From Kangiella marina (lineage in GTDB: Bacteria; Pseudomonadota; Gammaproteobacteria; Enterobacterales; Kangiellaceae), in assembly GCF_039541235.1 (NCBI RefSeq), contig NZ_BAABFV010000001.1, positions 1,426,001-1,490,000 on the forward strand: a DNA stretch of 64,000 bases, given 5' to 3'. Both the position numbers and the translations under genes were made by a program. The notes below the pieces were generated by a model, which saw only the letters and a list, made by a program, of their open reading frames with translations, did no database searches and was not told where the DNA came from. Shown here piece after piece: positions 1 to 64,000 of the stretch; position 1 is the first letter of the stretch; every line of letters begins with the position of its first letter.

Positions 1-25
1 CAGTCAGTAATAACAGTTTTTTCAT
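1..25 (-). CDS. 5' end of an unknown exported protein (partial)
   Basis: Read on the minus strand, an ATG at 25-23 begins MKKLLLLT, and the frame runs off the window after eight codons. A strong Shine-Dalgarno (AAGGAG, plus-strand 32-37) lies about 6 nt upstream. The Lys-Lys-poly-Leu start is typical of a signal peptide. The gene diverges from glmU, and its product cannot be named from so little sequence. Confidence 0.6.
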
Positions 26-219
26 TTCAATCTCCTTTGAAATATTCCTGTGAAAGGCTTCATCTATGAAGCATGACCAGCTTAATAAAGACTTGAAGAA
101 TGAAAAAGTGGTTAAAACTGAAAAAAAAGTGAGAGATCACTGAAAAATGTATTCTATAAAAGCCAAAATTGATGATAAGTGTTAAAATAAGCGCTTAATT
201 TCAACGAATTAGAATAAAT

Positions 220-1614
220 ATGGCACTAAGCGTCGTGATATTGGCAGCGGGCAAAGGGACTCGCATGCGCTCAAACTTGCCAAAAGTATTACACCCTATA
301 GCTGGTCGCTCGATGGTAGAGCACGTCATCAATACTGCAAACTCATTACAACCCAAGCAAATCATCGTTGTAGCGGGCCATGGCATCCATCAAGTTGAAA
401 AGAAACTCGAAAACACTAATATAACCATCGTAGAACAAGCCGAGCAATTAGGAACCGGCCACGCGGTTGATCAAGCTTTGCCTATAATCAGTGATGATGA
501 TCAGGTTTTAGTACTTTATGGTGATGTTCCATTGATTCAATCCAGTACGCTCAAAGATCTGATTCAAGCACAACCATCTGCTGGCATCGGATTGTTAACA
601 GTAAAACTGGATAATCCGTCGGGCTATGGCAGAATCATTCGCAATTCACAGAATGAGGTTACCGAAATCGTTGAGCAAAAAGATGCGAATGATGAACAGT
701 TGAAAGTGACAGAAGTTAATACCGGAATACTGTGCGCGAATGCTGCGGCGTTAAAGCAATGGTTGAGTAACATTGATAATAACAATGCCCAAGGTGAGTA
801 TTATCTGACGGATTGCATTGCTATGGCTGCAGACAAGACTCAAAACGATGATGCAGGGGTTATCGCATGCCACCCTACTTCGGAGATGGAAGTCGAAGGG
901 GTTAACAGCCGCGTGCAGTTGGCACAGCTGGAGCGTCGCTACCAAGAAGCGCGTGCACAAGAGTTATTAGAGCAAGGTGTTACCCTACTGGATCCAGCGC
1001 GATTGGATGTTCGAGGCGAACTAAACTGCGCAAACGATGTCTTGATAGATGTCAATGTGATTATCGAAGGCAAAGTCACCATTGAGTCGGGTGCGACAAT
1101 TGGTGCAAACGTCATATTGAAAGACTGTGTGATTGGTCGAGACAGTCAAATAAAACCGAACACCATGATAGAAAGTGCCGAAATTGGGGCAGCTTGCCAA
1201 GTAGGCCCGTTCGCGAGGATTCGTCCAGGAACGAGACTGGAAGATGAAGCGTTCATAGGTAACTTTGTTGAGACCAAGAAGGCAACGCTGGGTAAAGGCA
1301 GCAAAGCAAGTCACTTGACCTATTTAGGCGATGCTGAGATTGGTCAAGGGGTCAATGTGGGCGCGGGAGTGATTACCTGTAACTATGATGGTGCTAATAA
1401 GTTTGTTACACGAATTGAAGATGGTGCCTTTATTGGATCAGACTGCCAATTAGTTGCACCGGTGACTATTGGACAAAATGCGACAGTGGGCGCGGGCACG
1501 ACGGTAACTAAAGATGTTCCAGCTAATGAATTATCGATCAGTCGGGTGCCACAAAAAAACATTGAAGGCTGGCAAAGGCCGGTTAAACAGCAAAAAAGTA
1601 ATAGCGAAGGATAA
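220..1614 (+). CDS. glmU: Bifunctional UDP-GlcNAc pyrophosphorylase / glucosamine-1-phosphate acetyltransferase
   Basis: Makes UDP-N-acetylglucosamine, the cytoplasmic precursor of peptidoglycan and lipid A, by acetylating glucosamine-1-phosphate and coupling it to UTP. At 464 residues it has the usual GlmU length. The N-terminal nucleotidyltransferase signature LAAGKGTRM is at residues 8-16, followed by PKVLH. From about residue 250 the C-terminal half is a left-handed beta-helix with hexapeptide repeats (for example [13 protein letters not shown]). The gene ends 6 nt before glmS, so the two are almost certainly cotranscribed, as in many Gammaproteobacteria. No strong Shine-Dalgarno precedes the ATG. 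There is no atp operon immediately upstream here; a divergent gene occupies that side. Confidence 0.97.
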
Positions 1615-1620
1615 AGAATA

Positions 1621-3450
1621 ATGTGCGGAATTGTTGGTGCAATCGCGCAACGAGATGTCAGCGACATCTTGGTTGAAGGTTTGAAACGTTTGGAATACCG
1701 TGGATATGACTCTGCGGGAGTGGCTATTTATCATGATGGTCACATTGAAAGAATTCGACGGGCTGGAAAAGTATCTGAACTTAAAGAAGCTCTGACTAAA
1801 AGCCCAATAAGCGGTGGCTTAGGCATTGCTCACACTCGTTGGGCAACTCATGGTGAGCCAACAGAGCGAAATGCTCACCCACACATGTCCGAAGATAATA
1901 TTGCGTTGGTGCATAACGGCATCATTGAAAACCATGACGAGTTACGCGATGAACTGAAAAATAGAGGGTATCGCTTTGAGTCCGATACCGATACTGAAGT
2001 CATTGCGCACTGCTTACATGAGGCACTACAAAACACCGATAGCCTGTTGAAGGCGCTATTAGCAACGACAAAGAAGCTGAAAGGTGCTTATGGCACGGTA
2101 GCCATCGACGCTAATCAGCCAGATAAAATGGTAGTTGCCCGTTCCGGCAGCCCATTAGTGATTGGCAAAGGTATTGGCGAATACTTTGTCGCTTCAGATC
2201 AGTTGGCTTTATTGCCGGTCACACGCGAGTTTTTATATCTGGAAGAAGGTGAAGTGGCTGAGGTGCGCCGAGATGGATTTACCTTATTAAACAGTGATGG
2301 TAAAGAAATTCATCGAGAATTTGAAACCTCAGATATTCAGCATGATGCTGTCGATAAAGGAAACTACCGTCACTTTATGTTGAAAGAAATATTTGAGCAG
2401 CCGTCAGTGGTCGCAGAAACCTTAGAAGGCCGTATTGTCGATCATCAGGTTTACGTTGAGACTCTTGGCGAAAATGCGACAAAGATCTTTGAGCAAGTGG
2501 ATGCGCTACAAATTATTGCTTGTGGCACCAGCTACCATGCGGCATTGGTTGCGAAATACTGGGTTGAGCAATATCTTAAGATTCCATGCTTAGTTGAAAT
2601 CGCCAGCGAGTACCGTTATCGCGACACCGCAGTGATTCCAAACAGCTTATTTATAACGATTTCACAATCAGGTGAAACTGCCGATACCTTGGCGGCTCTA
2701 AACAAAGCCAAAGATGAAGGTTATTTAGCAAGTTTGACGGTATGCAACTCCCCTGCTTCTTCCATGGTGCGTGAGTCTGACTTTACCTTATTAACGCGAG
2801 CCGGTGCTGAAATTGGCGTTGCCTCGACCAAGGCATTTACGGCACAGCTTGTTTCTTTGCTTCTTCTTATGGTGTCGATTGGTAAAGCCAAGGGTATGGA
2901 AAAAGCCGTCGAACAAGAAATCGTAGACGCATTGGAGCATTTGCCGCATGAAATCCAGAAAGCACTGGATCAGGCTGAAGCTATCGATAAGCTATCAGAG
3001 GCATTTGCAGAGAAACAACATACGTTATTTTTAGGACGCGGTCAGCAGTACCCAATAGCGATGGAGGCGGCGTTAAAGTTAAAAGAAATTTCGTATATTC
3101 ATGCGGAAGCCTATGCGGCGGGTGAATTAAAGCATGGACCTTTAGCGTTAATTGATAAAGAAATGCCAACGGTTGTTGTTGCCCCAAATGATAATTTACT
3201 GGAAAAATTGAAGTCTAATGTTGAGGAAGTGCGCTCACGAGGCGGTAACCTCTTTGTTTTTGCAGACAAGTCAGCTAATATTCAGGATTCAAATGGTATA
3301 ACAGTGTTCCCTGTGGATAGCCAATATCGAATTACGGCCCCCATGGTTTACACCATTCCAATGCAACTTTTGTCGTATTACGTGGCGGTGATCAAAGGAA
3401 CTGATGTCGATCAGCCGAGAAATTTAGCAAAATCAGTGACAGTTGAATGA
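1621..3450 (+). CDS. glmS: Glutamine--fructose-6-phosphate aminotransferase (isomerising)
   Basis: Converts fructose-6-phosphate and glutamine to glucosamine-6-phosphate, the first committed step toward UDP-GlcNAc. The 609-residue length fits the family. The protein starts MCGIVGA, placing the glutaminase nucleophile Cys2 directly after the initiator Met, and continues with the class II amidotransferase motif EYRGYDSAG. Two SIS sugar-isomerase domains follow (about residues 290-430 and 460-600), with SQSGETADT in the first, and the protein ends in the conserved SVTVE. It directly follows glmU. The 6-nt gap leaves no space for a glmS ribozyme, so riboswitch control of the Gram-positive type is excluded; sRNA control as in enterics cannot be judged here. 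Confidence 0.98.
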
Positions 3451-3464
3451 TTTAGGAGTCATGA

Positions 3465-4082
3465 ATGAAATTAAAAGTATTATTAGGTAGTGTTTTAGCG
3501 TTGATTGCCATGAGCCAGGTGGCTTGTGCTGAAAATAACACGAGTAAGTCCGCTATCGTTAAAGAAGGCGAAGACTACACAGTTATCAGTGGCAAAGAAG
3601 CGAGCGCTAAGCCACACGTATATGAGTTTTTCTCATATACATGCCCACACTGCTACAACTTAGAGCCGGTGTTAAACAAGTGGAAGGAGTCTAAGCCAGA
3701 AGCTGTGAAATTCGAGCAAGTTCCAGTTTTCATGAGCCAGGTGCCACACTTAACTTATGGTTACTACGCGGCAGAGGTTTTGGGCGTTAAAGACAAGGTA
3801 CACCCAGCAATTTTCCATCAATGGCATGCCGAAAAAAATATCGTCAAATCAAAAGAAGATTTAATTCCAATCTTTGAAGAAGCCGGTATTTCTAAAGAAG
3901 ACTTTGAAAAAGCTTACACCTCATTTGGTGTTGAGAGTAAAGTCCAATACGCAAAAAAGCTAGCGCGTGATTTCCGTGTAAGTCGTTTCCCTATGGTTAT
4001 TGTGAACAAAAAATACACGGTACAAAGCTATAAAAACATCAATGAAATGCTAGGTAGCTTTGCCATAGAAAACACAAAGTAA
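3465..4082 (+). CDS. dsbA: DsbA-family periplasmic thiol:disulfide oxidoreductase
   Basis: Predicted periplasmic oxidase that introduces disulfides into exported proteins. A signal peptide covers about residues 1-22 (cleavage after ACA). The active site is CPHC at residues 60-63 inside SYTCPHCYN, the DsbA-type dipeptide Pro-His. The cis-proline loop appears late as RFPMVIV. A helical insertion lies between them, as expected, and 205 residues is a normal DsbA length. It is 14 nt after glmS and is followed by a strong terminator, so it probably ends the glmUS transcript. The match to E. coli DsbA is at family level; a specialised paralogue cannot be excluded. Confidence 0.9.
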   Translation: MKLKVLLGSVLALIAMSQVACAENNTSKSAIVKEGEDYTVISGKEASAKPHVYEFFSYTCPHCYNLEPVLNKWKESKPEAVKFEQVPVFMSQVPHLTYGYYAAEVLGVKDKVHPAIFHQWHAEKNIVKSKEDLIPIFEEAGISKEDFEKAYTSFGVESKVQYAKKLARDFRVSRFPMVIVNKKYTVQSYKNINEMLGSFAIENTK

Positions 4083-4108
4083 TCCCTACTTATACAAAGT
4101 GTTAATTC

Positions 4109-4137
4109 AAAAATGCCAGTGTTCACTGGCATTTTTT
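4109..4137 (+). terminator. Rho-independent terminator after dsbA
   Basis: AAAAATGCCAGT and its exact inverted copy form a 12-bp hairpin with a GTTC-type loop, followed by a T-run (4132-4137). It lies 27 nt after the dsbA stop codon. The A-rich left arm could also let it work on the other strand. Confidence 0.85.
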
Positions 4138-4215
4138 ATGGTTATACTTAATATGAACGATACAATAAAAAAAACGTCAACCGTAAGCTAAGTTCACAAC
4201 TCACACAGTTCAACT

Positions 4216-5151
4216 ATGACCGATCCAAGCAAACAGAAAGAGTCTCAAGTGAAAGGAAAAGCGATTCAATCACAACCCTTTAAGGTTAAGGTGATTCGAG
4301 CATTAATCCGCTTTTTTGCCGCGATGCCAGCCTTTGTTGGGAGTGGCTTTTCAAGGCTTTTTGCAACCTGTTCAAGGGTATTTAAGTCCCGTGGTTATCA
4401 AACAACGCTGACCAACTTAGAGCTGTGTCTGGCTGATAAAACCGTCAAGCAACGTCAGGAGATTGCTGCTGATAGTTTACGTCATACGGGTAAATTATTT
4501 TTTGAAGCGGCTAAGATTTGGAAGAAATGTGAAGGCGAGCAGTTTCTAGACAAGATATATGGTGAGGCCTTGGTCAAGGATACTGTAGCACAAGGTCAAG
4601 GGGTGCTTTTTACCGGCTCTCATATCGGAAATTGGGAGGTCGCTTTATATTACCTTGGCAGCCGATACCCCTTTCACTGTATGTACCGCCCGCCTCGGCA
4701 ACAAGAGATGGATGAAGTCATCAATATGGGGCGCTGTCAGAATGATACGACGATGGTCAAAGGGGATAGCCGTGGTGTTATGCACATGATTAAGATGTTA
4801 AAAAACGGTGAGGTTGCAGCGGTGTTAAGCGATCAAGAGCCGGGGCGTCGAGCGGGAGTCTTTGTTCCCTTTTGTGGTAAGCAAGCGTTGACCATGACTA
4901 TTGTGCAAAAAATTCAACAAAAAAGTGATGCCAAACTGTTTCAAGTAGCAGCTATTAAAAATGACGCTAATCGTTATGACATACATTTAATGCCAATTGA
5001 TATTAACCCGGATCAAAGCGTAGAAAGTTATGCGAAACAGGTTAATGGAGAGTTGGAAGGAATGATTCGTCAATATCCTGAGCAGTATCAGTGGTCCTAT
5101 AAACGCTTTAAAACGACCGAGTGTGGCGGATCCAACCCGTATCAGAAGTAA
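4216..5151 (+). CDS. LpxL/HtrB-family lysophospholipid (lipid A) acyltransferase
   Basis: Predicted inner-membrane acyltransferase of the lauroyl/myristoyl family that adds secondary acyl chains to lipid A or a related lipid. The 311-residue length fits. The catalytic H(X4)E motif is HIGNWE (about residues 136-141), followed by YRPPRQ and by DQEPGRRAGVFVPFCG, the conserved substrate-binding region. The first about 45 residues carry a basic stretch and one hydrophobic segment that probably anchors it at the cytoplasmic face. It stands alone between the dsbA terminator and convergent trkH, whose stop codon is 1 nt away. Whether it is LpxL or LpxM-like cannot be decided from motifs. Confidence 0.85.
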   Translation: MTDPSKQKESQVKGKAIQSQPFKVKVIRALIRFFAAMPAFVGSGFSRLFATCSRVFKSRGYQTTLTNLELCLADKTVKQRQEIAADSLRHTGKLFFEAAKIWKKCEGEQFLDKIYGEALVKDTVAQGQGVLFTGSHIGNWEVALYYLGSRYPFHCMYRPPRQQEMDEVINMGRCQNDTTMVKGDSRGVMHMIKMLKNGEVAAVLSDQEPGRRAGVFVPFCGKQALTMTIVQKIQQKSDAKLFQVAAIKNDANRYDIHLMPIDINPDQSVESYAKQVNGELEGMIRQYPEQYQWSYKRFKTTECGGSNPYQK

Positions 5152-5152
5152 G

Positions 5153-6601
5153 TTAGCGTCGCCAAAAATAAGGGGTAAATAACACTAGAAGGGTAAATAT
5201 TTCAAGACGACCTAACAGCATGGCGAAGCTTAAAATGTATTTCGTGAAATCATTGAGACTGCTGTAATTGACTGAAACCTCACCGAGACCTGGACCCAGA
5301 TTATTTAAGCAAGCCGCGACAGCAGAAAAAGCGGTAATCTGATCGATGCCGTTGGCCATGAGCAAGATCATAAGAATTAAAAAGAGCATGACATAGGTGG
5401 CGAAAAAGCCCCATACCGCTTGTACCACACGATCGCTGACAGAGGTTTTGCCTAGCTTGATCAAAAAGACCCCTGTTGGATGAACCAATCGTTTAATTTC
5501 TCGAAACCCTTGCTTGAAGAGTAATACGATTCGAATAATTTTTATGCCGCCACCAGTAGAGGCCGCACAAGCTCCGGCAAAGCTCGTTAAAATCAACAAG
5601 ACAGGCAAGAAGCTTGGCCAAGCGCTGAAATCAGAGCTGGCAAAACCCGTGGTTGTAGCAATTGAGATGGTATGAAAAATACTCTTCACCAGGCCTTCGG
5701 AAAAGCCAAACTGGTTATAGCTTAACAGGACCGCAAGACAGATTAGGGTTACGCAAACCAGCATCGCCAAATAGCTTTTAAACTCGGGATCTTTAAAGTA
5801 CGGCGTCAGACTAAGACTTCTAACCGCCATGAAGTGCAGTGAAAAATTAACCCCCGACAACAACATGAATAGTGACGCCACTAATTCAATATTAGAGCTT
5901 TCAAAATAGCCTATGCTGGCATCATGAGGCGAGAATCCACCAATGGCGACGGTCGAAAAACTGTGAGCTAAGGCATCGAACGGCGTCATGCCCGCTAGCC
6001 AATAGGCAACGGCACAGGCAATGGTCAGGCCGAGATAGATATACCACAAGGCCTTGGCCGTACCAGCGATTCGTGGTGTGAGTTTGTTGTCCTTCATTGG
6101 GCCGGGCGTTTCAGCGCGGTAAAGCTGCATCCCACCAATACCCAGCATAGGCAGGATAGCGACCGCAAGAACGATGATACCCATGCCGCCAAGCCATTGC
6201 AGTTGTTGTCGATAATAAAGAATGGAGTGAGGTAGACTGTCGAGGCCGCTGATCACCGTTGCACCAGTCGTTGTCAGCCCTGAAAATGCCTCAAAAACGG
6301 AATCGGCTAGCGACATTTCAATCCTGTCCATCAGTAAAAATGGAACAGAGCCCATTAAACTTAAAACCGTCCAAAACAGCACAACCACTAAAAAGCCGTC
6401 GCGGACTTTTAAATCACTTTTGGCGTGGCGTTTAGGAAAGAATATCAGGAAGCCAAAAATAAGGGTCATGAAAAAGGTCAATACAAAAGCACTACCGCCG
6501 CCATCCTGATAGATCAGTGCTACCACGCTCGGCGGAATCATGGTCAAACTGAAGACCATGATTAATAACCCTAAAATGCGTGTAATGGTAGCGAATTGCA
6601 T
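5153..6601 (-). CDS. trkH: Trk potassium uptake system, channel subunit
   Basis: Inner-membrane K+ translocating subunit of the Trk system. The 482 residues form the four M1-P-M2 repeats of the Trk/Ktr/HKT superfamily. All four pore loops with their selectivity-filter glycine are visible: LTTTGATV, TVAIGGFS, ATTTGFAS and LNNLGPG. It lies 18 nt downstream of trkA, which encodes its NAD-binding gating ring, so the pair is likely one transcript. It converges with the acyltransferase gene with a single base between stop codons. Nothing is truncated. Confidence 0.96.
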   Translation of the reverse strand: MQFATITRILGLLIMVFSLTMIPPSVVALIYQDGGGSAFVLTFFMTLIFGFLIFFPKRHAKSDLKVRDGFLVVVLFWTVLSLMGSVPFLLMDRIEMSLADSVFEAFSGLTTTGATVISGLDSLPHSILYYRQQLQWLGGMGIIVLAVAILPMLGIGGMQLYRAETPGPMKDNKLTPRIAGTAKALWYIYLGLTIACAVAYWLAGMTPFDALAHSFSTVAIGGFSPHDASIGYFESSNIELVASLFMLLSGVNFSLHFMAVRSLSLTPYFKDPEFKSYLAMLVCVTLICLAVLLSYNQFGFSEGLVKSIFHTISIATTTGFASSDFSAWPSFLPVLLILTSFAGACAASTGGGIKIIRIVLLFKQGFREIKRLVHPTGVFLIKLGKTSVSDRVVQAVWGFFATYVMLFLILMILLMANGIDQITAFSAVAACLNNLGPGLGEVSVNYSSLNDFTKYILSFAMLLGRLEIFTLLVLFTPYFWRR

Positions 6602-6619
6602 TAAACGTCCTAAATAAGG

Positions 6620-7993
6620 CTAAAAATAGGTGACATTGACTTGGAAAAGACGTTCAACATCTTGAATATAGTCTTTGTCCACCATGAACAGAACCACATG
6701 ATCGTTTTCACGGATAATAAGATTATCGTGCGCGATCAAAACCTGATCATCGCGCACGATGGCCCCAATCGAGGTTCCAGGCGGTAACGCCAGCTCGCTA
6801 ATCGAGCGTCCGATAACAGAAGAGGTCTGTTCATTACCTTTAGCAATGGCTTCAATGGCTTCTGCCGCACCACGACGAAGCGAATAAACGCTAGAAACGT
6901 GTCCGCGTCGAATATGAGTCAGCAAGCTGCCAATGGTCACCTGCTGTGGCGAAATAGCGATATCAATTTCATGTCCTTGAATAAGATCGACATAAGCGGT
7001 GCGGTTAATCAGAACCATAGTTTTGCGCACGCCCAAACGTTTGGCGAGTAGCGCCGACATGATGTTTGCTTCGTCATCATTCGTCACTGCGATAAACAGA
7101 TCAAACTCGCTGATATTTTCATCGGTCAATAAATCTTCGTCAGAGACATCGCCTTGCAGAACCAAGGTATCTTCAAGATTGTTAGCGAGTTCTTCCGCTC
7201 GCTCGGGATCGCGCTCAATGATTTTGACCAACATCTTCTTTTCAAGACGCTTGGCCAAACCCTGACCGATATTGCCGCCACCCGCGATAATCACGCGTTG
7301 ATAGCTTTTTTCGAGACGCTGCAGCTCACTCATGACTGAGCGAATATGCTTTTTGGCGGCAAGGAAGAAGACCTCATCGTCGGCTTCAATCACCGTGTGT
7401 CCTGTCGGCACGATAGGCTTTCCACGTCGAAAAATAGCCGCAACACGGGTTTCGACATTGGGTAAGTGTTGCTTTAACTCGGACAGCGCATTACCAACGA
7501 GAGGGCCGCCATAATAGGCCTTAACAGCAACTAAGCGCAGTAAGCCATTGGCGAAATCTAACACCTGAAAAGCCCCAGGATTATCGACCAAGCGTTCAAT
7601 ATACTCGGTAACCAATTTTTCAGGACTAATGACCACATCCACTGGAATGTGGTTATGGGTAAACAAGTCGTGCTTATGGTGGTAATTAGCCGAGCGGATT
7701 CGAGCGATTTTAGTGGGTGTTTGGTAAAGGCTGTGAGCTATTTGGCAAGCGATCATATTGACCTCATCGCTACTGGTAACCGCGACCAGCATATCGCTGT
7801 CATCAATGCCTGCGTTGGCTAACACATCAGGATAGGCGGCATGACCAACTATCGTGCGCAGATCGAGGTGATCTTGGATGTAGCGCAACCGCTTGGGATC
7901 CGAGTCAATTAAGGTAATGTCGTTATTTTCGCCCTCTAAACTGAGCGCGAGGCTAGTACCCACCTGACCGGCGCCGAGAATAATAATTTTCAT
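6620..7993 (-). CDS. trkA: Trk potassium uptake regulatory NAD-binding subunit
   Basis: Cytoplasmic peripheral protein that gates TrkH in response to nucleotides. It has the tandem arrangement of full-length TrkA. An N-terminal Rossmann fold (GAGQVG, residues 7-12) plus RCK-C domain is followed by a second Rossmann fold ([10 protein letters not shown], about residue 235) and a second RCK-C domain. The length of 457 residues is normal. The gene order rsmB-trkA-trkH on one strand is conserved in many Gammaproteobacteria. A 162-nt gap upstream (7994-8155) separates it from rsmB and could hold its own promoter; I see no clear terminator there. Confidence 0.97.
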
Positions 7994-8155
7994 AACGACA
8001 AATAATAAGCCTTCTTATTAGTATCTGATGCTTATGCTAACGCTAACTGCATGGGATCGGAAGGGTTTTTTGATGAATATGGGTATTAATATCAGGGATT
8101 TAGCAATCTGCGGTAAAGGCTTGCGAGGCTACTGACTGCGCTGCTGGACTGCTAT

Positions 8156-9472
8156 TTAACTCGATTTCTGCAATAGGGCGTAATAGAAACCGTCCATGCT
8201 TCCTGTTCCCGGAATAATTTGGCAGCCCAGTTGAGCGTGGCTTATGGCGACTAACGCTTCGGGCAAGTCGACTAAATTGGCGCTATGAGTGCGATCTAGA
8301 AAAGCTGTTATTTGTTGCTCATTTTCTTCGAAAAGAATGGAACAGGTGGCGTAAAGTAGCTTTCCTCCAGGTTTTAAAGCAGTCCAAGCAGCATCCAAGA
8401 TCTCGTTTTGGATCTGTTGCAGCTCTGCAATATCGCTATCCCGACGCAGAAGTTTAATATCTGGATGACGACGTATAACGCCAGTTGCACTGCAGGGCAC
8501 GTCCAATAAAATCGCGTCATAGTGATCGGTTTGGTTGTGTAAAAAACGGGTAACGTCACTATCGTGAATGGTGGCTGATAACTCCAACCGCTCGAGGTTT
8601 TCTTGGATCCGGAAACAGCGAATAGGATCTATATCAACCGCATCCAATTGGATGCGGTTGTCGGTAAACTCAAGTAGGTGGGCGCTTTTACCGCCAGGGG
8701 CTGCGCAAGCGTCTAAAACTTTTTGATCTGGTTTGGGCGCGAGTAACTGGGCCGCTAATTGTGCCGCGACGTCTTGTACGGAACACATGCCCTGCTCGAA
8801 CCCTGGGAGCGATAGGACTGGAACGGCTTGGTCTAACACAACGGCGCTGCTCACCAATGGGTGTTCGGAGTACCCTAGACCGACTTCATCCAACGACCGG
8901 CAAAAATCAGCACGGCTAGTTTTCATCCGGTTGATGCGTAACGACATTGGTGCTTGCTGATTGGATTGTTCGAGAATCTGTTCAACCTGACCTTTATAAT
9001 GTGGCTTAATACGTTTGATGAGCCACTCTGGAAAGCTAAATTTGGTGTCCCAATGGTGATCCAGCTGTTGAGCTAATGCCTCTTTTTGGCGTAAATAGCT
9101 GCGAAGAACGCCATTTAAGAGCTTCGTCGCCCACTCTTTTTTGAGCTGGCGACAGCCATCAACCGTTTCGCTGATAGCGGCATGATCGGGCACTCGGCTA
9201 TATTCCAGTTGGTAAAGCCCCACGATTAATAAGCAGAGCAAATCCCGATCTTTGGGTTTAAAGGGCTTTCTTAACAGTAAATGGCTAAGCGCATCTAAAC
9301 GCTCAAAATAACGGCACGATCCCAAGACGATGGCTTTATATAGCGAGGTATCGCTGGGGTTTTCAAATTCGATATTGGCCAATACATCGCTTGAGGATTG
9401 GCCCTCAAAGGCGATCGTATGTAACGATTGAGCCGCCTGAGAGCGAATTTTCTGTGCGTTGAATAGAGCCAA
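8156..9472 (-). CDS. rsmB: 16S rRNA m5C967 methyltransferase
   Basis: SAM-dependent methyltransferase for cytosine 967 of 16S rRNA (also called Sun or Fmu). An N-terminal NusB-like RNA-binding domain spans about residues 1-140. The catalytic domain carries the SAM motif DACAAPGGKS, the general Cys motif DVPCSATG and the catalytic ATCSI. The 438 residues match the family. The start codon is TTG, placed by an AAGG about 9 nt upstream. It follows fmt by 19 nt, in the conserved def-fmt-rsmB order. Confidence 0.96.
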   Translation of the reverse strand: MALFNAQKIRSQAAQSLHTIAFEGQSSSDVLANIEFENPSDTSLYKAIVLGSCRYFERLDALSHLLLRKPFKPKDRDLLCLLIVGLYQLEYSRVPDHAAISETVDGCRQLKKEWATKLLNGVLRSYLRQKEALAQQLDHHWDTKFSFPEWLIKRIKPHYKGQVEQILEQSNQQAPMSLRINRMKTSRADFCRSLDEVGLGYSEHPLVSSAVVLDQAVPVLSLPGFEQGMCSVQDVAAQLAAQLLAPKPDQKVLDACAAPGGKSAHLLEFTDNRIQLDAVDIDPIRCFRIQENLERLELSATIHDSDVTRFLHNQTDHYDAILLDVPCSATGVIRRHPDIKLLRRDSDIAELQQIQNEILDAAWTALKPGGKLLYATCSILFEENEQQITAFLDRTHSANLVDLPEALVAISHAQLGCQIIPGTGSMDGFYYALLQKSS

Positions 9473-9491
9473 TGAGATAGCCTTACAGTAT

Positions 9492-10463
9492 TTAAGATAA
9501 AGTAAATTGCACGCCTTTGGCTAGCAATTCTTGATTTTTAGGAGCATTTAGAAGATCTTTGACAGGCATGCGACGAGAGCCAGGAAGTTGCAACTCGGTA
9601 AGCATCAATTGTCCTTGGCCACACTGGACCAAGATGCCTTCTTGGCTAGCGTCGAGAATGGTTCCGGCGGCTTGCTGCGCTTGAGGAGCGCTGTGTTCAC
9701 TGGCCACTGCGGCCTGCCAAATGCGGATAACCTCTCCGTCTAATTCAGTTTGTGCCACCGGCCAACTGTTAAATGCACGAATAGTGCGTTCAATGTTGGC
9801 GGCGTCTCGCGTCCAGTCAATCATAGCTTCTTGTTTACTGAGCTTGTGCGCATAGGTGGCTAAGCTGTCATCTTGCGTTTCGGCCGACATGCCCTTCTTC
9901 GCGATCTGGTTGAGGGTGTCGGCTAATACTTGGGCACCTTGAAGGGCTAACTTATCATGCAAACTAGCGCCTGTATCGGTATGGGTAATCGGTGTGATCG
10001 CTTTGCTGATCATGGGGCCAGTATCTAAGCCAGCCTCCATTTGCATGATGGTGATCCCTGTTTCTTTGTCTCCGGCTTGGATGGCGCGTTGAATCGGGGC
10101 AGCACCTCTCCAGCGAGGGAGTAAAGAGCCGTGTACATTAATACAGCCAAGCCTTGGCGTGTCTAAAACGATTTGAGGGAGCAACAAGCCATAGGCGGTT
10201 ACAACCATGATGTCAGCTTTGTAATCCGCCAACACCTGCTGGGCTTCGTCGGATGTAAAGTTTAACGGTTGCTCGACGGGAATATTATGCTCCAGCGCCA
10301 GTGTTTTAACAGGACTCATGGTGATCTTTTTTCCGCGACCGGACTGGCGATCAGGCTGTGTATAGACCGCAATGACTTGATGATCGGAGTCGATGAGTGC
10401 TTGTAAGCTGGCTGCCGCAAAGTCAGGCGTTCCGGCGAAAATAACGTTAAGAGATTGACTCAT
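9492..10463 (-). CDS. fmt: Methionyl-tRNA formyltransferase
   Basis: Formylates initiator Met-tRNA using 10-formyltetrahydrofolate. The conserved formyl-transfer motif [15 protein letters not shown] is present, with the N-terminal FAGTPDFA and a C-terminal OB-fold tRNA-binding domain from about residue 210. The 323 residues are a normal length. It lies 13 nt after def, whose product later removes the formyl group, so the two form the classical def-fmt pair. Confidence 0.97.
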
Positions 10464-10476
10464 AGTAAGTGTGTGC

Positions 10477-10980
10477 TTACTTGTTTTGTCGGTGCTGTTT
10501 TTCCAGCGCCTTTCGGATGCGGTTACGCTTTAATGGCGATAAGTAATCGACAAAAAGCTTACCTTCAATGTGATCGTATTCGTGCTGGATACACACGGCT
10601 AAAAGGCCCCCGGTATCCATTTCGAATATGTCGCCGTGACGATCTTGTGCTTTGATAACAATTTCATTGGCACGTTTAACTTTGGCATAAACGCCAGGGA
10701 AAGACAGGCAGCCCTCCTCCATTTCTTCAACGCCACGCTTTTCTACGAACTCTGGATTAGCGAAAACCAGAGGTTCGCTTTTGTCCTCTGAAACGTCTAT
10801 CACGAAAAGGCGTTTGTGGAAGTTGACTTGCGCGCCTGCAAGGCCGATGCCAGGTGCTTCATACATGGTTTCAAACATGTCATCGACCTGTTGTTGGAAA
10901 TCGTCACCAAAATCCGTGACGTCTTCTGCTTTTGTGCGAAGTCTTGTATCTGGGAATTCTAAAATGTCTAGTTTAGCCAT
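10477..10980 (-). CDS. def: Peptide deformylase
   Basis: Metalloenzyme that removes the N-formyl group from nascent proteins. All three signature motifs are present: motif 1 as GIGLAGAQV (Gly replaces the usual second Ala), motif 2 EGCLSFPG with the metal-binding Cys, and motif 3 HEYDH with the two metal-binding His and the catalytic Glu. The 167 residues match type I PDF. It is the first gene of the minus-strand run def-fmt-rsmB and diverges from the LysM gene across a 311-nt spacer. Confidence 0.97.
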
Positions 10981-11291
10981 GAAACCTAATTCGTTACCAA
11001 TTGTAGTTGAACATGATTAATATGGGGGCGATCATAATCAATTCGACCCAGAATGACCATTTTTTAGACCAAAAATGTCCACAAAATGCTCGAAAATATT
11101 GATTAGACTGTGATTAAGTTGTAGTAATCTGCTAAGAAATGTTGATAAGATGATGATCCTTATAGAGTTTAAGCTCTAGGTTTGGGGTTTGGCTGTTTCC
11201 TTTTGGCCTATTTTCAAAGCACGCTGATCGCGGTATATTCAGTGCTATGGGTTAAGAGGATCCGACTATCAGTAAATTACAAAGGATAGCC
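10981..11291. other. Divergent intergenic region between def and the LysM gene
   Basis: 311 nt without a credible gene. It must hold the promoters for def (leftward) and the LysM gene (rightward). A candidate -10 TATATT is at 11234-11239 with a poor -35 (TTTCAA) 16 nt upstream, and the LysM gene has an AAGGA Shine-Dalgarno at 11282-11286. I see no strong hairpin or repeat. Confidence 0.5.
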
Positions 11292-12335
11292 ATGAAAAAA
11301 TTAGTTTTAGCAGCAGCTGCAACGGCAGCGCTATTTTTGGGGAGTATCGCAGCACAGGCTGCAGAGCTTCGCGCAGATCATCCTGATACATACGTGGTCG
11401 AAAAAGGTGATACCCTTTGGGATATCTCTGGCCGCTTTTTAACAAAGCCGTGGAACTGGCCTGAAATTTGGCACGTTAACCCGCAAGTTGAAAATCCGCA
11501 TTTGATTTATCCTGGTGATATTTTAAAGCTGGTGTATATCGATGGTAAGCCATACTTGGTTAAAGCCAGTGATGGAACAATTAAGTTGCGTCCGAAAGCG
11601 CGTGTGTTGTCAGAAGGTGATGCGATTACGACAATCCCAATGGATATCATTCGTCCTTTCTTAATTGATGAGCTAGTGGTTGATCCTTCGGTCTTCGAAA
11701 CGGCACCTTATGTGGTTGCGCTCGGTGATGAGCGACTTATTACGGGCGGCTTAGATGATCGAATCTATCTTCGTGGTTTGGATGCTAATGCTGGAAGCAC
11801 GTACGGTGTTTACCGTAGAGGCAAAGAATACCGTGATCCGGTGACGGATGAGTTACTGGGTGTAGAAGCGCGTTATGTTGCCAGTGGTAAAATTGCCAAA
11901 GAAGGTGATCCTGCTACTCTGGATGTTAAAAAGTCAAAGCTGGAAGTGTTAAAAGGTGATGTTTCTTTACCGCGAAATGATGATCCTTTACCGCCAGTTT
12001 ATGCTCCTCGTGCTCCTGAAAGTGACATTGTTGCACAGCTGATTTCGGTCTATGACGGTGTCTCGATTATTGGGCAGTACAACGTCGTGACTTTAAACAA
12101 AGGTGCGCGAGATGGACTTGAGGAAGGACATGTTTTAACGGTCTATCAACGTGGTAAGAAGGTCTTGGACGAAGTCGCTGAAAAGCGTGGGGCTGATGAT
12201 CCTTATGTGACTCTGCCAGAAGAGCGCGCCGGCACTATTATGGTGTTCCGTACCTATGACAAAGTGAGTTTGGCGTTGGTGATGGATGCTGTACGTCCTA
12301 TTCATTTACTTGATGTGGCGCGTAACCCTTACTAA
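11292..12335 (+). CDS. Exported LysM-domain protein
   Basis: Secreted protein with a signal peptide (about residues 1-23, cleavage after AQA) and one LysM peptidoglycan-binding domain near the N-terminus (about residues 34-80: YVVEKGDTLWDISGRF then NPHLIYPGDIL). The remaining about 260 residues have no motif I recognise. The family is regularly encoded next to dprA and divergently from def, as here, but its role is not established to my knowledge. It ends before a strong terminator, so it is probably monocistronic. Confidence 0.9.
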   Translation: MKKLVLAAAATAALFLGSIAAQAAELRADHPDTYVVEKGDTLWDISGRFLTKPWNWPEIWHVNPQVENPHLIYPGDILKLVYIDGKPYLVKASDGTIKLRPKARVLSEGDAITTIPMDIIRPFLIDELVVDPSVFETAPYVVALGDERLITGGLDDRIYLRGLDANAGSTYGVYRRGKEYRDPVTDELLGVEARYVASGKIAKEGDPATLDVKKSKLEVLKGDVSLPRNDDPLPPVYAPRAPESDIVAQLISVYDGVSIIGQYNVVTLNKGARDGLEEGHVLTVYQRGKKVLDEVAEKRGADDPYVTLPEERAGTIMVFRTYDKVSLALVMDAVRPIHLLDVARNPY

Positions 12336-12364
12336 GTGAACTTATTGGTTCGACGAGTTATACT

Positions 12365-12397
12365 AAAACTGGCCTTGTTAAACGCAAGGCCAGTTTT
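12365..12397 (+). terminator. Rho-independent terminator after the LysM gene
   Basis: A perfect 13-bp stem (AAAACTGGCCTTG and its inverse) with a 7-nt loop, followed by TTTTTT. It starts about 30 nt after the stop codon and separates the LysM gene from dprA. The A-run on the left could also serve minus-strand transcription. Confidence 0.88.
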
Positions 12398-12451
12398 TTA
12401 TGGGGAACAGAAAGCCGACACCAATTTACACCATCGATTAAAGGATTAATC

Positions 12452-13579
12452 ATGAATATTAAGAATATAGATTCACCAGAAATGCGCTCTTGGTTAGCAC
12501 TTTCTCACGTCAACATCAGCATTAGTAAGCTGCAACACTTCTTCGAGAATTACTCCTCAATCACTGACTTATTTGAGTTGTCAGAAAAACAGCTACAGTC
12601 ACTAGGCTTTCGCCAAGGTTTAAAGGAAAAGTTGGGTTCGATTGATGACGCACGTTTAGAGCAAGATTTGGCGTGGTTCGACAGTGAGAATAAACACTTA
12701 TTACCTTATACCAGTCATGACTACCCGCCATTGTTGCGAGAGATTGATTCTGCGCCGAAAATACTTTTCGTTCATGGACAAAAAGAAGTGCTTAAACAAC
12801 ATCAAATCGCGATTGTTGGCAGTCGAAATCCAACGCCACAAGGCAAGGATAATGCAATTGAATTTGCACGTACTTTGGGCAAGGCTGGAGCTGTCATAAC
12901 CAGCGGTTTAGCATTGGGTGTGGATGGGTTTGCTCATCAGTCTGTGCTCGATAAGGGGCTTCCTACGATAGCGGTCGCGGGAACGGGTTTGGATCGAGTA
13001 TACCCTGCGCGCCATAAAACGATGGCGCAAAAGATTGTTGAAAACGGTGCTTTAGTGTCCGAGTTTGCAATAGGGACAGGAGTTCGAGCAACCCACTTCC
13101 CGGCGAGAAACCGAATTATTTCTGGCATGAGCTTGGGAACCTTGGTGGTCGAAGCTGCTGTAAAGAGTGGTTCACTAATTACCGCACGCTTAGCGATGGA
13201 GCAAGGACGTGAAGTGTTTGCCATTCCTGGCTCGATTCATAACCCGCTGGCAAGAGGCTGTCACGCATTGATAAAGCAGGGCGTGAAGCTAGTCGAAACG
13301 GCTGAGGAGATCATAGAAGAATTAAGTGCTTTGGCTATTTGGCAAAATGAAAGTTTGTTACAGCCCGAAAAAGACACGAATAAAGCGGTGGAAGGGTTTA
13401 CTTTAGATAAGGAATATCAAGAGCTTATAGAGCATATCGATTACGATACAACCTCAATGGATTGCATCGTTGAGCGTACAGGCCTTGAAATAGATGTAGT
13501 CAGCCATATGTTATTACTGTTAGAATTAAATGACCATATTGTGAGTGTGGCGGGCGGATACCAGCGCCGGTCCAGCTAG
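12452..13579 (+). CDS. dprA: DNA-processing protein DprA/Smf
   Basis: Cytoplasmic protein that binds incoming single-stranded DNA and loads RecA during transformation; it is also widespread in bacteria not known to be competent. The Rossmann-like core shows IVGSRNPTPQG (about residue 130), SGLALGVDGFAHQ and FPARNRIISG. A small C-terminal winged-helix domain (about residues 310-370) follows. The 375 residues are typical. smg follows after 82 nt and is probably cotranscribed. The usual topA partner after smg is absent here. Confidence 0.95.
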   Translation: MNIKNIDSPEMRSWLALSHVNISISKLQHFFENYSSITDLFELSEKQLQSLGFRQGLKEKLGSIDDARLEQDLAWFDSENKHLLPYTSHDYPPLLREIDSAPKILFVHGQKEVLKQHQIAIVGSRNPTPQGKDNAIEFARTLGKAGAVITSGLALGVDGFAHQSVLDKGLPTIAVAGTGLDRVYPARHKTMAQKIVENGALVSEFAIGTGVRATHFPARNRIISGMSLGTLVVEAAVKSGSLITARLAMEQGREVFAIPGSIHNPLARGCHALIKQGVKLVETAEEIIEELSALAIWQNESLLQPEKDTNKAVEGFTLDKEYQELIEHIDYDTTSMDCIVERTGLEIDVVSHMLLLLELNDHIVSVAGGYQRRSS

Positions 13580-13661
13580 AGAACGCAGTCCCTTTAGCGA
13601 CACTTAGCAAGTGGGTTCAGTGACTTTAACGGCAATCTATAGCCTAAACCAAGAGAGTCAA

Positions 13662-14141
13662 ATGAAAGAAGACGTACTTGACGTACTACTTTATATCTTT
13701 GAAAACTTCCAAGACGAAGAAAACAACCACATATTGGCCAATGACACCTTAGTTGAAGCCCTCGAAGACGTTGGTTTTACGGATGGCGAGATTAAAGGTG
13801 CGATTGATTGGTTAGATGGGTTGGTTCTAGCGACTTCTGAACACTTCAAGCCGACACCTGAAGCCAGTCAGTCGATTCGTTTGTTTTCGCCAGAAGAGCA
13901 AATCATTTTAACGCCAGCAGTTCAAGGTGCGATTATGTACTTCGAACAGCGCGGAATTTTGGATGCTCACGCTCGCGAAATGGTGATCGATCGAATGACA
14001 GCATTGGGTCAACATGAAGATGAAGAAGTGGCATTAGAACGTCTACGCTGGGTAGTCATGATGGTCTTGTTTAATATGCAGGATCGAGATGCCGAGTTCG
14101 CTTGGGTAGAAAACTTAGAGAGTGGTTCTTTCGCTCACTAG
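13662..14141 (+). CDS. smg: Smg family protein (DUF494)
   Basis: 159-residue member of the Smg/DUF494 family, recognised from MKEDVLDVLLYIFENF at the start and its dprA-linked position. The molecular function is unknown. The frame is open further upstream to 13611, but the ATG at 13662 matches the conserved family N-terminus and has an AAGAGAG Shine-Dalgarno about 6-10 nt before it, so the longer form is rejected. The protein is acidic and helical with no membrane segment. Confidence 0.9.
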   Translation: MKEDVLDVLLYIFENFQDEENNHILANDTLVEALEDVGFTDGEIKGAIDWLDGLVLATSEHFKPTPEASQSIRLFSPEEQIILTPAVQGAIMYFEQRGILDAHAREMVIDRMTALGQHEDEEVALERLRWVVMMVLFNMQDRDAEFAWVENLESGSFAH

Positions 14142-14350
14142 TCTAATCTAGAGCAAAAGTTCCACGCCGACAGCGGCAATGCGCCGTCATCAAAAGCGTA
14201 GCAGCTAAAACTGCTGACAGCCTTTTCTTCTCACTTTTTTAGACATCTTTACCAAGATTTACACCGCACTTTAAGTAACAATAAGCTTTTTAGCGTACAA
14301 TTTGACGTCATATTAGGCGTGCCTTCTTGAATAGCGAAAAGATCCTCACC

Positions 14351-15190
14351 ATGTTAAGTGTATCGTTGGGCCCATTGAGTTTGCCGGTCGACAGACTACT
14401 GCTATTGATCAGCTTTGCTGCCGCTATGCTGGTAGCTTACCTCGTTGGACGGCGTAATCAGTCGCCAGCCGATGGTAAAATAGCGACGATTTTTATCGGC
14501 TCGATGCTGGTCGCTAGACTGGTATTTGTAGCTCAATACTGGGAGCAGTACCAGGTAAGCTGGTGGTCGGTGATTGATATTCGTGATGCGGGCTTTAACC
14601 CTTGGGCAGGTGTTGGAACGGCGGTTTTAATGACGCTGTATATGTTGAGCCAACACAAAAAAATTCGTAAAGCCTTAGTCAGTGGTTTAAGCGCAGGCGC
14701 GGGATTATGGTTACTGGTGATGGCATCTTTGTGGATGATCAGAGATACGTCGCAGCAACTACCAACCATTGTGGTGCAAGAGCTGTCAGGTAACAGCGTC
14801 GAGATAGGCGAAATTGAGGCTGGTAAGCCTCGGGTCATCAACTTATGGGCAACCTGGTGTCCGCCCTGTCGTCGTGAGATGCCGGTGCTACAAGCGGCAC
14901 AACAAAATACGGACGAGATTGGGTTTATTTTTGCCAATCAAGGTGAACACCAAGCGGTGATTAAGCAGTACTTAGACACTGAATCACTAGCGTTGCGCAA
15001 TGTCACGGCAGATAGCAAGGCCCTATTAGGCCAAATGGTTGGCAGTCGAGCCCTACCGACGACATTATTCATTGACGGACAAGGGCGAATTGTTGATGCT
15101 CACTTAGGTGAGCTGTCTCATGCTAAACTGGCATCAAAACTAGAACGGTTGAAGACGCTCAATAAAGAGCAGTCAAAGGTGAACAATTAA
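14351..15190 (+). CDS. TlpA-like thioredoxin with an Lgt-like membrane domain
   Basis: Predicted membrane-anchored periplasmic thiol-disulfide protein. The C-terminal thioredoxin domain (from about residue 135) has the TlpA/ResA-type site WATWCPPCRREMP, with cysteines at about residues 170 and 173. The N-terminal about 130 residues hold 3-4 membrane segments, and the stretch ARLVFV...DIRDAGFNPWAG resembles the ARLGYV...GGMSFHGG region of prolipoprotein diacylglyceryl transferase, without its full catalytic core. An upstream TTG at 14327 would add eight residues; neither start has a good Shine-Dalgarno. The stop overlaps the start of the DsbG-like gene (TAATG), so the two are translationally coupled and probably work together. 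Confidence 0.82.
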   Translation: MLSVSLGPLSLPVDRLLLLISFAAAMLVAYLVGRRNQSPADGKIATIFIGSMLVARLVFVAQYWEQYQVSWWSVIDIRDAGFNPWAGVGTAVLMTLYMLSQHKKIRKALVSGLSAGAGLWLLVMASLWMIRDTSQQLPTIVVQELSGNSVEIGEIEAGKPRVINLWATWCPPCRREMPVLQAAQQNTDEIGFIFANQGEHQAVIKQYLDTESLALRNVTADSKALLGQMVGSRALPTTLFIDGQGRIVDAHLGELSHAKLASKLERLKTLNKEQSKVNN

Positions 15191-16023
15191 TGAAAAAACG
15201 GTATATATTGGCGAGTATACTCGCGTTATCACTAAACGCCTGTGCGGATGAGAAAGCGGAAAATGACGGTGTCTTAAAGACTGAGCAAAATCAGGAGCAA
15301 GGAGCGTTGGAGCGTGTTAAACAATACCCTGCACCGATTGAGAGTATCATTGACCAAGGCGTTGAAATTATCGATACGTTCGAAGCGCCAGCGGGCATGA
15401 TCGGCTACGCAGGGATGATGCGAGGCCAACCGTTAGCCATATATGTTACCAGCGATAAAGAGCATGCCATTGTTGGAACCTTGATCGATAAAGACGGCGT
15501 TAACTTAACCGTAGATGTTATGGATTCTCTGGTGGAAGGGCCTAGAATGGAGCGAGCCTGGAAAGAGCTTGAGGAAAGCGCTTGGGTAGCCGATGGCAGC
15601 GATGACGCGCCAGTGATCATTTATACCTTTACCGATACCAACTGTCCTTATTGTCATAAATTTCGAGAAGCTGCGGAGCCTTGGATCAAAGCCGGAAAGG
15701 TCCAGCTACGCCATATCCTAGTCGCGATATTGCGTAAAAGCAGTATGAGCAAAGGGGCAACCATTCTGGGCAGCGACGACCCTGAAGCGATGATGCAGCA
15801 GCATAACAATGCTTTTAGCCAAGGTGGTGTGACGGTTGACCCTGCAGCGGTAGAAAAAGGACAAGTTAGAGTTCAATTGAATACCAACATGATGCAGCGC
15901 CTAGGTTTCGGCGCAACACCAACATCACTGTATAAAGATCAAAACGGCAAGATTAAAAGCGTTCAAGGAATGCCGCAAGGCGATATGCTAGAACAAATGA
16001 TGGGCAGTCCTAAGCCAGAGTAA
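15190..16023 (+). CDS. DsbG/DsbC-like thiol:disulfide interchange lipoprotein
   Basis: 277-residue exported redox protein. The N-terminus has a signal with a possible lipobox (SLNAC, Cys18). A dimerisation-like region precedes a thioredoxin fold with the active site CPYC at residues 152-155 (TDTNCPYCHKF), followed by a helical insertion and a cis-proline loop (GATPTSLY), as in DsbG. Its coupling to the TlpA-like gene suggests the membrane protein could keep this one reduced, the role DsbD plays for DsbC/DsbG; that is inference. The stop codon TAA forms the loop of a perfect 8-bp hairpin (16013-16031) that has no T-run. Confidence 0.85.
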   Translation: MKKRYILASILALSLNACADEKAENDGVLKTEQNQEQGALERVKQYPAPIESIIDQGVEIIDTFEAPAGMIGYAGMMRGQPLAIYVTSDKEHAIVGTLIDKDGVNLTVDVMDSLVEGPRMERAWKELEESAWVADGSDDAPVIIYTFTDTNCPYCHKFREAAEPWIKAGKVQLRHILVAILRKSSMSKGATILGSDDPEAMMQQHNNAFSQGGVTVDPAAVEKGQVRVQLNTNMMQRLGFGATPTSLYKDQNGKIKSVQGMPQGDMLEQMMGSPKPE

Positions 16024-16047
16024 CTCTGGCTATGGAAATACGGGTGT

Positions 16048-16356
16048 TTAGCGTCTTTCGGGAGCTATTTTCTTAATCGCTTTGGCGAATGCTTGATGCT
16101 CTATCGGGTTCACCGTTTTATGCACTATTTTAGTACTGGCTGGGTGTTGGCTTAAGCAATTACCATCCTTCCAGTTGATTTGTGGCCTGACGGGTCTTGG
16201 AACGAAGCCGCCCCCACAGTTTGAGCAGACATTAAGCAATATATCATCAACGCAGTCACGGCAAAACGTGCACTCAAAAGTGCAGATCATGGCTTCCGTA
16301 GACTCTGGCGGAAGCGATTTATTGCAGTGTTCGCAAGTAGGTCTTAGCTCTAGCAC
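16048..16356 (-). CDS. DUF1272 cysteine-rich protein
   Basis: 102-residue protein that starts MLELRPTCEHC and contains several CxxC pairs (CEHC, CTFC, CRDC-type, CSNC), the pattern of the DUF1272 family, probably zinc-binding. Function is unknown. It lies 10 nt after the DUF2569 gene on the same strand and converges with the DsbG-like gene. About 35 residues after the cysteine-rich part look unstructured. Confidence 0.85.
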   Translation of the reverse strand: MLELRPTCEHCNKSLPPESTEAMICTFECTFCRDCVDDILLNVCSNCGGGFVPRPVRPQINWKDGNCLSQHPASTKIVHKTVNPIEHQAFAKAIKKIAPERR

Positions 16357-16366
16357 AAATCACTCC

Positions 16367-16924
16367 CTATGCTTCATTTGGTATAGAGGTTGTAGTACTA
16401 ACTTGTTCTTCATTATCGCTATCAGGACGAGTAAAAGTCTTTTTTACCCTTTCCGACATGAGCATGTAAGGTATCCAAATGGCGGCATAAACAATACTCC
16501 TTGCTAACAGTTTGATCGTTTCAGCGTTGAAAATTGATACCTCAGGTAGGATTTTATTAACCATGACAGAGTCCAATAGCACGATGAAAGGAACTAGCGA
16601 GATGACAAGGATAAAGATGCGGGGGAAAGCTTTATGCTTATAAAAGAATAAGAATAATAAACTCAGCCAAGCAAGCAATAGAGCAATGTTTAAGGCTAAT
16701 TCAGCATAGAATAAAGCAGCAAAGTACTCGATATAATAATCGGATGAGGGATCACTTAAAACTGCCAATGTCCCGTCAGATATCAATGGAAAGAGCTCTT
16801 GGTTGAGTTGGTATGAGAGCAGTATCGGATTAAGTACAATACCAATGGCCACGACGATAAGCCAACCGCCAAGCCCTTTTAAGTAGTTAGGGTCGTCATC
16901 AAAAGCTTGAAGTTTATTGTCCAT
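16367..16924 (-). CDS. DUF2569 membrane protein
   Basis: 185-residue inner-membrane protein with four predicted membrane segments. The N-terminal LKGLGGWLIVVAIGIVLNPI is characteristic of DUF2569. Function is unknown. The C-terminus is polar. It is probably cotranscribed with the downstream DUF1272 gene, with 10 nt between them. Confidence 0.85.
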   Translation of the reverse strand: MDNKLQAFDDDPNYLKGLGGWLIVVAIGIVLNPILLSYQLNQELFPLISDGTLAVLSDPSSDYYIEYFAALFYAELALNIALLLAWLSLLFLFFYKHKAFPRIFILVISLVPFIVLLDSVMVNKILPEVSIFNAETIKLLARSIVYAAIWIPYMLMSERVKKTFTRPDSDNEEQVSTTTSIPNEA

Positions 16925-17150
16925 TTAGATCCTTTTTAGTATGTTTTTTTGAAAATGTAGCACGAATAAAGCGTGATGGCATAAAAGATTGAGAAAATAG
17001 TGGTCTGAACCTACACAAGAGCAGGCTAAGCCGGTAAAATTCGCCATAATGTCGTAAACCCTTTGTTTATGCCATACTTAAAGACTTTTGAACGCTGAGC
17101 GACACTTCTCGAGCGTTTCTAATACACAGTATATTAACGAGTCGAATCAT

Positions 17151-18715
<1,565 letters not shown>

Positions 18716-18728
18716 GCGAATTATATAA

Positions 18729-19754
<1,026 letters not shown>

Positions 19755-19775
19755 AGACGTTAACGAGAAGCTATT

Positions 19776-20672
19776 TTGACCGTCATTTTAAACGCCATCA
19801 TCCCAGTCGCCCTTGTGGTGCTGATTGGGGTGGTGTTAAGTAAGTGGCGGTTGGTACGCACGGAGTTCTTCGAAGACCTATCCAAGGTCGTGTTCAAAGC
19901 ATTCGTCCCCGTCTTTTTATTCGTCAATGTCTATGAAACCGGTTTAGAGGATATTGGCACTACACTGTTCGCCTACTTTACGCCCGTTCTAATCATCTTT
20001 GTGGTTCTGGCCTTAACCATGAGTCATCGCATCGCCTTAACCTCGACCTTCTCCAACAATGTTTTAGTCGGTATACCGGTGATTTTATCGGTCACTGGGC
20101 AGAAAGGTTTGGTCATTAGTTTGGCAGTTATCTCAGGGCACAGCCTAATTTTGTTTAGCAGCTTTTTCTTGTTTTCAACGCGAGTGAACGTAACACCGTC
20201 GAAATTTAAAGCTGCGCTTGGAATTTTTAGTAATCCCGTCATTCTCGGCGTTGTTTTGGGGTTGATATTTAACGTTTTTGAGATTCCTATTCCCAAACAG
20301 TTATTCACGCCTCTGGAAATGGTTTCCGATGCTGCGTTGCCGTTAGCCTTAATAATTTTAGGGAGTTCGCTCGCGAGTCTTGGGACTCTTAGCCGTTCGG
20401 TAATTAAAAAAACAGCTTTGGTGACCACAATAAAGTTAGTACTGTTACCGCTGGCGGTCTTTAGTTTTGGTTATTGGGTTATAGGGCTTGGCCCGACACA
20501 CTTGCTATCGTTAACCATTCTCGCCGCATGCCCTACCGGGATCAGCGTCATGCCTTTTGTGGAAGCGGTTGAAACGGATCGCAAAATAGCCCATAACACC
20601 ATAGCGTTAAGTACTTTGTTGTCGGTGGTGACGATTCCGACTACGATATGGTTAGTACAAACCCTACACTAG
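19776..20672 (+). CDS. AEC-family transporter (auxin efflux carrier-like permease)
   Basis: 298-residue inner-membrane protein with about ten hydrophobic segments in two halves, typical of the AEC/MdcF-YfdV family. The start VILNAIIPVALVVLIGVVLSK and the late ILAACPTGISVMPF are family-like. The start is TTG with a GAGAAG Shine-Dalgarno about 6 nt upstream. The substrate is unknown; related proteins move small carboxylates. It follows hemB by 21 nt and may be read from the same transcript. Confidence 0.85.
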   Translation: MTVILNAIIPVALVVLIGVVLSKWRLVRTEFFEDLSKVVFKAFVPVFLFVNVYETGLEDIGTTLFAYFTPVLIIFVVLALTMSHRIALTSTFSNNVLVGIPVILSVTGQKGLVISLAVISGHSLILFSSFFLFSTRVNVTPSKFKAALGIFSNPVILGVVLGLIFNVFEIPIPKQLFTPLEMVSDAALPLALIILGSSLASLGTLSRSVIKKTALVTTIKLVLLPLAVFSFGYWVIGLGPTHLLSLTILAACPTGISVMPFVEAVETDRKIAHNTIALSTLLSVVTIPTTIWLVQTLH

Positions 20673-20723
20673 CCCGATCTGGCGAGTCCGGGGTATTCTA
20701 AAGCCGATAGATAGAGGTATCTC

Positions 20724-21440
20724 ATGAAGTTATTCAAGGTAGCTATGACGGTAGCATTTACTTTACTGGTGGCGACGAGTTGTAAGACCACAGATATAAA
20801 CCGAGTTCTGGATAGTATTGGCGGTAACCAGCCTTTATCGGAACAAACGGTCGTGGCGGGATTGAAACAAGCGTTGGAAGTCGGGACGAAAAATAGTGTT
20901 AACAGTACGAATCGCCCCGGAGGTTTTAGTAACAACCCACTGATTAAGATTGTGGTGCCTGAAAAGCTGGATAATGCAGCGAGCACACTGCGCAAAGTGG
21001 GTTTAGGAAGCTACGTTGATAACTTTGAAATGCAGATGAATCGTGCCGCTGAGAAAGCCTCGGGTGAAGCAACCGAAGTGTTTATTGGGGCTATCAGCTC
21101 GATGTCGATTGCAGATGCTTGGGGGATTTTGCGCGGCGGTGATAATGCAGCAACCGATTACTTTCGCACAAAAACGCAAACGAGCTTAGAGCGACGGTTC
21201 CAGCCTATTATTACCAGCAGCATGGAAAAAGTTGGTTTTTATAATGACTACAAACAGTTGTTAGGTGCCTATGAAAAACTGCCCTTTGCCGACAAGCCAA
21301 ACATGAACATAGAAGATTATGTGATGCAAGAGACCTTAGGCGGGTTGTTTACGTTAGTGGCGCAGGAAGAAAGGAAAATTCGTGATAACCCAGTTGCACG
21401 AACAACGGAACTCTTACGCAAAGTTTTTTCTCAGCAATAA
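20724..21440 (+). CDS. DUF4197 exported (lipo)protein
   Basis: 238-residue protein with an N-terminal signal ending at a possible lipobox (ATSC, Cys20). The body matches DUF4197: an ALEVGTKNSV-like block, an IKIVVPEKL region, then DAWGILRGGDNAATDYFR. Function is unknown and the protein is expected in the periplasm. It is followed by a strong terminator, ending the tsaC-hemF-hemB run. Confidence 0.87.
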   Translation: MKLFKVAMTVAFTLLVATSCKTTDINRVLDSIGGNQPLSEQTVVAGLKQALEVGTKNSVNSTNRPGGFSNNPLIKIVVPEKLDNAASTLRKVGLGSYVDNFEMQMNRAAEKASGEATEVFIGAISSMSIADAWGILRGGDNAATDYFRTKTQTSLERRFQPIITSSMEKVGFYNDYKQLLGAYEKLPFADKPNMNIEDYVMQETLGGLFTLVAQEERKIRDNPVARTTELLRKVFSQQ

Positions 21441-21522
21441 ATGCCACTATTCGTGTGGCCAAGATAAAAGCGCTTCCTCCTTAAGAAATACAGGGCTCTA
21501 GAATCTAAGCCACGAGTAAAGC

Positions 21523-21550
21523 ACAAAAGGCCAGACCTCTGGCCTTTTGT
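21523..21550 (+). terminator. Hairpin terminator after the DUF4197 gene
   Basis: A perfect 13-bp inverted repeat (ACAAAAGGCCAGA and its inverse) with almost no loop beyond CC, so the real loop will open 1-2 pairs. The right arm supplies TTTT. It lies 83 nt after the stop codon. Confidence 0.7.
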
Positions 21551-21600
21551 GGTGAAATAAGGTATCTATAGACCAGTCTTATAGAAACATAGGTATTTTC

Positions 21601-22488
21601 TTGAGTGTAAAAGTAAAAGAAGTGCAGTTTACGGCTGACGATGGCTTCGAACTACACGGAGCGGTGTTTTCATCAATCGATTCGCCACATCAACGTGCGG
21701 GCAAGACCGAGCAATTGCTTATCATTGGTTCTGCATTCGGTGTCCCCTATCAATATTACAAGCATGTCGCTAGTTTTCTCGCGGAGCAAGGAATCATAGT
21801 CCTTGTGTTTGATTACCGTGGAATCAGTCATTCGGTCAATGGCAACATGGCGACAGATAGCATATTGATGCAGCATTGGGGGGAGTTGGACTTAGAGGCG
21901 GCAATTCAGTTTGCCGGCAACCAGTACCAGCCAGAGCGGTTGAGCTATATGGGGCACAGTGCTGGCGGTCAGATCATTGGGCTAGCGCCGTCAAGTCATC
22001 GATTCGATAGAATAATAATTGCGGCGAGTGGTGTGGGTTCTTGGCGCTTATGGCCGGGGTTGCAGAAATATGCATTAGCTGCAGTTTGGTATTTAGTGTT
22101 TCCATTGGTGATGGCGCTTCAGTTTGGAGACTATTTTAAGTCACGGTTTTTAGGCCCCATCCCTGTGCCAAAAAATGCGGTCAAGCAGTGGTTGCGCTGG
22201 GCTCGGTCAAAAGAATACCTCTTTAGTCCTGAGCATCATTTGGATATTTCAAATTACCAAAACATCGAAGCAAAGCTCCTTGGCATGACCATCACCGACG
22301 ACTGGTATGCACCAAAAGAAGCGAGAGACGGATTACTGAAACACTATCCTAATGCGAGGAAAACCATTGTAGAAATATCACCTGAATCAATAGGACTTAA
22401 ACGTATTGGACACTTTGGTCTGTTTAAGAAAAAGCAAGAAATCCGACAAGGAATATGGCAACCTATAGTTAATTTTTTACAAGACTAG
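21601..22488 (+). CDS. Alpha/beta hydrolase
   Basis: 295-residue serine hydrolase-fold protein. The nucleophile elbow is GHSAGG (about residues 118-123), a classical GxSxG. LVFDYRGIS supplies the conserved DYRG strand, and a late HFGLF could hold the catalytic His. The start is TTG at 21601 with only a weak Shine-Dalgarno. The substrate is unknown. A thioesterase gene follows after 11 nt, so the pair is probably cotranscribed. Confidence 0.82.
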   Translation: MSVKVKEVQFTADDGFELHGAVFSSIDSPHQRAGKTEQLLIIGSAFGVPYQYYKHVASFLAEQGIIVLVFDYRGISHSVNGNMATDSILMQHWGELDLEAAIQFAGNQYQPERLSYMGHSAGGQIIGLAPSSHRFDRIIIAASGVGSWRLWPGLQKYALAAVWYLVFPLVMALQFGDYFKSRFLGPIPVPKNAVKQWLRWARSKEYLFSPEHHLDISNYQNIEAKLLGMTITDDWYAPKEARDGLLKHYPNARKTIVEISPESIGLKRIGHFGLFKKKQEIRQGIWQPIVNFLQD

Positions 22489-22499
22489 GAAGTACCTCA

Positions 22500-22997
22500 A
22501 TGTCAGAACGTGAGCAAAAACCCTCTGAAGCAATAGAGACTTGGAACTTTGTCTTCCCAAACCAAAGCAATCCCTACGGCAATATGTTTGGTGGAGAGCT
22601 ATTGGCGATTATGGACTCAACAGCTGCATTGGCTGCAATTCGCTATTCAGGCCGCACCGTATCCACGGCTTCGGTAGAGCGTGTGATATTTAAACGCCCT
22701 ATTTTTGTGGGAGATCGAATCAAAACGGTGGCTAAAGTGGTGTTGGTTGGGAGTTCATCAATGATGGTACGAACGGACGTGTTCGTCGATAAAGGCGGTG
22801 AAGAAGGTGATGTGTTGAGTACAACCGCGCACTTTACCCTGGTGGCTTTTGATGAAGATCGTAACCCTGTAATCGTACCTGACTTGGTGATAGAAAATGA
22901 CAAAGAGCGTAAGCACCTTGAGTTAGCTGAACAAATTAAGTCACATGTGGGTCGGCGAGAAGGAAGAATTAAACACGTTGTGGAGAAATGGAAATAG
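22500..22997 (+). CDS. Hotdog-fold acyl-CoA thioesterase (YciA/BACH type)
   Basis: 165-residue cytoplasmic thioesterase. The hotdog helix region NPYGNMFGGELLAIMD contains the catalytic Asn/Asp-type residues of the YciA/acyl-CoA hydrolase family. It follows the alpha/beta hydrolase gene by 11 nt. The physiological acyl substrate cannot be read from the sequence. Confidence 0.88.
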   Translation: MSEREQKPSEAIETWNFVFPNQSNPYGNMFGGELLAIMDSTAALAAIRYSGRTVSTASVERVIFKRPIFVGDRIKTVAKVVLVGSSSMMVRTDVFVDKGGEEGDVLSTTAHFTLVAFDEDRNPVIVPDLVIENDKERKHLELAEQIKSHVGRREGRIKHVVEKWK

Positions 22998-23049
22998 TAG
23001 CTAAACTAGAATTGCGCAGATGGTTTTGAGGCTTAAATTATTAGTAGTC

Positions 23050-23081
23050 GCGAAGGAGCGCATCTTTCGCAGGGGTTTTTT
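23050..23081 (+). terminator. Probable terminator after the thioesterase gene
   Basis: An 8-bp stem GCGAAGGA/TCTTTCGC (one G-U pair) with loop GCGCA, followed by AGGGG and a run of seven T. It lies about 50 nt past the stop codon. Confidence 0.6.
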
Positions 23082-23149
23082 ATATGGATTCAACCTCAGA
23101 AAAATAGGGTTAGGGTGTTACTTAAAGTTTTGCTGGGAAATGGTAAAAG

Positions 23150-23175
23150 TATAGGCTGCTTAAAAGCAGCCTATA
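23150..23175 (-). terminator. Probable terminator after rhlB
   Basis: An 11-bp inverted repeat (TATAGGCTGCT and its inverse) with a TAAA loop, 10 nt beyond the rhlB stop on the minus strand. Only a short TTTT follows, so efficiency is uncertain. Confidence 0.55.
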
Positions 23176-23185
23176 GCGTTTGGGG

Positions 23186-24427
23186 TTAGTTTTTCGATTG
23201 GCGTCTTTGAGTGGGGTGACGGCGCTTTTGCTTTAACGGAATCGAAGGTTTGAGTTCAGCCAAGTATTCCGGCTTAATCTCAAGTTTCGGCAGTTCGTGT
23301 CCAACGTAGGCTTCGATAGCTGTTAGATTCATGGCGAAGTCTTCGCCTGCAAAACTCACAGCATCGCCCTCGGCGCCAGCTCGAGCGGTACGGCCAATAC
23401 GGTGTACATAATCTTCGGCATCATCAGGTAGGTGATAGTTAAAAACATGAGTAACGTCGTCAATGTGTAAGCCACGCGCAGCGACATCGGTACAGACTAG
23501 GACATTAACCGCATTATTTTTAAGGTCATCGAGTAACTTTAAGCGCTTCTTTTGGTGCACGTCGCCGGTTAACAATCCGGCTTCAATATCATTACCGCGT
23601 AAGCATGCCCAGACATGTTCCGCTGCGCGCTTTGTGTTGGTAAAAACGATGCTCCTCGGCGGCGTTAAGCGCTGCATAAGGCCGACCAATAGTGGTAGCG
23701 CCTCATCCCGACTCGGATAAAACAAAGCTTCACGTATTTTCTTGGCGGTCACTTGCTCAGCGGCGACTTGGACATGTTCAGGGTTATGCATATGCTCATA
23801 AGCAAGCTCTTGCACACGATGTGATAAAGTCGCTGAAAACAGCATGTTCATACGGTCAGTAGCCGCAGGCATACGGTTGAATAAGTAACGAATGTCTTTA
23901 ATAAAGCCAAGATCAAACATGCGATCGGCTTCGTCGAGAACCACGCTATCAATGGCCTCTAGGCCATAAGCACCCTGCTTCAGGTAGTCGATTAGGCGAC
24001 CAGTAGTACCGATCAGAATGTCGACGCCCTTTTCCAATTGAAGGCGTTGTTTTTCGTGATCTTCGCCCCCATATACTACTCGAATCTTGAACTTTGCATG
24101 CTTGCCAAGCTTCAAGGCATCTTTAGCAATTTGAACCGCCAGCTCACGAGTTGGTGCCATGATAATAGAGCGAGGCTCGTTAACACGACGCCCATCAATT
24201 TCCGGCAGGGTCAACATGTCGTTCATGACCCCAAGCAGAAATGCGATGGTTTTGCCAGTACCAGTTTGTGCTTGGCCAGCAACATTTTGACCTTTCAGTA
24301 ATAAAGGTAATGTTTTAGCCTGAATGGGCGTACAGTACTGAAAACCAAGGTCATTAATCGCCGACAGTAGTTTCGGGTGTAGACCTAAATCGCTAAAGCG
24401 AGTGTCGGATAAATGTGATTTGTCCAT
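23186..24427 (-). CDS. rhlB: ATP-dependent DEAD-box RNA helicase RhlB
   Basis: RNA helicase, a degradosome component in E. coli. All DEAD-box motifs are present: the Q motif (TPIQAKTLP), AQTGTGKT, PTRELA, VLDEADRMFD, SAT and HRIGRTARAG. The 413 residues end in a short basic tail, as in RhlB. The identity is supported by synteny: it is divergent from trxA with rho downstream, exactly as in E. coli. Family helicases are hard to tell apart by motif alone, so the position carries weight. Confidence 0.92.
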   Translation of the reverse strand: MDKSHLSDTRFSDLGLHPKLLSAINDLGFQYCTPIQAKTLPLLLKGQNVAGQAQTGTGKTIAFLLGVMNDMLTLPEIDGRRVNEPRSIIMAPTRELAVQIAKDALKLGKHAKFKIRVVYGGEDHEKQRLQLEKGVDILIGTTGRLIDYLKQGAYGLEAIDSVVLDEADRMFDLGFIKDIRYLFNRMPAATDRMNMLFSATLSHRVQELAYEHMHNPEHVQVAAEQVTAKKIREALFYPSRDEALPLLVGLMQRLTPPRSIVFTNTKRAAEHVWACLRGNDIEAGLLTGDVHQKKRLKLLDDLKNNAVNVLVCTDVAARGLHIDDVTHVFNYHLPDDAEDYVHRIGRTARAGAEGDAVSFAGEDFAMNLTAIEAYVGHELPKLEIKPEYLAELKPSIPLKQKRRHPTQRRQSKN

Positions 24428-24541
24428 CTATTATAACTTTTTACCATTGGATGCTTGCAAAATTGCAAGTCATTGTATCAAATAGGGCCATTGTGCGTCT
24501 GATAGCTAGCAAGCGCAAGCGAATTAGTAGGAGAAAACTGA

Positions 24542-24868
24542 ATGAGTGACAAAATTGTATACCTTAGCGACGACACCTTTGAACAAGAAGTCTTAAACTC
24601 AGATAGTCCTGTTTTAGTGGATTACTGGGCTGAATGGTGTGGTCCTTGTAAAATGATCGCGCCAATCTTAGACGAAATTGCTGAATCGTATGACGGTAAA
24701 GTAAAAGTGGCTAAGTTAAACATCGACGAGAATAACGAAACGCCGCCAAAGTACGGTATTCGTGGTATTCCTACGTTAATGCTGTTTAAAGGCGGTAACG
24801 TTGAAGCAACAAAAGTAGGTGCAGTATCAAAGTCACAATTGATGGCTTTTATCGACAGCAATATCTAA
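24542..24868 (+). CDS. trxA: Thioredoxin 1
   Basis: Cytoplasmic disulfide reductant. The active site WCGPC (Cys33, Cys36) is in [11 protein letters not shown], and the cis-proline segment is [11 protein letters not shown]. The 108 residues are the classical length. It has an AGGAG Shine-Dalgarno and is followed by a strong terminator before rho, so it is probably monocistronic. A 7-bp inverted repeat (24454-24469) lies in the divergent promoter region shared with rhlB. Confidence 0.98.
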
Positions 24869-24891
24869 GCTGATCACGTTAGTCGATTAAG

Positions 24892-24917
24892 AAAAGAGGC
24901 TCCGGCCTCTTTTTTTA
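24892..24917 (+). terminator. Rho-independent terminator after trxA
   Basis: A 9-bp stem AAAAGAGGC/GCCTCTTTT with loop TCCG and a continuing T-run (24910-24916), 24 nt after the trxA stop. Clean and strong. Confidence 0.9.
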
Positions 24918-25135
24918 CGGGTATTTTGTTAAGAACGTCAATTAATGTAGTAGGCTGGCTATTTGTTGAGCTAAAAAGCTAGACACCTCTAAAATCTAGT
25001 GCTACATTTAACCTTGCTGAATACAGCGTCCAAATAAAAGCCTTCGGGCAAACTCCGTTTCTATTCCAAAACACTAATTTCACGGGAACACTAAGCATTG
25101 TCTATCAATGCGTCAAAAGACAATCATTCAACATT

Positions 25136-26392
25136 ATGAATCTTACAGAATTAAAGCAGAAATCCGCTCAAGAACTGTCTGAGATGGCTAAAGCTGTCGG
25201 TCTCGAGCACATGGCGCGTATGCGCAAACAGGACATCATCTTTGGACTACTAAAGAACCACGCCAAAAGCGGCGAAGATATCTTTGGTGGTGGAGTTTTA
25301 GAGATTTTACCGGACGGTTTTGGTTTCTTACGCTCAGCGGAGGGCTCTTATTTAGCAGGCCCTGACGATATTTACGTCTCGCCAAGCCAGATCCGACGTT
25401 TTAACCTGCGAACGGGTGATACCATTTTCGGCAAAATACGCCCACCTAAAGATCAGGAACGCTATTTTGCCCTACTAAAAGTCGCAGAAATTAACTACGA
25501 CAGCCCAGAAAACTCCCGCCGCAAACTCTTATTTGAAAACCTAACACCGTTACATCCAGACGACCGTATGCGTATGGAGCGTGGTAACGGCTCGACGGAA
25601 GATATTACTGCGCGTGTTATTGATTTAGCAGCGCCAATCGGTAAAGGTCAGCGTGCATTAATCGTATCGCCACCGAAAGCCGGTAAAACCATGATGTTAC
25701 AGAACATCGCTCAATCGATTACCTATAATCACCCAGAGTGCATGCTGATCGTCCTTCTGATTGACGAGCGTCCGGAAGAAGTAACTGAAATGCAGCGCTC
25801 AGTAAAAGGCGAAGTGGTCGCTTCAACCTTCGATGAGCCAGCTGCGCGTCACGTGCAAGTCGCCGAAATGGTTATCGAAAAAGCCAAGCGTTTGGTTGAG
25901 CACAAAAAAGACGTGATTATCCTTCTTGATTCGATCACGCGTCTAGCCCGTGCTTACAACACCGTTGTACCATCATCAGGTAAAGTTCTGACCGGTGGTG
26001 TCGACGCCAACGCCCTACAACGCCCGAAGCGTTTCTTTGGTGCTGCGCGTAACATTGAAGAAGGCGGTAGCTTAACCATTATCGCTACAGCGCTTGTTGA
26101 TACCGGCTCTAAGATGGACGAAGTGATCTACGAAGAGTTCAAAGGCACCGGTAACATGGAGCTGCACCTATCTCGTAAGATCTCAGAAAAACGTGTATTC
26201 CCAGCGATTGACTTCAACCGCTCAGGCTCACGTAAAGAAGATTTACTAACGTCTCAAGAAGAACTTCAGAAAATGTGGATTTTACGCAAAATCCTACATC
26301 CAATGGACGAGTTAGACGCGATTGAGTTCTTGATCGACAAGATGGCGATGACAAAAACAAATGACGAGTTCTTCACCTCAATGAAAAAATAA
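25136..26392 (+). CDS. rho: Transcription termination factor Rho
   Basis: Hexameric RNA-dependent ATPase that ends transcription. It has the N-terminal helix bundle and OB-fold RNA-binding domain ([13 protein letters not shown]), the Walker [10 protein letters not shown], Walker [12 protein letters not shown], and the Q/R-loop region. 418 residues is standard for proteobacterial Rho. It sits downstream of trxA across about 220 nt of untranslated leader, where autogenous control is known in E. coli. No clear Shine-Dalgarno precedes the ATG. The stop codon is embedded in a long hairpin. Confidence 0.98.
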
Positions 26393-26417
26393 CCTAGAAA
26401 CGTCTTTTTAGGTTATT
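26388..26417 (+). terminator. Hairpin overlapping the rho stop codon
   Basis: A 13-bp stem (AATAACCTA plus GAAA pairing with TTTT plus TAGGTTATT, one G-U) and loop CGTC. It includes the rho TAA at 26390-26392. No T-run follows, so it may be an RNA-stability element rather than a terminator. Confidence 0.45.
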
Positions 26418-26418
26418 G

Positions 26419-26630
26419 CTTTGTTAGTCTCTTGCTCGCTCGGTTACGTATTATTATACGTGCCCTCGCTGTGCGAGAGACTGCCTCGCAAAATGACTAA
26501 AAATCCAGTTTTCTAGTGATATTTTACTGAGTAAAAATTACCCTTTTGCGAAATAACTTTGTTGGTTTTGTGCTCATGTCGGTCACGAATTTGATATACG
26601 CCCCTCATTGTGCGCAAAACTGGCTCGCTC
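26419..26630. repeat. Two diverged copies of an intergenic repeat
   Basis: About 26419-26490 and 26557-26630 align over about 72 nt, 138 nt apart. Shared blocks in order are CTTTGTT, GCTC, CGGT-ACG, ATACG, CCCTC, TGTGCG and CTCGC. The first copy contains a small hairpin (ACGTATTATTATACGT). The second copy forms the apparent N-terminus of the following open frame, which argues that this part is not real protein. Confidence 0.5.
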
Positions 26631-27196
26631 TTTCATCAAAAGTCTTAATTTTTAGATATACAGTTGTAGCAAACTACTTCTCAAAACTCTTTGCTAAAAG
26701 AAGGAGCTTAAGTATTAATTTCAGGGAAAAAATTAATCAAAACCTCGAGTTCCGAAAGATTCACTTAATAGCTGCTTTTTTCTTTAGTTTACTTATTTCA
26801 GCGGCCTTTGTGGGACTTATGGGTAGCTCAATTGAGTTGGTAAGCCGAGGAGAAGTTGAGTGGACGCAATTCCTATCGGCACCTCTTGGGTATTCAATTT
26901 TTAGCATCTTTTATACTCCTTTTTTAGCTCCGCCTTACTTGCTATTAATGACTGCCTTGATATTACTTAAGATAGTCAATCGTTATACCCTTGTTTTAGC
27001 AGGTTGTATCTTTGGCCTCGTATTCTGGCTAACGCTGCATTTAACAGAAAACTGGCTACCATTTTCTGAGATTGGCTTTATCGTGTACGGTTTAGCCGGT
27101 GCTCTTGGAGGCTTGGTAACTTATAGAGTTTTGGATAGAAACTCGCTTGAAAAAGAACTAAGTCTTAAAGGCGACGGACCACCCCTTAAAAGTTAG
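26576..27196 (+). CDS. Hypothetical multi-pass membrane protein
   Basis: No family recognised. Four hydrophobic segments are visible (around HLIAAFFFSLLISAAFVGLMG, a middle FLAPPYLLLMTALILL, VLAGCIFGLVFWLTL, and IGFIVYGLAGALGGLVTY), with a polar C-terminal tail. The start is doubtful. The frame is open from a TTG at 26546, and the first ATG is 26576, but that N-terminal part overlaps an intergenic repeat and has no Shine-Dalgarno. An ATT at 26714 has a perfect AAGGAG at 26701-26706 with 7-nt spacing and would give a 160-residue protein starting just before the first membrane segment. Confidence 0.6.
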   Translation: MSVTNLIYAPHCAQNWLALSSKVLIFRYTVVANYFSKLFAKRRSLSINFREKINQNLEFRKIHLIAAFFFSLLISAAFVGLMGSSIELVSRGEVEWTQFLSAPLGYSIFSIFYTPFLAPPYLLLMTALILLKIVNRYTLVLAGCIFGLVFWLTLHLTENWLPFSEIGFIVYGLAGALGGLVTYRVLDRNSLEKELSLKGDGPPLKS

Positions 27197-27219
27197 CTGA
27201 GTGATGCAAAATTATAGGG

Positions 27220-27371
27220 TAAATTGGGCAGGGATAGCCCAATTTAGCAAAGACGAAACAGGAAGTTTCGTTTTGCGGCGCGTTAATAATTTTGAAGAAT
27301 GAAGGTAGTTCGAAGAACCTAACTTTTGGGGCGAGTTTTTTGGTTCGTTTTTTGCTCGTCAAAAAATGAAC
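27220..27371. repeat. Three-hairpin intergenic element upstream of ubiD
   Basis: Three inverted repeats in a row: TAAATTGGGC/GCCCAATTTA at 27220-27246 (10 bp, 7-nt loop), CGAAAC/GTTTCG at 27254-27270, and GTTCGTTTTTTG/CAAAAAATGAAC at 27343-27371 (12 bp, one G-U). A fourth small one (GTTC-GAA-GAAC) lies between. The arrangement looks like a dispersed palindromic repeat unit, not a simple terminator. Confidence 0.5.
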
Positions 27372-27480
27372 GTTAAAAATACTATCGCTATGATAGAGTG
27401 ATCAAGAAAGTCCTACATTCGATATAGAAATCTAAACCAATCTGCTAAAATACCCCCAATACCAAACAACCCCCAATCCC

Positions 27481-28962
27481 ATGCAATACAAAGATCTACG
27501 TGATTTTATCGAAAAACTTGAATCGATGGGCGAGCTTAAGCGCGTGTCGATGGAGGTTGATCCGAATCTTGAGATGACGGAGATTTGCGATCGAACCTTG
27601 CGAGCAGGTGGTCCTGCGATTCTTTTTGAAAACGTGAAAGGTCATTCTGTGCCGGTGCTGGGAAACTTGTTTGGAACGACACGACGTGTCGCTTTAGCCA
27701 TGGGCAAAGAAGATTTAACAGGGTTGAGAGAGTTGGGTGAATTGTTGGCGTTTTTAAAAGAGCCAACGCCGCCGGCGGGCTTTCGTGATGCATGGCAACA
27801 GTTGCCAGTATTTAAAAAAGTGATGAACATGGCGCCGAAGGAAGTAAAAAAAGCGCCGTGCCAAGAAATCGTGATCGAAGGCAATGCGGTCGATTTAACG
27901 AGCATTCCAGTGCAAACCTGTTGGCCGGGTGACGCTGCACCACTGATGACGTGGGGCTTAACCGTCACCAAAGGGCCGAATAAGAAGCGTCAGAATTTGG
28001 GTATTTACCGTCAGCAGGTGATTGGTAAAAATAAACTCATCATGCGTTGGTTGGCACATCGTGGTGGTGCGTTAGATTTTAAAGAGTGGTGCGACAAGCA
28101 CCCTGGAGAACGTTTCCCTGTGTCTGTGGCATTTGGCGCTGATCCGGCTACGATTTTAGGTGCTGTAACGCCTGTTCCTGATACGCTAAGTGAGTATGGG
28201 TTTGCGGGCTTATTGCGAGGCCAGAAAACGGAAGTCGTGAAATCCATTGGCAACGAGTTACAGGTACCCGCTTCGGCTGAATTTGTACTTGAAGGTTATA
28301 TTGAACCGGGTGAGATGGCGGACGAAGGCCCTTATGGTGATCATACGGGGTATTATAACGAGGTGGATAGCTTCCCAGTCTTTACGGTGGAGCGCATGAC
28401 CCAGCGTACCAACCCAATCTATCATTCGACGTATACCGGTCGTCCACCGGATGAGCCTGCTATTTTAGGGGAAGCACTTAACGAAGTGTTTGTACCCATC
28501 TTACAAAAACAATTTCCAGAAATTACCGATTTTTATCTGCCACCGGAAGGGTGTTCATACCGTTTGGCGGTGGTGTCGATGAAGAAGCAATATCCAGGAC
28601 ATGCCAAGCGCGTGATGATGGGCGTCTGGTCGTTCTTGCGTCAATTCATGTACACCAAGTTTGTGATTGTGGTCGATGATGATATTAATACGCGCGATTG
28701 GAAAGATGTCATTTGGGCAATCACGACACGCGTCGATCCGAGTCGTGATTGCACGCTGGTTGATAACACGCCGATTGACTATCTTGATTTTGCGTCACCA
28801 GTATCAGGTCTAGGTTCTAAACTGGGGATTGATGCCACCAATAAATGGCCAGGCGAAACTGACCGTGAGTGGGGCGAACCTATCGTGATGGATCAAGCGG
28901 TCAAAGATAAAGTGGATTCGATGTGGGACGAGCTTGGGCTTGAGCCTGCAGATAAAGAATAG
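27481..28962 (+). CDS. ubiD: 4-hydroxy-3-polyprenylbenzoate decarboxylase
   Basis: Prenylated-FMN-dependent decarboxylase of ubiquinone synthesis. The 493 residues span the full UbiD fold, recognised from [14 protein letters not shown] at the start, the [11 protein letters not shown] region, and [11 protein letters not shown] in the middle, which carries the conserved Glu/Arg-rich active-site segment ([20 protein letters not shown] region). Its flavin-supplying partner UbiX is not in the window. There is no Shine-Dalgarno: the ATG follows a C-rich stretch, and a possible -10 (TAAAAT, 27446-27451) would give a leader of only about 20 nt. fre follows after 27 nt, as in E. coli. Confidence 0.95.
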
Positions 28963-28989
28963 CATTAAGAAGAATAGCACTGAGGGTTT

Positions 28990-29727
28990 ATGTCAGAGCA
29001 GACTGAAGCACAATTTGTAGAATCCCAAGTATCGCTCGTTCGCCGTATGGGACGAGATGTCTACTGGGTTGAGTTGGAGCCAACGGCCGGAAAGTTGCCA
29101 TCGTATAAAGCGGGTCAATACCTTATGTTAGAGTTAGAGGATGGTTCGTTACGCCCGTTTTCAATCGCCAGCTCGCCGCTTCAGGATGTGCTTGAGTTAC
29201 ATATCCGTCGTTTACCCGGTCATGATGAGGCTGATAAAATTATCAGTCATCTAAAGCACCGAAATACCGTCAGGGTACAAATGCCTCAGGGCGAGTGCTT
29301 ACTGACCGATAGTGAACGCCCGGCAGTATTTATTGCAGGTGGTACGGGCTTTGCGCCGTTCCATTCGATCATCAAAACGGCTTTGCGAACAGGCAACCCT
29401 AGGCAATTGGTTCTATACTGGGGCGCGCAAACCTCGCCTGATCTATATTTACACCGTGAACCACAAGAGTGGGCTGAACAGTACACAAACTTTACTTATG
29501 TGCCGGTTTTATCTGGGCTTGATGAAGCGTGGCAGGGTCGTAAAGGCTTCGTCCATCATGCTTTTATGCTCGATCATGATGACATTACTGACATGGATAT
29601 TTATGTTGGTGGTTCTGAGCCTATGGTGATGTCAGTCTATCAGGATTTATTGGAGCGCGGTGTGGCCAAAGAGTCGATTCACTCGGATATACTCGATATC
29701 AAACGTCAAATGGGCTTGCTCGACTAG
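28990..29727 (+). CDS. fre: NAD(P)H-flavin reductase
   Basis: Ferredoxin-reductase-fold enzyme that reduces free flavins with NAD(P)H. The FAD/flavin motif RPFSIASSP (about residues 53-61) and the nucleotide-binding GGTGFAPF (about residues 116-123) are present, and there is no ferredoxin domain. The 245 residues fit Fre/LuxG. Its place after ubiD matches E. coli ubiD-fre. It ends 13 nt from the convergent last gene of the aryl polyene cluster. If the flavoprotein encoded at 33941-35212 is a halogenase it would need reduced FAD, which an enzyme like this can supply; that link is inference. Confidence 0.9.
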   Translation: MSEQTEAQFVESQVSLVRRMGRDVYWVELEPTAGKLPSYKAGQYLMLELEDGSLRPFSIASSPLQDVLELHIRRLPGHDEADKIISHLKHRNTVRVQMPQGECLLTDSERPAVFIAGGTGFAPFHSIIKTALRTGNPRQLVLYWGAQTSPDLYLHREPQEWAEQYTNFTYVPVLSGLDEAWQGRKGFVHHAFMLDHDDITDMDIYVGGSEPMVMSVYQDLLERGVAKESIHSDILDIKRQMGLLD

Positions 29728-29740
29728 TCGCTGGGTTAAC

Positions 29741-30958
29741 TCACACCCGCTTGAAAATTATTGACGTATTAATCCCACCAAACGCAAAGTTATTGCTCAT
29801 GATGTATTGATGATCCATTTGGCGATCATTCTCGACAATGTAGTCCAGCTCTGCACAGTCCGGATCGACAGTCTTTAGGTTCGCAGTAGGCGCATACCAA
29901 TTGTTACGCATCATTTCGATAGACAACCAAGCTTCAATCGCACCACAGGCACCAAGGGTATGACCAAAGTAGCTTTTTAGCGAGCTAATCGGGACGGCAC
30001 GTTGGAAAACATCACGGGTGGCATTAGTTTCAGCGACATCACCACGATCGGTTGCTGTGCCGTGTGCGCTGACATAGCCAATATCATCAGGCGTTAATTG
30101 CGCGTCTTTTAAAGCCAGCTGCATTGCGACCGACATGGTTTCGCGCTGCGGCTGCGTGACGTGAGCGCCATCGGAATTACAACCAAAACCAACCACTTCA
30201 GCCAAAATAGTCGCGCCCCGCGCCTTGGCGTGTTCGTACTCTTCAAGGATCAAAGTACCTGCGCCCTCGCCTATGACTAATCCATCACGATCTTGATCAA
30301 AAGGACGAGGCGTTGATTCGGGTGAATCGTTTTTAACCGAGGTCGCGAACAGCGAGTCAAAAACAGCCCCTTGTGTGATACACAATTCTTCAGCACCGCC
30401 AGCAATCATTACGCTTTGTTGGCCGTACTTGATGGCTTCGTAGGCATAGCCAATGCCTTGGCTGCCTGAGGTACACGCGCTACTGGTCGGAATGATGCGG
30501 CCTTTTGTGCCAAAGAATACGCCCATGTTGACGGGAGCGGTATGACTCATCATTTCAACATAAGAGGTCGAAGTGAAACCGGTCATAGGGCCACCTTTGA
30601 TCAAGTCACCGAACACTGGAATGGTGCGCGTGCTGCCGGAGGATGAACCATAAGCAATACCGGTAGCGCCGTTGGTGAGTGATTCGTGCTCTAATAAGCC
30701 GGCCTGCTCTAGCGCTTTTTGGGTCGCGCAGGTAGCGAGTAATGAGACACGGCCCATGCTACGAATTTTTTTGCGCGGAAGCTTCGGAAAAATATAATCA
30801 ACAGGAGCCGCTAGGCTGGTGCGCAAGCCTTCACACTGTTCCCACTCCGGCATAAAACGCACAGCATTTTTACCGAGCTTTAAATGGCTGGAAATTTGCG
30901 ACCATTCATCGCCAAAGGCGGTGATGCCCGACATTCCTGTGACAACGACTCGATTCAT
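29741..30958 (-). CDS. apeR: Beta-ketoacyl-ACP synthase (ApeR-like)
   Basis: Condensing enzyme for polyene chain initiation or elongation. The complete catalytic triad is present: Cys162 (SSACTSGS), His299 (SAHGTATD) and His333 (FGHTLGACGA), so it should be active. The 405 residues are FabF-like. It is the last gene of the cluster and its start overlaps the stop of the ketoreductase gene by one base. In described APE systems the ketosynthase at this end is a homodimer distinct from the ApeO/ApeC pair; assignment here is by position and similarity. Confidence 0.92.
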   Translation of the reverse strand: MNRVVVTGMSGITAFGDEWSQISSHLKLGKNAVRFMPEWEQCEGLRTSLAAPVDYIFPKLPRKKIRSMGRVSLLATCATQKALEQAGLLEHESLTNGATGIAYGSSSGSTRTIPVFGDLIKGGPMTGFTSTSYVEMMSHTAPVNMGVFFGTKGRIIPTSSACTSGSQGIGYAYEAIKYGQQSVMIAGGAEELCITQGAVFDSLFATSVKNDSPESTPRPFDQDRDGLVIGEGAGTLILEEYEHAKARGATILAEVVGFGCNSDGAHVTQPQRETMSVAMQLALKDAQLTPDDIGYVSAHGTATDRGDVAETNATRDVFQRAVPISSLKSYFGHTLGACGAIEAWLSIEMMRNNWYAPTANLKTVDPDCAELDYIVENDRQMDHQYIMSNNFAFGGINTSIIFKRV

Positions 30959-31695
30959 TAGGCCATGCCTCCGTTAACCGAAATGACTTGGCGAGTGAGG
31001 TAGCCCGCAGTATCGGAAAATAAGTAGCTGACTAAACCGGCGATTTCTTCCGGTTTACCCATGCGGCGTGCCGGAATCACTTTCATGGCTTCATTGGTGA
31101 TCTCATCATCAATCATGTCGGTTTCGATGAGCCCCGGGGCAACGCAGTTGACGGTGATTTTACGTCGAGCTAACTCGACCGCTAAGGCTTTAGTGGCACC
31201 AATAAGCCCTGCTTTTGAGGCGCTGTAATTGACTTGGCCGCGATTGCCTAAAACACCGGAAACCGATGACATGGCAACAATTCGGCCACCTTTTTTATTG
31301 CGCACCATTGGCATCACCAGCGGTTGCACCACATTGTAAAAGCCATCCAAGTTGGTATGGATGACATCGTCCCAGTCACTGTCAGTCAAGGCCGGAAAGG
31401 CACCGTCACGAGTAATACCGGCGTTACACACGACCCCATAATAGGCTCCGTTGGCTGCAACATCTGCTTCTAGCGCTTGACGCGTTTGCTCGCGATCGGC
31501 GATATCAAACTGGATAAGCTGAGCAGAGCCACCTTGTGACTGGATTTCAGCGACAGTGGTTTCAGCCTGCTCAACACCGGAGCGGCAGTGGACGGTAACT
31601 TCTAAGCCATCATTGGCGAGTTGAAGGGCGATGCTCTTGCCAATACCGCGGCTGGAACCTGTGACTAATACGCGTCTGCTCATAGTTTTACTCAT
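30958..31695 (-). CDS. apeQ: 3-oxoacyl-ACP reductase, FabG-like (ApeQ-like)
   Basis: Short-chain dehydrogenase that reduces the 3-keto intermediate in each polyene extension cycle with NADPH. The cofactor motif TGSSRGIG (residues 12-19), NAG (91-93) and the catalytic YSASK (Tyr157, Lys161) are all present. The 245 residues match FabG. It overlaps the next gene by one base and lies 9 nt after the dehydratase gene. An internal Met at residue 5 is an alternative start. Confidence 0.93.
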   Translation of the reverse strand: MSKTMSRRVLVTGSSRGIGKSIALQLANDGLEVTVHCRSGVEQAETTVAEIQSQGGSAQLIQFDIADREQTRQALEADVAANGAYYGVVCNAGITRDGAFPALTDSDWDDVIHTNLDGFYNVVQPLVMPMVRNKKGGRIVAMSSVSGVLGNRGQVNYSASKAGLIGATKALAVELARRKITVNCVAPGLIETDMIDDEITNEAMKVIPARRMGKPEEIAGLVSYLFSDTAGYLTRQVISVNGGMA

Positions 31696-31704
31696 TATAC
31701 TGTG

Positions 31705-32187
31705 TTAATTCGTTAAAAGTTGATTCTCATCATTGGTTTCAAAAACGCTCAATTTTGCCTCAGCCATAAGCTCTCCGTCTAAGCTGATGGTGCATTGAAA
31801 AGCACCGAGACCGGAGTTATCCATATACACCTCTTCGACGTTAACCTGATAGGTGTGCCCTGACTTAAACACCGGTTGATACAGTTGCAATTTGCGGCTG
31901 CCGAGCAAGAAGCCAAGCTTCACCGGCTCGTCCCGTAAGACCGCTCGAACGCCAGCAAGCGCAGCAATAGTTTGTGCCATGTACTCGATAGCGACCAAGT
32001 TTTCCACGCCTTCTTTGTCAGCGCTATAAAATCGACTTTGTGGCGAAATGTCGACCTCTGCATGTAGCTGACTTGGCCCAAAATCAAGCACGCGGTCAAT
32101 TAAAACCATTGGTGGAGAGTGAGGTACAAGCTCCGCTATGGGTTTTGACAGGATTGAATTTTTGAGTTGAGAATTGATTTCTTGCAT
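31705..32187 (-). CDS. apeP: Hotdog-fold 3-hydroxyacyl-ACP dehydratase (ApeP-like)
   Basis: 160-residue FabZ-like hotdog protein, expected to dehydrate the 3-hydroxyacyl intermediate to the trans double bond. It begins with a LVPHSPPMVLIDRV-type strand, followed by a hotdog helix (LVAIEYMAQTIAAL). The conserved His and Glu are visible (PHSPP and IEYMAQ). In characterised APE systems this protein pairs with the second small dehydratase, here encoded at 41868-42236. It is 4 nt from the adjacent ketosynthase gene. Confidence 0.88.
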   Translation of the reverse strand: MQEINSQLKNSILSKPIAELVPHSPPMVLIDRVLDFGPSQLHAEVDISPQSRFYSADKEGVENLVAIEYMAQTIAALAGVRAVLRDEPVKLGFLLGSRKLQLYQPVFKSGHTYQVNVEEVYMDNSGLGAFQCTISLDGELMAEAKLSVFETNDENQLLTN

Positions 32188-32191
32188 ACCT

Positions 32192-33388
32192 TTACCGTTC
32201 GCTGGAAGCGATTATAACACTGACGTTGTTTCCTCCAAAGGCAAAGGAGTTACTCATCGCAGTGGTCAGAGAAGAAACGGCTTTGCCGTCGGCCAGCGTG
32301 ATCGGGGCAAGCGCAGGGTCATAGTCGCCATCGTAGCAATGCTTGGCTAAAAATCGTTCATTATCAGTCTGTTGCAGTAGTAACCAGCAAAAAGCAAGCT
32401 CGGTTGCACCCGCCGCACCCAAGGTGTGACCGGTTAAGGGCTTGGTTGAGCTGCAGTGAGTTTTGTGTGATAAGACTGCCTGTACAGCCTGACTTTCCAT
32501 AGCATCGTTAAGCTCTGTCGCAGTGCCGTGGAGGTTGAGGTAGTCGATATCATCCCCAGAAAGTCCCGCCTCTTCTAGCGCCATCAACATGGCTTCTTTA
32601 GCACCTTGCCCTTCCGGGTGTGGCGCTGAAATATGGTGCGCATCCGAGGATTCGCCGACGCCGCGTAACTCTATGGCGCTAGGGTCGCGGGTCATGATAA
32701 ATAAAGCCGCACCTTCACCAATATTAATGCCGCTGCGGTTAGAGCTGAATGGGTTCGTTAGCGCCGGTGAAATAGCTTCTAGAGCATTAAAACCGTGCAA
32801 AGTCATGTCGCACAGTGAGTCCGCGCCACCGACAATGACCGCGTCGCACAAATTATTCTGGATGAGGCTTCGAGCCGAAGCGAAGACTTTGCCGCTTGAA
32901 GAGCAAGCAGTAGACACGGAGTAAGTGGGCCCTGTAATGCCCCAGTAATCAGCAATAAACGCTGCCGGTGATGACATTTGGATCTGTGAGTAGTCAAAGC
33001 TGGCGGGGAATTCACCCTGTTTATGATGATGGTTAAGCGCCAGCTCACCCTCAGCGATACCCGAGGTACTTGTTCCAAGCACCACGCCAATGCGATGATT
33101 GGGGGTGCTGGATTGAAGCTTGTCAAATGCTGGTTGTAATTGCTGTAAGCAGTGCAGAATCAATTGATTATTACGGGTCTGGTGCTTCGACAAGTGCTGG
33201 GGAATGGCGGGCAGTGACGGTGTAACCTTACCTGCAATAAATGTTTTCGGCGACAGCTGGGTGGTGTAAGGCGTCATGTTCGAAGTATCACCCGTGATGA
33301 GTTTAGACAATATCTCTTGATGATCGCTGCCTAAGGCATTGATTAAGGACATGTGGTTTAAGTAGACACGTGCTTTAGTCATTGGCAT
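32192..33388 (-). CDS. apeO: Beta-ketoacyl-ACP synthase, chain-elongating (ApeO-like)
   Basis: Main condensing enzyme of the cluster. The intact triad is Cys162 (STACSSSG), His287 (LHGTATE) and His321 (TGHTLGAAG). At 398 residues it is FabF-like. Its expected partner is the cysteine-less ketosynthase encoded at the other end of the cluster. The start overlaps the end of the DUF3261 gene by 14 nt, with a second in-frame ATG two codons later. A strong GAGA-type Shine-Dalgarno is built into that upstream coding sequence. Confidence 0.92.
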   Translation of the reverse strand: MPMTKARVYLNHMSLINALGSDHQEILSKLITGDTSNMTPYTTQLSPKTFIAGKVTPSLPAIPQHLSKHQTRNNQLILHCLQQLQPAFDKLQSSTPNHRIGVVLGTSTSGIAEGELALNHHHKQGEFPASFDYSQIQMSSPAAFIADYWGITGPTYSVSTACSSSGKVFASARSLIQNNLCDAVIVGGADSLCDMTLHGFNALEAISPALTNPFSSNRSGINIGEGAALFIMTRDPSAIELRGVGESSDAHHISAPHPEGQGAKEAMLMALEEAGLSGDDIDYLNLHGTATELNDAMESQAVQAVLSHKTHCSSTKPLTGHTLGAAGATELAFCWLLLQQTDNERFLAKHCYDGDYDPALAPITLADGKAVSSLTTAMSNSFAFGGNNVSVIIASSER

Positions 33389-33953
33389 TCATCTCTATAG
33401 CTAAAGGTGCGATAACCAGGCTGTAACCTCGTTCGAGGTGATTGAAGCGAATAGTTCCTTGGTATTTGGTTGGCTGCGAATAGTCGATGGTAATGATAGG
33501 TATACCATCGTTGACAATCTCTCGCTTAAGAGGGTTCGGTTCTAACAGATCGGCGTTGTTTAAGTGTTGAAGCAGCTGGCGTTTGGGCCACAAACTCAGC
33601 TGCAAATCCGCCAGTAAATATTCAGGCTTAATGCTATCGACCATCGCTGAAAGTCCTGTCGCATCTATCATTCCATCCTTCATGACGATGGTGAAAAGGC
33701 GTGTGCCAGTAGGGGTTAAACCGACCATGGTCAGTTTGTCACTAAGAATTTCAGTCTGAAAAATCAGATCATGGTGTTCATCGTTATATTCAGCCGTTGC
33801 ACTCTGGGTCAGAGTCATACCGTTGTCGAATGGAATACTTGAAAGCAGCTGAAGCTGGACGCCATCAGCGATCTCAACAGTCTGATCCTGTGACTGATAA
33901 TGCGTGGTGCAACCGACCAGCAGCAACAATAATGAAAAAACTAAGGCGCGCAT
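33375..33953 (-). CDS. DUF3261 lipoprotein of the APE cluster
   Basis: 192-residue protein with a short signal and a clear lipobox (LLVGC, Cys15), so it should be a lipoprotein. The body matches DUF3261, a family found in aryl polyene clusters. It is expected to help carry or anchor the lipid-linked pigment at the outer membrane together with the LolA-like protein; that role is inference from context. It overlaps the flavoprotein gene by 13 nt and the ketosynthase gene by 14 nt. Confidence 0.85.
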   Translation of the reverse strand: MRALVFSLLLLLVGCTTHYQSQDQTVEIADGVQLQLLSSIPFDNGMTLTQSATAEYNDEHHDLIFQTEILSDKLTMVGLTPTGTRLFTIVMKDGMIDATGLSAMVDSIKPEYLLADLQLSLWPKRQLLQHLNNADLLEPNPLKREIVNDGIPIITIDYSQPTKYQGTIRFNHLERGYSLVIAPLAIEMNAND

Positions 33954-35212
33954 AATTCACCCAGTACGTTGAGGCGACGTTTGGGTTCGACAACGAAAGG
34001 ATTGTTGTCATCCCAAGCATAACCGGCTAAGACGGAGCAGATCATTTGTCGGATATTATCAGGAGCATCTTGGAATTGAATGATATCTTGAAGCTGCTGC
34101 TGATACCAAGAATCAACAAAGGCTTTAAAAGTATTGACGCCCTGGCGCAAGGGTTCGGCGAAATCCTTATTCCAGCAAACCGCTTGCTGATTGAACTGCT
34201 TAATTAGGCAATCGCATGCTAACGTCGCGGATTTAAAGGCGATAGTAACGCCAGAGGAGAAAATAGGATCGAGAAACTCGCCGGCATTACCTAGTAGCGC
34301 ATAGTGATCACCGTACAGTTGCTTCACATTAGAAGCATAACCCGTGAGTTGCTGTGCGTCTTGCGTGATAACAGCTGCGAAAAGCAGTTTGCTGAGCCTA
34401 GTCGATTGGTTAACTGCGCGAAGCAAGAGCTGATCATTGCCGAGCGGCTCTAAGTCTGGAGCGGTGCCCTGACGCAGCCGCTCAAAAAATTCAGGTTTGG
34501 CGACACAGCCTAGCGAAGCGGTATTGTCGGAAAACGGGATCAGCCAATACCAAACATCCTCTTCGTTGGGGTGGGTTTCAATTAAGATTTTATTACGATC
34601 GAAAGTGGGATCGGTGATGTTATCTTGAATATGACAAAATATGGAACTGCGAACAGGAAACTCACTCGGTAGGTCGAGATCAAGCAAACGAGGGAGCACC
34701 CGCCCAAAGCCACTGGCATCGAGGACGAAATCAGCCTTGATGGTGCTCGCCATGCCCTCTTCATCACGAATGATTAATTCCGGTTTGGGGTTAAAGTCAA
34801 TACTCTCTAGCTGGCTGCCAAAAATGAACTCTGCCCCAAACGCTTGGGCTTTTTGCGCTAGCAGTTGATCAAAGCTTGCTCGTTTGACTTGGTAAGTTGA
34901 TTCAGGGCCGTCGCAGGATTTGTCTGCAAAATCAAAAACCGATTGTTGCTGATTAGAGACGAAAACAGCACCGTTTTTATACTGAAAACCAAGCTCGTGA
35001 GCAGAATCCAGGACTGATTGTAATAGGCCCGCCTCTTCAAGATAAACCATGGACTGGGGAAGTAAACTTTCACCAATGGAAAATCTTGGGAAATGTTGTT
35101 TCTCAACCACCAGTACTCGGTGCTGAGCTTGGGTTAGAAGACTTGCGGCAAGACTACCAGCAGGGCCTGCACCAATAATGACCACATCATAAGTTTGCGC
35201 TGGCTCAGTCAC
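33941..35212 (-). CDS. Flavin-dependent halogenase-type FAD oxidoreductase
   Basis: 423-residue flavoprotein. The N-terminal FAD-binding GAGPAG (residues 14-19) is followed by HFPRFSIGESLLP, Lys79 in GFQYKNGAVF, and WYWLIP at residues 221-226. The last two are the catalytic-lysine position and the WxWxIP signature of flavin-dependent halogenases, closest to the phenolic/pyrrole type in appearance. Xanthomonadins, relatives of aryl polyenes, are brominated, and a halogenase-like gene is part of that locus. A plain FAD oxidoreductase acting on the polyene remains possible. It overlaps the exporter gene by 8 nt. Reduced flavin would have to come from a partner such as fre. Confidence 0.8.
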   Translation of the reverse strand: MTEPAQTYDVVIIGAGPAGSLAASLLTQAQHRVLVVEKQHFPRFSIGESLLPQSMVYLEEAGLLQSVLDSAHELGFQYKNGAVFVSNQQQSVFDFADKSCDGPESTYQVKRASFDQLLAQKAQAFGAEFIFGSQLESIDFNPKPELIIRDEEGMASTIKADFVLDASGFGRVLPRLLDLDLPSEFPVRSSIFCHIQDNITDPTFDRNKILIETHPNEEDVWYWLIPFSDNTASLGCVAKPEFFERLRQGTAPDLEPLGNDQLLLRAVNQSTRLSKLLFAAVITQDAQQLTGYASNVKQLYGDHYALLGNAGEFLDPIFSSGVTIAFKSATLACDCLIKQFNQQAVCWNKDFAEPLRQGVNTFKAFVDSWYQQQLQDIIQFQDAPDNIRQMICSVLAGYAWDDNNPFVVEPKRRLNVLGELCAP

Positions 35213-37535
35213 GGCTTAATCCTTTTGCTTGGTAAATTTGGTGCCCTAAGACAGGCGATAATAAGAATACACTTAAGATACCAGAAAGCATGGTGACGCC
35301 AAAGGCGTGAATGGCCGGGGTGTCACTAAAGGACAGTAGGCCAAAAGATAAAAAGGTGGTCATCGCGGAAAGACCGATAGCCAATGCAATATACCGTGAG
35401 CGCTGTTTGGATTCAGAGTAAAACAACCCATAATCGATACCAATACCAAATACCAAAAACAGGGCGAGAGCGCTGAATAAGTTAAAGCTGCCGTTAATAG
35501 CGATATTGGCTAAGATAGCGATTGATGCGGCAATGATGGGCCCAAATACGACAAAGAAGCCAATACGAATGCCGTAACGTAAAGCAAGAATGATAAAGAT
35601 CACGGCGACGGCGATCGAGAGCATGAGTAAGGAGAGCTCACGGTATTGAGCAAAGAGCGCAGAGACTTTTTCAACTTTGTTAATGAAATACAAGGTTGGG
35701 TTCTGTTCAGCAAGAGTGACTAAAGGTTCGATATGTTGAATATTGTGCAGCGTTATTATAGCGGAGAATTGCCGTTCAATTTGCCCCAACCATAAATAAG
35801 AAAAGCGTTCACCAAGCGGTGAGGCAAGCCATTGATTAAGCGTCAGCGGCTGTCCTTCTTGAGCATGAAACTGTTGCTGCAACTCAGCAGCATCATTCGC
35901 TGTAAGCAAGCCTAGCTCGATAAAGGGTGCCAAAAACTGGGAGTTGAAATGCTCGGCCAGCTGCTGGTAACTGCCCTGTTGCTGCATGACAGATGGTACA
36001 AATTGAGCAAGATGATTGAAATCATCAATAGCGCCTGAGTCGACCAGCGTCTGTAAATCCTGGTTAACGGATTCAAGTTTTGCCAACAGTTTATCCGTAG
36101 AATCGGCTTTAACCACAAAAAATTGATTAGTCGCTGGCGCCGCAACTAACTGTTGCAGCTGCTGCTCTTGGGCGTACAGTTCTGGTGGTACCGATTGCAG
36201 TTGTCGAATGTTGTCGTTATTGCTGTCAGTGTTGCTTAAATAAAAAGCGGCAACGAGGGGCAATAAACATAACGCAGCTATGAAGGCTTTGTGACTAAGG
36301 TGCTGACTGGCTCGAGTCAGTGCGTCAAAAACCTTAAGCAACCTATTTGGGGTGTTAACTTTATAGGGAATCCGGTCAAACAATAAGGTCACTGTTAGGA
36401 AGGCGCCAATTAATCCTGTAGCGCAAAATAGCGCCATTTGCTGTAAGCCTGGGAATGGCGTGGTAAATAAGGCAGCATAACCAATAACACTAGAAATAAG
36501 GCCAAAGCTGATGGCACCAAGGATGTGGTGCAAAGGCTTTTGGGTTTCATTAGCGCTGGCGAAATAGTGAAACGCATAGTCCACGGCCACACCAATTAAG
36601 CTGGAACCGAAAACCAGCGTCAAAATGTGGATGGAGCCGAAACTTGCATGGGTCACTGTGAAGCCCAAAAAGATACCAGTGCCGAGGGATAATAACGTTA
36701 AGCACAAAGGTACAATGCCGCGAAAAGCCACGATTAGCAGCAAGACAACCCCGATCAAAGAGCCCAAACCGATGGTCGAAATTTCTGACTTGGCAGACGC
36801 TGCGGCATGTTGTGCATAAAAAGTGGCCCCTGTATAGAGTACTTCGAGTTCAGGGTGCTGGTGTTTAAACTGTTCTATGGTGGTGATCAGTTGTTGTTGC
36901 GTGGTGCTATCAAAAGGAGATGACTGGAGCGTGGCGGTGACAATCGAGTAAACGTCGGACTGGTCATGGATAATCAAATGACCATCAACAAATTCGCGTT
37001 GGCTGTCGGCTGTATTGGTCGCGGCGATGTGCTCGAGATAACGGTAAGACAACAGGTAAGGATCATCGGGTAATAAGCTGATTAATTGACCAGATAGGGG
37101 CGAATAAACCAGTTGTAAGCTGGCATCGATAAACGGCTCAATCCCTTGCTCACACAATAACAGCTGATCTTGGGGGCTGAGTAAATGGAATCGATGGTTA
37201 AACACGAGCTGACCGACGGCTTCTTGCTCGGCAGAGCTTAATTGTGCTTCTAATGATGCAACGAGAGAGTTGTTGTGCAGGGCTTGTGCAAACGTTTTTG
37301 CCGATTCAGCAGCGGTGTTTTTGTCGGATGCTTTGATGGCAACGATAATTTTTTTAAAGTTTTGCTCTGAAAATCGTTCAAATGCTTTTTCCGCAAAAGG
37401 ATCAACTTCCGTTTGTGGAAGGAGTTTAAGAATATTGGTTTGAACGTTAAATCCAGATTGCAGTTGAGCGTAGAAGCCAGCGCCAACGGTAAGAACCAAT
37501 AATAACCAAAAGACAAAGCGACGGTTAATCGACAA
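35205..37535 (-). CDS. MMPL-family exporter of the APE cluster
   Basis: 776-residue RND-superfamily membrane protein with about 12 membrane segments arranged as TM1, a large periplasmic loop, TM2-6, then a second loop and TM8-12. Features include TNILKLLPQTE after TM1 and GSSLIGVAVDYAFH and FGIGIDYGLF in the two TM4-like helices, each with the Asp typical of proton-coupled RND transporters. It should move the lipid-linked aryl polyene from the inner membrane to the LolA-like carrier. It overlaps the LolA-like gene by 11 nt and the flavoprotein gene by 8 nt. Confidence 0.9.
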   Translation of the reverse strand: MSINRRFVFWLLLVLTVGAGFYAQLQSGFNVQTNILKLLPQTEVDPFAEKAFERFSEQNFKKIIVAIKASDKNTAAESAKTFAQALHNNSLVASLEAQLSSAEQEAVGQLVFNHRFHLLSPQDQLLLCEQGIEPFIDASLQLVYSPLSGQLISLLPDDPYLLSYRYLEHIAATNTADSQREFVDGHLIIHDQSDVYSIVTATLQSSPFDSTTQQQLITTIEQFKHQHPELEVLYTGATFYAQHAAASAKSEISTIGLGSLIGVVLLLIVAFRGIVPLCLTLLSLGTGIFLGFTVTHASFGSIHILTLVFGSSLIGVAVDYAFHYFASANETQKPLHHILGAISFGLISSVIGYAALFTTPFPGLQQMALFCATGLIGAFLTVTLLFDRIPYKVNTPNRLLKVFDALTRASQHLSHKAFIAALCLLPLVAAFYLSNTDSNNDNIRQLQSVPPELYAQEQQLQQLVAAPATNQFFVVKADSTDKLLAKLESVNQDLQTLVDSGAIDDFNHLAQFVPSVMQQQGSYQQLAEHFNSQFLAPFIELGLLTANDAAELQQQFHAQEGQPLTLNQWLASPLGERFSYLWLGQIERQFSAIITLHNIQHIEPLVTLAEQNPTLYFINKVEKVSALFAQYRELSLLMLSIAVAVIFIILALRYGIRIGFFVVFGPIIAASIAILANIAINGSFNLFSALALFLVFGIGIDYGLFYSESKQRSRYIALAIGLSAMTTFLSFGLLSFSDTPAIHAFGVTMLSGILSVFLLSPVLGHQIYQAKGLSRD

Positions 37536-38139
37536 GGTACTGTCCTAATTGTTGTTCTAAGCTGGAGTCTTGCAACGAAGAAAAATGGAGGACGGTTTTG
37601 TCATCATTGGCTTCGGTAAAGTGCAATTCGTTAATACGCTGTTCGCCGGATAGGTAAATCTGCTTAAGCAGACGCTCTATTTCAGAGTTGGAAGGTGTCA
37701 GCGTTAGAGCCCAGCCCTGTTCTTGGCAATGGGATTGGACGTTAAAGTGATGATGTAAAGCCTCAAGGTTGCCAGATAGAATCGCTAAAAAGGTCGATGA
37801 AATCAGTTCGCTGGTTTGGTTTTTAGCGTTACCAGGTAAGCTCACTGGCTGATCGTTTTTATTAAACTGTTGGAAGCTGTCGTTACCGATAACCGTTGTA
37901 CTTTTGATGGGTTTCGTCGTTTGCCATACTACAAAGCCCTGCTCCGTTAGCAACAGATAGCCAGATGATGGCAAAGGTTTGGAAAGTACGGCTATGTGCT
38001 TTTCTTGTTCGAAACTGTGTAACGGATCTTGGTTTTGAATAGAGGCTGTAATAGCGTCTAAATCACAGACCTGAGAGTCTTCAGCTTGTGCCGTGCTGAG
38101 AAGAAAGAAAGCAAACAGTAATAAACTAACAATGCGCAT
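37525..38139 (-). CDS. LolA-like periplasmic carrier of the APE cluster
   Basis: 204-residue exported protein. The signal peptide ends after AQA (about residue 19). The rest resembles the LolA/outer-membrane lipoprotein carrier fold (YLLLTEQGFVVWQTTKP is the typical core strand). It is placed directly before the MMPL exporter, so a role in ferrying the lipid-linked pigment across the periplasm is likely by context. Start and stop overlap both neighbours. Confidence 0.82.
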   Translation of the reverse strand: MRIVSLLLFAFFLLSTAQAEDSQVCDLDAITASIQNQDPLHSFEQEKHIAVLSKPLPSSGYLLLTEQGFVVWQTTKPIKSTTVIGNDSFQQFNKNDQPVSLPGNAKNQTSELISSTFLAILSGNLEALHHHFNVQSHCQEQGWALTLTPSNSEIERLLKQIYLSGEQRINELHFTEANDDKTVLHFSSLQDSSLEQQLGQYLVD

Positions 38140-38582
38140 TATTGTGCCTGAATGAATTGGTGTAATTGTTGGCCAAGGATTGGGGGAGACACCAGCTGCA
38201 TTTCAAAATCAGTGGTGGTTACAGCAACTTGGACTGTGTAACCCTTACAAAGTTTCTCTCCAGAGCTGGCGCTTTGGATCACGTAGTCGATTTTTAAACG
38301 GTTTTCAAATTCTTTGAACGTCGCCACACAGAGCAATTTATCGCCAAACTTTGCGGGCTTAATGTATTTCAAGCGCATATCAACGATAGGCCAATAATAA
38401 CCGGATGCCTTCATTTGTGGATAGTCATACTGAATTTTACGCAACAGCTCGCAGCGGGCTTGTTCAAAGTACTTGACGTAATTGCCGTGCCACACGATGT
38501 GCATGGGATCTAAGTCGAAGAATGGTACTTCAACGAAACACTCGGCGGCGATGGCGTGTTGTTGTAGCTTTGCATTATCCAT
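38139..38582 (-). CDS. 4HBT-type acyl thioesterase of the APE cluster
   Basis: 147-residue hotdog thioesterase. FFDLDPMHIVWHGNYVKYFEQAR carries the 4-hydroxybenzoyl-CoA thioesterase-type Asp and the WHGNY block (printed here in part: DPMHIVWHGNY). It may release the finished polyene from the ACP or edit stalled chains. It lies 10 nt after the ammonia-lyase gene and shares one base with the LolA-like gene. Confidence 0.88.
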   Translation of the reverse strand: MDNAKLQQHAIAAECFVEVPFFDLDPMHIVWHGNYVKYFEQARCELLRKIQYDYPQMKASGYYWPIVDMRLKYIKPAKFGDKLLCVATFKEFENRLKIDYVIQSASSGEKLCKGYTVQVAVTTTDFEMQLVSPPILGQQLHQFIQAQ

Positions 38583-38592
38583 GGTCGTAAAC

Positions 38593-40137
38593 TCAGTAAG
38601 TCTTCCAGTGGCGTTGTTGAATTAAATCAACAAAGTGACGCAGCTCAGATTCTAAAGGACGGTCTTCATCGACCAGCTGGAACGTTTTAAACACTTGCTC
38701 AAGGGTGCTGCTAATACTGTCGGAAAGGGAGTCAGCGCTCAACTCTTCGCTGTTGATGCGAATTTGAACGGCCTGACAGGATGCCATTAATGAGGCCGCA
38801 GCAACCTGTTCGGTCAGCTGTAATATGCGTAAGCAGTCGCGTGCAGCGATAGTGCCCATACTCACCTTGTCTTGGTTATGACATTCGGTTGAGCGTGAAA
38901 AAACACTCGCTGGCATGGTGTTTTTTAAAGCTTCTGCGGTCCAAGCACTGATTCCAATCTGAACGGCTTTAAAACCATGGTTAATAGGTTTGCGCTCTGC
39001 CGTGGCCGCGGAAAGATTATTCGGGAGGCCATTGTTAAACTTTCTGTCCATCAGCAGTGCCATTTGACGATCCATCAAATCAGACAAGTTCGCAATACCC
39101 GTTTTTAACGTGTCCATGACCATCGCAATATGGCCGCCATAAAAGTGACCGCCATGCAAAACGTGTTGCCCTTCACCATCAATGATCGGATTATCGTTAG
39201 CGCTATTGAGTTCGGTTTCGATCATCTGACGCATCCAAGGCATCGAATCCTTTACCGCACCGATAATGTGTGGCGCGCAACGTATCGAGTAACGATCCTG
39301 TAAGCGACTGGAATTTCGCGGATGCTTATGGTGATTCAGATCATCACGGATCCAGGCAGCGATTTGATTTTGCCCAGGGTGAGGCTTGGCACTAAACAGA
39401 ATATCATCGAAGTGAGCGCTGTTACCTTGAAGCGCGATCGAGCATAACGCCGTAATTCGTGAACATAACTCGATAAGGTATTCAGCGCGCTGGTAAGCGA
39501 GGCAGGCTAAGGCGGTCATGACGGCTGTACCGTTCATAATCGCTAGACCTTCTTTTGGCTGCAGCTTGATGGGTTTGATATTTAAGGCGGCAAAGACCTC
39601 TTCAGTAGGCTTGGTCTCGCCTTGGTAGATGACTTCGCGTTCACCGATCAGAACCGCGGCAACGTACGACAAAGGCGTTAAATCGCCACTGGCGCCAACC
39701 GAACCTTCTTGCGGAATTCGCGGCATAATATCGTGTTTGAGCAGAGTTTCTAGCTGCTGCAATAACTCCCAGGAGACGCCCGAATAGCCTTGGCTTAAGG
39801 AGGTTAAGCGAGCGCCAAGAATAGCGCGGGTTTGTTCGACCGAGAAGATATCTCCCAAGCCACAGCCATGGAAGCGAGTAAGGTGAAGTGGTAATTCATG
39901 GACATTACTCAGCGGAACTTGCTCGGTGACAGAGTCGCCATAACCCGTGGTCACGCCATAGATCACACCGTCTTCTTTGAGCAGGGCTTTTAGGAAATCA
40001 GACCCTTTTTGGATGTGTTGCTGAAAGCTGGGGTCATCGTTGAGTTTGATTTGCGCGTGACCTTCGGCCATGGCATTGATCTGCTCAATGGTAATGGCTG
40101 AATGACCAAATGTAATGTCAGTATTAGCTGTTGTCAC
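38593..40137 (-). CDS. Aromatic amino acid ammonia-lyase (tyrosine type likely)
   Basis: MIO-cofactor lyase that would make a cinnamate-type acid (4-coumarate from tyrosine). The MIO triad Ala149-Ser150-Gly151 lies in SVGASGDLTPLS. In the substrate-selectivity loop, TRFHGCGLG has Phe89-His90; His at this place is a tyrosine-type feature, whereas histidine lyases have Ser-His. The start is the GTG at 40137, whose GTGA overlaps the upstream stop codon (classical 4-nt coupling), with AGAAG about 9 nt ahead. It gives 514 residues, a normal length. An open frame to 40200 adds a basic tail that I reject. In described APE clusters the starter is 4-hydroxybenzoate or a coumarate-like acid. Confidence 0.9.
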   Translation of the reverse strand: MTTANTDITFGHSAITIEQINAMAEGHAQIKLNDDPSFQQHIQKGSDFLKALLKEDGVIYGVTTGYGDSVTEQVPLSNVHELPLHLTRFHGCGLGDIFSVEQTRAILGARLTSLSQGYSGVSWELLQQLETLLKHDIMPRIPQEGSVGASGDLTPLSYVAAVLIGEREVIYQGETKPTEEVFAALNIKPIKLQPKEGLAIMNGTAVMTALACLAYQRAEYLIELCSRITALCSIALQGNSAHFDDILFSAKPHPGQNQIAAWIRDDLNHHKHPRNSSRLQDRYSIRCAPHIIGAVKDSMPWMRQMIETELNSANDNPIIDGEGQHVLHGGHFYGGHIAMVMDTLKTGIANLSDLMDRQMALLMDRKFNNGLPNNLSAATAERKPINHGFKAVQIGISAWTAEALKNTMPASVFSRSTECHNQDKVSMGTIAARDCLRILQLTEQVAAASLMASCQAVQIRINSEELSADSLSDSISSTLEQVFKTFQLVDEDRPLESELRHFVDLIQQRHWKTY

Positions 40138-41111
40138 TGGGTGTCTTCTCTTTTTTGTTTTGTGTTGCGAGAAATATGGTTTTCGTCGTCTTTTTGCCAA
40201 AAATTAAAGAAGTTGAACCATTGATACGGTGCCTTGAGGCAATAATATTCAAGTCGGCTCGCATAATTCTCGATAATTGATTGTAACTGTTGCTTCTTGC
40301 CAGTTCTAGTGAGCTTTAAACTGTCCGCAAAGTGCTCAAGATAGATATGGTACTGTCCAGATTGCTTGAGACAAAAGATCAGGTAGGTTGGGCAATCCAA
40401 AAGACTGGCTAAGATAAAGGGGCCTTGGGAAAATGGTGCTGGTTGGCCGAGGAAGTCGGCATAATTAACACGACCGTATTGTGTCACGGAGGTTCTATCC
40501 CCGACGATAATGACGATTTCGCCCTGATCGACTTTTTCTTTAAGCTCAATAGCGGTTTCCGCGCCCATGGAGTCCACTTGAATGAGATTCAACTGGGCAT
40601 TAGGGTTGAATTTCTCGATAGCGGCTTGAAACTTGAGAGCGTGCTTGGTGAACACCAAGGCATTAATTTTCAAGTCCGAATCATTTTCGCCTATCGCGCG
40701 GCACAATTCTAGGTTACCTAAGTGAGAGCCAATGAAGACCGCGCCTGCTTTGGGACGTTTTTCGCGTAACTGTTGGAACATCTCAGGGTTATGAAAAGTC
40801 ACATCATCCAACGTCACATCATTTAACCAAGCTCGAATTTTATCGATGGCGGAAACACCAAACTGAAAAAAGTGCTGATAAACATGGTACCAACGGACGG
40901 CTTTTGGTGATCGGGTGTGTTCAGCCAGGCGACGTAAATACTGGTACGAGGCTCGTTTTGCTTTACTACCGGTTAGCATAAAGTAGCCAATCACTGGGAT
41001 CAGAATTAAGCGAAATAGCCACTGTCCAAAAACTCGGTATATCCAAACCAGTAGCTGTATGCCAAAGGTGGAGCCGCGCTCTTGGGTTGCTGACCAATGT
41101 TTATCGGGCAT
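40134..41111 (-). CDS. LpxL-like acyltransferase of the APE cluster
   Basis: 325-residue membrane-associated acyltransferase of the lysophospholipid/lipid A family. The catalytic motif HLGNLE (H-X4-E) and the later IVIIVGDRTSV region are visible; an N-terminal hydrophobic segment anchors it. It probably links the aryl polyene to a lipid or sugar-lipid. The GT2 gene lies only 4 nt upstream. In several APE clusters glycosyltransferase and acyltransferase are, as I recall, one fused protein; here they are two frames with no sign of a sequencing frameshift in the conserved parts. Confidence 0.87.
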   Translation of the reverse strand: MPDKHWSATQERGSTFGIQLLVWIYRVFGQWLFRLILIPVIGYFMLTGSKAKRASYQYLRRLAEHTRSPKAVRWYHVYQHFFQFGVSAIDKIRAWLNDVTLDDVTFHNPEMFQQLREKRPKAGAVFIGSHLGNLELCRAIGENDSDLKINALVFTKHALKFQAAIEKFNPNAQLNLIQVDSMGAETAIELKEKVDQGEIVIIVGDRTSVTQYGRVNYADFLGQPAPFSQGPFILASLLDCPTYLIFCLKQSGQYHIYLEHFADSLKLTRTGKKQQLQSIIENYASRLEYYCLKAPYQWFNFFNFWQKDDENHISRNTKQKREDTQ

Positions 41112-41115
41112 CGGC

Positions 41116-41868
41116 TTAACCTACCTTGGAACGCGATAGCAGGCGGCCGAGCAGGCGTGGTGCTCGCGGAAGCATGCCAAAAAATAAACGGGTATGCATT
41201 TTCGTGATCAGCCAATTGTCTTTGACTAACTGAAAGTGCGAAGAGCCATCTTCGGGATAGGTGACACGAGTGGGCAGATTAATAATGGGTACCCCCTTCC
41301 AGTCCAGTTTGACCAAAATTTCAGTGTCAAAATCCATGCGTTTGCCAATGCGGCTTGAGTCAATTAAAGCCACTGTGCTGCTCAAGGGATAAAGCCGAAA
41401 GCCGCACATGGAGTCTTTGATGCGGAAAGACAGCGTTTCAACCCAGACCCAAAAGTGCGTGATATAACGAGGAATAAGTCTGCCCAGCGGCACTGATTGA
41501 TCATAATCAGGGATGCCACAAATCACCGCTTGGGGTGATTGTTGGCTCAGTTCGATAAAGGTTGGAATATCATCAATCGCATGTTGGCCATCGGCATCGA
41601 CTTGAATAGCATGACTGTAGCCTTGGGTATGAGCTTCTCGAAGTCCAGCCATGACCGCGCCCCCCTTCCCTTGGTTGTGCGAAAGGTGGATCAGTTGAAG
41701 CTGTTTATCTTCAGATTCAAGCGTTTCGAGATACTGCTTAGTGCTATCGTTACTGCCGTCATTGACCATAATCACGGGTAAATCATACTCAGCAATTGCT
41801 TGCAGCACCTGCTTGATGTGCTGGGTGTGATTATAATTTGGTATGACGATACAGTATTGCGGACTCAT
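41116..41868 (-). CDS. Family 2 glycosyltransferase of the APE cluster
   Basis: 250-residue GT-A fold enzyme. IPNYNH is the N-terminal strand, MVNDGSNDST binds the nucleotide and VDADGQH is the metal-binding DxD-like motif. A C-terminal hydrophobic stretch (RLFFGMLPRAPRLLG region) may sit at the membrane. It resembles dolichol-phosphate-type transferases and would add a sugar to the lipid-linked pigment. Its ATG overlaps the stop of the dehydratase gene (TGATG). Confidence 0.88.
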   Translation of the reverse strand: MSPQYCIVIPNYNHTQHIKQVLQAIAEYDLPVIMVNDGSNDSTKQYLETLESEDKQLQLIHLSHNQGKGGAVMAGLREAHTQGYSHAIQVDADGQHAIDDIPTFIELSQQSPQAVICGIPDYDQSVPLGRLIPRYITHFWVWVETLSFRIKDSMCGFRLYPLSSTVALIDSSRIGKRMDFDTEILVKLDWKGVPIINLPTRVTYPEDGSSHFQLVKDNWLITKMHTRLFFGMLPRAPRLLGRLLSRSKVG

Positions 41869-42236
41869 CAGGATTTATCGTCTCGAAAAAAGAGTTTGCC
41901 CGATGAAAAGTTGTGTTCAGCGTTATCAAACTTGAAGGTTAAGCAGTGCTTAGCCGGATCATAAGACAGGTTTAAGTTAACATCAGTTTCAGGTGTGATG
42001 ACATGCTGAAACTTGAGTGCCGAGACTTTGTCGACACTCCACGTAGGTTGAGTATTCAGCTCGGGAGCGATTAACTGCTTAAAATAGTCTAGTGCCCACT
42101 GTGTTTGCACGACGCCGGGCACAATTGGGAATTGGTCAAAGTGGCCAGCGAAGGCATCAAGTTGTGCTGAAATCTGAAGCTTCAGCGTGGCTTCGTATGG
42201 GCTGACTTGGCTGTTTAATATCTGTGGGTACTTCAT
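41868..42236 (-). CDS. apeI: Small hotdog dehydratase (ApeI-like)
   Basis: 122-residue FabA/FabZ-like protein. AGHFDQFPIVPGVVQ holds the catalytic-type His and the PGV motif of 3-hydroxyacyl dehydratases. It would form the second half of a heterodimer with the protein encoded at 31705-32187. The start of the glycosyltransferase gene overlaps its stop codon. Confidence 0.85.
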   Translation of the reverse strand: MKYPQILNSQVSPYEATLKLQISAQLDAFAGHFDQFPIVPGVVQTQWALDYFKQLIAPELNTQPTWSVDKVSALKFQHVITPETDVNLNLSYDPAKHCLTFKFDNAEHNFSSGKLFFRDDKS

Positions 42237-42238
42237 GG

Positions 42239-43576
42239 TTAAAATAAATTGGATAGCAGGGTGAGTGGCAGTTTTCCCTGAGAATTATACGGTAGATGTT
42301 CAAAGTAACGCCATTTTCGAGGGATCGCAACCGCTTCGAACTGGCCGACCAGCTGCTGTTTTAATTGCTGGTTTAGTTGGCGCTTTGAATGCTCTGCGAG
42401 AAATTGTAACCCTTGTTCGCTAAGCTCAACCACCATAGCAATAAAGGTTCGGTTTTGTTCTAAGACAACAGCTTTCGCCTGATTCACTAAATCTGAGGCT
42501 TTGAGTGCGGTTTCTAGTGCTTCTAAAGAAACTCGCTTCTCTTCAATTTTAACGACCCGATCCACGCGCCCTAAAAGTTCAAAATGATGGTCATCGAGTA
42601 ACTCTATTCGGTCGTCTAACGGGATGGAGTGGTGAATATAAGGAGAATGCAATTGTGCACGCTCGGAGCGATGGGCTTGAGCTAGCGTTAACCCGGGAAA
42701 GAGCGTCCACGCGGTATTCTTATCGGCTTGGGTTCGGTAACCAATGCCGCCGGTTTCAGTGCTTCCAAAGACCTCGATCGGATAGACCCCAAATTGTTGG
42801 AATGAAGCTGTGGCAGCTTGTGTTGAGAGTAGACTGCCGGAGCTAAAGCATTGGTTTAAGACAATATTGTCGAGACTGTTATCTTGGCGTGATAAAAATG
42901 CTGGGCTCGAAATTAAGCATATATCAGGGTGTTGATGGTTGTGGGCAAGCAGTTCTTCGGGGTAAAGCAGTAGCTCTGTGCTGAATGCATGACGAAATAA
43001 TAGCGGCCATAGCAGGCGGAAAATCAAGCCATAAATGTGGTGGTGCGATACGGTGGCGAAAAAGACACCTTGATCCACCTGCTGGGCAAATAATTGCTCC
43101 AAAGTTTCCGTTTCCAAGAGCAATTGTGATGGTGTTTTAGCAATAGCTTTTGGTTGGCTGCTCGACCCCGAAGTAAAAAACTGTATCTCACTGCTTAAAA
43201 TGTTTGGAAATTCGATGCTAGATTCAGTCTCAGATTCCAAGTAATGGGTCGAAGCGATATCAGCAACGACGGATTGATCAGCGATAATCAGTTGGTAAGA
43301 ATTACTGATGCTGGTCAGCCACTCGGGTTTATTGTTAGCGGTCAGCACAATATCTTTGTTCAACAACATCAAGGCGACAAAATTGACGGCGAAATCGTAA
43401 CTGTTTTGCGCAAATAACAAATAGCTCTGCTCAGGGCGCTGTTTAAATCGATTAGTAGCTACTTTGATGTGCTTTTGAAAGTCGGCGCTGGAGAGGTTTA
43501 TCTCATTATTAAACGCGATCAGGCTATCGGTATCTTCTGTCAGCAGTTGCTTGAGGTTTTGATATGCCAAGTTCAT
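42239..43576 (-). CDS. apeH: Aryl/acyl-AMP ligase for ACP loading (ApeH-like)
   Basis: 445-residue member of the adenylate-forming superfamily, shorter than usual acyl-CoA synthetases. The ATP-binding A3-type loop is FFTSGSSSQPKAIAK (about residues 133-147), and a GSTETGGIGYR block follows. A C-terminal lobe has GRVDRVVKIEEKRVS, a typical hinge. It should activate the aromatic starter acid (coumarate or 4-hydroxybenzoate) and load it onto one of the two neighbouring ACPs. It lies 4 nt after the membrane protein gene. Confidence 0.88.
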   Translation of the reverse strand: MNLAYQNLKQLLTEDTDSLIAFNNEINLSSADFQKHIKVATNRFKQRPEQSYLLFAQNSYDFAVNFVALMLLNKDIVLTANNKPEWLTSISNSYQLIIADQSVVADIASTHYLESETESSIEFPNILSSEIQFFTSGSSSQPKAIAKTPSQLLLETETLEQLFAQQVDQGVFFATVSHHHIYGLIFRLLWPLLFRHAFSTELLLYPEELLAHNHQHPDICLISSPAFLSRQDNSLDNIVLNQCFSSGSLLSTQAATASFQQFGVYPIEVFGSTETGGIGYRTQADKNTAWTLFPGLTLAQAHRSERAQLHSPYIHHSIPLDDRIELLDDHHFELLGRVDRVVKIEEKRVSLEALETALKASDLVNQAKAVVLEQNRTFIAMVVELSEQGLQFLAEHSKRQLNQQLKQQLVGQFEAVAIPRKWRYFEHLPYNSQGKLPLTLLSNLF

Positions 43577-43580
43577 GCAA

Positions 43581-44144
43581 CTACCCTTTTTTTAATACCA
43601 ACTTGCGATACAACAACTCAGAAGCAAACAAAACACCCATTAGGATGTATGAAATAAGGCCGTTATAGAGTGTCCAGATCGCGGTCGACGCATAAAAAAC
43701 AGTGTACAAAGATATGCCGATGTTGATGATGAAAAAGCCACACCAAACCATGGTGACATTCCGCGTATAGGTGACGCCTTCTGGCGGTAGGTCTGGTTCC
43801 TGTAGGCGAGCCAGTCGCTCAATCACAGAGGGTGGTTTGACTAGGCTGTAACTGAAAATGGTCAAAAAGCTAAGCGAGATAACCACCGGGTAGAGTTTAA
43901 GGCCTAACTGGCTATTGTCAAAATAACTGAAGCCAGCGAGGCTCAACCCAGCAATAAAGATAATAATCCATAGCCCTTTAACGGCTTTTAGTAAGTCGCT
44001 ATTGGTAAATAAGGCGCGAACAATAACCAGCGCGGCTAAGGTCAGGGCTAAATGCTTGGGTTCTAGGTAGTGTAAGCCAAAATAAATCGCTATGGGGTAC
44101 AACAAAACCACCACAGCGATAGTTATTTTGAGCAAAAGAGCCAT
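43581..44144 (-). CDS. Integral membrane protein of the APE cluster (ApeG-like)
   Basis: 187-residue protein with about six hydrophobic segments and little else. It matches the small membrane protein found in APE clusters between the ACP and ligase genes (COG4648-like). Function is unknown; a scaffold for the soluble enzymes at the membrane or lipid substrate handling are guesses. It starts 1 nt after the second ACP gene. Confidence 0.78.
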   Translation of the reverse strand: MALLLKITIAVVVLLYPIAIYFGLHYLEPKHLALTLAALVIVRALFTNSDLLKAVKGLWIIIFIAGLSLAGFSYFDNSQLGLKLYPVVISLSFLTIFSYSLVKPPSVIERLARLQEPDLPPEGVTYTRNVTMVWCGFFIINIGISLYTVFYASTAIWTLYNGLISYILMGVLFASELLYRKLVLKKG

Positions 44145-44145
44145 C

Positions 44146-44403
44146 TTAGTTATGGACTAAGTCATATACTGCGTCGACAACATGCTGCATGGTGCGTACG
44201 GCTTTGAATGTCTCAGGATTGACCGATTTGCCAGTGATTTCTTGAAGTTTGATCACCAAGTCCACGGTATCAATACTGTCGAGATCAAGGTCGGTATAGA
44301 GGTTTGCATCAATCGTAATATCGTCAGCATCAACTTCAAAGTCTTCAACAAGAATTTGAATAAGTTGTTGAAAAATTTGGTCTTTATTTTCAAGCTTTGC
44401 CAT
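44146..44403 (-). CDS. apeF: Acyl carrier protein 2 (ApeF-like)
   Basis: 85-residue acidic carrier protein with the phosphopantetheine site Ser43 in DLDLDSIDTVDL. It is expected to carry starter or growing polyene. Its ATG shares one base with the stop codon of the first ACP gene. A dedicated phosphopantetheinyl transferase is not seen in the cluster, so a genomic one must act on it. Confidence 0.92.
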   Translation of the reverse strand: MAKLENKDQIFQQLIQILVEDFEVDADDITIDANLYTDLDLDSIDTVDLVIKLQEITGKSVNPETFKAVRTMQHVVDAVYDLVHN

Positions 44404-44666
44404 TATGCAGCTCCTTTTTGTTGTTCTATAAAGTCCGCCAAGGTGCTCACAGAATAGAAATGTTTTTTTGACTCTTCGGAGTTGGAGTCGAGTTTAATAT
44501 CAAACTTCTTTTTTAGCGCGAGCCCGAGTTCAAGGGCGTCAATGGAATCCAGCCCCAATCCATCGCCAAACAAGGGTTCCTGTGTTTCGATGTCATCAAT
44601 GCTAATATCTTCAAGATCAAGGGATTCAATAATCACAGCCTTGATCTCAGCTTCAATAGGTCTCAT
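44403..44666 (-). CDS. apeE: Acyl carrier protein 1 (ApeE-like)
   Basis: 87-residue acidic carrier protein with the modification site Ser41 in GLGLDSIDALEL. It overlaps the end of the PlsC-type gene by 14 nt. Two adjacent, dissimilar ACP genes are typical of aryl polyene clusters; one is thought to carry the elongating chain. Confidence 0.92.
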   Translation of the reverse strand: MRPIEAEIKAVIIESLDLEDISIDDIETQEPLFGDGLGLDSIDALELGLALKKKFDIKLDSNSEESKKHFYSVSTLADFIEQQKGAA

Positions 44667-45441
44667 TCTTCGATAATTCCTCTGTAAATACTGTCTTAAT
44701 ATGCTCCGTTAATCGCCTGGCAGCGATGGACTCATTTTTGTCATTATTTATGAACGGAGTAACATCTATTTCCTCGATAACGCGCATGGAGAACTGAGCT
44801 CTGCGGGATGGTATCTGATACCACTTTTCTTGTTTTGTCAGTGTGGTCGGGTTGCAATCAATAATCACCGGCAAAAGATTTTGTTGGCAACGTACGGCAA
44901 TATTGGCCGCGCCACGCTGTAACTTTATGGGTTGATTAGGGACTGTACGGGTGCCCTCTGGAAATATGACGAGATTATAACCTTCTTCGAGGGACTTTTT
45001 ACAGTTTTCTATGAGTTTATTCACATCTTGGTCATTATTGATAAAATCCGCGACCCGCACCACGCGCTTCAAAAAGAAGTTATTCCAAAGCCCCTGTTTA
45101 ACCACGCAGTCAGCTTTTGGGATGAGTGAAATCAAGGCAACCACATCAATGAGCGTTGGGTGGTTGGCGATAATCACTTTGCCCTCAACCTCTTGTAACT
45201 GCTGTCGAGCTGTCTCTAGATCAAAGGTAAAGATGCCGAGACTTTGCATAAAACTGATAAAGAAGCGCCAAGATCGATGGATTAAGAAGCGAGCTTTGCG
45301 TTTTCGAATATCTGGATCGGGGTTAAAAACTTTAATTACTGGAAAAACAAACAGCGATAAACAAAGGCCACCGAGGCCGAAAGTGGTGAAGGAAAGCCCT
45401 GTGGCAAAAACACGCCATAGGTAATTAAGCCTATAAAGCAT
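44653..45441 (-). CDS. PlsC-type acyltransferase of the APE cluster (ApeD-like)
   Basis: 262-residue membrane-anchored 1-acylglycerol-3-phosphate-type acyltransferase. One hydrophobic N-terminal segment is followed by the catalytic NHPTLID (H-X4-D) and the substrate motif FPEGTRT. The ATG at 45441, with GGGAG 10 nt upstream, is preferred over an open-frame ATG nine codons earlier; it overlaps the end of the preceding gene by 11 nt. It may attach the polyene to a glycerolipid. Confidence 0.88.
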   Translation of the reverse strand: MLYRLNYLWRVFATGLSFTTFGLGGLCLSLFVFPVIKVFNPDPDIRKRKARFLIHRSWRFFISFMQSLGIFTFDLETARQQLQEVEGKVIIANHPTLIDVVALISLIPKADCVVKQGLWNNFFLKRVVRVADFINNDQDVNKLIENCKKSLEEGYNLVIFPEGTRTVPNQPIKLQRGAANIAVRCQQNLLPVIIDCNPTTLTKQEKWYQIPSRRAQFSMRVIEEIDVTPFINNDKNESIAARRLTEHIKTVFTEELSKNETY

Positions 45442-46177
45442 GCTTTGAGAACTCCCAATGGGTGTCATCAGAGTCTATCGTGTGCTCATCGTGATCGCTG
45501 TGCAGAAATTCAAAAAAGGCCAGTGACAGAGGTATTGTGGGTGAAAGTTCTGCTTTTGAGCGTTGAAAGGCGAACGAGAGTGGTTGCCCTTCGTCCAGAG
45601 ACAGTAGTAGCGACAGGCTGTAGCTCGGGCTTGAGTAGGGCTGAAGCTTATCAAAAGGTTGACTAATGAGACTATCAAAGCAGGTTAATAGTACTTTAGT
45701 GCCCGGGAAGCGCTGTAAAAGATTAAAGCTTTCAAGTAAAGCAAAGCCGAAGGTGTTGCTACTGGCTGCGATGCTCGTCCCCGGGTGTTTATTGCCGTTG
45801 AAAATCGAGTATAAGCCCAGTGCGGCATTATGAACCGACAAACTAAAGTCTTTGGGTGAGACTTCCTGATCAGAGCTCATATCGTTAACAATAGTGATAG
45901 TGCGATTAAGCTCGCCGTGCTGAGATGCAAAAACCGTCATAATGTCAGCAGGATCGACCGTTGCTCTTTCGAGACACTGTAGCGAAGAGTGCATTGCCAT
46001 TTTGCTTAAACCGTTTAGGCGGCGACGCTTAATCGGTGGGATCTGTTTTAAACTGATATCATCAAGATCGCAGTTTTTAAGCAAAGATGGGCGGTAATTA
46101 TCAGAACTTAAGTCATTATCAGAGAGCCAGCAATATGACGATACAATGCGGAGGGAAGGCGAAGGTTTGTCGATCAT
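45431..46177 (-). CDS. apeC: Cysteine-less beta-ketoacyl synthase-like protein (ApeC-like)
   Basis: 248-residue protein with only the N-terminal half of a ketosynthase fold (Ketoacyl-synt_2 type). Where an active ketosynthase has its Cys, this has SIAASSNTFG, so it cannot condense. In characterised aryl polyene systems such a protein forms a heterodimer with the active synthase and sets chain length, like a type II PKS chain-length factor. It is the first gene of the 19-gene run. The upstream 154 nt end at the terminator of the solute-binding protein gene, and no convincing promoter or Shine-Dalgarno was found there. Confidence 0.82.
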   Translation of the reverse strand: MIDKPSPSLRIVSSYCWLSDNDLSSDNYRPSLLKNCDLDDISLKQIPPIKRRRLNGLSKMAMHSSLQCLERATVDPADIMTVFASQHGELNRTITIVNDMSSDQEVSPKDFSLSVHNAALGLYSIFNGNKHPGTSIAASSNTFGFALLESFNLLQRFPGTKVLLTCFDSLISQPFDKLQPYSSPSYSLSLLLSLDEGQPLSFAFQRSKAELSPTIPLSLAFFEFLHSDHDEHTIDSDDTHWEFSKHAL

Positions 46178-46286
46178 TGTGCTATCCGTAAGGCTTAAGT
46201 TGGAATTAGAGTTATGTAGGCTGCGGAAAGTCTAGCCGAATTAGGTGCTGACATCAAACGGTTCAGCAGTGTAGGCGCTGCAATAA

Positions 46287-46312
46287 AAAGCCGAGCAAAC
46301 AGGCTCGGCTTT
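46287..46312 (-). terminator. Rho-independent terminator after the solute-binding protein gene
   Basis: A perfect 10-bp stem (AAAGCCGAGC and its inverse) with a 6-nt loop; on the minus strand it is followed by TTTTT. It lies 20 nt beyond the stop codon at 46332 and separates that gene from the pigment cluster. Confidence 0.85.
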
Positions 46313-46331
46313 AGGTCTTGCTGTGGCTTAA

Positions 46332-47123
46332 CTAGAATTTAGCAATCATTTGCTGAATTTTTTGGTTATCCACCATGTCTTTAATGGTTTTCTGTAATTG
46401 CTCGAGTTGCTCACCTTGAATAGAGGCTTTGCTGAACATAAAAGCAACGCTATCGCTGGGTAAGTGTACGTTTGAAGCTTTGATCTTATCATCTAAGCGC
46501 TTACGTTTGAGGATGTATTGGCCCTCAACTGGATCGGCCAACACCCCGTCAATCTCGCTATAAAGGATGTTAAAGAAGCTTTGTTCACCCGACTTAGAGT
46601 CAATAAAAAGCCCTGAATATTGCGGATGATTCATGAGTTCGTAGACTTCTTTACCGTAAAAATAGTCGCTGGTAATCCCGACTTTTTGACTACGGCTTAA
46701 GAAACCGCTTAAGGTATTACCGTTATACGAATTGCTGCTTCTAATGAATAAAGTAAAAGATTCATCACGATATGGTGCTGAGAAGTTGGCAAATTCCTCA
46801 CGATCAGGCGTGACGGTTGCCCCCGCTAAAACATCGACCTCACCATTTTCTAAATCTGTTAATAATTGTGTCCAAGGCTTCTCAACGAATTTAACATCAC
46901 AATTTATCGAGTCAGCTGCTTGTTTAAAGACCTGTATGTCAATACCGACAATTTCACCATTACGCTCAAATTGGTAGGGCGCGCGCGACTCCCAACCCAT
47001 GGTTAAACTGCAGTCACGATTAGGCTTATCGGCAACTGAGTTGTTTTGTTCAGCAGCTTCTTCGCTTCCACATGCTGTCAGAATAAAGATTGTCAATATG
47101 GATATCAGCTTAAATAACTTCAT
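46332..47123 (-). CDS. Family 3 solute-binding lipoprotein
   Basis: 263-residue periplasmic binding protein of the polar amino acid type (SBP_bac_3). The signal ends at a lipobox (LTAC, Cys18), so it is membrane-anchored. The binding fold starts with a CSLTMGW strand, followed by GIDIQVFKQAA, LENGEVDVLAGATVTPDRE and FSAPYRDE. No permease or ATPase gene is adjacent, so it may be an orphan receptor or serve a distant ABC transporter. GGGGAGG is its Shine-Dalgarno, and a possible -10 TATAAA lies at 47166-47171 on the minus strand. Confidence 0.87.
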   Translation of the reverse strand: MKLFKLISILTIFILTACGSEEAAEQNNSVADKPNRDCSLTMGWESRAPYQFERNGEIVGIDIQVFKQAADSINCDVKFVEKPWTQLLTDLENGEVDVLAGATVTPDREEFANFSAPYRDESFTLFIRSSNSYNGNTLSGFLSRSQKVGITSDYFYGKEVYELMNHPQYSGLFIDSKSGEQSFFNILYSEIDGVLADPVEGQYILKRKRLDDKIKASNVHLPSDSVAFMFSKASIQGEQLEQLQKTIKDMVDNQKIQQMIAKF

Positions 47124-47395
47124 TGAGCGCCTCCCCAGTACAACGTGTATAAATATTGCTTAGTTTTTATACTGCTACGAAATGTGAACTGGATCAAGTA
47201 TTAGAGGCCAAAATAGTCAGTTTTTTTTACAAATAGTGTCAAAAATTTATACATTTGATGAGTTTAAGTGACAAAAATCGTAATTTGCGGATTTTGACAA
47301 GAAAAGTGTATCGGTAAGTAAAGACACTGTTGTGTGCAATATTGGCGTGAATTGTGAGGTTGAAGGAGGGATTTCTGACTGTTATTGGCATAAAA
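47124..47395. other. Non-coding region between the solute-binding gene and the rpoH terminator
   Basis: About 270 AT-rich nt with no credible gene. It should hold the leftward promoter of the solute-binding protein gene near 47166-47190. The rest shows A/T tracts and two copies of GTGaCAAAAAT-like sequence but no clear regulatory structure. Confidence 0.4.
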
Positions 47396-47417
47396 AAAGC
47401 AGGCCGAAGCCTGCTTT
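47396..47417 (-). terminator. Rho-independent terminator after rpoH
   Basis: A 9-bp stem AAAGCAGGC/GCCTGCTTT; on the minus strand the loop reads TTCG and is followed by TTTTTTT. It lies 20 nt after the rpoH stop codon. The UUCG tetraloop makes it very stable. Confidence 0.9.
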
Positions 47418-47437
47418 GTATGTCGTAAGAACTGCAA

Positions 47438-48289
47438 TTAATGAATGGCGTTCTTAATTTTGTTCATAGCATTTTTTTCTAATTGGCGAATACGCTCAGC
47501 AGAAACGTCATATTTATCCGCTAATTCATGCAAGGTTGCTTTTTGATCGCTTAACCAACGCTGCTGAAGAATGTCTTGGCTGCGCTCATCCAATGTTTTA
47601 AGGGCGAACATCAAACGTTCTTCGCGTTGTCCTTGCCATTGGTTTTGCTCTACTTCTTCTGCAGGATCGGCATTACTCGCTTCCAAATAATGCACGGGAG
47701 CGTATGCGGATTCTGAATCGTCGTCTTGAGCGGGTGCGTCAAACGTCGCATCACGAGCATTCAAGCGCCCTTCCATTCGGCGAACTTCTTCAGGTTTAAC
47801 CCCTAAATCGTCAGCAACAGCTTTAACTTCCTCATTATTTAACCAGTTCAAAGACTTCTTCTTTGAGCGAAGGTTAAAGAATAGTTTGCGCTGGGCTTTG
47901 GTTGTGGCAACTTTCACGATGCGCCAGTTACGCAATACATATTCATGTATTTCCGCTTTAATCCAGTGCACAGCGAAAGATACTAGGCGCACACCAACCG
48001 TCGGATCAAAACGTTTTACGGCTTTCATCAAACCAATGTTGCCTTCTTGGATAAGGTCTGCTTGTGGAAGACCATAACCACTGTAGCTTCTAGCAATGTG
48101 GACAACAAAGCGTAAGTGAGCCATTACTAACTGGCGAGCAGCTTCAAGATCGCCTTCGTCTTTAAAGCGGTGCGCTAGCGCCTGTTCATCTTCAACGGAG
48201 AGAACAGGAATCGCGTTGACGGTACTGACGTAACCGTCAATACTGCCAGTCGGTACTGCTAGCGCCATGTTCATTGGGATATTACTCAT
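47438..48289 (-). CDS. rpoH: RNA polymerase heat-shock sigma factor sigma-32
   Basis: Alternative sigma factor that directs RNA polymerase to heat-shock promoters. The 283 residues contain sigma regions 2 and 4 and the diagnostic RpoH box QRKLFFNLR (residues 133-141). The C-terminal helix-turn-helix ends [14 protein letters not shown]. The Shine-Dalgarno is a strong AGGAGGGG. Upstream lie two tandem CIRCE operators, an arrangement not found for E. coli rpoH, whose mRNA is controlled by a thermosensor. It has its own terminator and is separated from ftsX by a YceI gene; in E. coli rpoH directly follows ftsX. Confidence 0.97.
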
Positions 48290-48324
48290 TCATCCCCTCC
48301 TAATATTAATCGTTAGCTACGATG

Positions 48325-48351
48325 TTAGCACTCTTTTTTGGAGAGTGCTAA
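48325..48351. promoter_or_regulatory. CIRCE operator 1 (HrcA site) upstream of rpoH
   Basis: TTAGCACTC, nine bases, GAGTGCTAA: a perfect CIRCE element, the binding site of the heat-shock repressor HrcA. It lies 35 nt upstream of the rpoH ATG, inside the likely transcribed leader. Confidence 0.93.
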
Positions 48352-48355
48352 TGTT

Positions 48356-48382
48356 TTAGCACTTTGTCTATAAGAGTGCTAA
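48356..48382. promoter_or_regulatory. CIRCE operator 2 (HrcA site) upstream of rpoH
   Basis: TTAGCACTT, nine bases, GAGTGCTAA: one mismatch from the CIRCE consensus. Its centre is 31 bp from that of the first site, about three helical turns, so two repressor dimers would face the same side of the DNA. It abuts a possible -10 on the minus strand. Confidence 0.88.
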
Positions 48383-48412
48383 CTATAGCAAAAGTTTCAG
48401 CCTATTGATCAA
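48382..48412 (-). promoter_or_regulatory. Candidate rpoH promoter
   Basis: On the minus strand an extended -10 (TGCTATAGT, 48382-48390) lies 19 nt from TTGATC (48407-48412). The spacer is longer than ideal. Transcription from here would start inside CIRCE site 2, the usual place for HrcA repression. Confidence 0.4.
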
Positions 48413-48459
48413 AAATGGGGTAAAGAAATGTCAAGATTGACGGGGCTTTGATCGAAAGT

Positions 48460-48481
48460 GTGACTGGCGGTAACCAGTCAC
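48460..48481 (-). terminator. Possible terminator after the yceI-like gene
   Basis: A perfect 8-bp inverted repeat GTGACTGG/CCAGTCAC with a 6-nt loop, about 30 nt beyond the stop codon. It lacks a clear T-run, so it is only a weak candidate. Confidence 0.4.
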
Positions 48482-48511
48482 TTATCAAGACTGTTTTGTG
48501 TTCCGGATTTA

Positions 48512-49090
48512 TTACTTAGCTGACGCTTCAACTTCAATAATAAGATGAACGTCATCAGCTACCGCTGGAACACCGTAAGTCATTCCCCACTCCGAGCGCT
48601 TAATGGTGCCGCGAGCGGAAAAACCGACGTGTTGTTGCTCCGACATTGGGTGAATGCCAGCTTTATTAAGCGTTAGGTCCAATGTGACAGGCTGGGTTTT
48701 GCCTAAAATGGTTAAGTCGCCATGCAATACGCCAGTATTATCGCCTGTTTTTTCGAGCTTTGTGCTGGTAAAAGTTAGGCGCGAGAATTTATCGACATGC
48801 AGAAAGTCAGCGGATTTCATGTGATCGTTCCACTTGGTATTTTCTAAGTCGATGGAGGCAGCTTTAATTTCGACGTGAGTGGATGATTTCGACCAGTCAT
48901 CTTGGTCAAAGGTCAGGTCGCCACGGAATGTCGGGAACTTACCAAAAGAATTTGAAAATCCAAGGTGATTAACTTTAAAAACGATTTGACTGTGTACGGT
49001 ATCAAATTCGTATTCAACAGGCTCGGCGACTGAAGCGGTTGAGAAAGCCAGTACACTCGAGGCAACGAGGCCCTTAATGAGATTGTTCAT
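48512..49090 (-). CDS. YceI-family periplasmic protein
   Basis: 192-residue exported protein with a signal peptide (about residues 1-22, cleavage after SVA). The body is the YceI lipocalin-like fold that binds long isoprenoids: YEFDTVHSQIVFKVNHLGFS at the start, FRGDLTFD and later KSADFLHVDKF. The function in cells is unclear; proposed roles are isoprenoid binding or stress response. It interrupts the otherwise conserved ftsYEX-rpoH order and is followed by a weak hairpin. Confidence 0.92.
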   Translation of the reverse strand: MNNLIKGLVASSVLAFSTASVAEPVEYEFDTVHSQIVFKVNHLGFSNSFGKFPTFRGDLTFDQDDWSKSSTHVEIKAASIDLENTKWNDHMKSADFLHVDKFSRLTFTSTKLEKTGDNTGVLHGDLTILGKTQPVTLDLTLNKAGIHPMSEQQHVGFSARGTIKRSEWGMTYGVPAVADDVHLIIEVEASAK

Positions 49091-49229
49091 GCTACATTCC
49101 TTATTATTGAAAATTCAGATGGGGTATTTTTAACAAGCTTAAGCCCATCTATCAAATGCATAGTACCAATATTGACTATCCGCGTAGGAAATAGTTGCAA
49201 AGATGATAACCAGTATGTGATGGCCAACG

Positions 49230-50213
49230 TTACTGCGGATTGATGTCTTTTAAATGTTTTCGGACCGACACCCAGGCGCCAATAAGTCCTAAGGATGCGC
49301 CAATAACCAGCAGTCCTAAGGTGAAACTCGGGGCAAGGCCAAGTAAGGAAAACTCGCTGCTGTACAGTTGCGCCAATTGACTGGTTGACTGTTTAAGTAG
49401 CACAAACACTATGTTAACCATCAGTGCAGCGAGCAGTGCTGCAATCAAGCCATACCAAAATCCAGCATAAAGAAAAGGCCGGCGGATAAAAGCGTCGGTT
49501 GCACCAACGAGTTTGATGACTTGGATTTCTTCGCGGCGGTTTAAAATGGCCAAGCGGATGGTATTACCAACAATCAATAGGACGCCGAGTGCCAGCATTA
49601 GGCTGACAAATGTAGCCACCTGCTCCGAAATTTCAAGGATGGAGTTGTACTTTTTGATCCAATCACTGTCTAGCTTTGTTTGATCCACCAGTGGTAATAA
49701 GGCCAGTTCTTGGGCTAGGGCTTCGAGTTGCGACGGATCATTAAAAGCGTCTGTAGGTTCTAAGGTGATGGTGTATGGCATCGGATTACCATCAAGATAA
49801 TCAAGTGCTTCACCAAACCCGGAGTAATCTTTAAATTCGTTGAGCGCATCTTCTTTACTGACAAAAGTAACCTGCTTAAACTCTGGCCGTTTGCTGAGTT
49901 CTGTTAACAGTTCTTTGGCCTCTTTGTCAGAGCTGCTTTGCTCCAAATAAAGTGCCATCTTAATGCCGCCATCCCACGACTGAGAAACCGCTTTAGCATT
50001 GGTCATAAACAGATAAAAAGCCGAAGGCAAAGCTAGCGCTATGGCCAGAACCAAAATTGTCATTAGGCTGTTGGTCGGCTGGCGTAAGATATCGAGAAGC
50101 GTTTGAAAGCTATTTTCTTTGTGGAGTTTGAGCGCCGTGCGAAAACGATCACGAAAACTGATCTTGTAGCTGGTAGCGCTGGATTTGCGACTTTTAGATT
50201 TAGCAGAACTCAT
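49230..50213 (-). CDS. ftsX: Cell division protein FtsX
   Basis: Membrane subunit of the FtsEX complex that controls peptidoglycan hydrolases at the septum. The 327 residues comprise a basic cytoplasmic N-terminus (about 60 residues), TM1, a periplasmic domain, then three C-terminal membrane segments. The motif NRREEIQVIKLVGA in the cytoplasmic loop is a family marker. It overlaps ftsE by 4 nt. No frame defects. Confidence 0.95.
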   Translation of the reverse strand: MSSAKSKSRKSSATSYKISFRDRFRTALKLHKENSFQTLLDILRQPTNSLMTILVLAIALALPSAFYLFMTNAKAVSQSWDGGIKMALYLEQSSSDKEAKELLTELSKRPEFKQVTFVSKEDALNEFKDYSGFGEALDYLDGNPMPYTITLEPTDAFNDPSQLEALAQELALLPLVDQTKLDSDWIKKYNSILEISEQVATFVSLMLALGVLLIVGNTIRLAILNRREEIQVIKLVGATDAFIRRPFLYAGFWYGLIAALLAALMVNIVFVLLKQSTSQLAQLYSSEFSLLGLAPSFTLGLLVIGASLGLIGAWVSVRKHLKDINPQ

Positions 50214-50890
50214 GCGAAGTCGACCTCCGCCAGTTCATTACGAATAGCGCGTCCTTCTTTGAGCGTGATCAAAGGGTGTTTCATGCGAGCAATCAGCCCT
50301 AAATCGTGGGATGCGATAAGGACGCTGACCCCGACCTGATTGAACTGAGCAAAGAGATTCATAATATCTTCAGACAGCTCGGGATCTAAATTACCGGTGG
50401 GCTCATCAGCCAAAAGCAGTGGTGGCTTGTTAACCACAGCTCGAGCAATGCCGACCCTTTGTTGTTCACCGCCGGAAAGCTGGATCGGCAGTTGCTTCTC
50501 TTTCGTAAGGAGGCCAACTTTGTCCAGCGCAGCGCGGACACGTTTGGGTATGTCGCGATCGGAGACACCAGCGATAACTAACGGCAGTGCCACATTGTCA
50601 TAAACCGTCCTATCGAACAATAAACGGTGATCCTGAAAAATCATACCGATCTTACGACGATGGTAAGGGATCTGACGATCTTTAACGTTAGAGATATTGA
50701 TATCATCTAAAAGGATTTGTCCGCGAGTCGGACGCTCCATCAGGGCGATGAGTTTGAGAAGGGTACTTTTGCCAGCGCCACTATGGCCGGTTAAGAAAGC
50801 CATTTCACCGCGCGGTAAACCGAAGCTGACGCCTTTTAAGGCTTCATGACCACCTTGATACCGTTTAAAAACCTGATGGAATTCAATCAT
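50210..50890 (-). CDS. ftsE: Cell division ATP-binding protein FtsE
   Basis: ABC-type ATPase partner of FtsX. Walker A is GHSGAGKST (about residues 36-44), the signature is LSGGEQQR and Walker B is [12 protein letters not shown]. The 226 residues match FtsE. It lies 17 nt after ftsY and overlaps ftsX, the classical ftsY-ftsE-ftsX operon. Confidence 0.97.
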
Positions 50891-50907
50891 TTATAGTTGT
50901 ATTTGTC

Positions 50908-52239
50908 CTATTCGTTGGAGTCACTTGGCTGCACATCGGAGCTGAATAAGGCTTCGATAAAGTCATTTGCGTCAAACTCACGCAAATCATCAATACCTTC
51001 ACCGACACCGATAAAACGGATAGGAATCTGTAATTTATCCGCTAGTGCAAAGATAATACCACCTTTTGCAGTGCCATCCAGTTTTGTAATCGTGACGCCG
51101 GTCAAATTAATCGACTTGTGGAAGTGTTCAGCCTGATTCAAAGCATTTTGGCCGGTCCCCGCATCAACCACCAGCATAACTTCGTGAGGCGCGTTTGGAT
51201 CAAGCTTCTGCATTACTCGCTTAACTTTAGCTAACTCGTCCATCAAGTTAGACTTGGTATGCAATCGTCCGGCGGTATCAGCAATCAGCACATCAATCTC
51301 GCGGCGTTGGGCGGATTGTAATGCATCGTAGATCACCGAGGCGCTGTCTGCACCAGTATGTTGTGCGGTTACATGAATATTATTGCGCTCGCCCCAGACC
51401 TGAAGCTGTTCGACTGCAGCTGCGCGGAAAGTATCGCCGGCGGCCAACATGACCGACTTACCTTCTTGCTGGAATTTTTTAGCAAGTTTGCCAATGGTAG
51501 TGGTTTTTCCGACACCGTTAACGCCAACCATTAAAATCACATGCGGCTTATGGCTTAATTCTAACGGCGCACTACAAGGCTCTAAAATCTCGGACAGCAA
51601 TAAACGTAACCTATCCATTAAAGTCTGCGCATCTTTTAGCTCTTTTCGCTCAGCCTTTTGGGTTAGATCGTCAATGATTTTGCGCGTCGCTTCAACGCCG
51701 ACATCTGCCATCAGCAGTTGTGTTTCGATTTCTTCCAACAAATCATCATCGATTTGTTTACTGCCTAGCACCAGATCAGCGATGCCGCTGGTCAGTTGGC
51801 TACGCGTTTTACTGAGCCCGTCTTTAAGACGCGAGAAAAACCCTTTTCGGGTTGGTCGCTCTTGAGTCTCATTGTGACTTGTTTCAGAGGCGGCTTGCTC
51901 GATTGGAGCCGTTGAAGTGGAGGAGTTATCAGTCAGATCGAGCGGTTCTTTAGATTGATTGTCTCTGTCACTAAGTTCAGGCGCAGGCGCATCTGATGTA
52001 GAGTCAGGGGCAGAGTCAGTTAGCTCAGGCGCATGATTGGCAATGTTTTCTGTGTGCTCGGTATCAAGTTGCTGCTCCAAATCCTCTTCGATAACTTGCT
52101 CCAAAGCTTCCTCAGCTTGTTCAAGTTTTTCCTCAAGATCATCGGGCGTTGCTGCTTGTTCAGTCTTGTCTTTCGCAGTCTCGTCTTTTTTTCCAAACCA
52201 GCCGAAAAGGCCTCGCTTTTTAGATTTGTCATCGCTCAT
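50908..52239 (-). CDS. ftsY: Signal recognition particle receptor FtsY
   Basis: GTPase that receives ribosome-SRP complexes at the inner membrane. The start at 52239 (MSDDKSKKRGLFGWFGKK) is chosen because it begins with the basic amphipathic membrane-targeting helix; an in-frame ATG 12 codons upstream looks artificial. A long acidic A-domain (about residues 20-140) precedes the NG domain with GVNGVGKTTTIGKL, DTAGRLHT and TKLDGTAKGG. The total is 443 residues. rsmD diverges upstream, as in E. coli. Confidence 0.97.
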   Translation of the reverse strand: MSDDKSKKRGLFGWFGKKDETAKDKTEQAATPDDLEEKLEQAEEALEQVIEEDLEQQLDTEHTENIANHAPELTDSAPDSTSDAPAPELSDRDNQSKEPLDLTDNSSTSTAPIEQAASETSHNETQERPTRKGFFSRLKDGLSKTRSQLTSGIADLVLGSKQIDDDLLEEIETQLLMADVGVEATRKIIDDLTQKAERKELKDAQTLMDRLRLLLSEILEPCSAPLELSHKPHVILMVGVNGVGKTTTIGKLAKKFQQEGKSVMLAAGDTFRAAAVEQLQVWGERNNIHVTAQHTGADSASVIYDALQSAQRREIDVLIADTAGRLHTKSNLMDELAKVKRVMQKLDPNAPHEVMLVVDAGTGQNALNQAEHFHKSINLTGVTITKLDGTAKGGIIFALADKLQIPIRFIGVGEGIDDLREFDANDFIEALFSSDVQPSDSNE

Positions 52240-52343
52240 GAGCTGAACAGTCCGTAATGTATTTATTCTAAACAATAAAAGCGCTATCCTACCATTTTAG
52301 GCAAGCTAACGTCAGCTTTTTAGAAAAGGGTCGGGTAAACAAA

Positions 52344-52952
52344 ATGGCCAATCGTGACAAGTTTTTTGACGAGACAAGACAAAGCAGCAAAAAGCCCAAT
52401 AAAAGTGGTCAGTTCCGAATTATTGGTGGTCAGTGGAAAGGACGAAAGTTAAAGTTTTATGAGGTTGAAGGTTTGCGACCGAGTTTGGATCGCGTTCGTG
52501 AAACCTTATTTAACTGGCTGCAGAGTGATATTCGTGGGGCGCGATGTTTGGATCTTTTTGCAGGCTCTGGTGCTATTGGCATTGAGGCCTTATCCCGCGG
52601 CTCGACGCATGTTGATTTTGTCGAGCTTAATAAAAAGGCCGTGCGTCAACTGGAAACTAATTTAGGATTATTAGACGCTGACGACGGTAACGTTATCCAC
52701 ATTGACGCCAAGCAATTCCTGGAAAAAGAAAACAGAGCTTACGATATCATTTTTATTGACCCACCGTTCCATAAGGGCTTAGCGCAAGAGGTCATTAGTA
52801 AGTTAGCGCAAACTAACTTAGTGCAAGAGGACACCTTGATCTATTTGGAAATGGAACAAGACTTGGAAGTCGAGATTCCTCAAGGCTGGGAGTTACTAAA
52901 AGACAAGAAAGCTGGGCAGTTACAATATCAGCTGTATAAAAAGATTCAGTAA
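52344..52952 (+). CDS. rsmD: 16S rRNA m2G966 methyltransferase
   Basis: SAM-dependent enzyme that methylates guanine 966 of 16S rRNA. It has the SAM motif LDLFAGSGAIGIEALSRG and the catalytic IIFIDPPF. The 202 residues fit. It diverges from ftsY and converges with ppiC, with a 7-nt gap to it. Confidence 0.96.
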   Translation: MANRDKFFDETRQSSKKPNKSGQFRIIGGQWKGRKLKFYEVEGLRPSLDRVRETLFNWLQSDIRGARCLDLFAGSGAIGIEALSRGSTHVDFVELNKKAVRQLETNLGLLDADDGNVIHIDAKQFLEKENRAYDIIFIDPPFHKGLAQEVISKLAQTNLVQEDTLIYLEMEQDLEVEIPQGWELLKDKKAGQLQYQLYKKIQ

Positions 52953-52959
52953 TCCGATA

Positions 52960-53244
52960 TTACGAGGTATACAACACTCTGATCAAGTGGTAGCCAAAAC
53001 GGGTTTTAACGGGGCCAATAACACTGACTTCGTCGCTTCCCTTTTTGAAAACGGCTTGATCAAAAGGCTTTACCATGGCTCCCTTTTTGAACTCGCCTAA
53101 ATCACCGCCTTGCTTTTTGGAGGGGCACATGGAGTGCTTTTTTGCCAGATCTGAAAAATTAGCGCCCTTCTCAATTTTTGCTTTTAAAGCGTTTGCTTCG
53201 GATTCCGTTTTAACCAATATGTGTAGGGCTGCGGCAGTTTTCAT
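52960..53244 (-). CDS. ppiC: Parvulin-type peptidyl-prolyl cis-trans isomerase
   Basis: Small cytoplasmic rotamase with a single parvulin domain. The start at 53244 (MKTAAALHILVKTE) aligns with E. coli PpiC and gives 94 residues; the open frame extends 19 codons further without conservation. LAKKHSMCPSKKQGGDLG and the closing FGYHLIRVLY are diagnostic. It is 25 nt from the stop of rsmJ on the same strand, so they may be cotranscribed. Confidence 0.94.
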   Translation of the reverse strand: MKTAAALHILVKTESEANALKAKIEKGANFSDLAKKHSMCPSKKQGGDLGEFKKGAMVKPFDQAVFKKGSDEVSVIGPVKTRFGYHLIRVLYTS

Positions 53245-53269
53245 TGTTGTGAAAGGATTAAAGTAAAGT

Positions 53270-54052
53270 TTAGAGTTCTGGCGATGATAGCACATAAACA
53301 TCGAACCGATTGCCTTTTGATTCGATGCTCATCGAGGGTTTTTGATCATTAAGGAAAGGTGCATAGCTCGGACGCTTGACCACGACGCGGTATTTGGCGT
53401 GAGCTAAAGCGGTCGGCAGCAGTTCATCAGCATCCGGGTCAGTGCCGACCAATAATTTGACGAGCCGCATGTCTTTTTTAACCGCAGCGCTTTTGGATTT
53501 TGGCGGAAACATCGGATCGAGGTAAATAATGTCGGGCTGTTGCTCCTGACTTAAGCTTTGGATCAGTTGAGTAGACTGGCCTTGAGACAATGAAAACTGC
53601 TGTTTAAAAAGGGCCTCATCCGCTTGCTTGGCGCGCTCTATGGCATCATCCAACAAACTCGCGACAAAGGGCGAACGTTCGATCATACGAATGGAACAAC
53701 CAAGGCTGCGTAATTCTGCGGCGTCGCGACCCAGCCCAGCCGTGGCATCCAGTATACTCGGGTTCCAATTATGTTTGAGGCCGCAGGCTTTAGCGATATG
53801 TTGTTTGCGCCCTCCTCCATGTTGACGCCGGTAGGCGATGGTGCCAGCGGTTAAATCGAGAGTTAGGCTGACATCATGACCATCGAGCGGCGCCGTAAAG
53901 CTGAGAAACGGAATGCCGCTATTATCGGCATAGTGGAAATACCCCTGATAATCCTTGAGCTTAGATTGGTCAGTGACAGCAGCTAGCTCCCTCAGTAAAC
54001 TAGGGGCATCGGGCCTATTAGGCTTTAACCAAAAAGCAAAGTTTGTTGCCAC
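53270..54052 (-). CDS. rsmJ: 16S rRNA m2G1516 methyltransferase
   Basis: SAM-dependent methyltransferase of the RsmJ (YhiQ) family. Markers are GGGRKQHIAKACGLK, DATAGLGRDA and LDPMFPPK, in the expected order. I prefer the GTG at 54052 because AAGGA sits 7 nt upstream of it, giving 260 residues; an ATG five codons earlier (54067) lacks a Shine-Dalgarno. A pseudouridine synthase gene diverges upstream. Confidence 0.92.
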   Translation of the reverse strand: MATNFAFWLKPNRPDAPSLLRELAAVTDQSKLKDYQGYFHYADNSGIPFLSFTAPLDGHDVSLTLDLTAGTIAYRRQHGGGRKQHIAKACGLKHNWNPSILDATAGLGRDAAELRSLGCSIRMIERSPFVASLLDDAIERAKQADEALFKQQFSLSQGQSTQLIQSLSQEQQPDIIYLDPMFPPKSKSAAVKKDMRLVKLLVGTDPDADELLPTALAHAKYRVVVKRPSYAPFLNDQKPSMSIESKGNRFDVYVLSSPEL

Positions 54053-54094
54053 AAAATTCCTTAACATTAAATATAAAAAGTTAATAAAATCAAA

Positions 54095-54928
54095 ATGATA
54101 GAAGCTGAATCATCCATTATTGAAGTACAGGTTCCCGTCACATCAGCTGAGCAAAATGCGCTTGAATTATTAGCGTCCGAGAGCGGTTTGTCAAAGCAGA
54201 AGATTAAAGATGCAATGACAAAAGGTGCTGTTTGGGTCGCTAAGAACAAAGACAAAACAGGTTCAGCGCGTCCTATCAGACGTAAGAATAGCAAGTTAAA
54301 GGAAGGCGATCAGTTATTTTTATACTATAACCACGCGGTGTTAGCTCAAACCACCGAACTGCCTGAGTTGGTCGCTGATGAAGGTGATTATTCGGTGTGG
54401 AACAAACCCTATGGAGTCTGGGCGCAGGGTTCGAAATGGGGTGATCATTGCTCGATAGGCCGTTTAGTAGAACAGCATTTTGAGAATAATCGCCAAAGCT
54501 ATGTGGTGCACCGACTGGATCGAGCCGCCAGTGGACTGATGGTGGTTGCGCATAATAAAAAGGCTGCCGCTGCTTTATCCCAACTGTTTGCCAAGCGCGA
54601 AGTGGAAAAAGTTTATCGAGCGACTGTCAATGGACGATTGCCGCAGAGTGAGGTCTCAGTGACTCAGCCTATCGATGGCAAGCCTGCAAAAAGTCATGCA
54701 AAGGAAGTGAGTGTTGATGAAAAGAATACGACCAGTGTGGTTGAAGTGACTATCGAAACCGGCAGAAAGCATCAAATTCGAATTCATTTAGCGAGTGTTG
54801 GCTGCCCAATTGTCGGCGACAGATTACATGGTGATGCAACAGCGGAAAGTAGCGATTTGCAGCTAAAAGCGGTTAAATTGTCATTTAAGTGCCCTATTAC
54901 CGATAAAAAAAGCCACTACGAGCTGTAG
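54095..54928 (+). CDS. RluA-family pseudouridine synthase
   Basis: 277-residue rRNA or tRNA pseudouridine synthase. The catalytic Asp is in VHRLDRAASGLMV, followed by KVYRATVNG and TGRKHQIRIHL. An S4-like region may be present at the N-terminus (LLASESGLSKQKIKDAMTKGAVW). The exact target (RluA, RluC or a relative) cannot be told from motifs. Its last codons overlap the terminator of the convergent membrane protein gene. Confidence 0.9.
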   Translation: MIEAESSIIEVQVPVTSAEQNALELLASESGLSKQKIKDAMTKGAVWVAKNKDKTGSARPIRRKNSKLKEGDQLFLYYNHAVLAQTTELPELVADEGDYSVWNKPYGVWAQGSKWGDHCSIGRLVEQHFENNRQSYVVHRLDRAASGLMVVAHNKKAAAALSQLFAKREVEKVYRATVNGRLPQSEVSVTQPIDGKPAKSHAKEVSVDEKNTTSVVEVTIETGRKHQIRIHLASVGCPIVGDRLHGDATAESSDLQLKAVKLSFKCPITDKKSHYEL

Positions 54929-54934
54929 TGGCTT
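54908..54934 (-). terminator. Terminator of the convergent membrane-protein gene, inside an rRNA-modification gene's end
   Basis: A 10-bp stem AAGCCACTAC/GTAGTGGCTT with loop GAGCT; on the minus strand it is followed by TTTTTT. The RluA-type gene's stop codon (54926-54928) lies in the right arm. It works best as the terminator of the gene at 54964. Confidence 0.75.
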
Positions 54935-54963
54935 GGTTGTAAAAGCGTGCCGATTTGTGAGAT

Positions 54964-55557
54964 CTAGACTACCTCAATGGTTTCTGGCTTACGCAGAAAA
55001 TAGATGGATAAAAATACCAAGTATAAGGGATAGATAACGATGGTTGCCGCGCTGAAGCTAACACTGACCTCAAACAACCCTAAAAGTATCGATATTGCAG
55101 CTAAAATGGATAAATAAGCAGGTATATTGCGGTAGTTTGCTAATAAAATAATGCCTATAATAACATCCAAAATACCAAAAATAATCATACAGCTGATACT
55201 GAGGATATGAACACCAGTTGTGGTCCAAGCTTCAGCGAGTCCAAAATTAGCCAAGACATCAGAAAGAAAGATCCCGCCAAAGAAGATCACAGAGTTGATG
55301 ATGATTAACGTGAGTAAAACATCGATGCTTTTAAAATTAAGTTGCTCGTGAAGGATTTTTTTAAAATAAATATATAAATAGACCGAAATCGCACCAATGA
55401 GTAGGAACAATCCGCTATAACCATCGAGTTTAGGCTCAAATATCGTCAGTGGATGCGCGCTATCCAGCCTTGAGTAAATCAGTAATGCCCAGTAAACCGG
55501 GAATAAAATGGCGAGGACAATGGATGCAATCCCAGGTAATAAATAATCACGTTTCAT
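54964..55557 (-). CDS. Hypothetical multi-pass membrane protein paired with an XRE regulator
   Basis: 197 residues with six hydrophobic segments. No family recognised with confidence. The ATG at 55557 has GGAGAT 6 nt upstream; the frame is open four codons more to a GTG, which I reject because the Shine-Dalgarno falls inside it. It follows the small HTH regulator gene by 20 nt; pairs of a YozG-type regulator and a membrane protein are common in bacteria, usually of unknown function. Confidence 0.75.
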   Translation of the reverse strand: MKRDYLLPGIASIVLAILFPVYWALLIYSRLDSAHPLTIFEPKLDGYSGLFLLIGAISVYLYIYFKKILHEQLNFKSIDVLLTLIIINSVIFFGGIFLSDVLANFGLAEAWTTTGVHILSISCMIIFGILDVIIGIILLANYRNIPAYLSILAAISILLGLFEVSVSFSAATIVIYPLYLVFLSIYFLRKPETIEVV

Positions 55558-55577
55558 TAATATCTCCACTATAAAAG

Positions 55578-55793
55578 TTAATCCGTTTGTTCATCGACAA
55601 ATTCAAGAATATCGCCAGGCTGGCACTGCAGTTCTTTACAGATTGCTTCCAGTGTTGAAAAGCGAATGGCTTTGACTTTGCCGTTTTTTAAAAGAGAGAG
55701 GTTGGTCATTGAAATGCCAATTCTCTCGGATAGTTCTTTGAGCGACAGTTTGTTTTTTGCCATCTCAATGTCTAGGTGTATTTGTATTTTCAT
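55578..55793 (-). CDS. Small XRE-family (Cro/CI) transcriptional regulator
   Basis: 71-residue single-domain repressor of the YozG type. The helix-turn-helix spans about residues 18-50 (LSLKELSERIGISMTNLSLLKNG). It heads the two-gene operon with the membrane protein. Three copies of a 10-bp repeat lie 68-95 nt upstream of its start and could be its operator. Confidence 0.9.
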   Translation of the reverse strand: MKIQIHLDIEMAKNKLSLKELSERIGISMTNLSLLKNGKVKAIRFSTLEAICKELQCQPGDILEFVDEQTD

Positions 55794-55860
55794 GAGGCTA
55801 GATTATGATCGATATAATTGATTGTCAATAAATATTTTACGTTTATCATAAAATTTTAAT

Positions 55861-55888
55861 TGTTTGTCATTGTTTGTCATTGTTTGTG
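55861..55888. repeat. 10-bp tandem repeat in the divergent regulator/UDG promoter region
   Basis: TGTTTGTCAT occurs twice in full and a third time as TGTTTGTG, with a period of one helical turn. It lies between the XRE regulator gene (minus) and the uracil-DNA glycosylase gene (plus). This periodicity would suit cooperative binding of a small repressor. Confidence 0.7.
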
Positions 55889-55962
55889 TAAGAAGCACTA
55901 GAAGATGTAAATGGCTATATTTTGCTGGTAATATGGTGGCTCGAATGGTTAGAGGGGTTTGA

Positions 55963-56592
55963 ATGAGCACGCAGCAGCGACTAACGGATGAAGTATCCGC
56001 TTGCCGGATATGCACGGACTTACCGTTAGGCCCAAAACCAATTTTTCAGTTTGGCGATGAGGCTAAGATATTAATTGCTGGGCAAGCGCCTGGACAGATT
56101 ACTCATCAGCGCCGCCGCCCTTTCGACGACGCTAGTGGCGTCCGATTGCGAGATTGGTTAGGGGTTGATGAAGATACCTTTTATGAAGCTAAACAGTTCG
56201 CGATTTTACCGATGGGGTTTTGTTACCCAGGAAAGGGAAAATCAGGTGATCTCCCTCCTCGTCCTATCTGCGCTAAAACCTGGCAACATCAACTGTTAGC
56301 CCAGCTTAAACATCTAGAGCTGGTGGTGGTTATGGGCCAATATGCCCTGCAATGGCACTTAGGAGTGAAAAAGTCACAACCGATAACACCGTTAGTTAAG
56401 AATTGGTCTAAATACCAGCAAATAGACGTTAAAAGTAGGCAAAATGCAAATAATGGCATTGAACAACCAGTCAGTTATTTCCCACTGCCCCACCCTAGTC
56501 CACGCAATAATATCTGGCTAAAGAAAAATCCGTGGTTTGAAAAAGATTTATTGCCTCAATTAAAACATAGTGTCGCTAAGGCTTTGCTTTGA
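55963..56592 (+). CDS. Iron-sulfur-type uracil-DNA glycosylase family protein
   Basis: 209-residue protein of the UDG superfamily, probably acting in base excision repair. Motif 1 is GQAPG (residues 40-44) and the late motif is PHPSPRN. Four cysteines are spaced C14-x2-C17 and C87-x15-C103, the 4Fe-4S arrangement of family 4 enzymes. Activity on uracil is likely but not certain, because motif 1 of this branch is GQAPG rather than GEAPG. Its end overlaps the convergent DUF1415 gene by 17 nt. Confidence 0.85.
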   Translation: MSTQQRLTDEVSACRICTDLPLGPKPIFQFGDEAKILIAGQAPGQITHQRRRPFDDASGVRLRDWLGVDEDTFYEAKQFAILPMGFCYPGKGKSGDLPPRPICAKTWQHQLLAQLKHLELVVVMGQYALQWHLGVKKSQPITPLVKNWSKYQQIDVKSRQNANNGIEQPVSYFPLPHPSPRNNIWLKKNPWFEKDLLPQLKHSVAKALL

Positions 56593-57136
56593 AGGATTTT
56601 TTTAGTGCAGCCTCAAACACGGCAACACCTTTTTCACGAGCGAGTTTAACGTTATTGTCTGGGATCGATTCGGGATCATCGTAGTTTTTGAGTGCTTGGT
56701 CGAGGCTGGCTTCGCGCAGAATATGCAGAATTGGGTAGGGTGAGCGATTGGTATAATTCGCTGGATCGTCTTTGTCCAAGCCGTCAAAACAGTAGTCAGG
56801 ATGGAAGCTGGCGATTTGATAGATGCCTGTATAGTTAAGGCGATCCAGTAATTGGTTGCCGTAGTCGAGTAAGTCGAGATAGTCATCAAACGAGTCGAAT
56901 CCTTGGGGCAGGATGATCAAGCTGGTTTCTATCGCCTTATTTTGATCGAGCGCCTGAAGTTCATCGACGAGTTCGTATAACACCGGTTCGATGCTATTAG
57001 ACGACGATACTGCGTAATTGATAGTATTTCGAACAAATTCACGACGGGCAAACGGACAAAAATTATAGCCAATAACGGTCTGGGAGAGCCAATAACGGAC
57101 GCTGGCGATGATGTTTTCTTGAGGAACTTGTGACAT
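56576..57136 (-). CDS. DUF1415 protein
   Basis: 186-residue soluble protein of the DUF1415 family: VIGYNFCPFARREFV near the N-terminus and YQIASFHPDYCF in the middle, with conserved Cys and His residues. Function is unknown. It converges on and overlaps the uracil-DNA glycosylase gene end. Confidence 0.88.
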   Translation of the reverse strand: MSQVPQENIIASVRYWLSQTVIGYNFCPFARREFVRNTINYAVSSSNSIEPVLYELVDELQALDQNKAIETSLIILPQGFDSFDDYLDLLDYGNQLLDRLNYTGIYQIASFHPDYCFDGLDKDDPANYTNRSPYPILHILREASLDQALKNYDDPESIPDNNVKLAREKGVAVFEAALKKSFKAKP

Positions 57137-57205
57137 AAGGCTTTATCATGTTTTGGAAGCTGAAGAATTATAGCAGAAGCATAACCAATTAGCTTATCGA
57201 GACTA

Positions 57206-57544
57206 TTACTCAAAAAAAGGTTTTAAGTCGTCTGGTATTGGCATAGCTTTGAAGGGTGAAACATTGGCACCGCCAGTATTGCCGACGGGATATTTACCAA
57301 ATAAGGAGCCAGCAGAGCCAATAATTCGGATCATTTGTCCCAATATTTCTTTTAGGTTTATAGTTCTCAGGCCGATCTTAAACATCCAGTAATGACTCTT
57401 AACATGCCAAGAATAGCGCGGCTGACCAAGGATATGAGCGCGCTCGAAGTGATAAAATGCTAAAGAAAACTCTTTGTTATCAAAATGTTGCTTGCCAAGG
57501 TCAAGTTCTTGATCGAATTTTTTCTGCAGTTTAGATACTTCCAT
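57206..57544 (-). CDS. DUF3703 protein
   Basis: 112-residue protein with the DUF3703 pattern: AFYHFERAHILGQ followed by HYWMFKIG and a C-terminal GNTGGANVSPFKAMPIP. Function is unknown; the first half looks like a TPR-like helical hairpin. The ATG at 57544 is chosen because GAGG lies 7 nt upstream, inside the four extra codons of the longer frame. Confidence 0.87.
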   Translation of the reverse strand: MEVSKLQKKFDQELDLGKQHFDNKEFSLAFYHFERAHILGQPRYSWHVKSHYWMFKIGLRTINLKEILGQMIRIIGSAGSLFGKYPVGNTGGANVSPFKAMPIPDDLKPFFE

Positions 57545-57581
57545 CAGTCGCCTCATTTACGATAAACATTCTGTGTACCAG

Positions 57582-57614
57582 TAGTTTGACAGACTAGTTG
57601 GTTTGTTATTAAAT
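57582..57614 (+). promoter_or_regulatory. Promoter with overlapping palindrome for the MMPL-TetR operon
   Basis: A perfect -35 TTGACA (57586-57591) is followed after 17 nt by TTAAAT (57609-57614). A 15-bp imperfect palindrome TAGTTTGACAGACTA (57582-57596) spans the -35, the size and place expected for a TetR-family operator. The TetR gene ends the operon, so self-control is plausible. Confidence 0.5.
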
Positions 57615-57684
57615 GGCAACATATTTCAATGACTGATCATGCCTCCTGTGTTCAGCAGTCAGAAACCGGGAGAGAGGGAATATC

Positions 57685-60255
57685 ATGTCGAACAATAGCG
57701 AACTCGATAAGCAAAGCTCTGGTTCAACAGAGCCTCAACAAAAGCCATCAAACAATGGCCAGCGCACGGTTGCGTTTGGTCGCTTTATTGTAAATCACCC
57801 TTGGCTAGTTATGCTGGCAGCAATAGCCTTGCTATTGTCAGCCATGTATGGAGCTAAGTTTCTTGAGATAAAGCCTGATTATCGGGTGTTTTTCGCCGAA
57901 GATAACCCCCAGTTAATAGCATTTGATCATATTCAGGATACTTACGATAAAGCCGACAACGTGATGATGGTACTCACGCCAAAGGAGGGTGAGGTTTTTG
58001 ATAAGGAGACTTTGAAAACCATCCAGTGGCTAACCGAAAAAGCTTGGCATGTACCTTATTCTACCCGTGTTGACTCAGTCACCAATTATCAGCATACCTG
58101 GGTGACGCCAGAGGACGAGGATTACATGCTGGTTGGCGCTTTACTGTGTGTCCCGGCAAAATCTGCCGATTTCGATAGTACCTGTGAGCATGAGTCTGTT
58201 ACCCCAGCGGCAATTGATGAGCTGACTCAGCAACAGCTTGATCGTCTTGAACAGATTGTGATTAATGAGCCACAGGTGGTTAATCGGATGATTAACCCGG
58301 AAGGCACGGTCACAGCGGTTAACATCACAGTGCAAATGCCAGACGATAAAGACCTCGAGGGGTTAGAGGGCGATGAGCGCGCTAAGAAAAAGACGGAGAT
58401 ATTAACCGCGGGGCAGAAGGTCGCGGATTATGTTCGGGATTTGCAGTCACAAGTTGAAGAACGCAATCCTAATTTAGAGGTTCGGCTAACGGGTGTGGTC
58501 ATGATGAACACCGCTTTCGCCGAGACAGGGCTGGGCGACATGATGACATTAACTCCGATCATGTTGTTACTGGTGATTCCGTTGGCGTTGTACTTCATGA
58601 TTAGAAGTATTAGCGGCACTATCGGTAGTGTTCTGATCATTATTTTCTCCATCGCTGGAGCCATGGGGATGGAAGGTTGGTTAGGAATATTCCTAACAGC
58701 ACCAGTATTCTCTGTACCAACGGTGGTGGCGACGATGGCGGTGGCGGATTCCGTTCATCTGTTGGTAACTTACATGCAAAACCTACGCCAAGGGATGCAC
58801 AAAAAGGATGCCATGGTTGAGAGTATTCGTATCAATATGATGCCGATATTTTTGACCAGTGTGACGACCGTGATTGGCTTTTTGACCATGAACTTTAGCG
58901 ATGTTCCACCGTTACAAGATCTGGGTAATGTGGTGGCTATCGGGGTGACGTTTGCCTTTATATTCTCGGTAACATTTCTACCAGCGTTTATATTATTGAT
59001 GCCAACCAAGGTTCCACGAGGTCGCTCAGCTAAACACGAAAAAATGGATCAGTTTGCCGACTTTGTGGTGGCAAAGCGTAAGATGTTGCTGCCTCTGATG
59101 ACGGTGATTTGCATTGGCGTTATTGCTTTCTTGCCGAAGAACGAACTGAATGATGAGTTCGTCAAATATTTCGATGAAACCATTGATTTTCGCGTTGACT
59201 CGGATTACACCGCTGAAAACCTTACTGGCCTCTACACCATGTTCTACGCCGTCAATAGCGACAATGAAAATGGGATTCATGAGCCTGAGTTCATGGCAAT
59301 GTTGCAGGAGTTTGTGACCTTTGCTGAGGCACAACCAGAAGTGATCCATGTGCAAAGCTATACCGATGTCATGAAACGCTTGAATAAAAGCATGAACGCG
59401 GATCGTAATGCGTGTTATGCCTTGCCAGAGGCTAGCTTGGACGAAAATTGTAATGAGGTGCTGAAAGAGCCAGATGAGGGTACCGATTTGAATACCCGAG
59501 TGCGAGAGCTGACGGCACAGTTTACATTGATGTATGAAATGTCATTACCAAAAGGCATGGACTTAAACAATCAAGTCAGTAGCGATAAAGCAGGAACGCG
59601 GGTTCAGATCGCACTGCACAATTTATCCAGCATTGAAGTCCTAGCGCTCGAGAAAAAATTTGCACAGTGGTTTGAGAAAAATGCCCCTAACTACGAGGTG
59701 CAAGGGTCGAGTCCTGCCGTCATGTTTGCCCATGTCGGACAAAACAATATCTATTCAATGTTAGAAGGCACGGCTTGGGCATTGGTACTTATTTCGCTGT
59801 TACTAATTTTTGCGCTTCGATCGTTTAAGTTAGGACTATTAAGTTTAATACCTAACATTATTCCGATGGCGGTGGCCTTTGGTATTTGGGCAATTTTTCA
59901 AGGGCAGGTTGGCATGGGCTTGTCGGTTGTGACCGGCATGACCTTAGGTATTGTGGTCGATGATACGGTGCATTTCTTGAGTAAGTATTTGCGAGCACGC
60001 CGAGAAAAAGGGTTGGACTCCCATGCTGCGGTGAAGTATGCCTTCCAAACCGTGGGCATGGCACTTACCGTAACCACCATTGTCTTAGTACTAGGCTTCC
60101 TAGTTTTAGGGATGTCACACTATGTCATGAATAGCCACATGGGCATATTAACGGCAATAACCTTAGCAGCCGCATTAATCATTGATTTCTTGTTGCTGCC
60201 GCCGTTACTGATGTTGATTGAACCTAAAAAATCGACGCAGAAAACAAATTCATAG
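57685..60255 (+). CDS. MMPL/RND-family exporter
   Basis: 856-residue inner-membrane transporter of the RND superfamily, MMPL branch, with about 12 membrane segments in two halves and two large periplasmic loops. LEIKPDYRVFFAEDNPQ follows TM1, and the second-half TM4-like helix reads MTLGIVVDDTVHFL with the acidic pair used for proton coupling; the first-half equivalent is MAVADSVHLLV. The first 40 residues are a polar, low-complexity tail. It is cotranscribed with a LolA-like protein gene and a TetR gene. The substrate is unknown; a lipid or hydrophobic metabolite is likely from the LolA-like partner. Confidence 0.92.
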   Translation: MSNNSELDKQSSGSTEPQQKPSNNGQRTVAFGRFIVNHPWLVMLAAIALLLSAMYGAKFLEIKPDYRVFFAEDNPQLIAFDHIQDTYDKADNVMMVLTPKEGEVFDKETLKTIQWLTEKAWHVPYSTRVDSVTNYQHTWVTPEDEDYMLVGALLCVPAKSADFDSTCEHESVTPAAIDELTQQQLDRLEQIVINEPQVVNRMINPEGTVTAVNITVQMPDDKDLEGLEGDERAKKKTEILTAGQKVADYVRDLQSQVEERNPNLEVRLTGVVMMNTAFAETGLGDMMTLTPIMLLLVIPLALYFMIRSISGTIGSVLIIIFSIAGAMGMEGWLGIFLTAPVFSVPTVVATMAVADSVHLLVTYMQNLRQGMHKKDAMVESIRINMMPIFLTSVTTVIGFLTMNFSDVPPLQDLGNVVAIGVTFAFIFSVTFLPAFILLMPTKVPRGRSAKHEKMDQFADFVVAKRKMLLPLMTVICIGVIAFLPKNELNDEFVKYFDETIDFRVDSDYTAENLTGLYTMFYAVNSDNENGIHEPEFMAMLQEFVTFAEAQPEVIHVQSYTDVMKRLNKSMNADRNACYALPEASLDENCNEVLKEPDEGTDLNTRVRELTAQFTLMYEMSLPKGMDLNNQVSSDKAGTRVQIALHNLSSIEVLALEKKFAQWFEKNAPNYEVQGSSPAVMFAHVGQNNIYSMLEGTAWALVLISLLLIFALRSFKLGLLSLIPNIIPMAVAFGIWAIFQGQVGMGLSVVTGMTLGIVVDDTVHFLSKYLRARREKGLDSHAAVKYAFQTVGMALTVTTIVLVLGFLVLGMSHYVMNSHMGILTAITLAAALIIDFLLLPPLLMLIEPKKSTQKTNS

Positions 60256-60278
60256 AAAATAATCAATAGGAGTTATTG

Positions 60279-61088
60279 ATGAAACATTTATTGGTATTGG
60301 CTAGTTTGTTCTTAGCCAGTGTTGGAGTTCAAGCCAGCGATGCAAACCAACGCATTGCTGAAATCAGTGATGGGAAAGCGAAAGGCTTAGCTGTGGCGGA
60401 AGCAATGAAAGCCCACAATACGGGTTGGGGCGATAGCGAAGCAAAAATGACCATGATCTTGCGCGACAAAAGCGGTAGCGAAACCGATCGTAAAGTGCGC
60501 GTCAAAAGCCTTGAGGTTGATGGTGATGGCGATAGAGGATTAAGTATTTTTGATGAACCTCGGGATGTTGAAGGTACTGCTTTTTTGACCTATTCACACA
60601 TTGAAGGAAATGACGATCAGTGGCTGTATTTACCAGCTTTAAAACGTGTTAAGCGGATTTCTTCATCAAACAAATCTGGGCCATGGATGGGGAGTGAGTT
60701 TGCTTACGAAGATTTGTCGTCGTTTGAAGTTGAGAAGTACGATTATAAATTTTTACGAGAAGACGAGCTAAATGATCAGAAGGTTTATGTCGTTGAGTCT
60801 TATCCGACGTACGACAACTCAGGCTATAGCAAAACCATCACTTGGGTCGATCAAGAGCACTTTCGAGTGCATCGCATTGAATTCTTCGATGAGAAGGGTG
60901 ATGCCCTGAAAACGATGGAAGTTTCAGAATTTAAACAGTACTTGGACAAGTATTGGCGTGGTCATAAACAGGTTATGACGAATCACCAAACGGGCAAGAG
61001 TACTGTCGTAAAATGGAAGGATTATGAGTTTAATACAGGTCTTGATGAAAACGATTTCAACAAGAGTAGTTTAAAAAGAGCGCGTTAA
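60279..61088 (+). CDS. LolA-like outer-membrane lipoprotein-sorting protein
   Basis: 269-residue exported protein with a signal peptide ending VQA (about residue 21). It belongs to the LolA-like family that accompanies MMPL exporters: WLYLPALKRVKRISSSNKSG and MGSEFAYEDLS are its markers. The ATG at 60279 has AGGAG 6 nt upstream; a TTG one codon earlier is rejected. It probably accepts the exporter's substrate in the periplasm. Its stop overlaps the TetR start (TAATG). Confidence 0.9.
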   Translation: MKHLLVLASLFLASVGVQASDANQRIAEISDGKAKGLAVAEAMKAHNTGWGDSEAKMTMILRDKSGSETDRKVRVKSLEVDGDGDRGLSIFDEPRDVEGTAFLTYSHIEGNDDQWLYLPALKRVKRISSSNKSGPWMGSEFAYEDLSSFEVEKYDYKFLREDELNDQKVYVVESYPTYDNSGYSKTITWVDQEHFRVHRIEFFDEKGDALKTMEVSEFKQYLDKYWRGHKQVMTNHQTGKSTVVKWKDYEFNTGLDENDFNKSSLKRAR

Positions 61089-61726
61089 TGTCAGTTATAG
61101 TGAAAGATACCGAAAAAACGAGCATCAGAAATGCTGACGCTACCCGGCAAAAGATTCTGGATGTGGCCTTTGAGGAAGTGCTTCTCAAAGGCTACCAGGG
61201 ACTTCGTGTGGATGGCGTGCTTAAGAAAACCTCATTAACTAAAGGCGCTTTCTATCACCACTTTGCCAGCAAGAAAGAACTCGGCCATGCTGTCATCGAC
61301 GAAGTTCTCAAGCCATGGATCGAAAACCGTTGGATCATTCCGCTAAAAGAAATCCAGCATCCAATAGACGACTTAATTCGAATGCTTGAATCTGCGCGGG
61401 ATGACATTAGCGCGGAAGAATTGCATACAGGTTGTCCATTGAACAACCTTACTCAAGAAATGTCACCGCTGGATGAATCGTTCAGGATTCGAATTGCGAA
61501 TATTTGGCAGCTTTGGCATCAGGCTTTGGTTGAAACCCTAGAGCGTGGACAAAAGCTGGGTTTAGTGAAAAAGAGCATTAAGCCCAACAATGTCGCCCGA
61601 TTCCTAATTGCTGCGATGGAAGGCATCATTGGCCAGTGTAAATGCTACATGAATGACTTGGCTTTTTATGAAGCCGGCGAATGTTTACAAGACTACCTTG
61701 AAAGCTTGCGAGTGGAAAATAGCTAG
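61088..61726 (+). CDS. TetR/AcrR-family transcriptional regulator
   Basis: 212-residue repressor with an N-terminal HTH (about residues 18-64: LKKTSLTKGAFYHHFASKKEL) and a C-terminal ligand-binding domain with TetR_C-like helices. It is translationally coupled to the exporter operon and most likely represses it. A palindrome over the operon's -35 box is a candidate operator. Confidence 0.93.
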   Translation: MSVIVKDTEKTSIRNADATRQKILDVAFEEVLLKGYQGLRVDGVLKKTSLTKGAFYHHFASKKELGHAVIDEVLKPWIENRWIIPLKEIQHPIDDLIRMLESARDDISAEELHTGCPLNNLTQEMSPLDESFRIRIANIWQLWHQALVETLERGQKLGLVKKSIKPNNVARFLIAAMEGIIGQCKCYMNDLAFYEAGECLQDYLESLRVENS

Positions 61727-61986
61727 ATCGTGATTCCACCGCGCAAGCCAGTCCCCCTTACCGTCTTTCTCAGCACTATTTATACAGAAGATAACTCCTC
61801 TATCCACAGCATCCATTGACTCCTGAACGTGGGAATCCCCACGTGTACTGTGTGACGTTGATATTTCCATCTTATTTTGGGGTTAAAACACTCGCTTCGA
61901 GTACAATCAAAAAGATATGCGCGCAAAATAATTAAGGTATATTTAAGAAAGACTTCACGTTTTAAAGTTTTTTTTATAAAAGCGTA
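61727..61986. other. Intergenic region between the TetR gene and tssC
   Basis: 260 nt with no credible gene. It contains a perfect 7-bp inverted repeat ACGTGGG-AATC-CCCACGT (61827-61844) without a T-run, perhaps an operator or a weak terminator, and an AT-rich segment with a run of eight T just before tssC. Confidence 0.5.
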
Positions 61987-63492
61987 GTGTTATTATTCCG
62001 CAGCTATTTAGGGATATTGAAGGACAATCAAGAGAAAAGGGCTTTGCAGAATAATAACGATACGTGCTCACAAACTGTTTTATCTGAGATAAATGAGTCG
62101 AGTGGCAGTGACATAAGTGAGTTGAGCGCAGAGGCAGGGAGCTTGGACTGGGAGCAGATTAAAACCCAGTTGCAAATCATGGTGCTAAAGATTGATAAAA
62201 AACTGAGTCAATCAGTCAACGCCATCCTCCACCATCCCCGATTTCAGGAACTTGAAGCTAACTGGCGAGGTTTGTATTTTCTTTGTCGTGAGCGCTCACT
62301 AGAGAAATCAGCCCGAAAAACCAAAATTAAAGTACTTGATATCAGTCTGGCTCAGCTTGGAAAGGACTTATCGAGAGCCATCGACTTTGATCAGAGTGAG
62401 ATTTTCAAAAAGGTTTACGCTGAAGAATACGACAATCCGGGGGGCGAACCCTACTCGGTGTTATTGGGCTGTTATCGGATGCAACTTAAGCCAAGGCCTG
62501 AGGTAGGCATTGGTGACATTGAAATCTTGCAGTTGATGTCGGGTGTGGCTGCGGCAGCATTTTCGCCATTTCTTACCAGCTTAGAACCGAGCTTTTTTGG
62601 GGTGGATCGATATCAAGATTTATCGCCTTTAATGAATGTCACTGAGATGATGCGCCAAAAAGAGTATCGCGCTTGGAATAGCCTTAGGAAGAGTGAGGAC
62701 GCACGCTTTCTTGGCTTAGTATTGCCAGATATCTTAATGCGACAACAGTACCAAAATGACGGTACTCGAAACGATGGATTTGTATTTAAAGAAACCATTG
62801 AACACTCTGGGGACCGGTTGTGGGGCAATGCGGTTTTCGCGTTTACGACAACGGTAATGCGAGCATTTTCTGAGCATGGGTGGTTTGCTTCAATCAGGGG
62901 AGTACCGCGGGGACAGGTCAGTGGCGGCGTAGTTACGGACTTACCAGTAGAGCGATCTGCTGTTGATGGTTGGAGTGAATTAGCGCCCGTAGCTGTGAGC
63001 GTGACCGACGGTTTAGAGCAACAACTGCACAGCAATGGATTTATACCAGCAATGGCGTTAGCAAGAACCCCATATTTAGCCTTTTATGGCAATAACTCGG
63101 TACAAAAACCGCAAGTGTACAACGATGCGGTGGCGACGACCAATGCCGCAATGTCGAGCATGATGCAATATACCTTGTGTGTCTCAAGATTTGCTCATTA
63201 CATAAAAGTTATCTGCCGTGACAAGGTTGGGACTTTTGCTAACGAGACAGAGTGTGAGGCATTTTTGCGGCAGTGGTTATTGAAATACACCACGGCGAAT
63301 GATGATGCGTCGGTAGAATTAAAGGCTAAATACCCATTGCGAGAAGCAAAAGTCAGCGTTAGCGAACGGCCAGATAAACCCGGTTACATGTTGTGTGATA
63401 TGCACATCAGACCGCATTTTCAGTTGGATAATCTAACGTCAAGTATTCAGCTAACAACCGAAGTCATACAAAATAAACGAGGGAATCGATAA
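61987..63492 (+). CDS. tssC: Type VI secretion contractile sheath large subunit (TssC/ImpC-ImpD family)
   Basis: 501-residue T6SS sheath protein. HHPRFQELEANWRGL is the family signature, followed by NPGGEPYSVLLG, ILQLMSGVAAAAFSPF, REKEYRAWNSL-type sequence (here RQKEYRAWNSLRKSEDARFLGLVLP) and TQYTLCVSRFAHY-like C-terminal core. The EYRAWNSLRKSEDARF block points to the ImpD-like second TssC type found next to impE. The first about 45 residues are poorly conserved; the GTG at 61987 and two later TTG codons are possible starts. No tssB lies upstream, which is unusual. It is followed at once by a tagJ-like gene (ATG overlaps its stop region by 1 nt). Confidence 0.88.
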   Translation: MLLFRSYLGILKDNQEKRALQNNNDTCSQTVLSEINESSGSDISELSAEAGSLDWEQIKTQLQIMVLKIDKKLSQSVNAILHHPRFQELEANWRGLYFLCRERSLEKSARKTKIKVLDISLAQLGKDLSRAIDFDQSEIFKKVYAEEYDNPGGEPYSVLLGCYRMQLKPRPEVGIGDIEILQLMSGVAAAAFSPFLTSLEPSFFGVDRYQDLSPLMNVTEMMRQKEYRAWNSLRKSEDARFLGLVLPDILMRQQYQNDGTRNDGFVFKETIEHSGDRLWGNAVFAFTTTVMRAFSEHGWFASIRGVPRGQVSGGVVTDLPVERSAVDGWSELAPVAVSVTDGLEQQLHSNGFIPAMALARTPYLAFYGNNSVQKPQVYNDAVATTNAAMSSMMQYTLCVSRFAHYIKVICRDKVGTFANETECEAFLRQWLLKYTTANDDASVELKAKYPLREAKVSVSERPDKPGYMLCDMHIRPHFQLDNLTSSIQLTTEVIQNKRGNR

Positions 63493-64000
63493 TGGATAGT
63501 TTTTCTGAAAAATATAGCGAAGGGAATATTGACGCCTGTATTAACCAGTTAGTGCAAGAAATCAAAGAAAACCCCGATCAGCATTACAAAAGAATGCTAT
63601 TTGGACAAATGTTATGCGTTTCTGGAGATTATGAGCGAGCGGATAAGCAGTTAGATTTACTGTCGACATTAGAACCAAAGTTTGTCATTGAAGTCGCCAA
63701 TTGGCGGAACTTGATCCGCGCCGCTCAGCATCGTAAAGACTTTTATGAATCAGGTCGTCCACCAGAAGTGATTGGCCAGCTGTCAGCGCGGCTAGAGAAA
63801 CATATTGCAGCAATGGTGGCGTTACGCGCAGAAGATAGTGAAACTTTCAGTGCTGTACTGTCAGAAGCTGAAGAAGCTCGTAAAGCGGTGAAAGGAACTT
63901 GGAATCAGGAGTCAAAGGAGTTTGATGATTTTCGAGATCTTGACGATTTAAACGGAGGCTTCATGGAAGTGCTTGCCCCCAATGGGAATTATTACTGGAT
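63492..64000 (+). CDS. tagJ: T6SS-associated TagJ/ImpE-family protein (partial)
   Basis: Starts ATG at 63492 and runs off the window after 169 codons. It has the TPR-like N-terminus of ImpE/TagJ (LVQEIKENPDQHYKRMLFGQMLCVSGDYERADKQLDLL is the first helical repeat; only its start QEIKENPDQ is essential) and a later block ending NGGFMEVLAPNGNYYWI, matching the family's C-terminal LEV-INGRYYW motif. TagJ proteins bind the sheath and assist its assembly or disassembly. The ATG abuts the tssC stop, so they are cotranscribed. Confidence 0.85.
   Translation, partial: MDSFSEKYSEGNIDACINQLVQEIKENPDQHYKRMLFGQMLCVSGDYERADKQLDLLSTLEPKFVIEVANWRNLIRAAQHRKDFYESGRPPEVIGQLSARLEKHIAAMVALRAEDSETFSAVLSEAEEARKAVKGTWNQESKEFDDFRDLDDLNGGFMEVLAPNGNYYW

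Follow-up and report, generated by a model that had tools for sequence, protein, structure and literature searches.

The window analysed here, a stretch of 64 kb from the genome of Kangiella marina, harbours on its minus strand a gene for the heat-shock sigma factor sigma-32, preceded by two copies of the CIRCE operator (Table 1). The product scores above the cut-off of the curated RpoH model and also matches PRK06596 (444.3 bits, cut-off 241). Beyond the rpoH leader lie a yceI-like gene, which scored below its model cut-off, and ftsX, ftsE and ftsY; since ftsX likewise adjoins rpoH in E. coli, the locus looks like the standard arrangement with an inserted yceI-like gene. Searching for CIRCE in the form TTAGCACTC-N9-GAGTGCTAA returned one copy without mismatches and one with a single mismatch, spaced 31 bp start-to-start and located 36-93 bp upstream of the rpoH ATG, and no further copy at up to three mismatches in the 64 kb. 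The mean number of copies expected in the window by chance is 0.02, and two copies were obtained in none of 100 dinucleotide shuffles. The tandem described in a previous sequence-only reading, one perfect and one imperfect copy upstream of a genuine rpoH, is therefore confirmed. That reading had also placed the pair between a promoter and the start of rpoH; the upstream position stands, but the simple in-between placement does not, since the promoter-side operator overlaps the best promoter candidate, a GAAACTT-N16-TCTTA arrangement that agrees with the sigma-E promoter layout at one mismatch.

Table 1. Features of the rpoH upstream region in the Kangiella marina window
Feature	Position	Strand	Remarks
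rpoH, heat-shock sigma factor sigma-32	47438..48289	-	283 aa; TIGR02392 412.6 bits (cut-off 323.1)
Shine-Dalgarno AGGAGGGG of rpoH	48294..48301	-	read by eye
CIRCE operator 2, start-codon side	48325..48351	.	perfect, 18/18 arm bases
CIRCE operator 1, promoter side	48356..48382	.	one mismatch; overlaps predicted -10
Predicted transcription start, inside CIRCE 1	48363..48366	-	inferred from -10 position
Sigma-E type -10 box TCTTA	48371..48375	-	16 bp after -35; TC within CIRCE left arm
Sigma-E type -35 box GAAACTT	48392..48398	-	sequence match, one mismatch to GGAACTT

The genome (2.51 Mb in two contigs) encodes the cognate repressor HrcA (PF01628, E 3.5e-64; TIGR00331, 315.8 bits, cut-off 197.2), and grpE follows hrcA on the same strand. 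A genome-wide scan for CIRCE at up to three mismatches located three places, each with 0 or 1 mismatch, two of them at rpoH and one upstream of groES-groEL (locus L003), so that operator, repressor gene and the groESL site of an HrcA/CIRCE regulon coexist in one genome. Both the search for hrcA and the scan of all CIRCE sites had been put forward as checks in the sequence-only reading, and both turned out in its favour; its statement that E. coli lacks HrcA is likewise borne out, E. coli not being among the control genomes that matched in the HrcA profile search. As the reversed control pattern occurred in two places at up to three mismatches, and in none at up to two, sites with two or three mismatches mean little by themselves. 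No CIRCE was detected at hrcA-grpE at up to four mismatches across the 3.7 kb locus, nor at dnaK in the genome-wide scan at up to three. Since the three CIRCE places of the genome lie there, groESL and rpoH are the predicted direct targets of HrcA. About 116 bases upstream of hrcA (locus L004) a sigma-32-like CTTGTAA-N13-CCACATTT, a match to consensus only, was observed; such a promoter would close a negative loop in which HrcA is a product of the very sigma factor that it represses.

Within the Kangiellaceae, CIRCE at up to two mismatches was present somewhere in all 40 genomes searched, and rpoH was found in 37 of them. The comparison of rpoH upstreams in related genera, also proposed earlier, revealed at least one CIRCE (up to four mismatches) before rpoH in 37/37 upstreams, one upstream per genome. 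All 20 Kangiella genomes carry two rpoH operators at 31 bp, with varying spacer bases, and in other genera of the family either a pair at 30, 31 or 33 bp or just one site was seen. When these upstreams were aligned, GAAACTT recurred ahead of the first CIRCE, and a unit of the form [A/G]AACTT-N15..17-TC occurs in 35 of the 37. In 24 upstreams the first base of this unit precedes CIRCE by 16 or 17 bases, and CIRCE then supplies the TC; the 11 other units lie further upstream, clear of CIRCE with their -10 included; both boxes are thus conserved apart from the operator. Two further features of these loci were noted. A second, broken rpoH-like copy (L016, G012:C30:5499-6281), with 54% identity to the RpoH of the window and seven in-frame stops, keeps upstream of it a perfect CIRCE and another with four mismatches 31 bp away. 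In 17 Kangiella leaders a three-pair stem surrounds the Shine-Dalgarno sequence and start codon of rpoH, one of its pairs being A-U in 10 and G-C in 6 of them but disrupted in the remaining one, which makes an RNA thermometer possible at this position.

Beyond the family, a draw of 149 genomes from 148 genera of the class Gammaproteobacteria, at a completeness of at least 90%, contained rpoH in 139 genomes and hrcA in 110, and yielded 140 rpoH upstreams of about 500 bases each (278 for one). CIRCE at up to three mismatches was found at rpoH in 95 of the 103 genomes with hrcA versus five of the 36 rpoH genomes without detected hrcA (Fisher p 1.8e-18, a value that overstates independence because the genomes are related). 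Counted per upstream, the former figure is 95/104, genome G430 having two rpoH copies, one of them without CIRCE. A reversed-arm control gave no hit in the 140 upstreams, and mononucleotide shuffles, scanned at the laxer limit of four mismatches, gave 10 in 7000. The operator is therefore widespread at rpoH in this class. Three more hrcA-bearing class genomes from a phylum-level draw (G621, G750 and G757) have an rpoH CIRCE with 0-2 mismatches. That draw also supplied 21 rpoH loci from class genomes without hrcA, some of them shared with the class draw, and CIRCE at up to three mismatches is absent from all 21.

The exceptions are few in both directions. Eight hrcA-bearing genomes of the class draw show no CIRCE at rpoH, and in two of these (G511 and G435) a single right arm has apparently been kept. 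Among the five genomes with the operator and no detected hrcA, a fragment of hrcA is present at the edge of a contig in G492; in G533, G526, G414 and G473 no hrcA was found, a second search included, and G563, a congener of G414, has the gene. Assembly gaps or orphan operators are options for these four. Outside the class, where the draw comprised 65 hrcA-bearing genomes, 40 hrcA-bearing rpoH upstreams were chosen by us among the matches listed, one copy each. CIRCE at up to three mismatches occurred in six of the 40, all six among the eight genomes of family f203, and the other 32 upstreams among those listed had none at that limit; two further loci outside the class, L274 and L275, had no CIRCE either.

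The association between operator and promoter extends to the class as well. It was assessed in the 100 CIRCE-bearing class upstreams (95 with hrcA and five without detected hrcA) using the -35 box alone, since a combined sigma-E score becomes partly circular once the TC of the -10 comes from CIRCE itself. GGAACTT at up to one mismatch lies at a fixed distance from CIRCE, at -16 in 39 upstreams and at -17 in nine, and occurs 14 times in all at the remaining 51 offsets from -60 to -8; 52 upstreams have no in-register -35 at this stringency. The CIRCE spacer is biased in a corresponding manner, with T at position 1 in 70, A at position 3 in 77 and both in 51 of the 100, so that TCTNA is completed. 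On the strength of the -35 register peak and the spacer bias, operator and promoter appear to share bases in about half of this sample. In the same upstreams, the three bases after the right arm are biased to AAT (A in 68, A in 76 and T in 88 of 100), and no mirror bias is seen on the left side. Among 31 class upstreams lacking both hrcA and CIRCE, a good sigma-E unit (score of at least 9/10) was present in six, versus 6/155 in shuffles; with so few, the sigma-E promoter is not generally kept after loss of hrcA. In E. coli, TGAACTT-N16-TCTGA stands 121 bases ahead of rpoH and CIRCE is absent, the best match having eight mismatches. In the accessible part of PMC8103513, rpoH P3 of E. coli is described as sigma-E dependent and as the promoter through which sigma-E was found.

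At groESL the operator is combined with another kind of promoter. Of 11 Kangiellaceae groES loci (L003 1501-1560 and ten others), 10 have the right arm of CIRCE within a sigma-32-like TTGAG-N14-CCCCA, and the eleventh has an N in this stretch. The possibility that the rpoH CIRCE likewise overlies a sigma-32 promoter was considered and rejected, TTGAG-N13..15-CCCCA being found in none of the 100 class upstreams. Because the groESL form is missing from all 100 rpoH operators, a single operator seems to be tied to two promoter types, sigma-32 type at groESL and sigma-E type at rpoH.

Close tandems at rpoH are mainly a Kangiellaceae trait. The few pairs outside the family are spaced 33 bp in G076 (L057), 34 bp in Catenovulum sediminis (L068), 32 bp in G408 and 42 bp in G556, and a weaker second CIRCE (three to four mismatches) is present in G450 and G538, at 30 and 31 bp respectively. 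The idea of tandems as a common feature was rejected, the exact tandem core occurring in two of 274 class genomes, one of which is that of K. marina. In an order-level draw the core matched in 27 of 394 genomes, 23 times at rpoH (22 Kangiellaceae and G076) and once at groES, and three of the matches contain no CIRCE at up to four mismatches. Of 39 named stretches that carry close tandems, 14 are at rpoH, 19 at groES/groEL and one at hrcA, and five had no match to the five query proteins. The tandem distances, of about three or four helical turns, suggest that HrcA dimers may lie on one face of the DNA, few as the cases outside the family are.

These observations make it probable that the HrcA operators lie on a sigma-E type rpoH promoter, and that HrcA would gate sigma-E driven transcription of rpoH and release groESL along with it. 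HrcA could also repress rpoH through CIRCE while transcription starts from a sigma-70 or other promoter, the GAAACTT-N16-TCTTA unit being unused. This is the reading to which the 52 class upstreams without an in-register -35 and the scarcity of good sigma-E units in hrcA-less upstreams would point, yet it leaves unexplained the sharp class-wide positional peak of the -35, the sigma-E unit preserved intact further upstream in 11 Kangiellaceae and the agreement of this unit with E. coli P3. A sigma-70 promoter was itself sought and rejected, no match being scored in 48250-48600, which is a weak point given that shuffles average only 0.8. On balance, we regard a different promoter as unlikely.

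It is far less plausible that CIRCE acts mainly as an RNA element, forming a leader hairpin through which the stability or translation of the rpoH mRNA is set. The predicted leader (48257-48365, minus strand) does fold better than shuffles (z -3.79), and all 17 Kangiella leaders aligned (of 20) retain the CIRCE 2 hairpin, with one end pair broken in one of them; but DNA palindromes fold as RNA by default, the commonest register would leave the promoter-side CIRCE with its left arm ahead of the predicted start and hence untranscribed, and CIRCE follows hrcA across genomes. Least credible is that the operators are relicts, inherited and unused, and that rpoH is governed by other promoters together with sigma-32 turnover, since both sites persist at a constant 31 bp in all 20 Kangiella genomes while the bases of the spacers vary.

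Under HrcA gating of a sigma-E type promoter, HrcA bound to CIRCE 1 would cover the -10 box and the predicted start and block the sigma-E polymerase at rpoH. CIRCE 2, about three helical turns further on in the predicted leader, may accommodate a second, phased dimer that tightens the block, possibly through cooperative binding, or may act as a roadblock. The activity of HrcA in Bacillus is reportedly GroE-dependent, as ascribed to work by Mogk in 1997. By analogy, occupation of GroE by unfolded protein, upon heat or misfolding, would cause HrcA to leave rpoH and groESL together. In Campylobacter jejuni, the accessible portion of one report states that heating abolishes HrcA binding and that GroE helps HrcA (PMC8533110). 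The sigma-32 thus produced would then also drive groESL, whose CIRCE overlies a promoter of sigma-32 type, and HrcA and sigma-32 would form at groESL a coherent feed-forward loop, which is more than a chain. The sequence-only reading had envisaged a repressor placed over the activator, with heat acting on HrcA, HrcA on sigma-32 and sigma-32 on all other heat-shock genes. The sites, hrcA and their conservation support such a circuit in part, and its chain-only form would give way to the predicted feed-forward loop because groESL carries a CIRCE of its own. Envelope stress would constitute a second input, should transcription from the rpoH promoter depend on sigma-E.

The element with shared bases may, moreover, represent the ancestral control of rpoH in the Gammaproteobacteria (in the GTDB sense), operating as an AND gate on sigma-32, in which full firing of rpoH would need both envelope stress, freeing sigma-E, and cytoplasmic misfolding, removing HrcA; E. 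coli would have kept P3 and lost the lock. We consider the case for this extension evenly balanced, having lowered our estimate because a good sigma-E unit is retained in only six of the 31 upstreams without hrcA and CIRCE.

As a bare idea, CIRCE at rpoH is not new. In the sections of Rodionov et al. 2004 that were accessible (PMC545781, Table 8), a perfect CIRCE upstream of rpoH (-51) is predicted from sequence in Geobacter sulfurreducens, and groESL is named as the sole constant target of HrcA. As presented there, the case is one species and one site, without a linked promoter, whereas in the Gammaproteobacteria the operator is class-wide, partly tandem and set at a constant distance from a promoter of sigma-E type. 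E. coli rpoH P3 shares the GAACTT-N16-TCTGA layout and the ftsX neighbour and differs in having neither CIRCE nor an HrcA match. Classical HrcA/CIRCE control of the groESL and dnaK operons involves the same operator and repressor family, but in K. marina one target is an activator gene, and hrcA-grpE and dnaK are without CIRCE. In C. jejuni, where HspR and HrcA act together, the partner of HrcA is a second repressor and not a sigma factor, according to the available portion of the report (PMC8533110). Literature mentioning HrcA, CIRCE and rpoH together, as far as its accessible parts extend and with subscription journals thinly covered, reports neither a class-wide link nor a shared sigma-E/CIRCE element, and within it PMC545781 stands alone in assigning a CIRCE to rpoH. 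The 32 CIRCE-free upstreams outside the class may belong with a further known case. In Agrobacterium, an alphaproteobacterium, RpoH and HrcA are said, in the title of a study, to be 'differential and independent', and such independence would fit those upstreams, if they are alphaproteobacterial.

The repressor HrcA and the activator sigma-32 are commonly treated as heat-shock systems that run in parallel, and most knowledge of sigma-32 derives from E. coli. In most of the hrcA-bearing relatives sampled here, the two circuits appear instead to be wired in series. If HrcA does control rpoH in most hrcA-bearing Gammaproteobacteria, E. coli is the exception, and its loss of HrcA would leave the post-transcriptional control of sigma-32 carrying the load. 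The shared-base element makes the integration of envelope and cytoplasmic stress at a single promoter directly testable.
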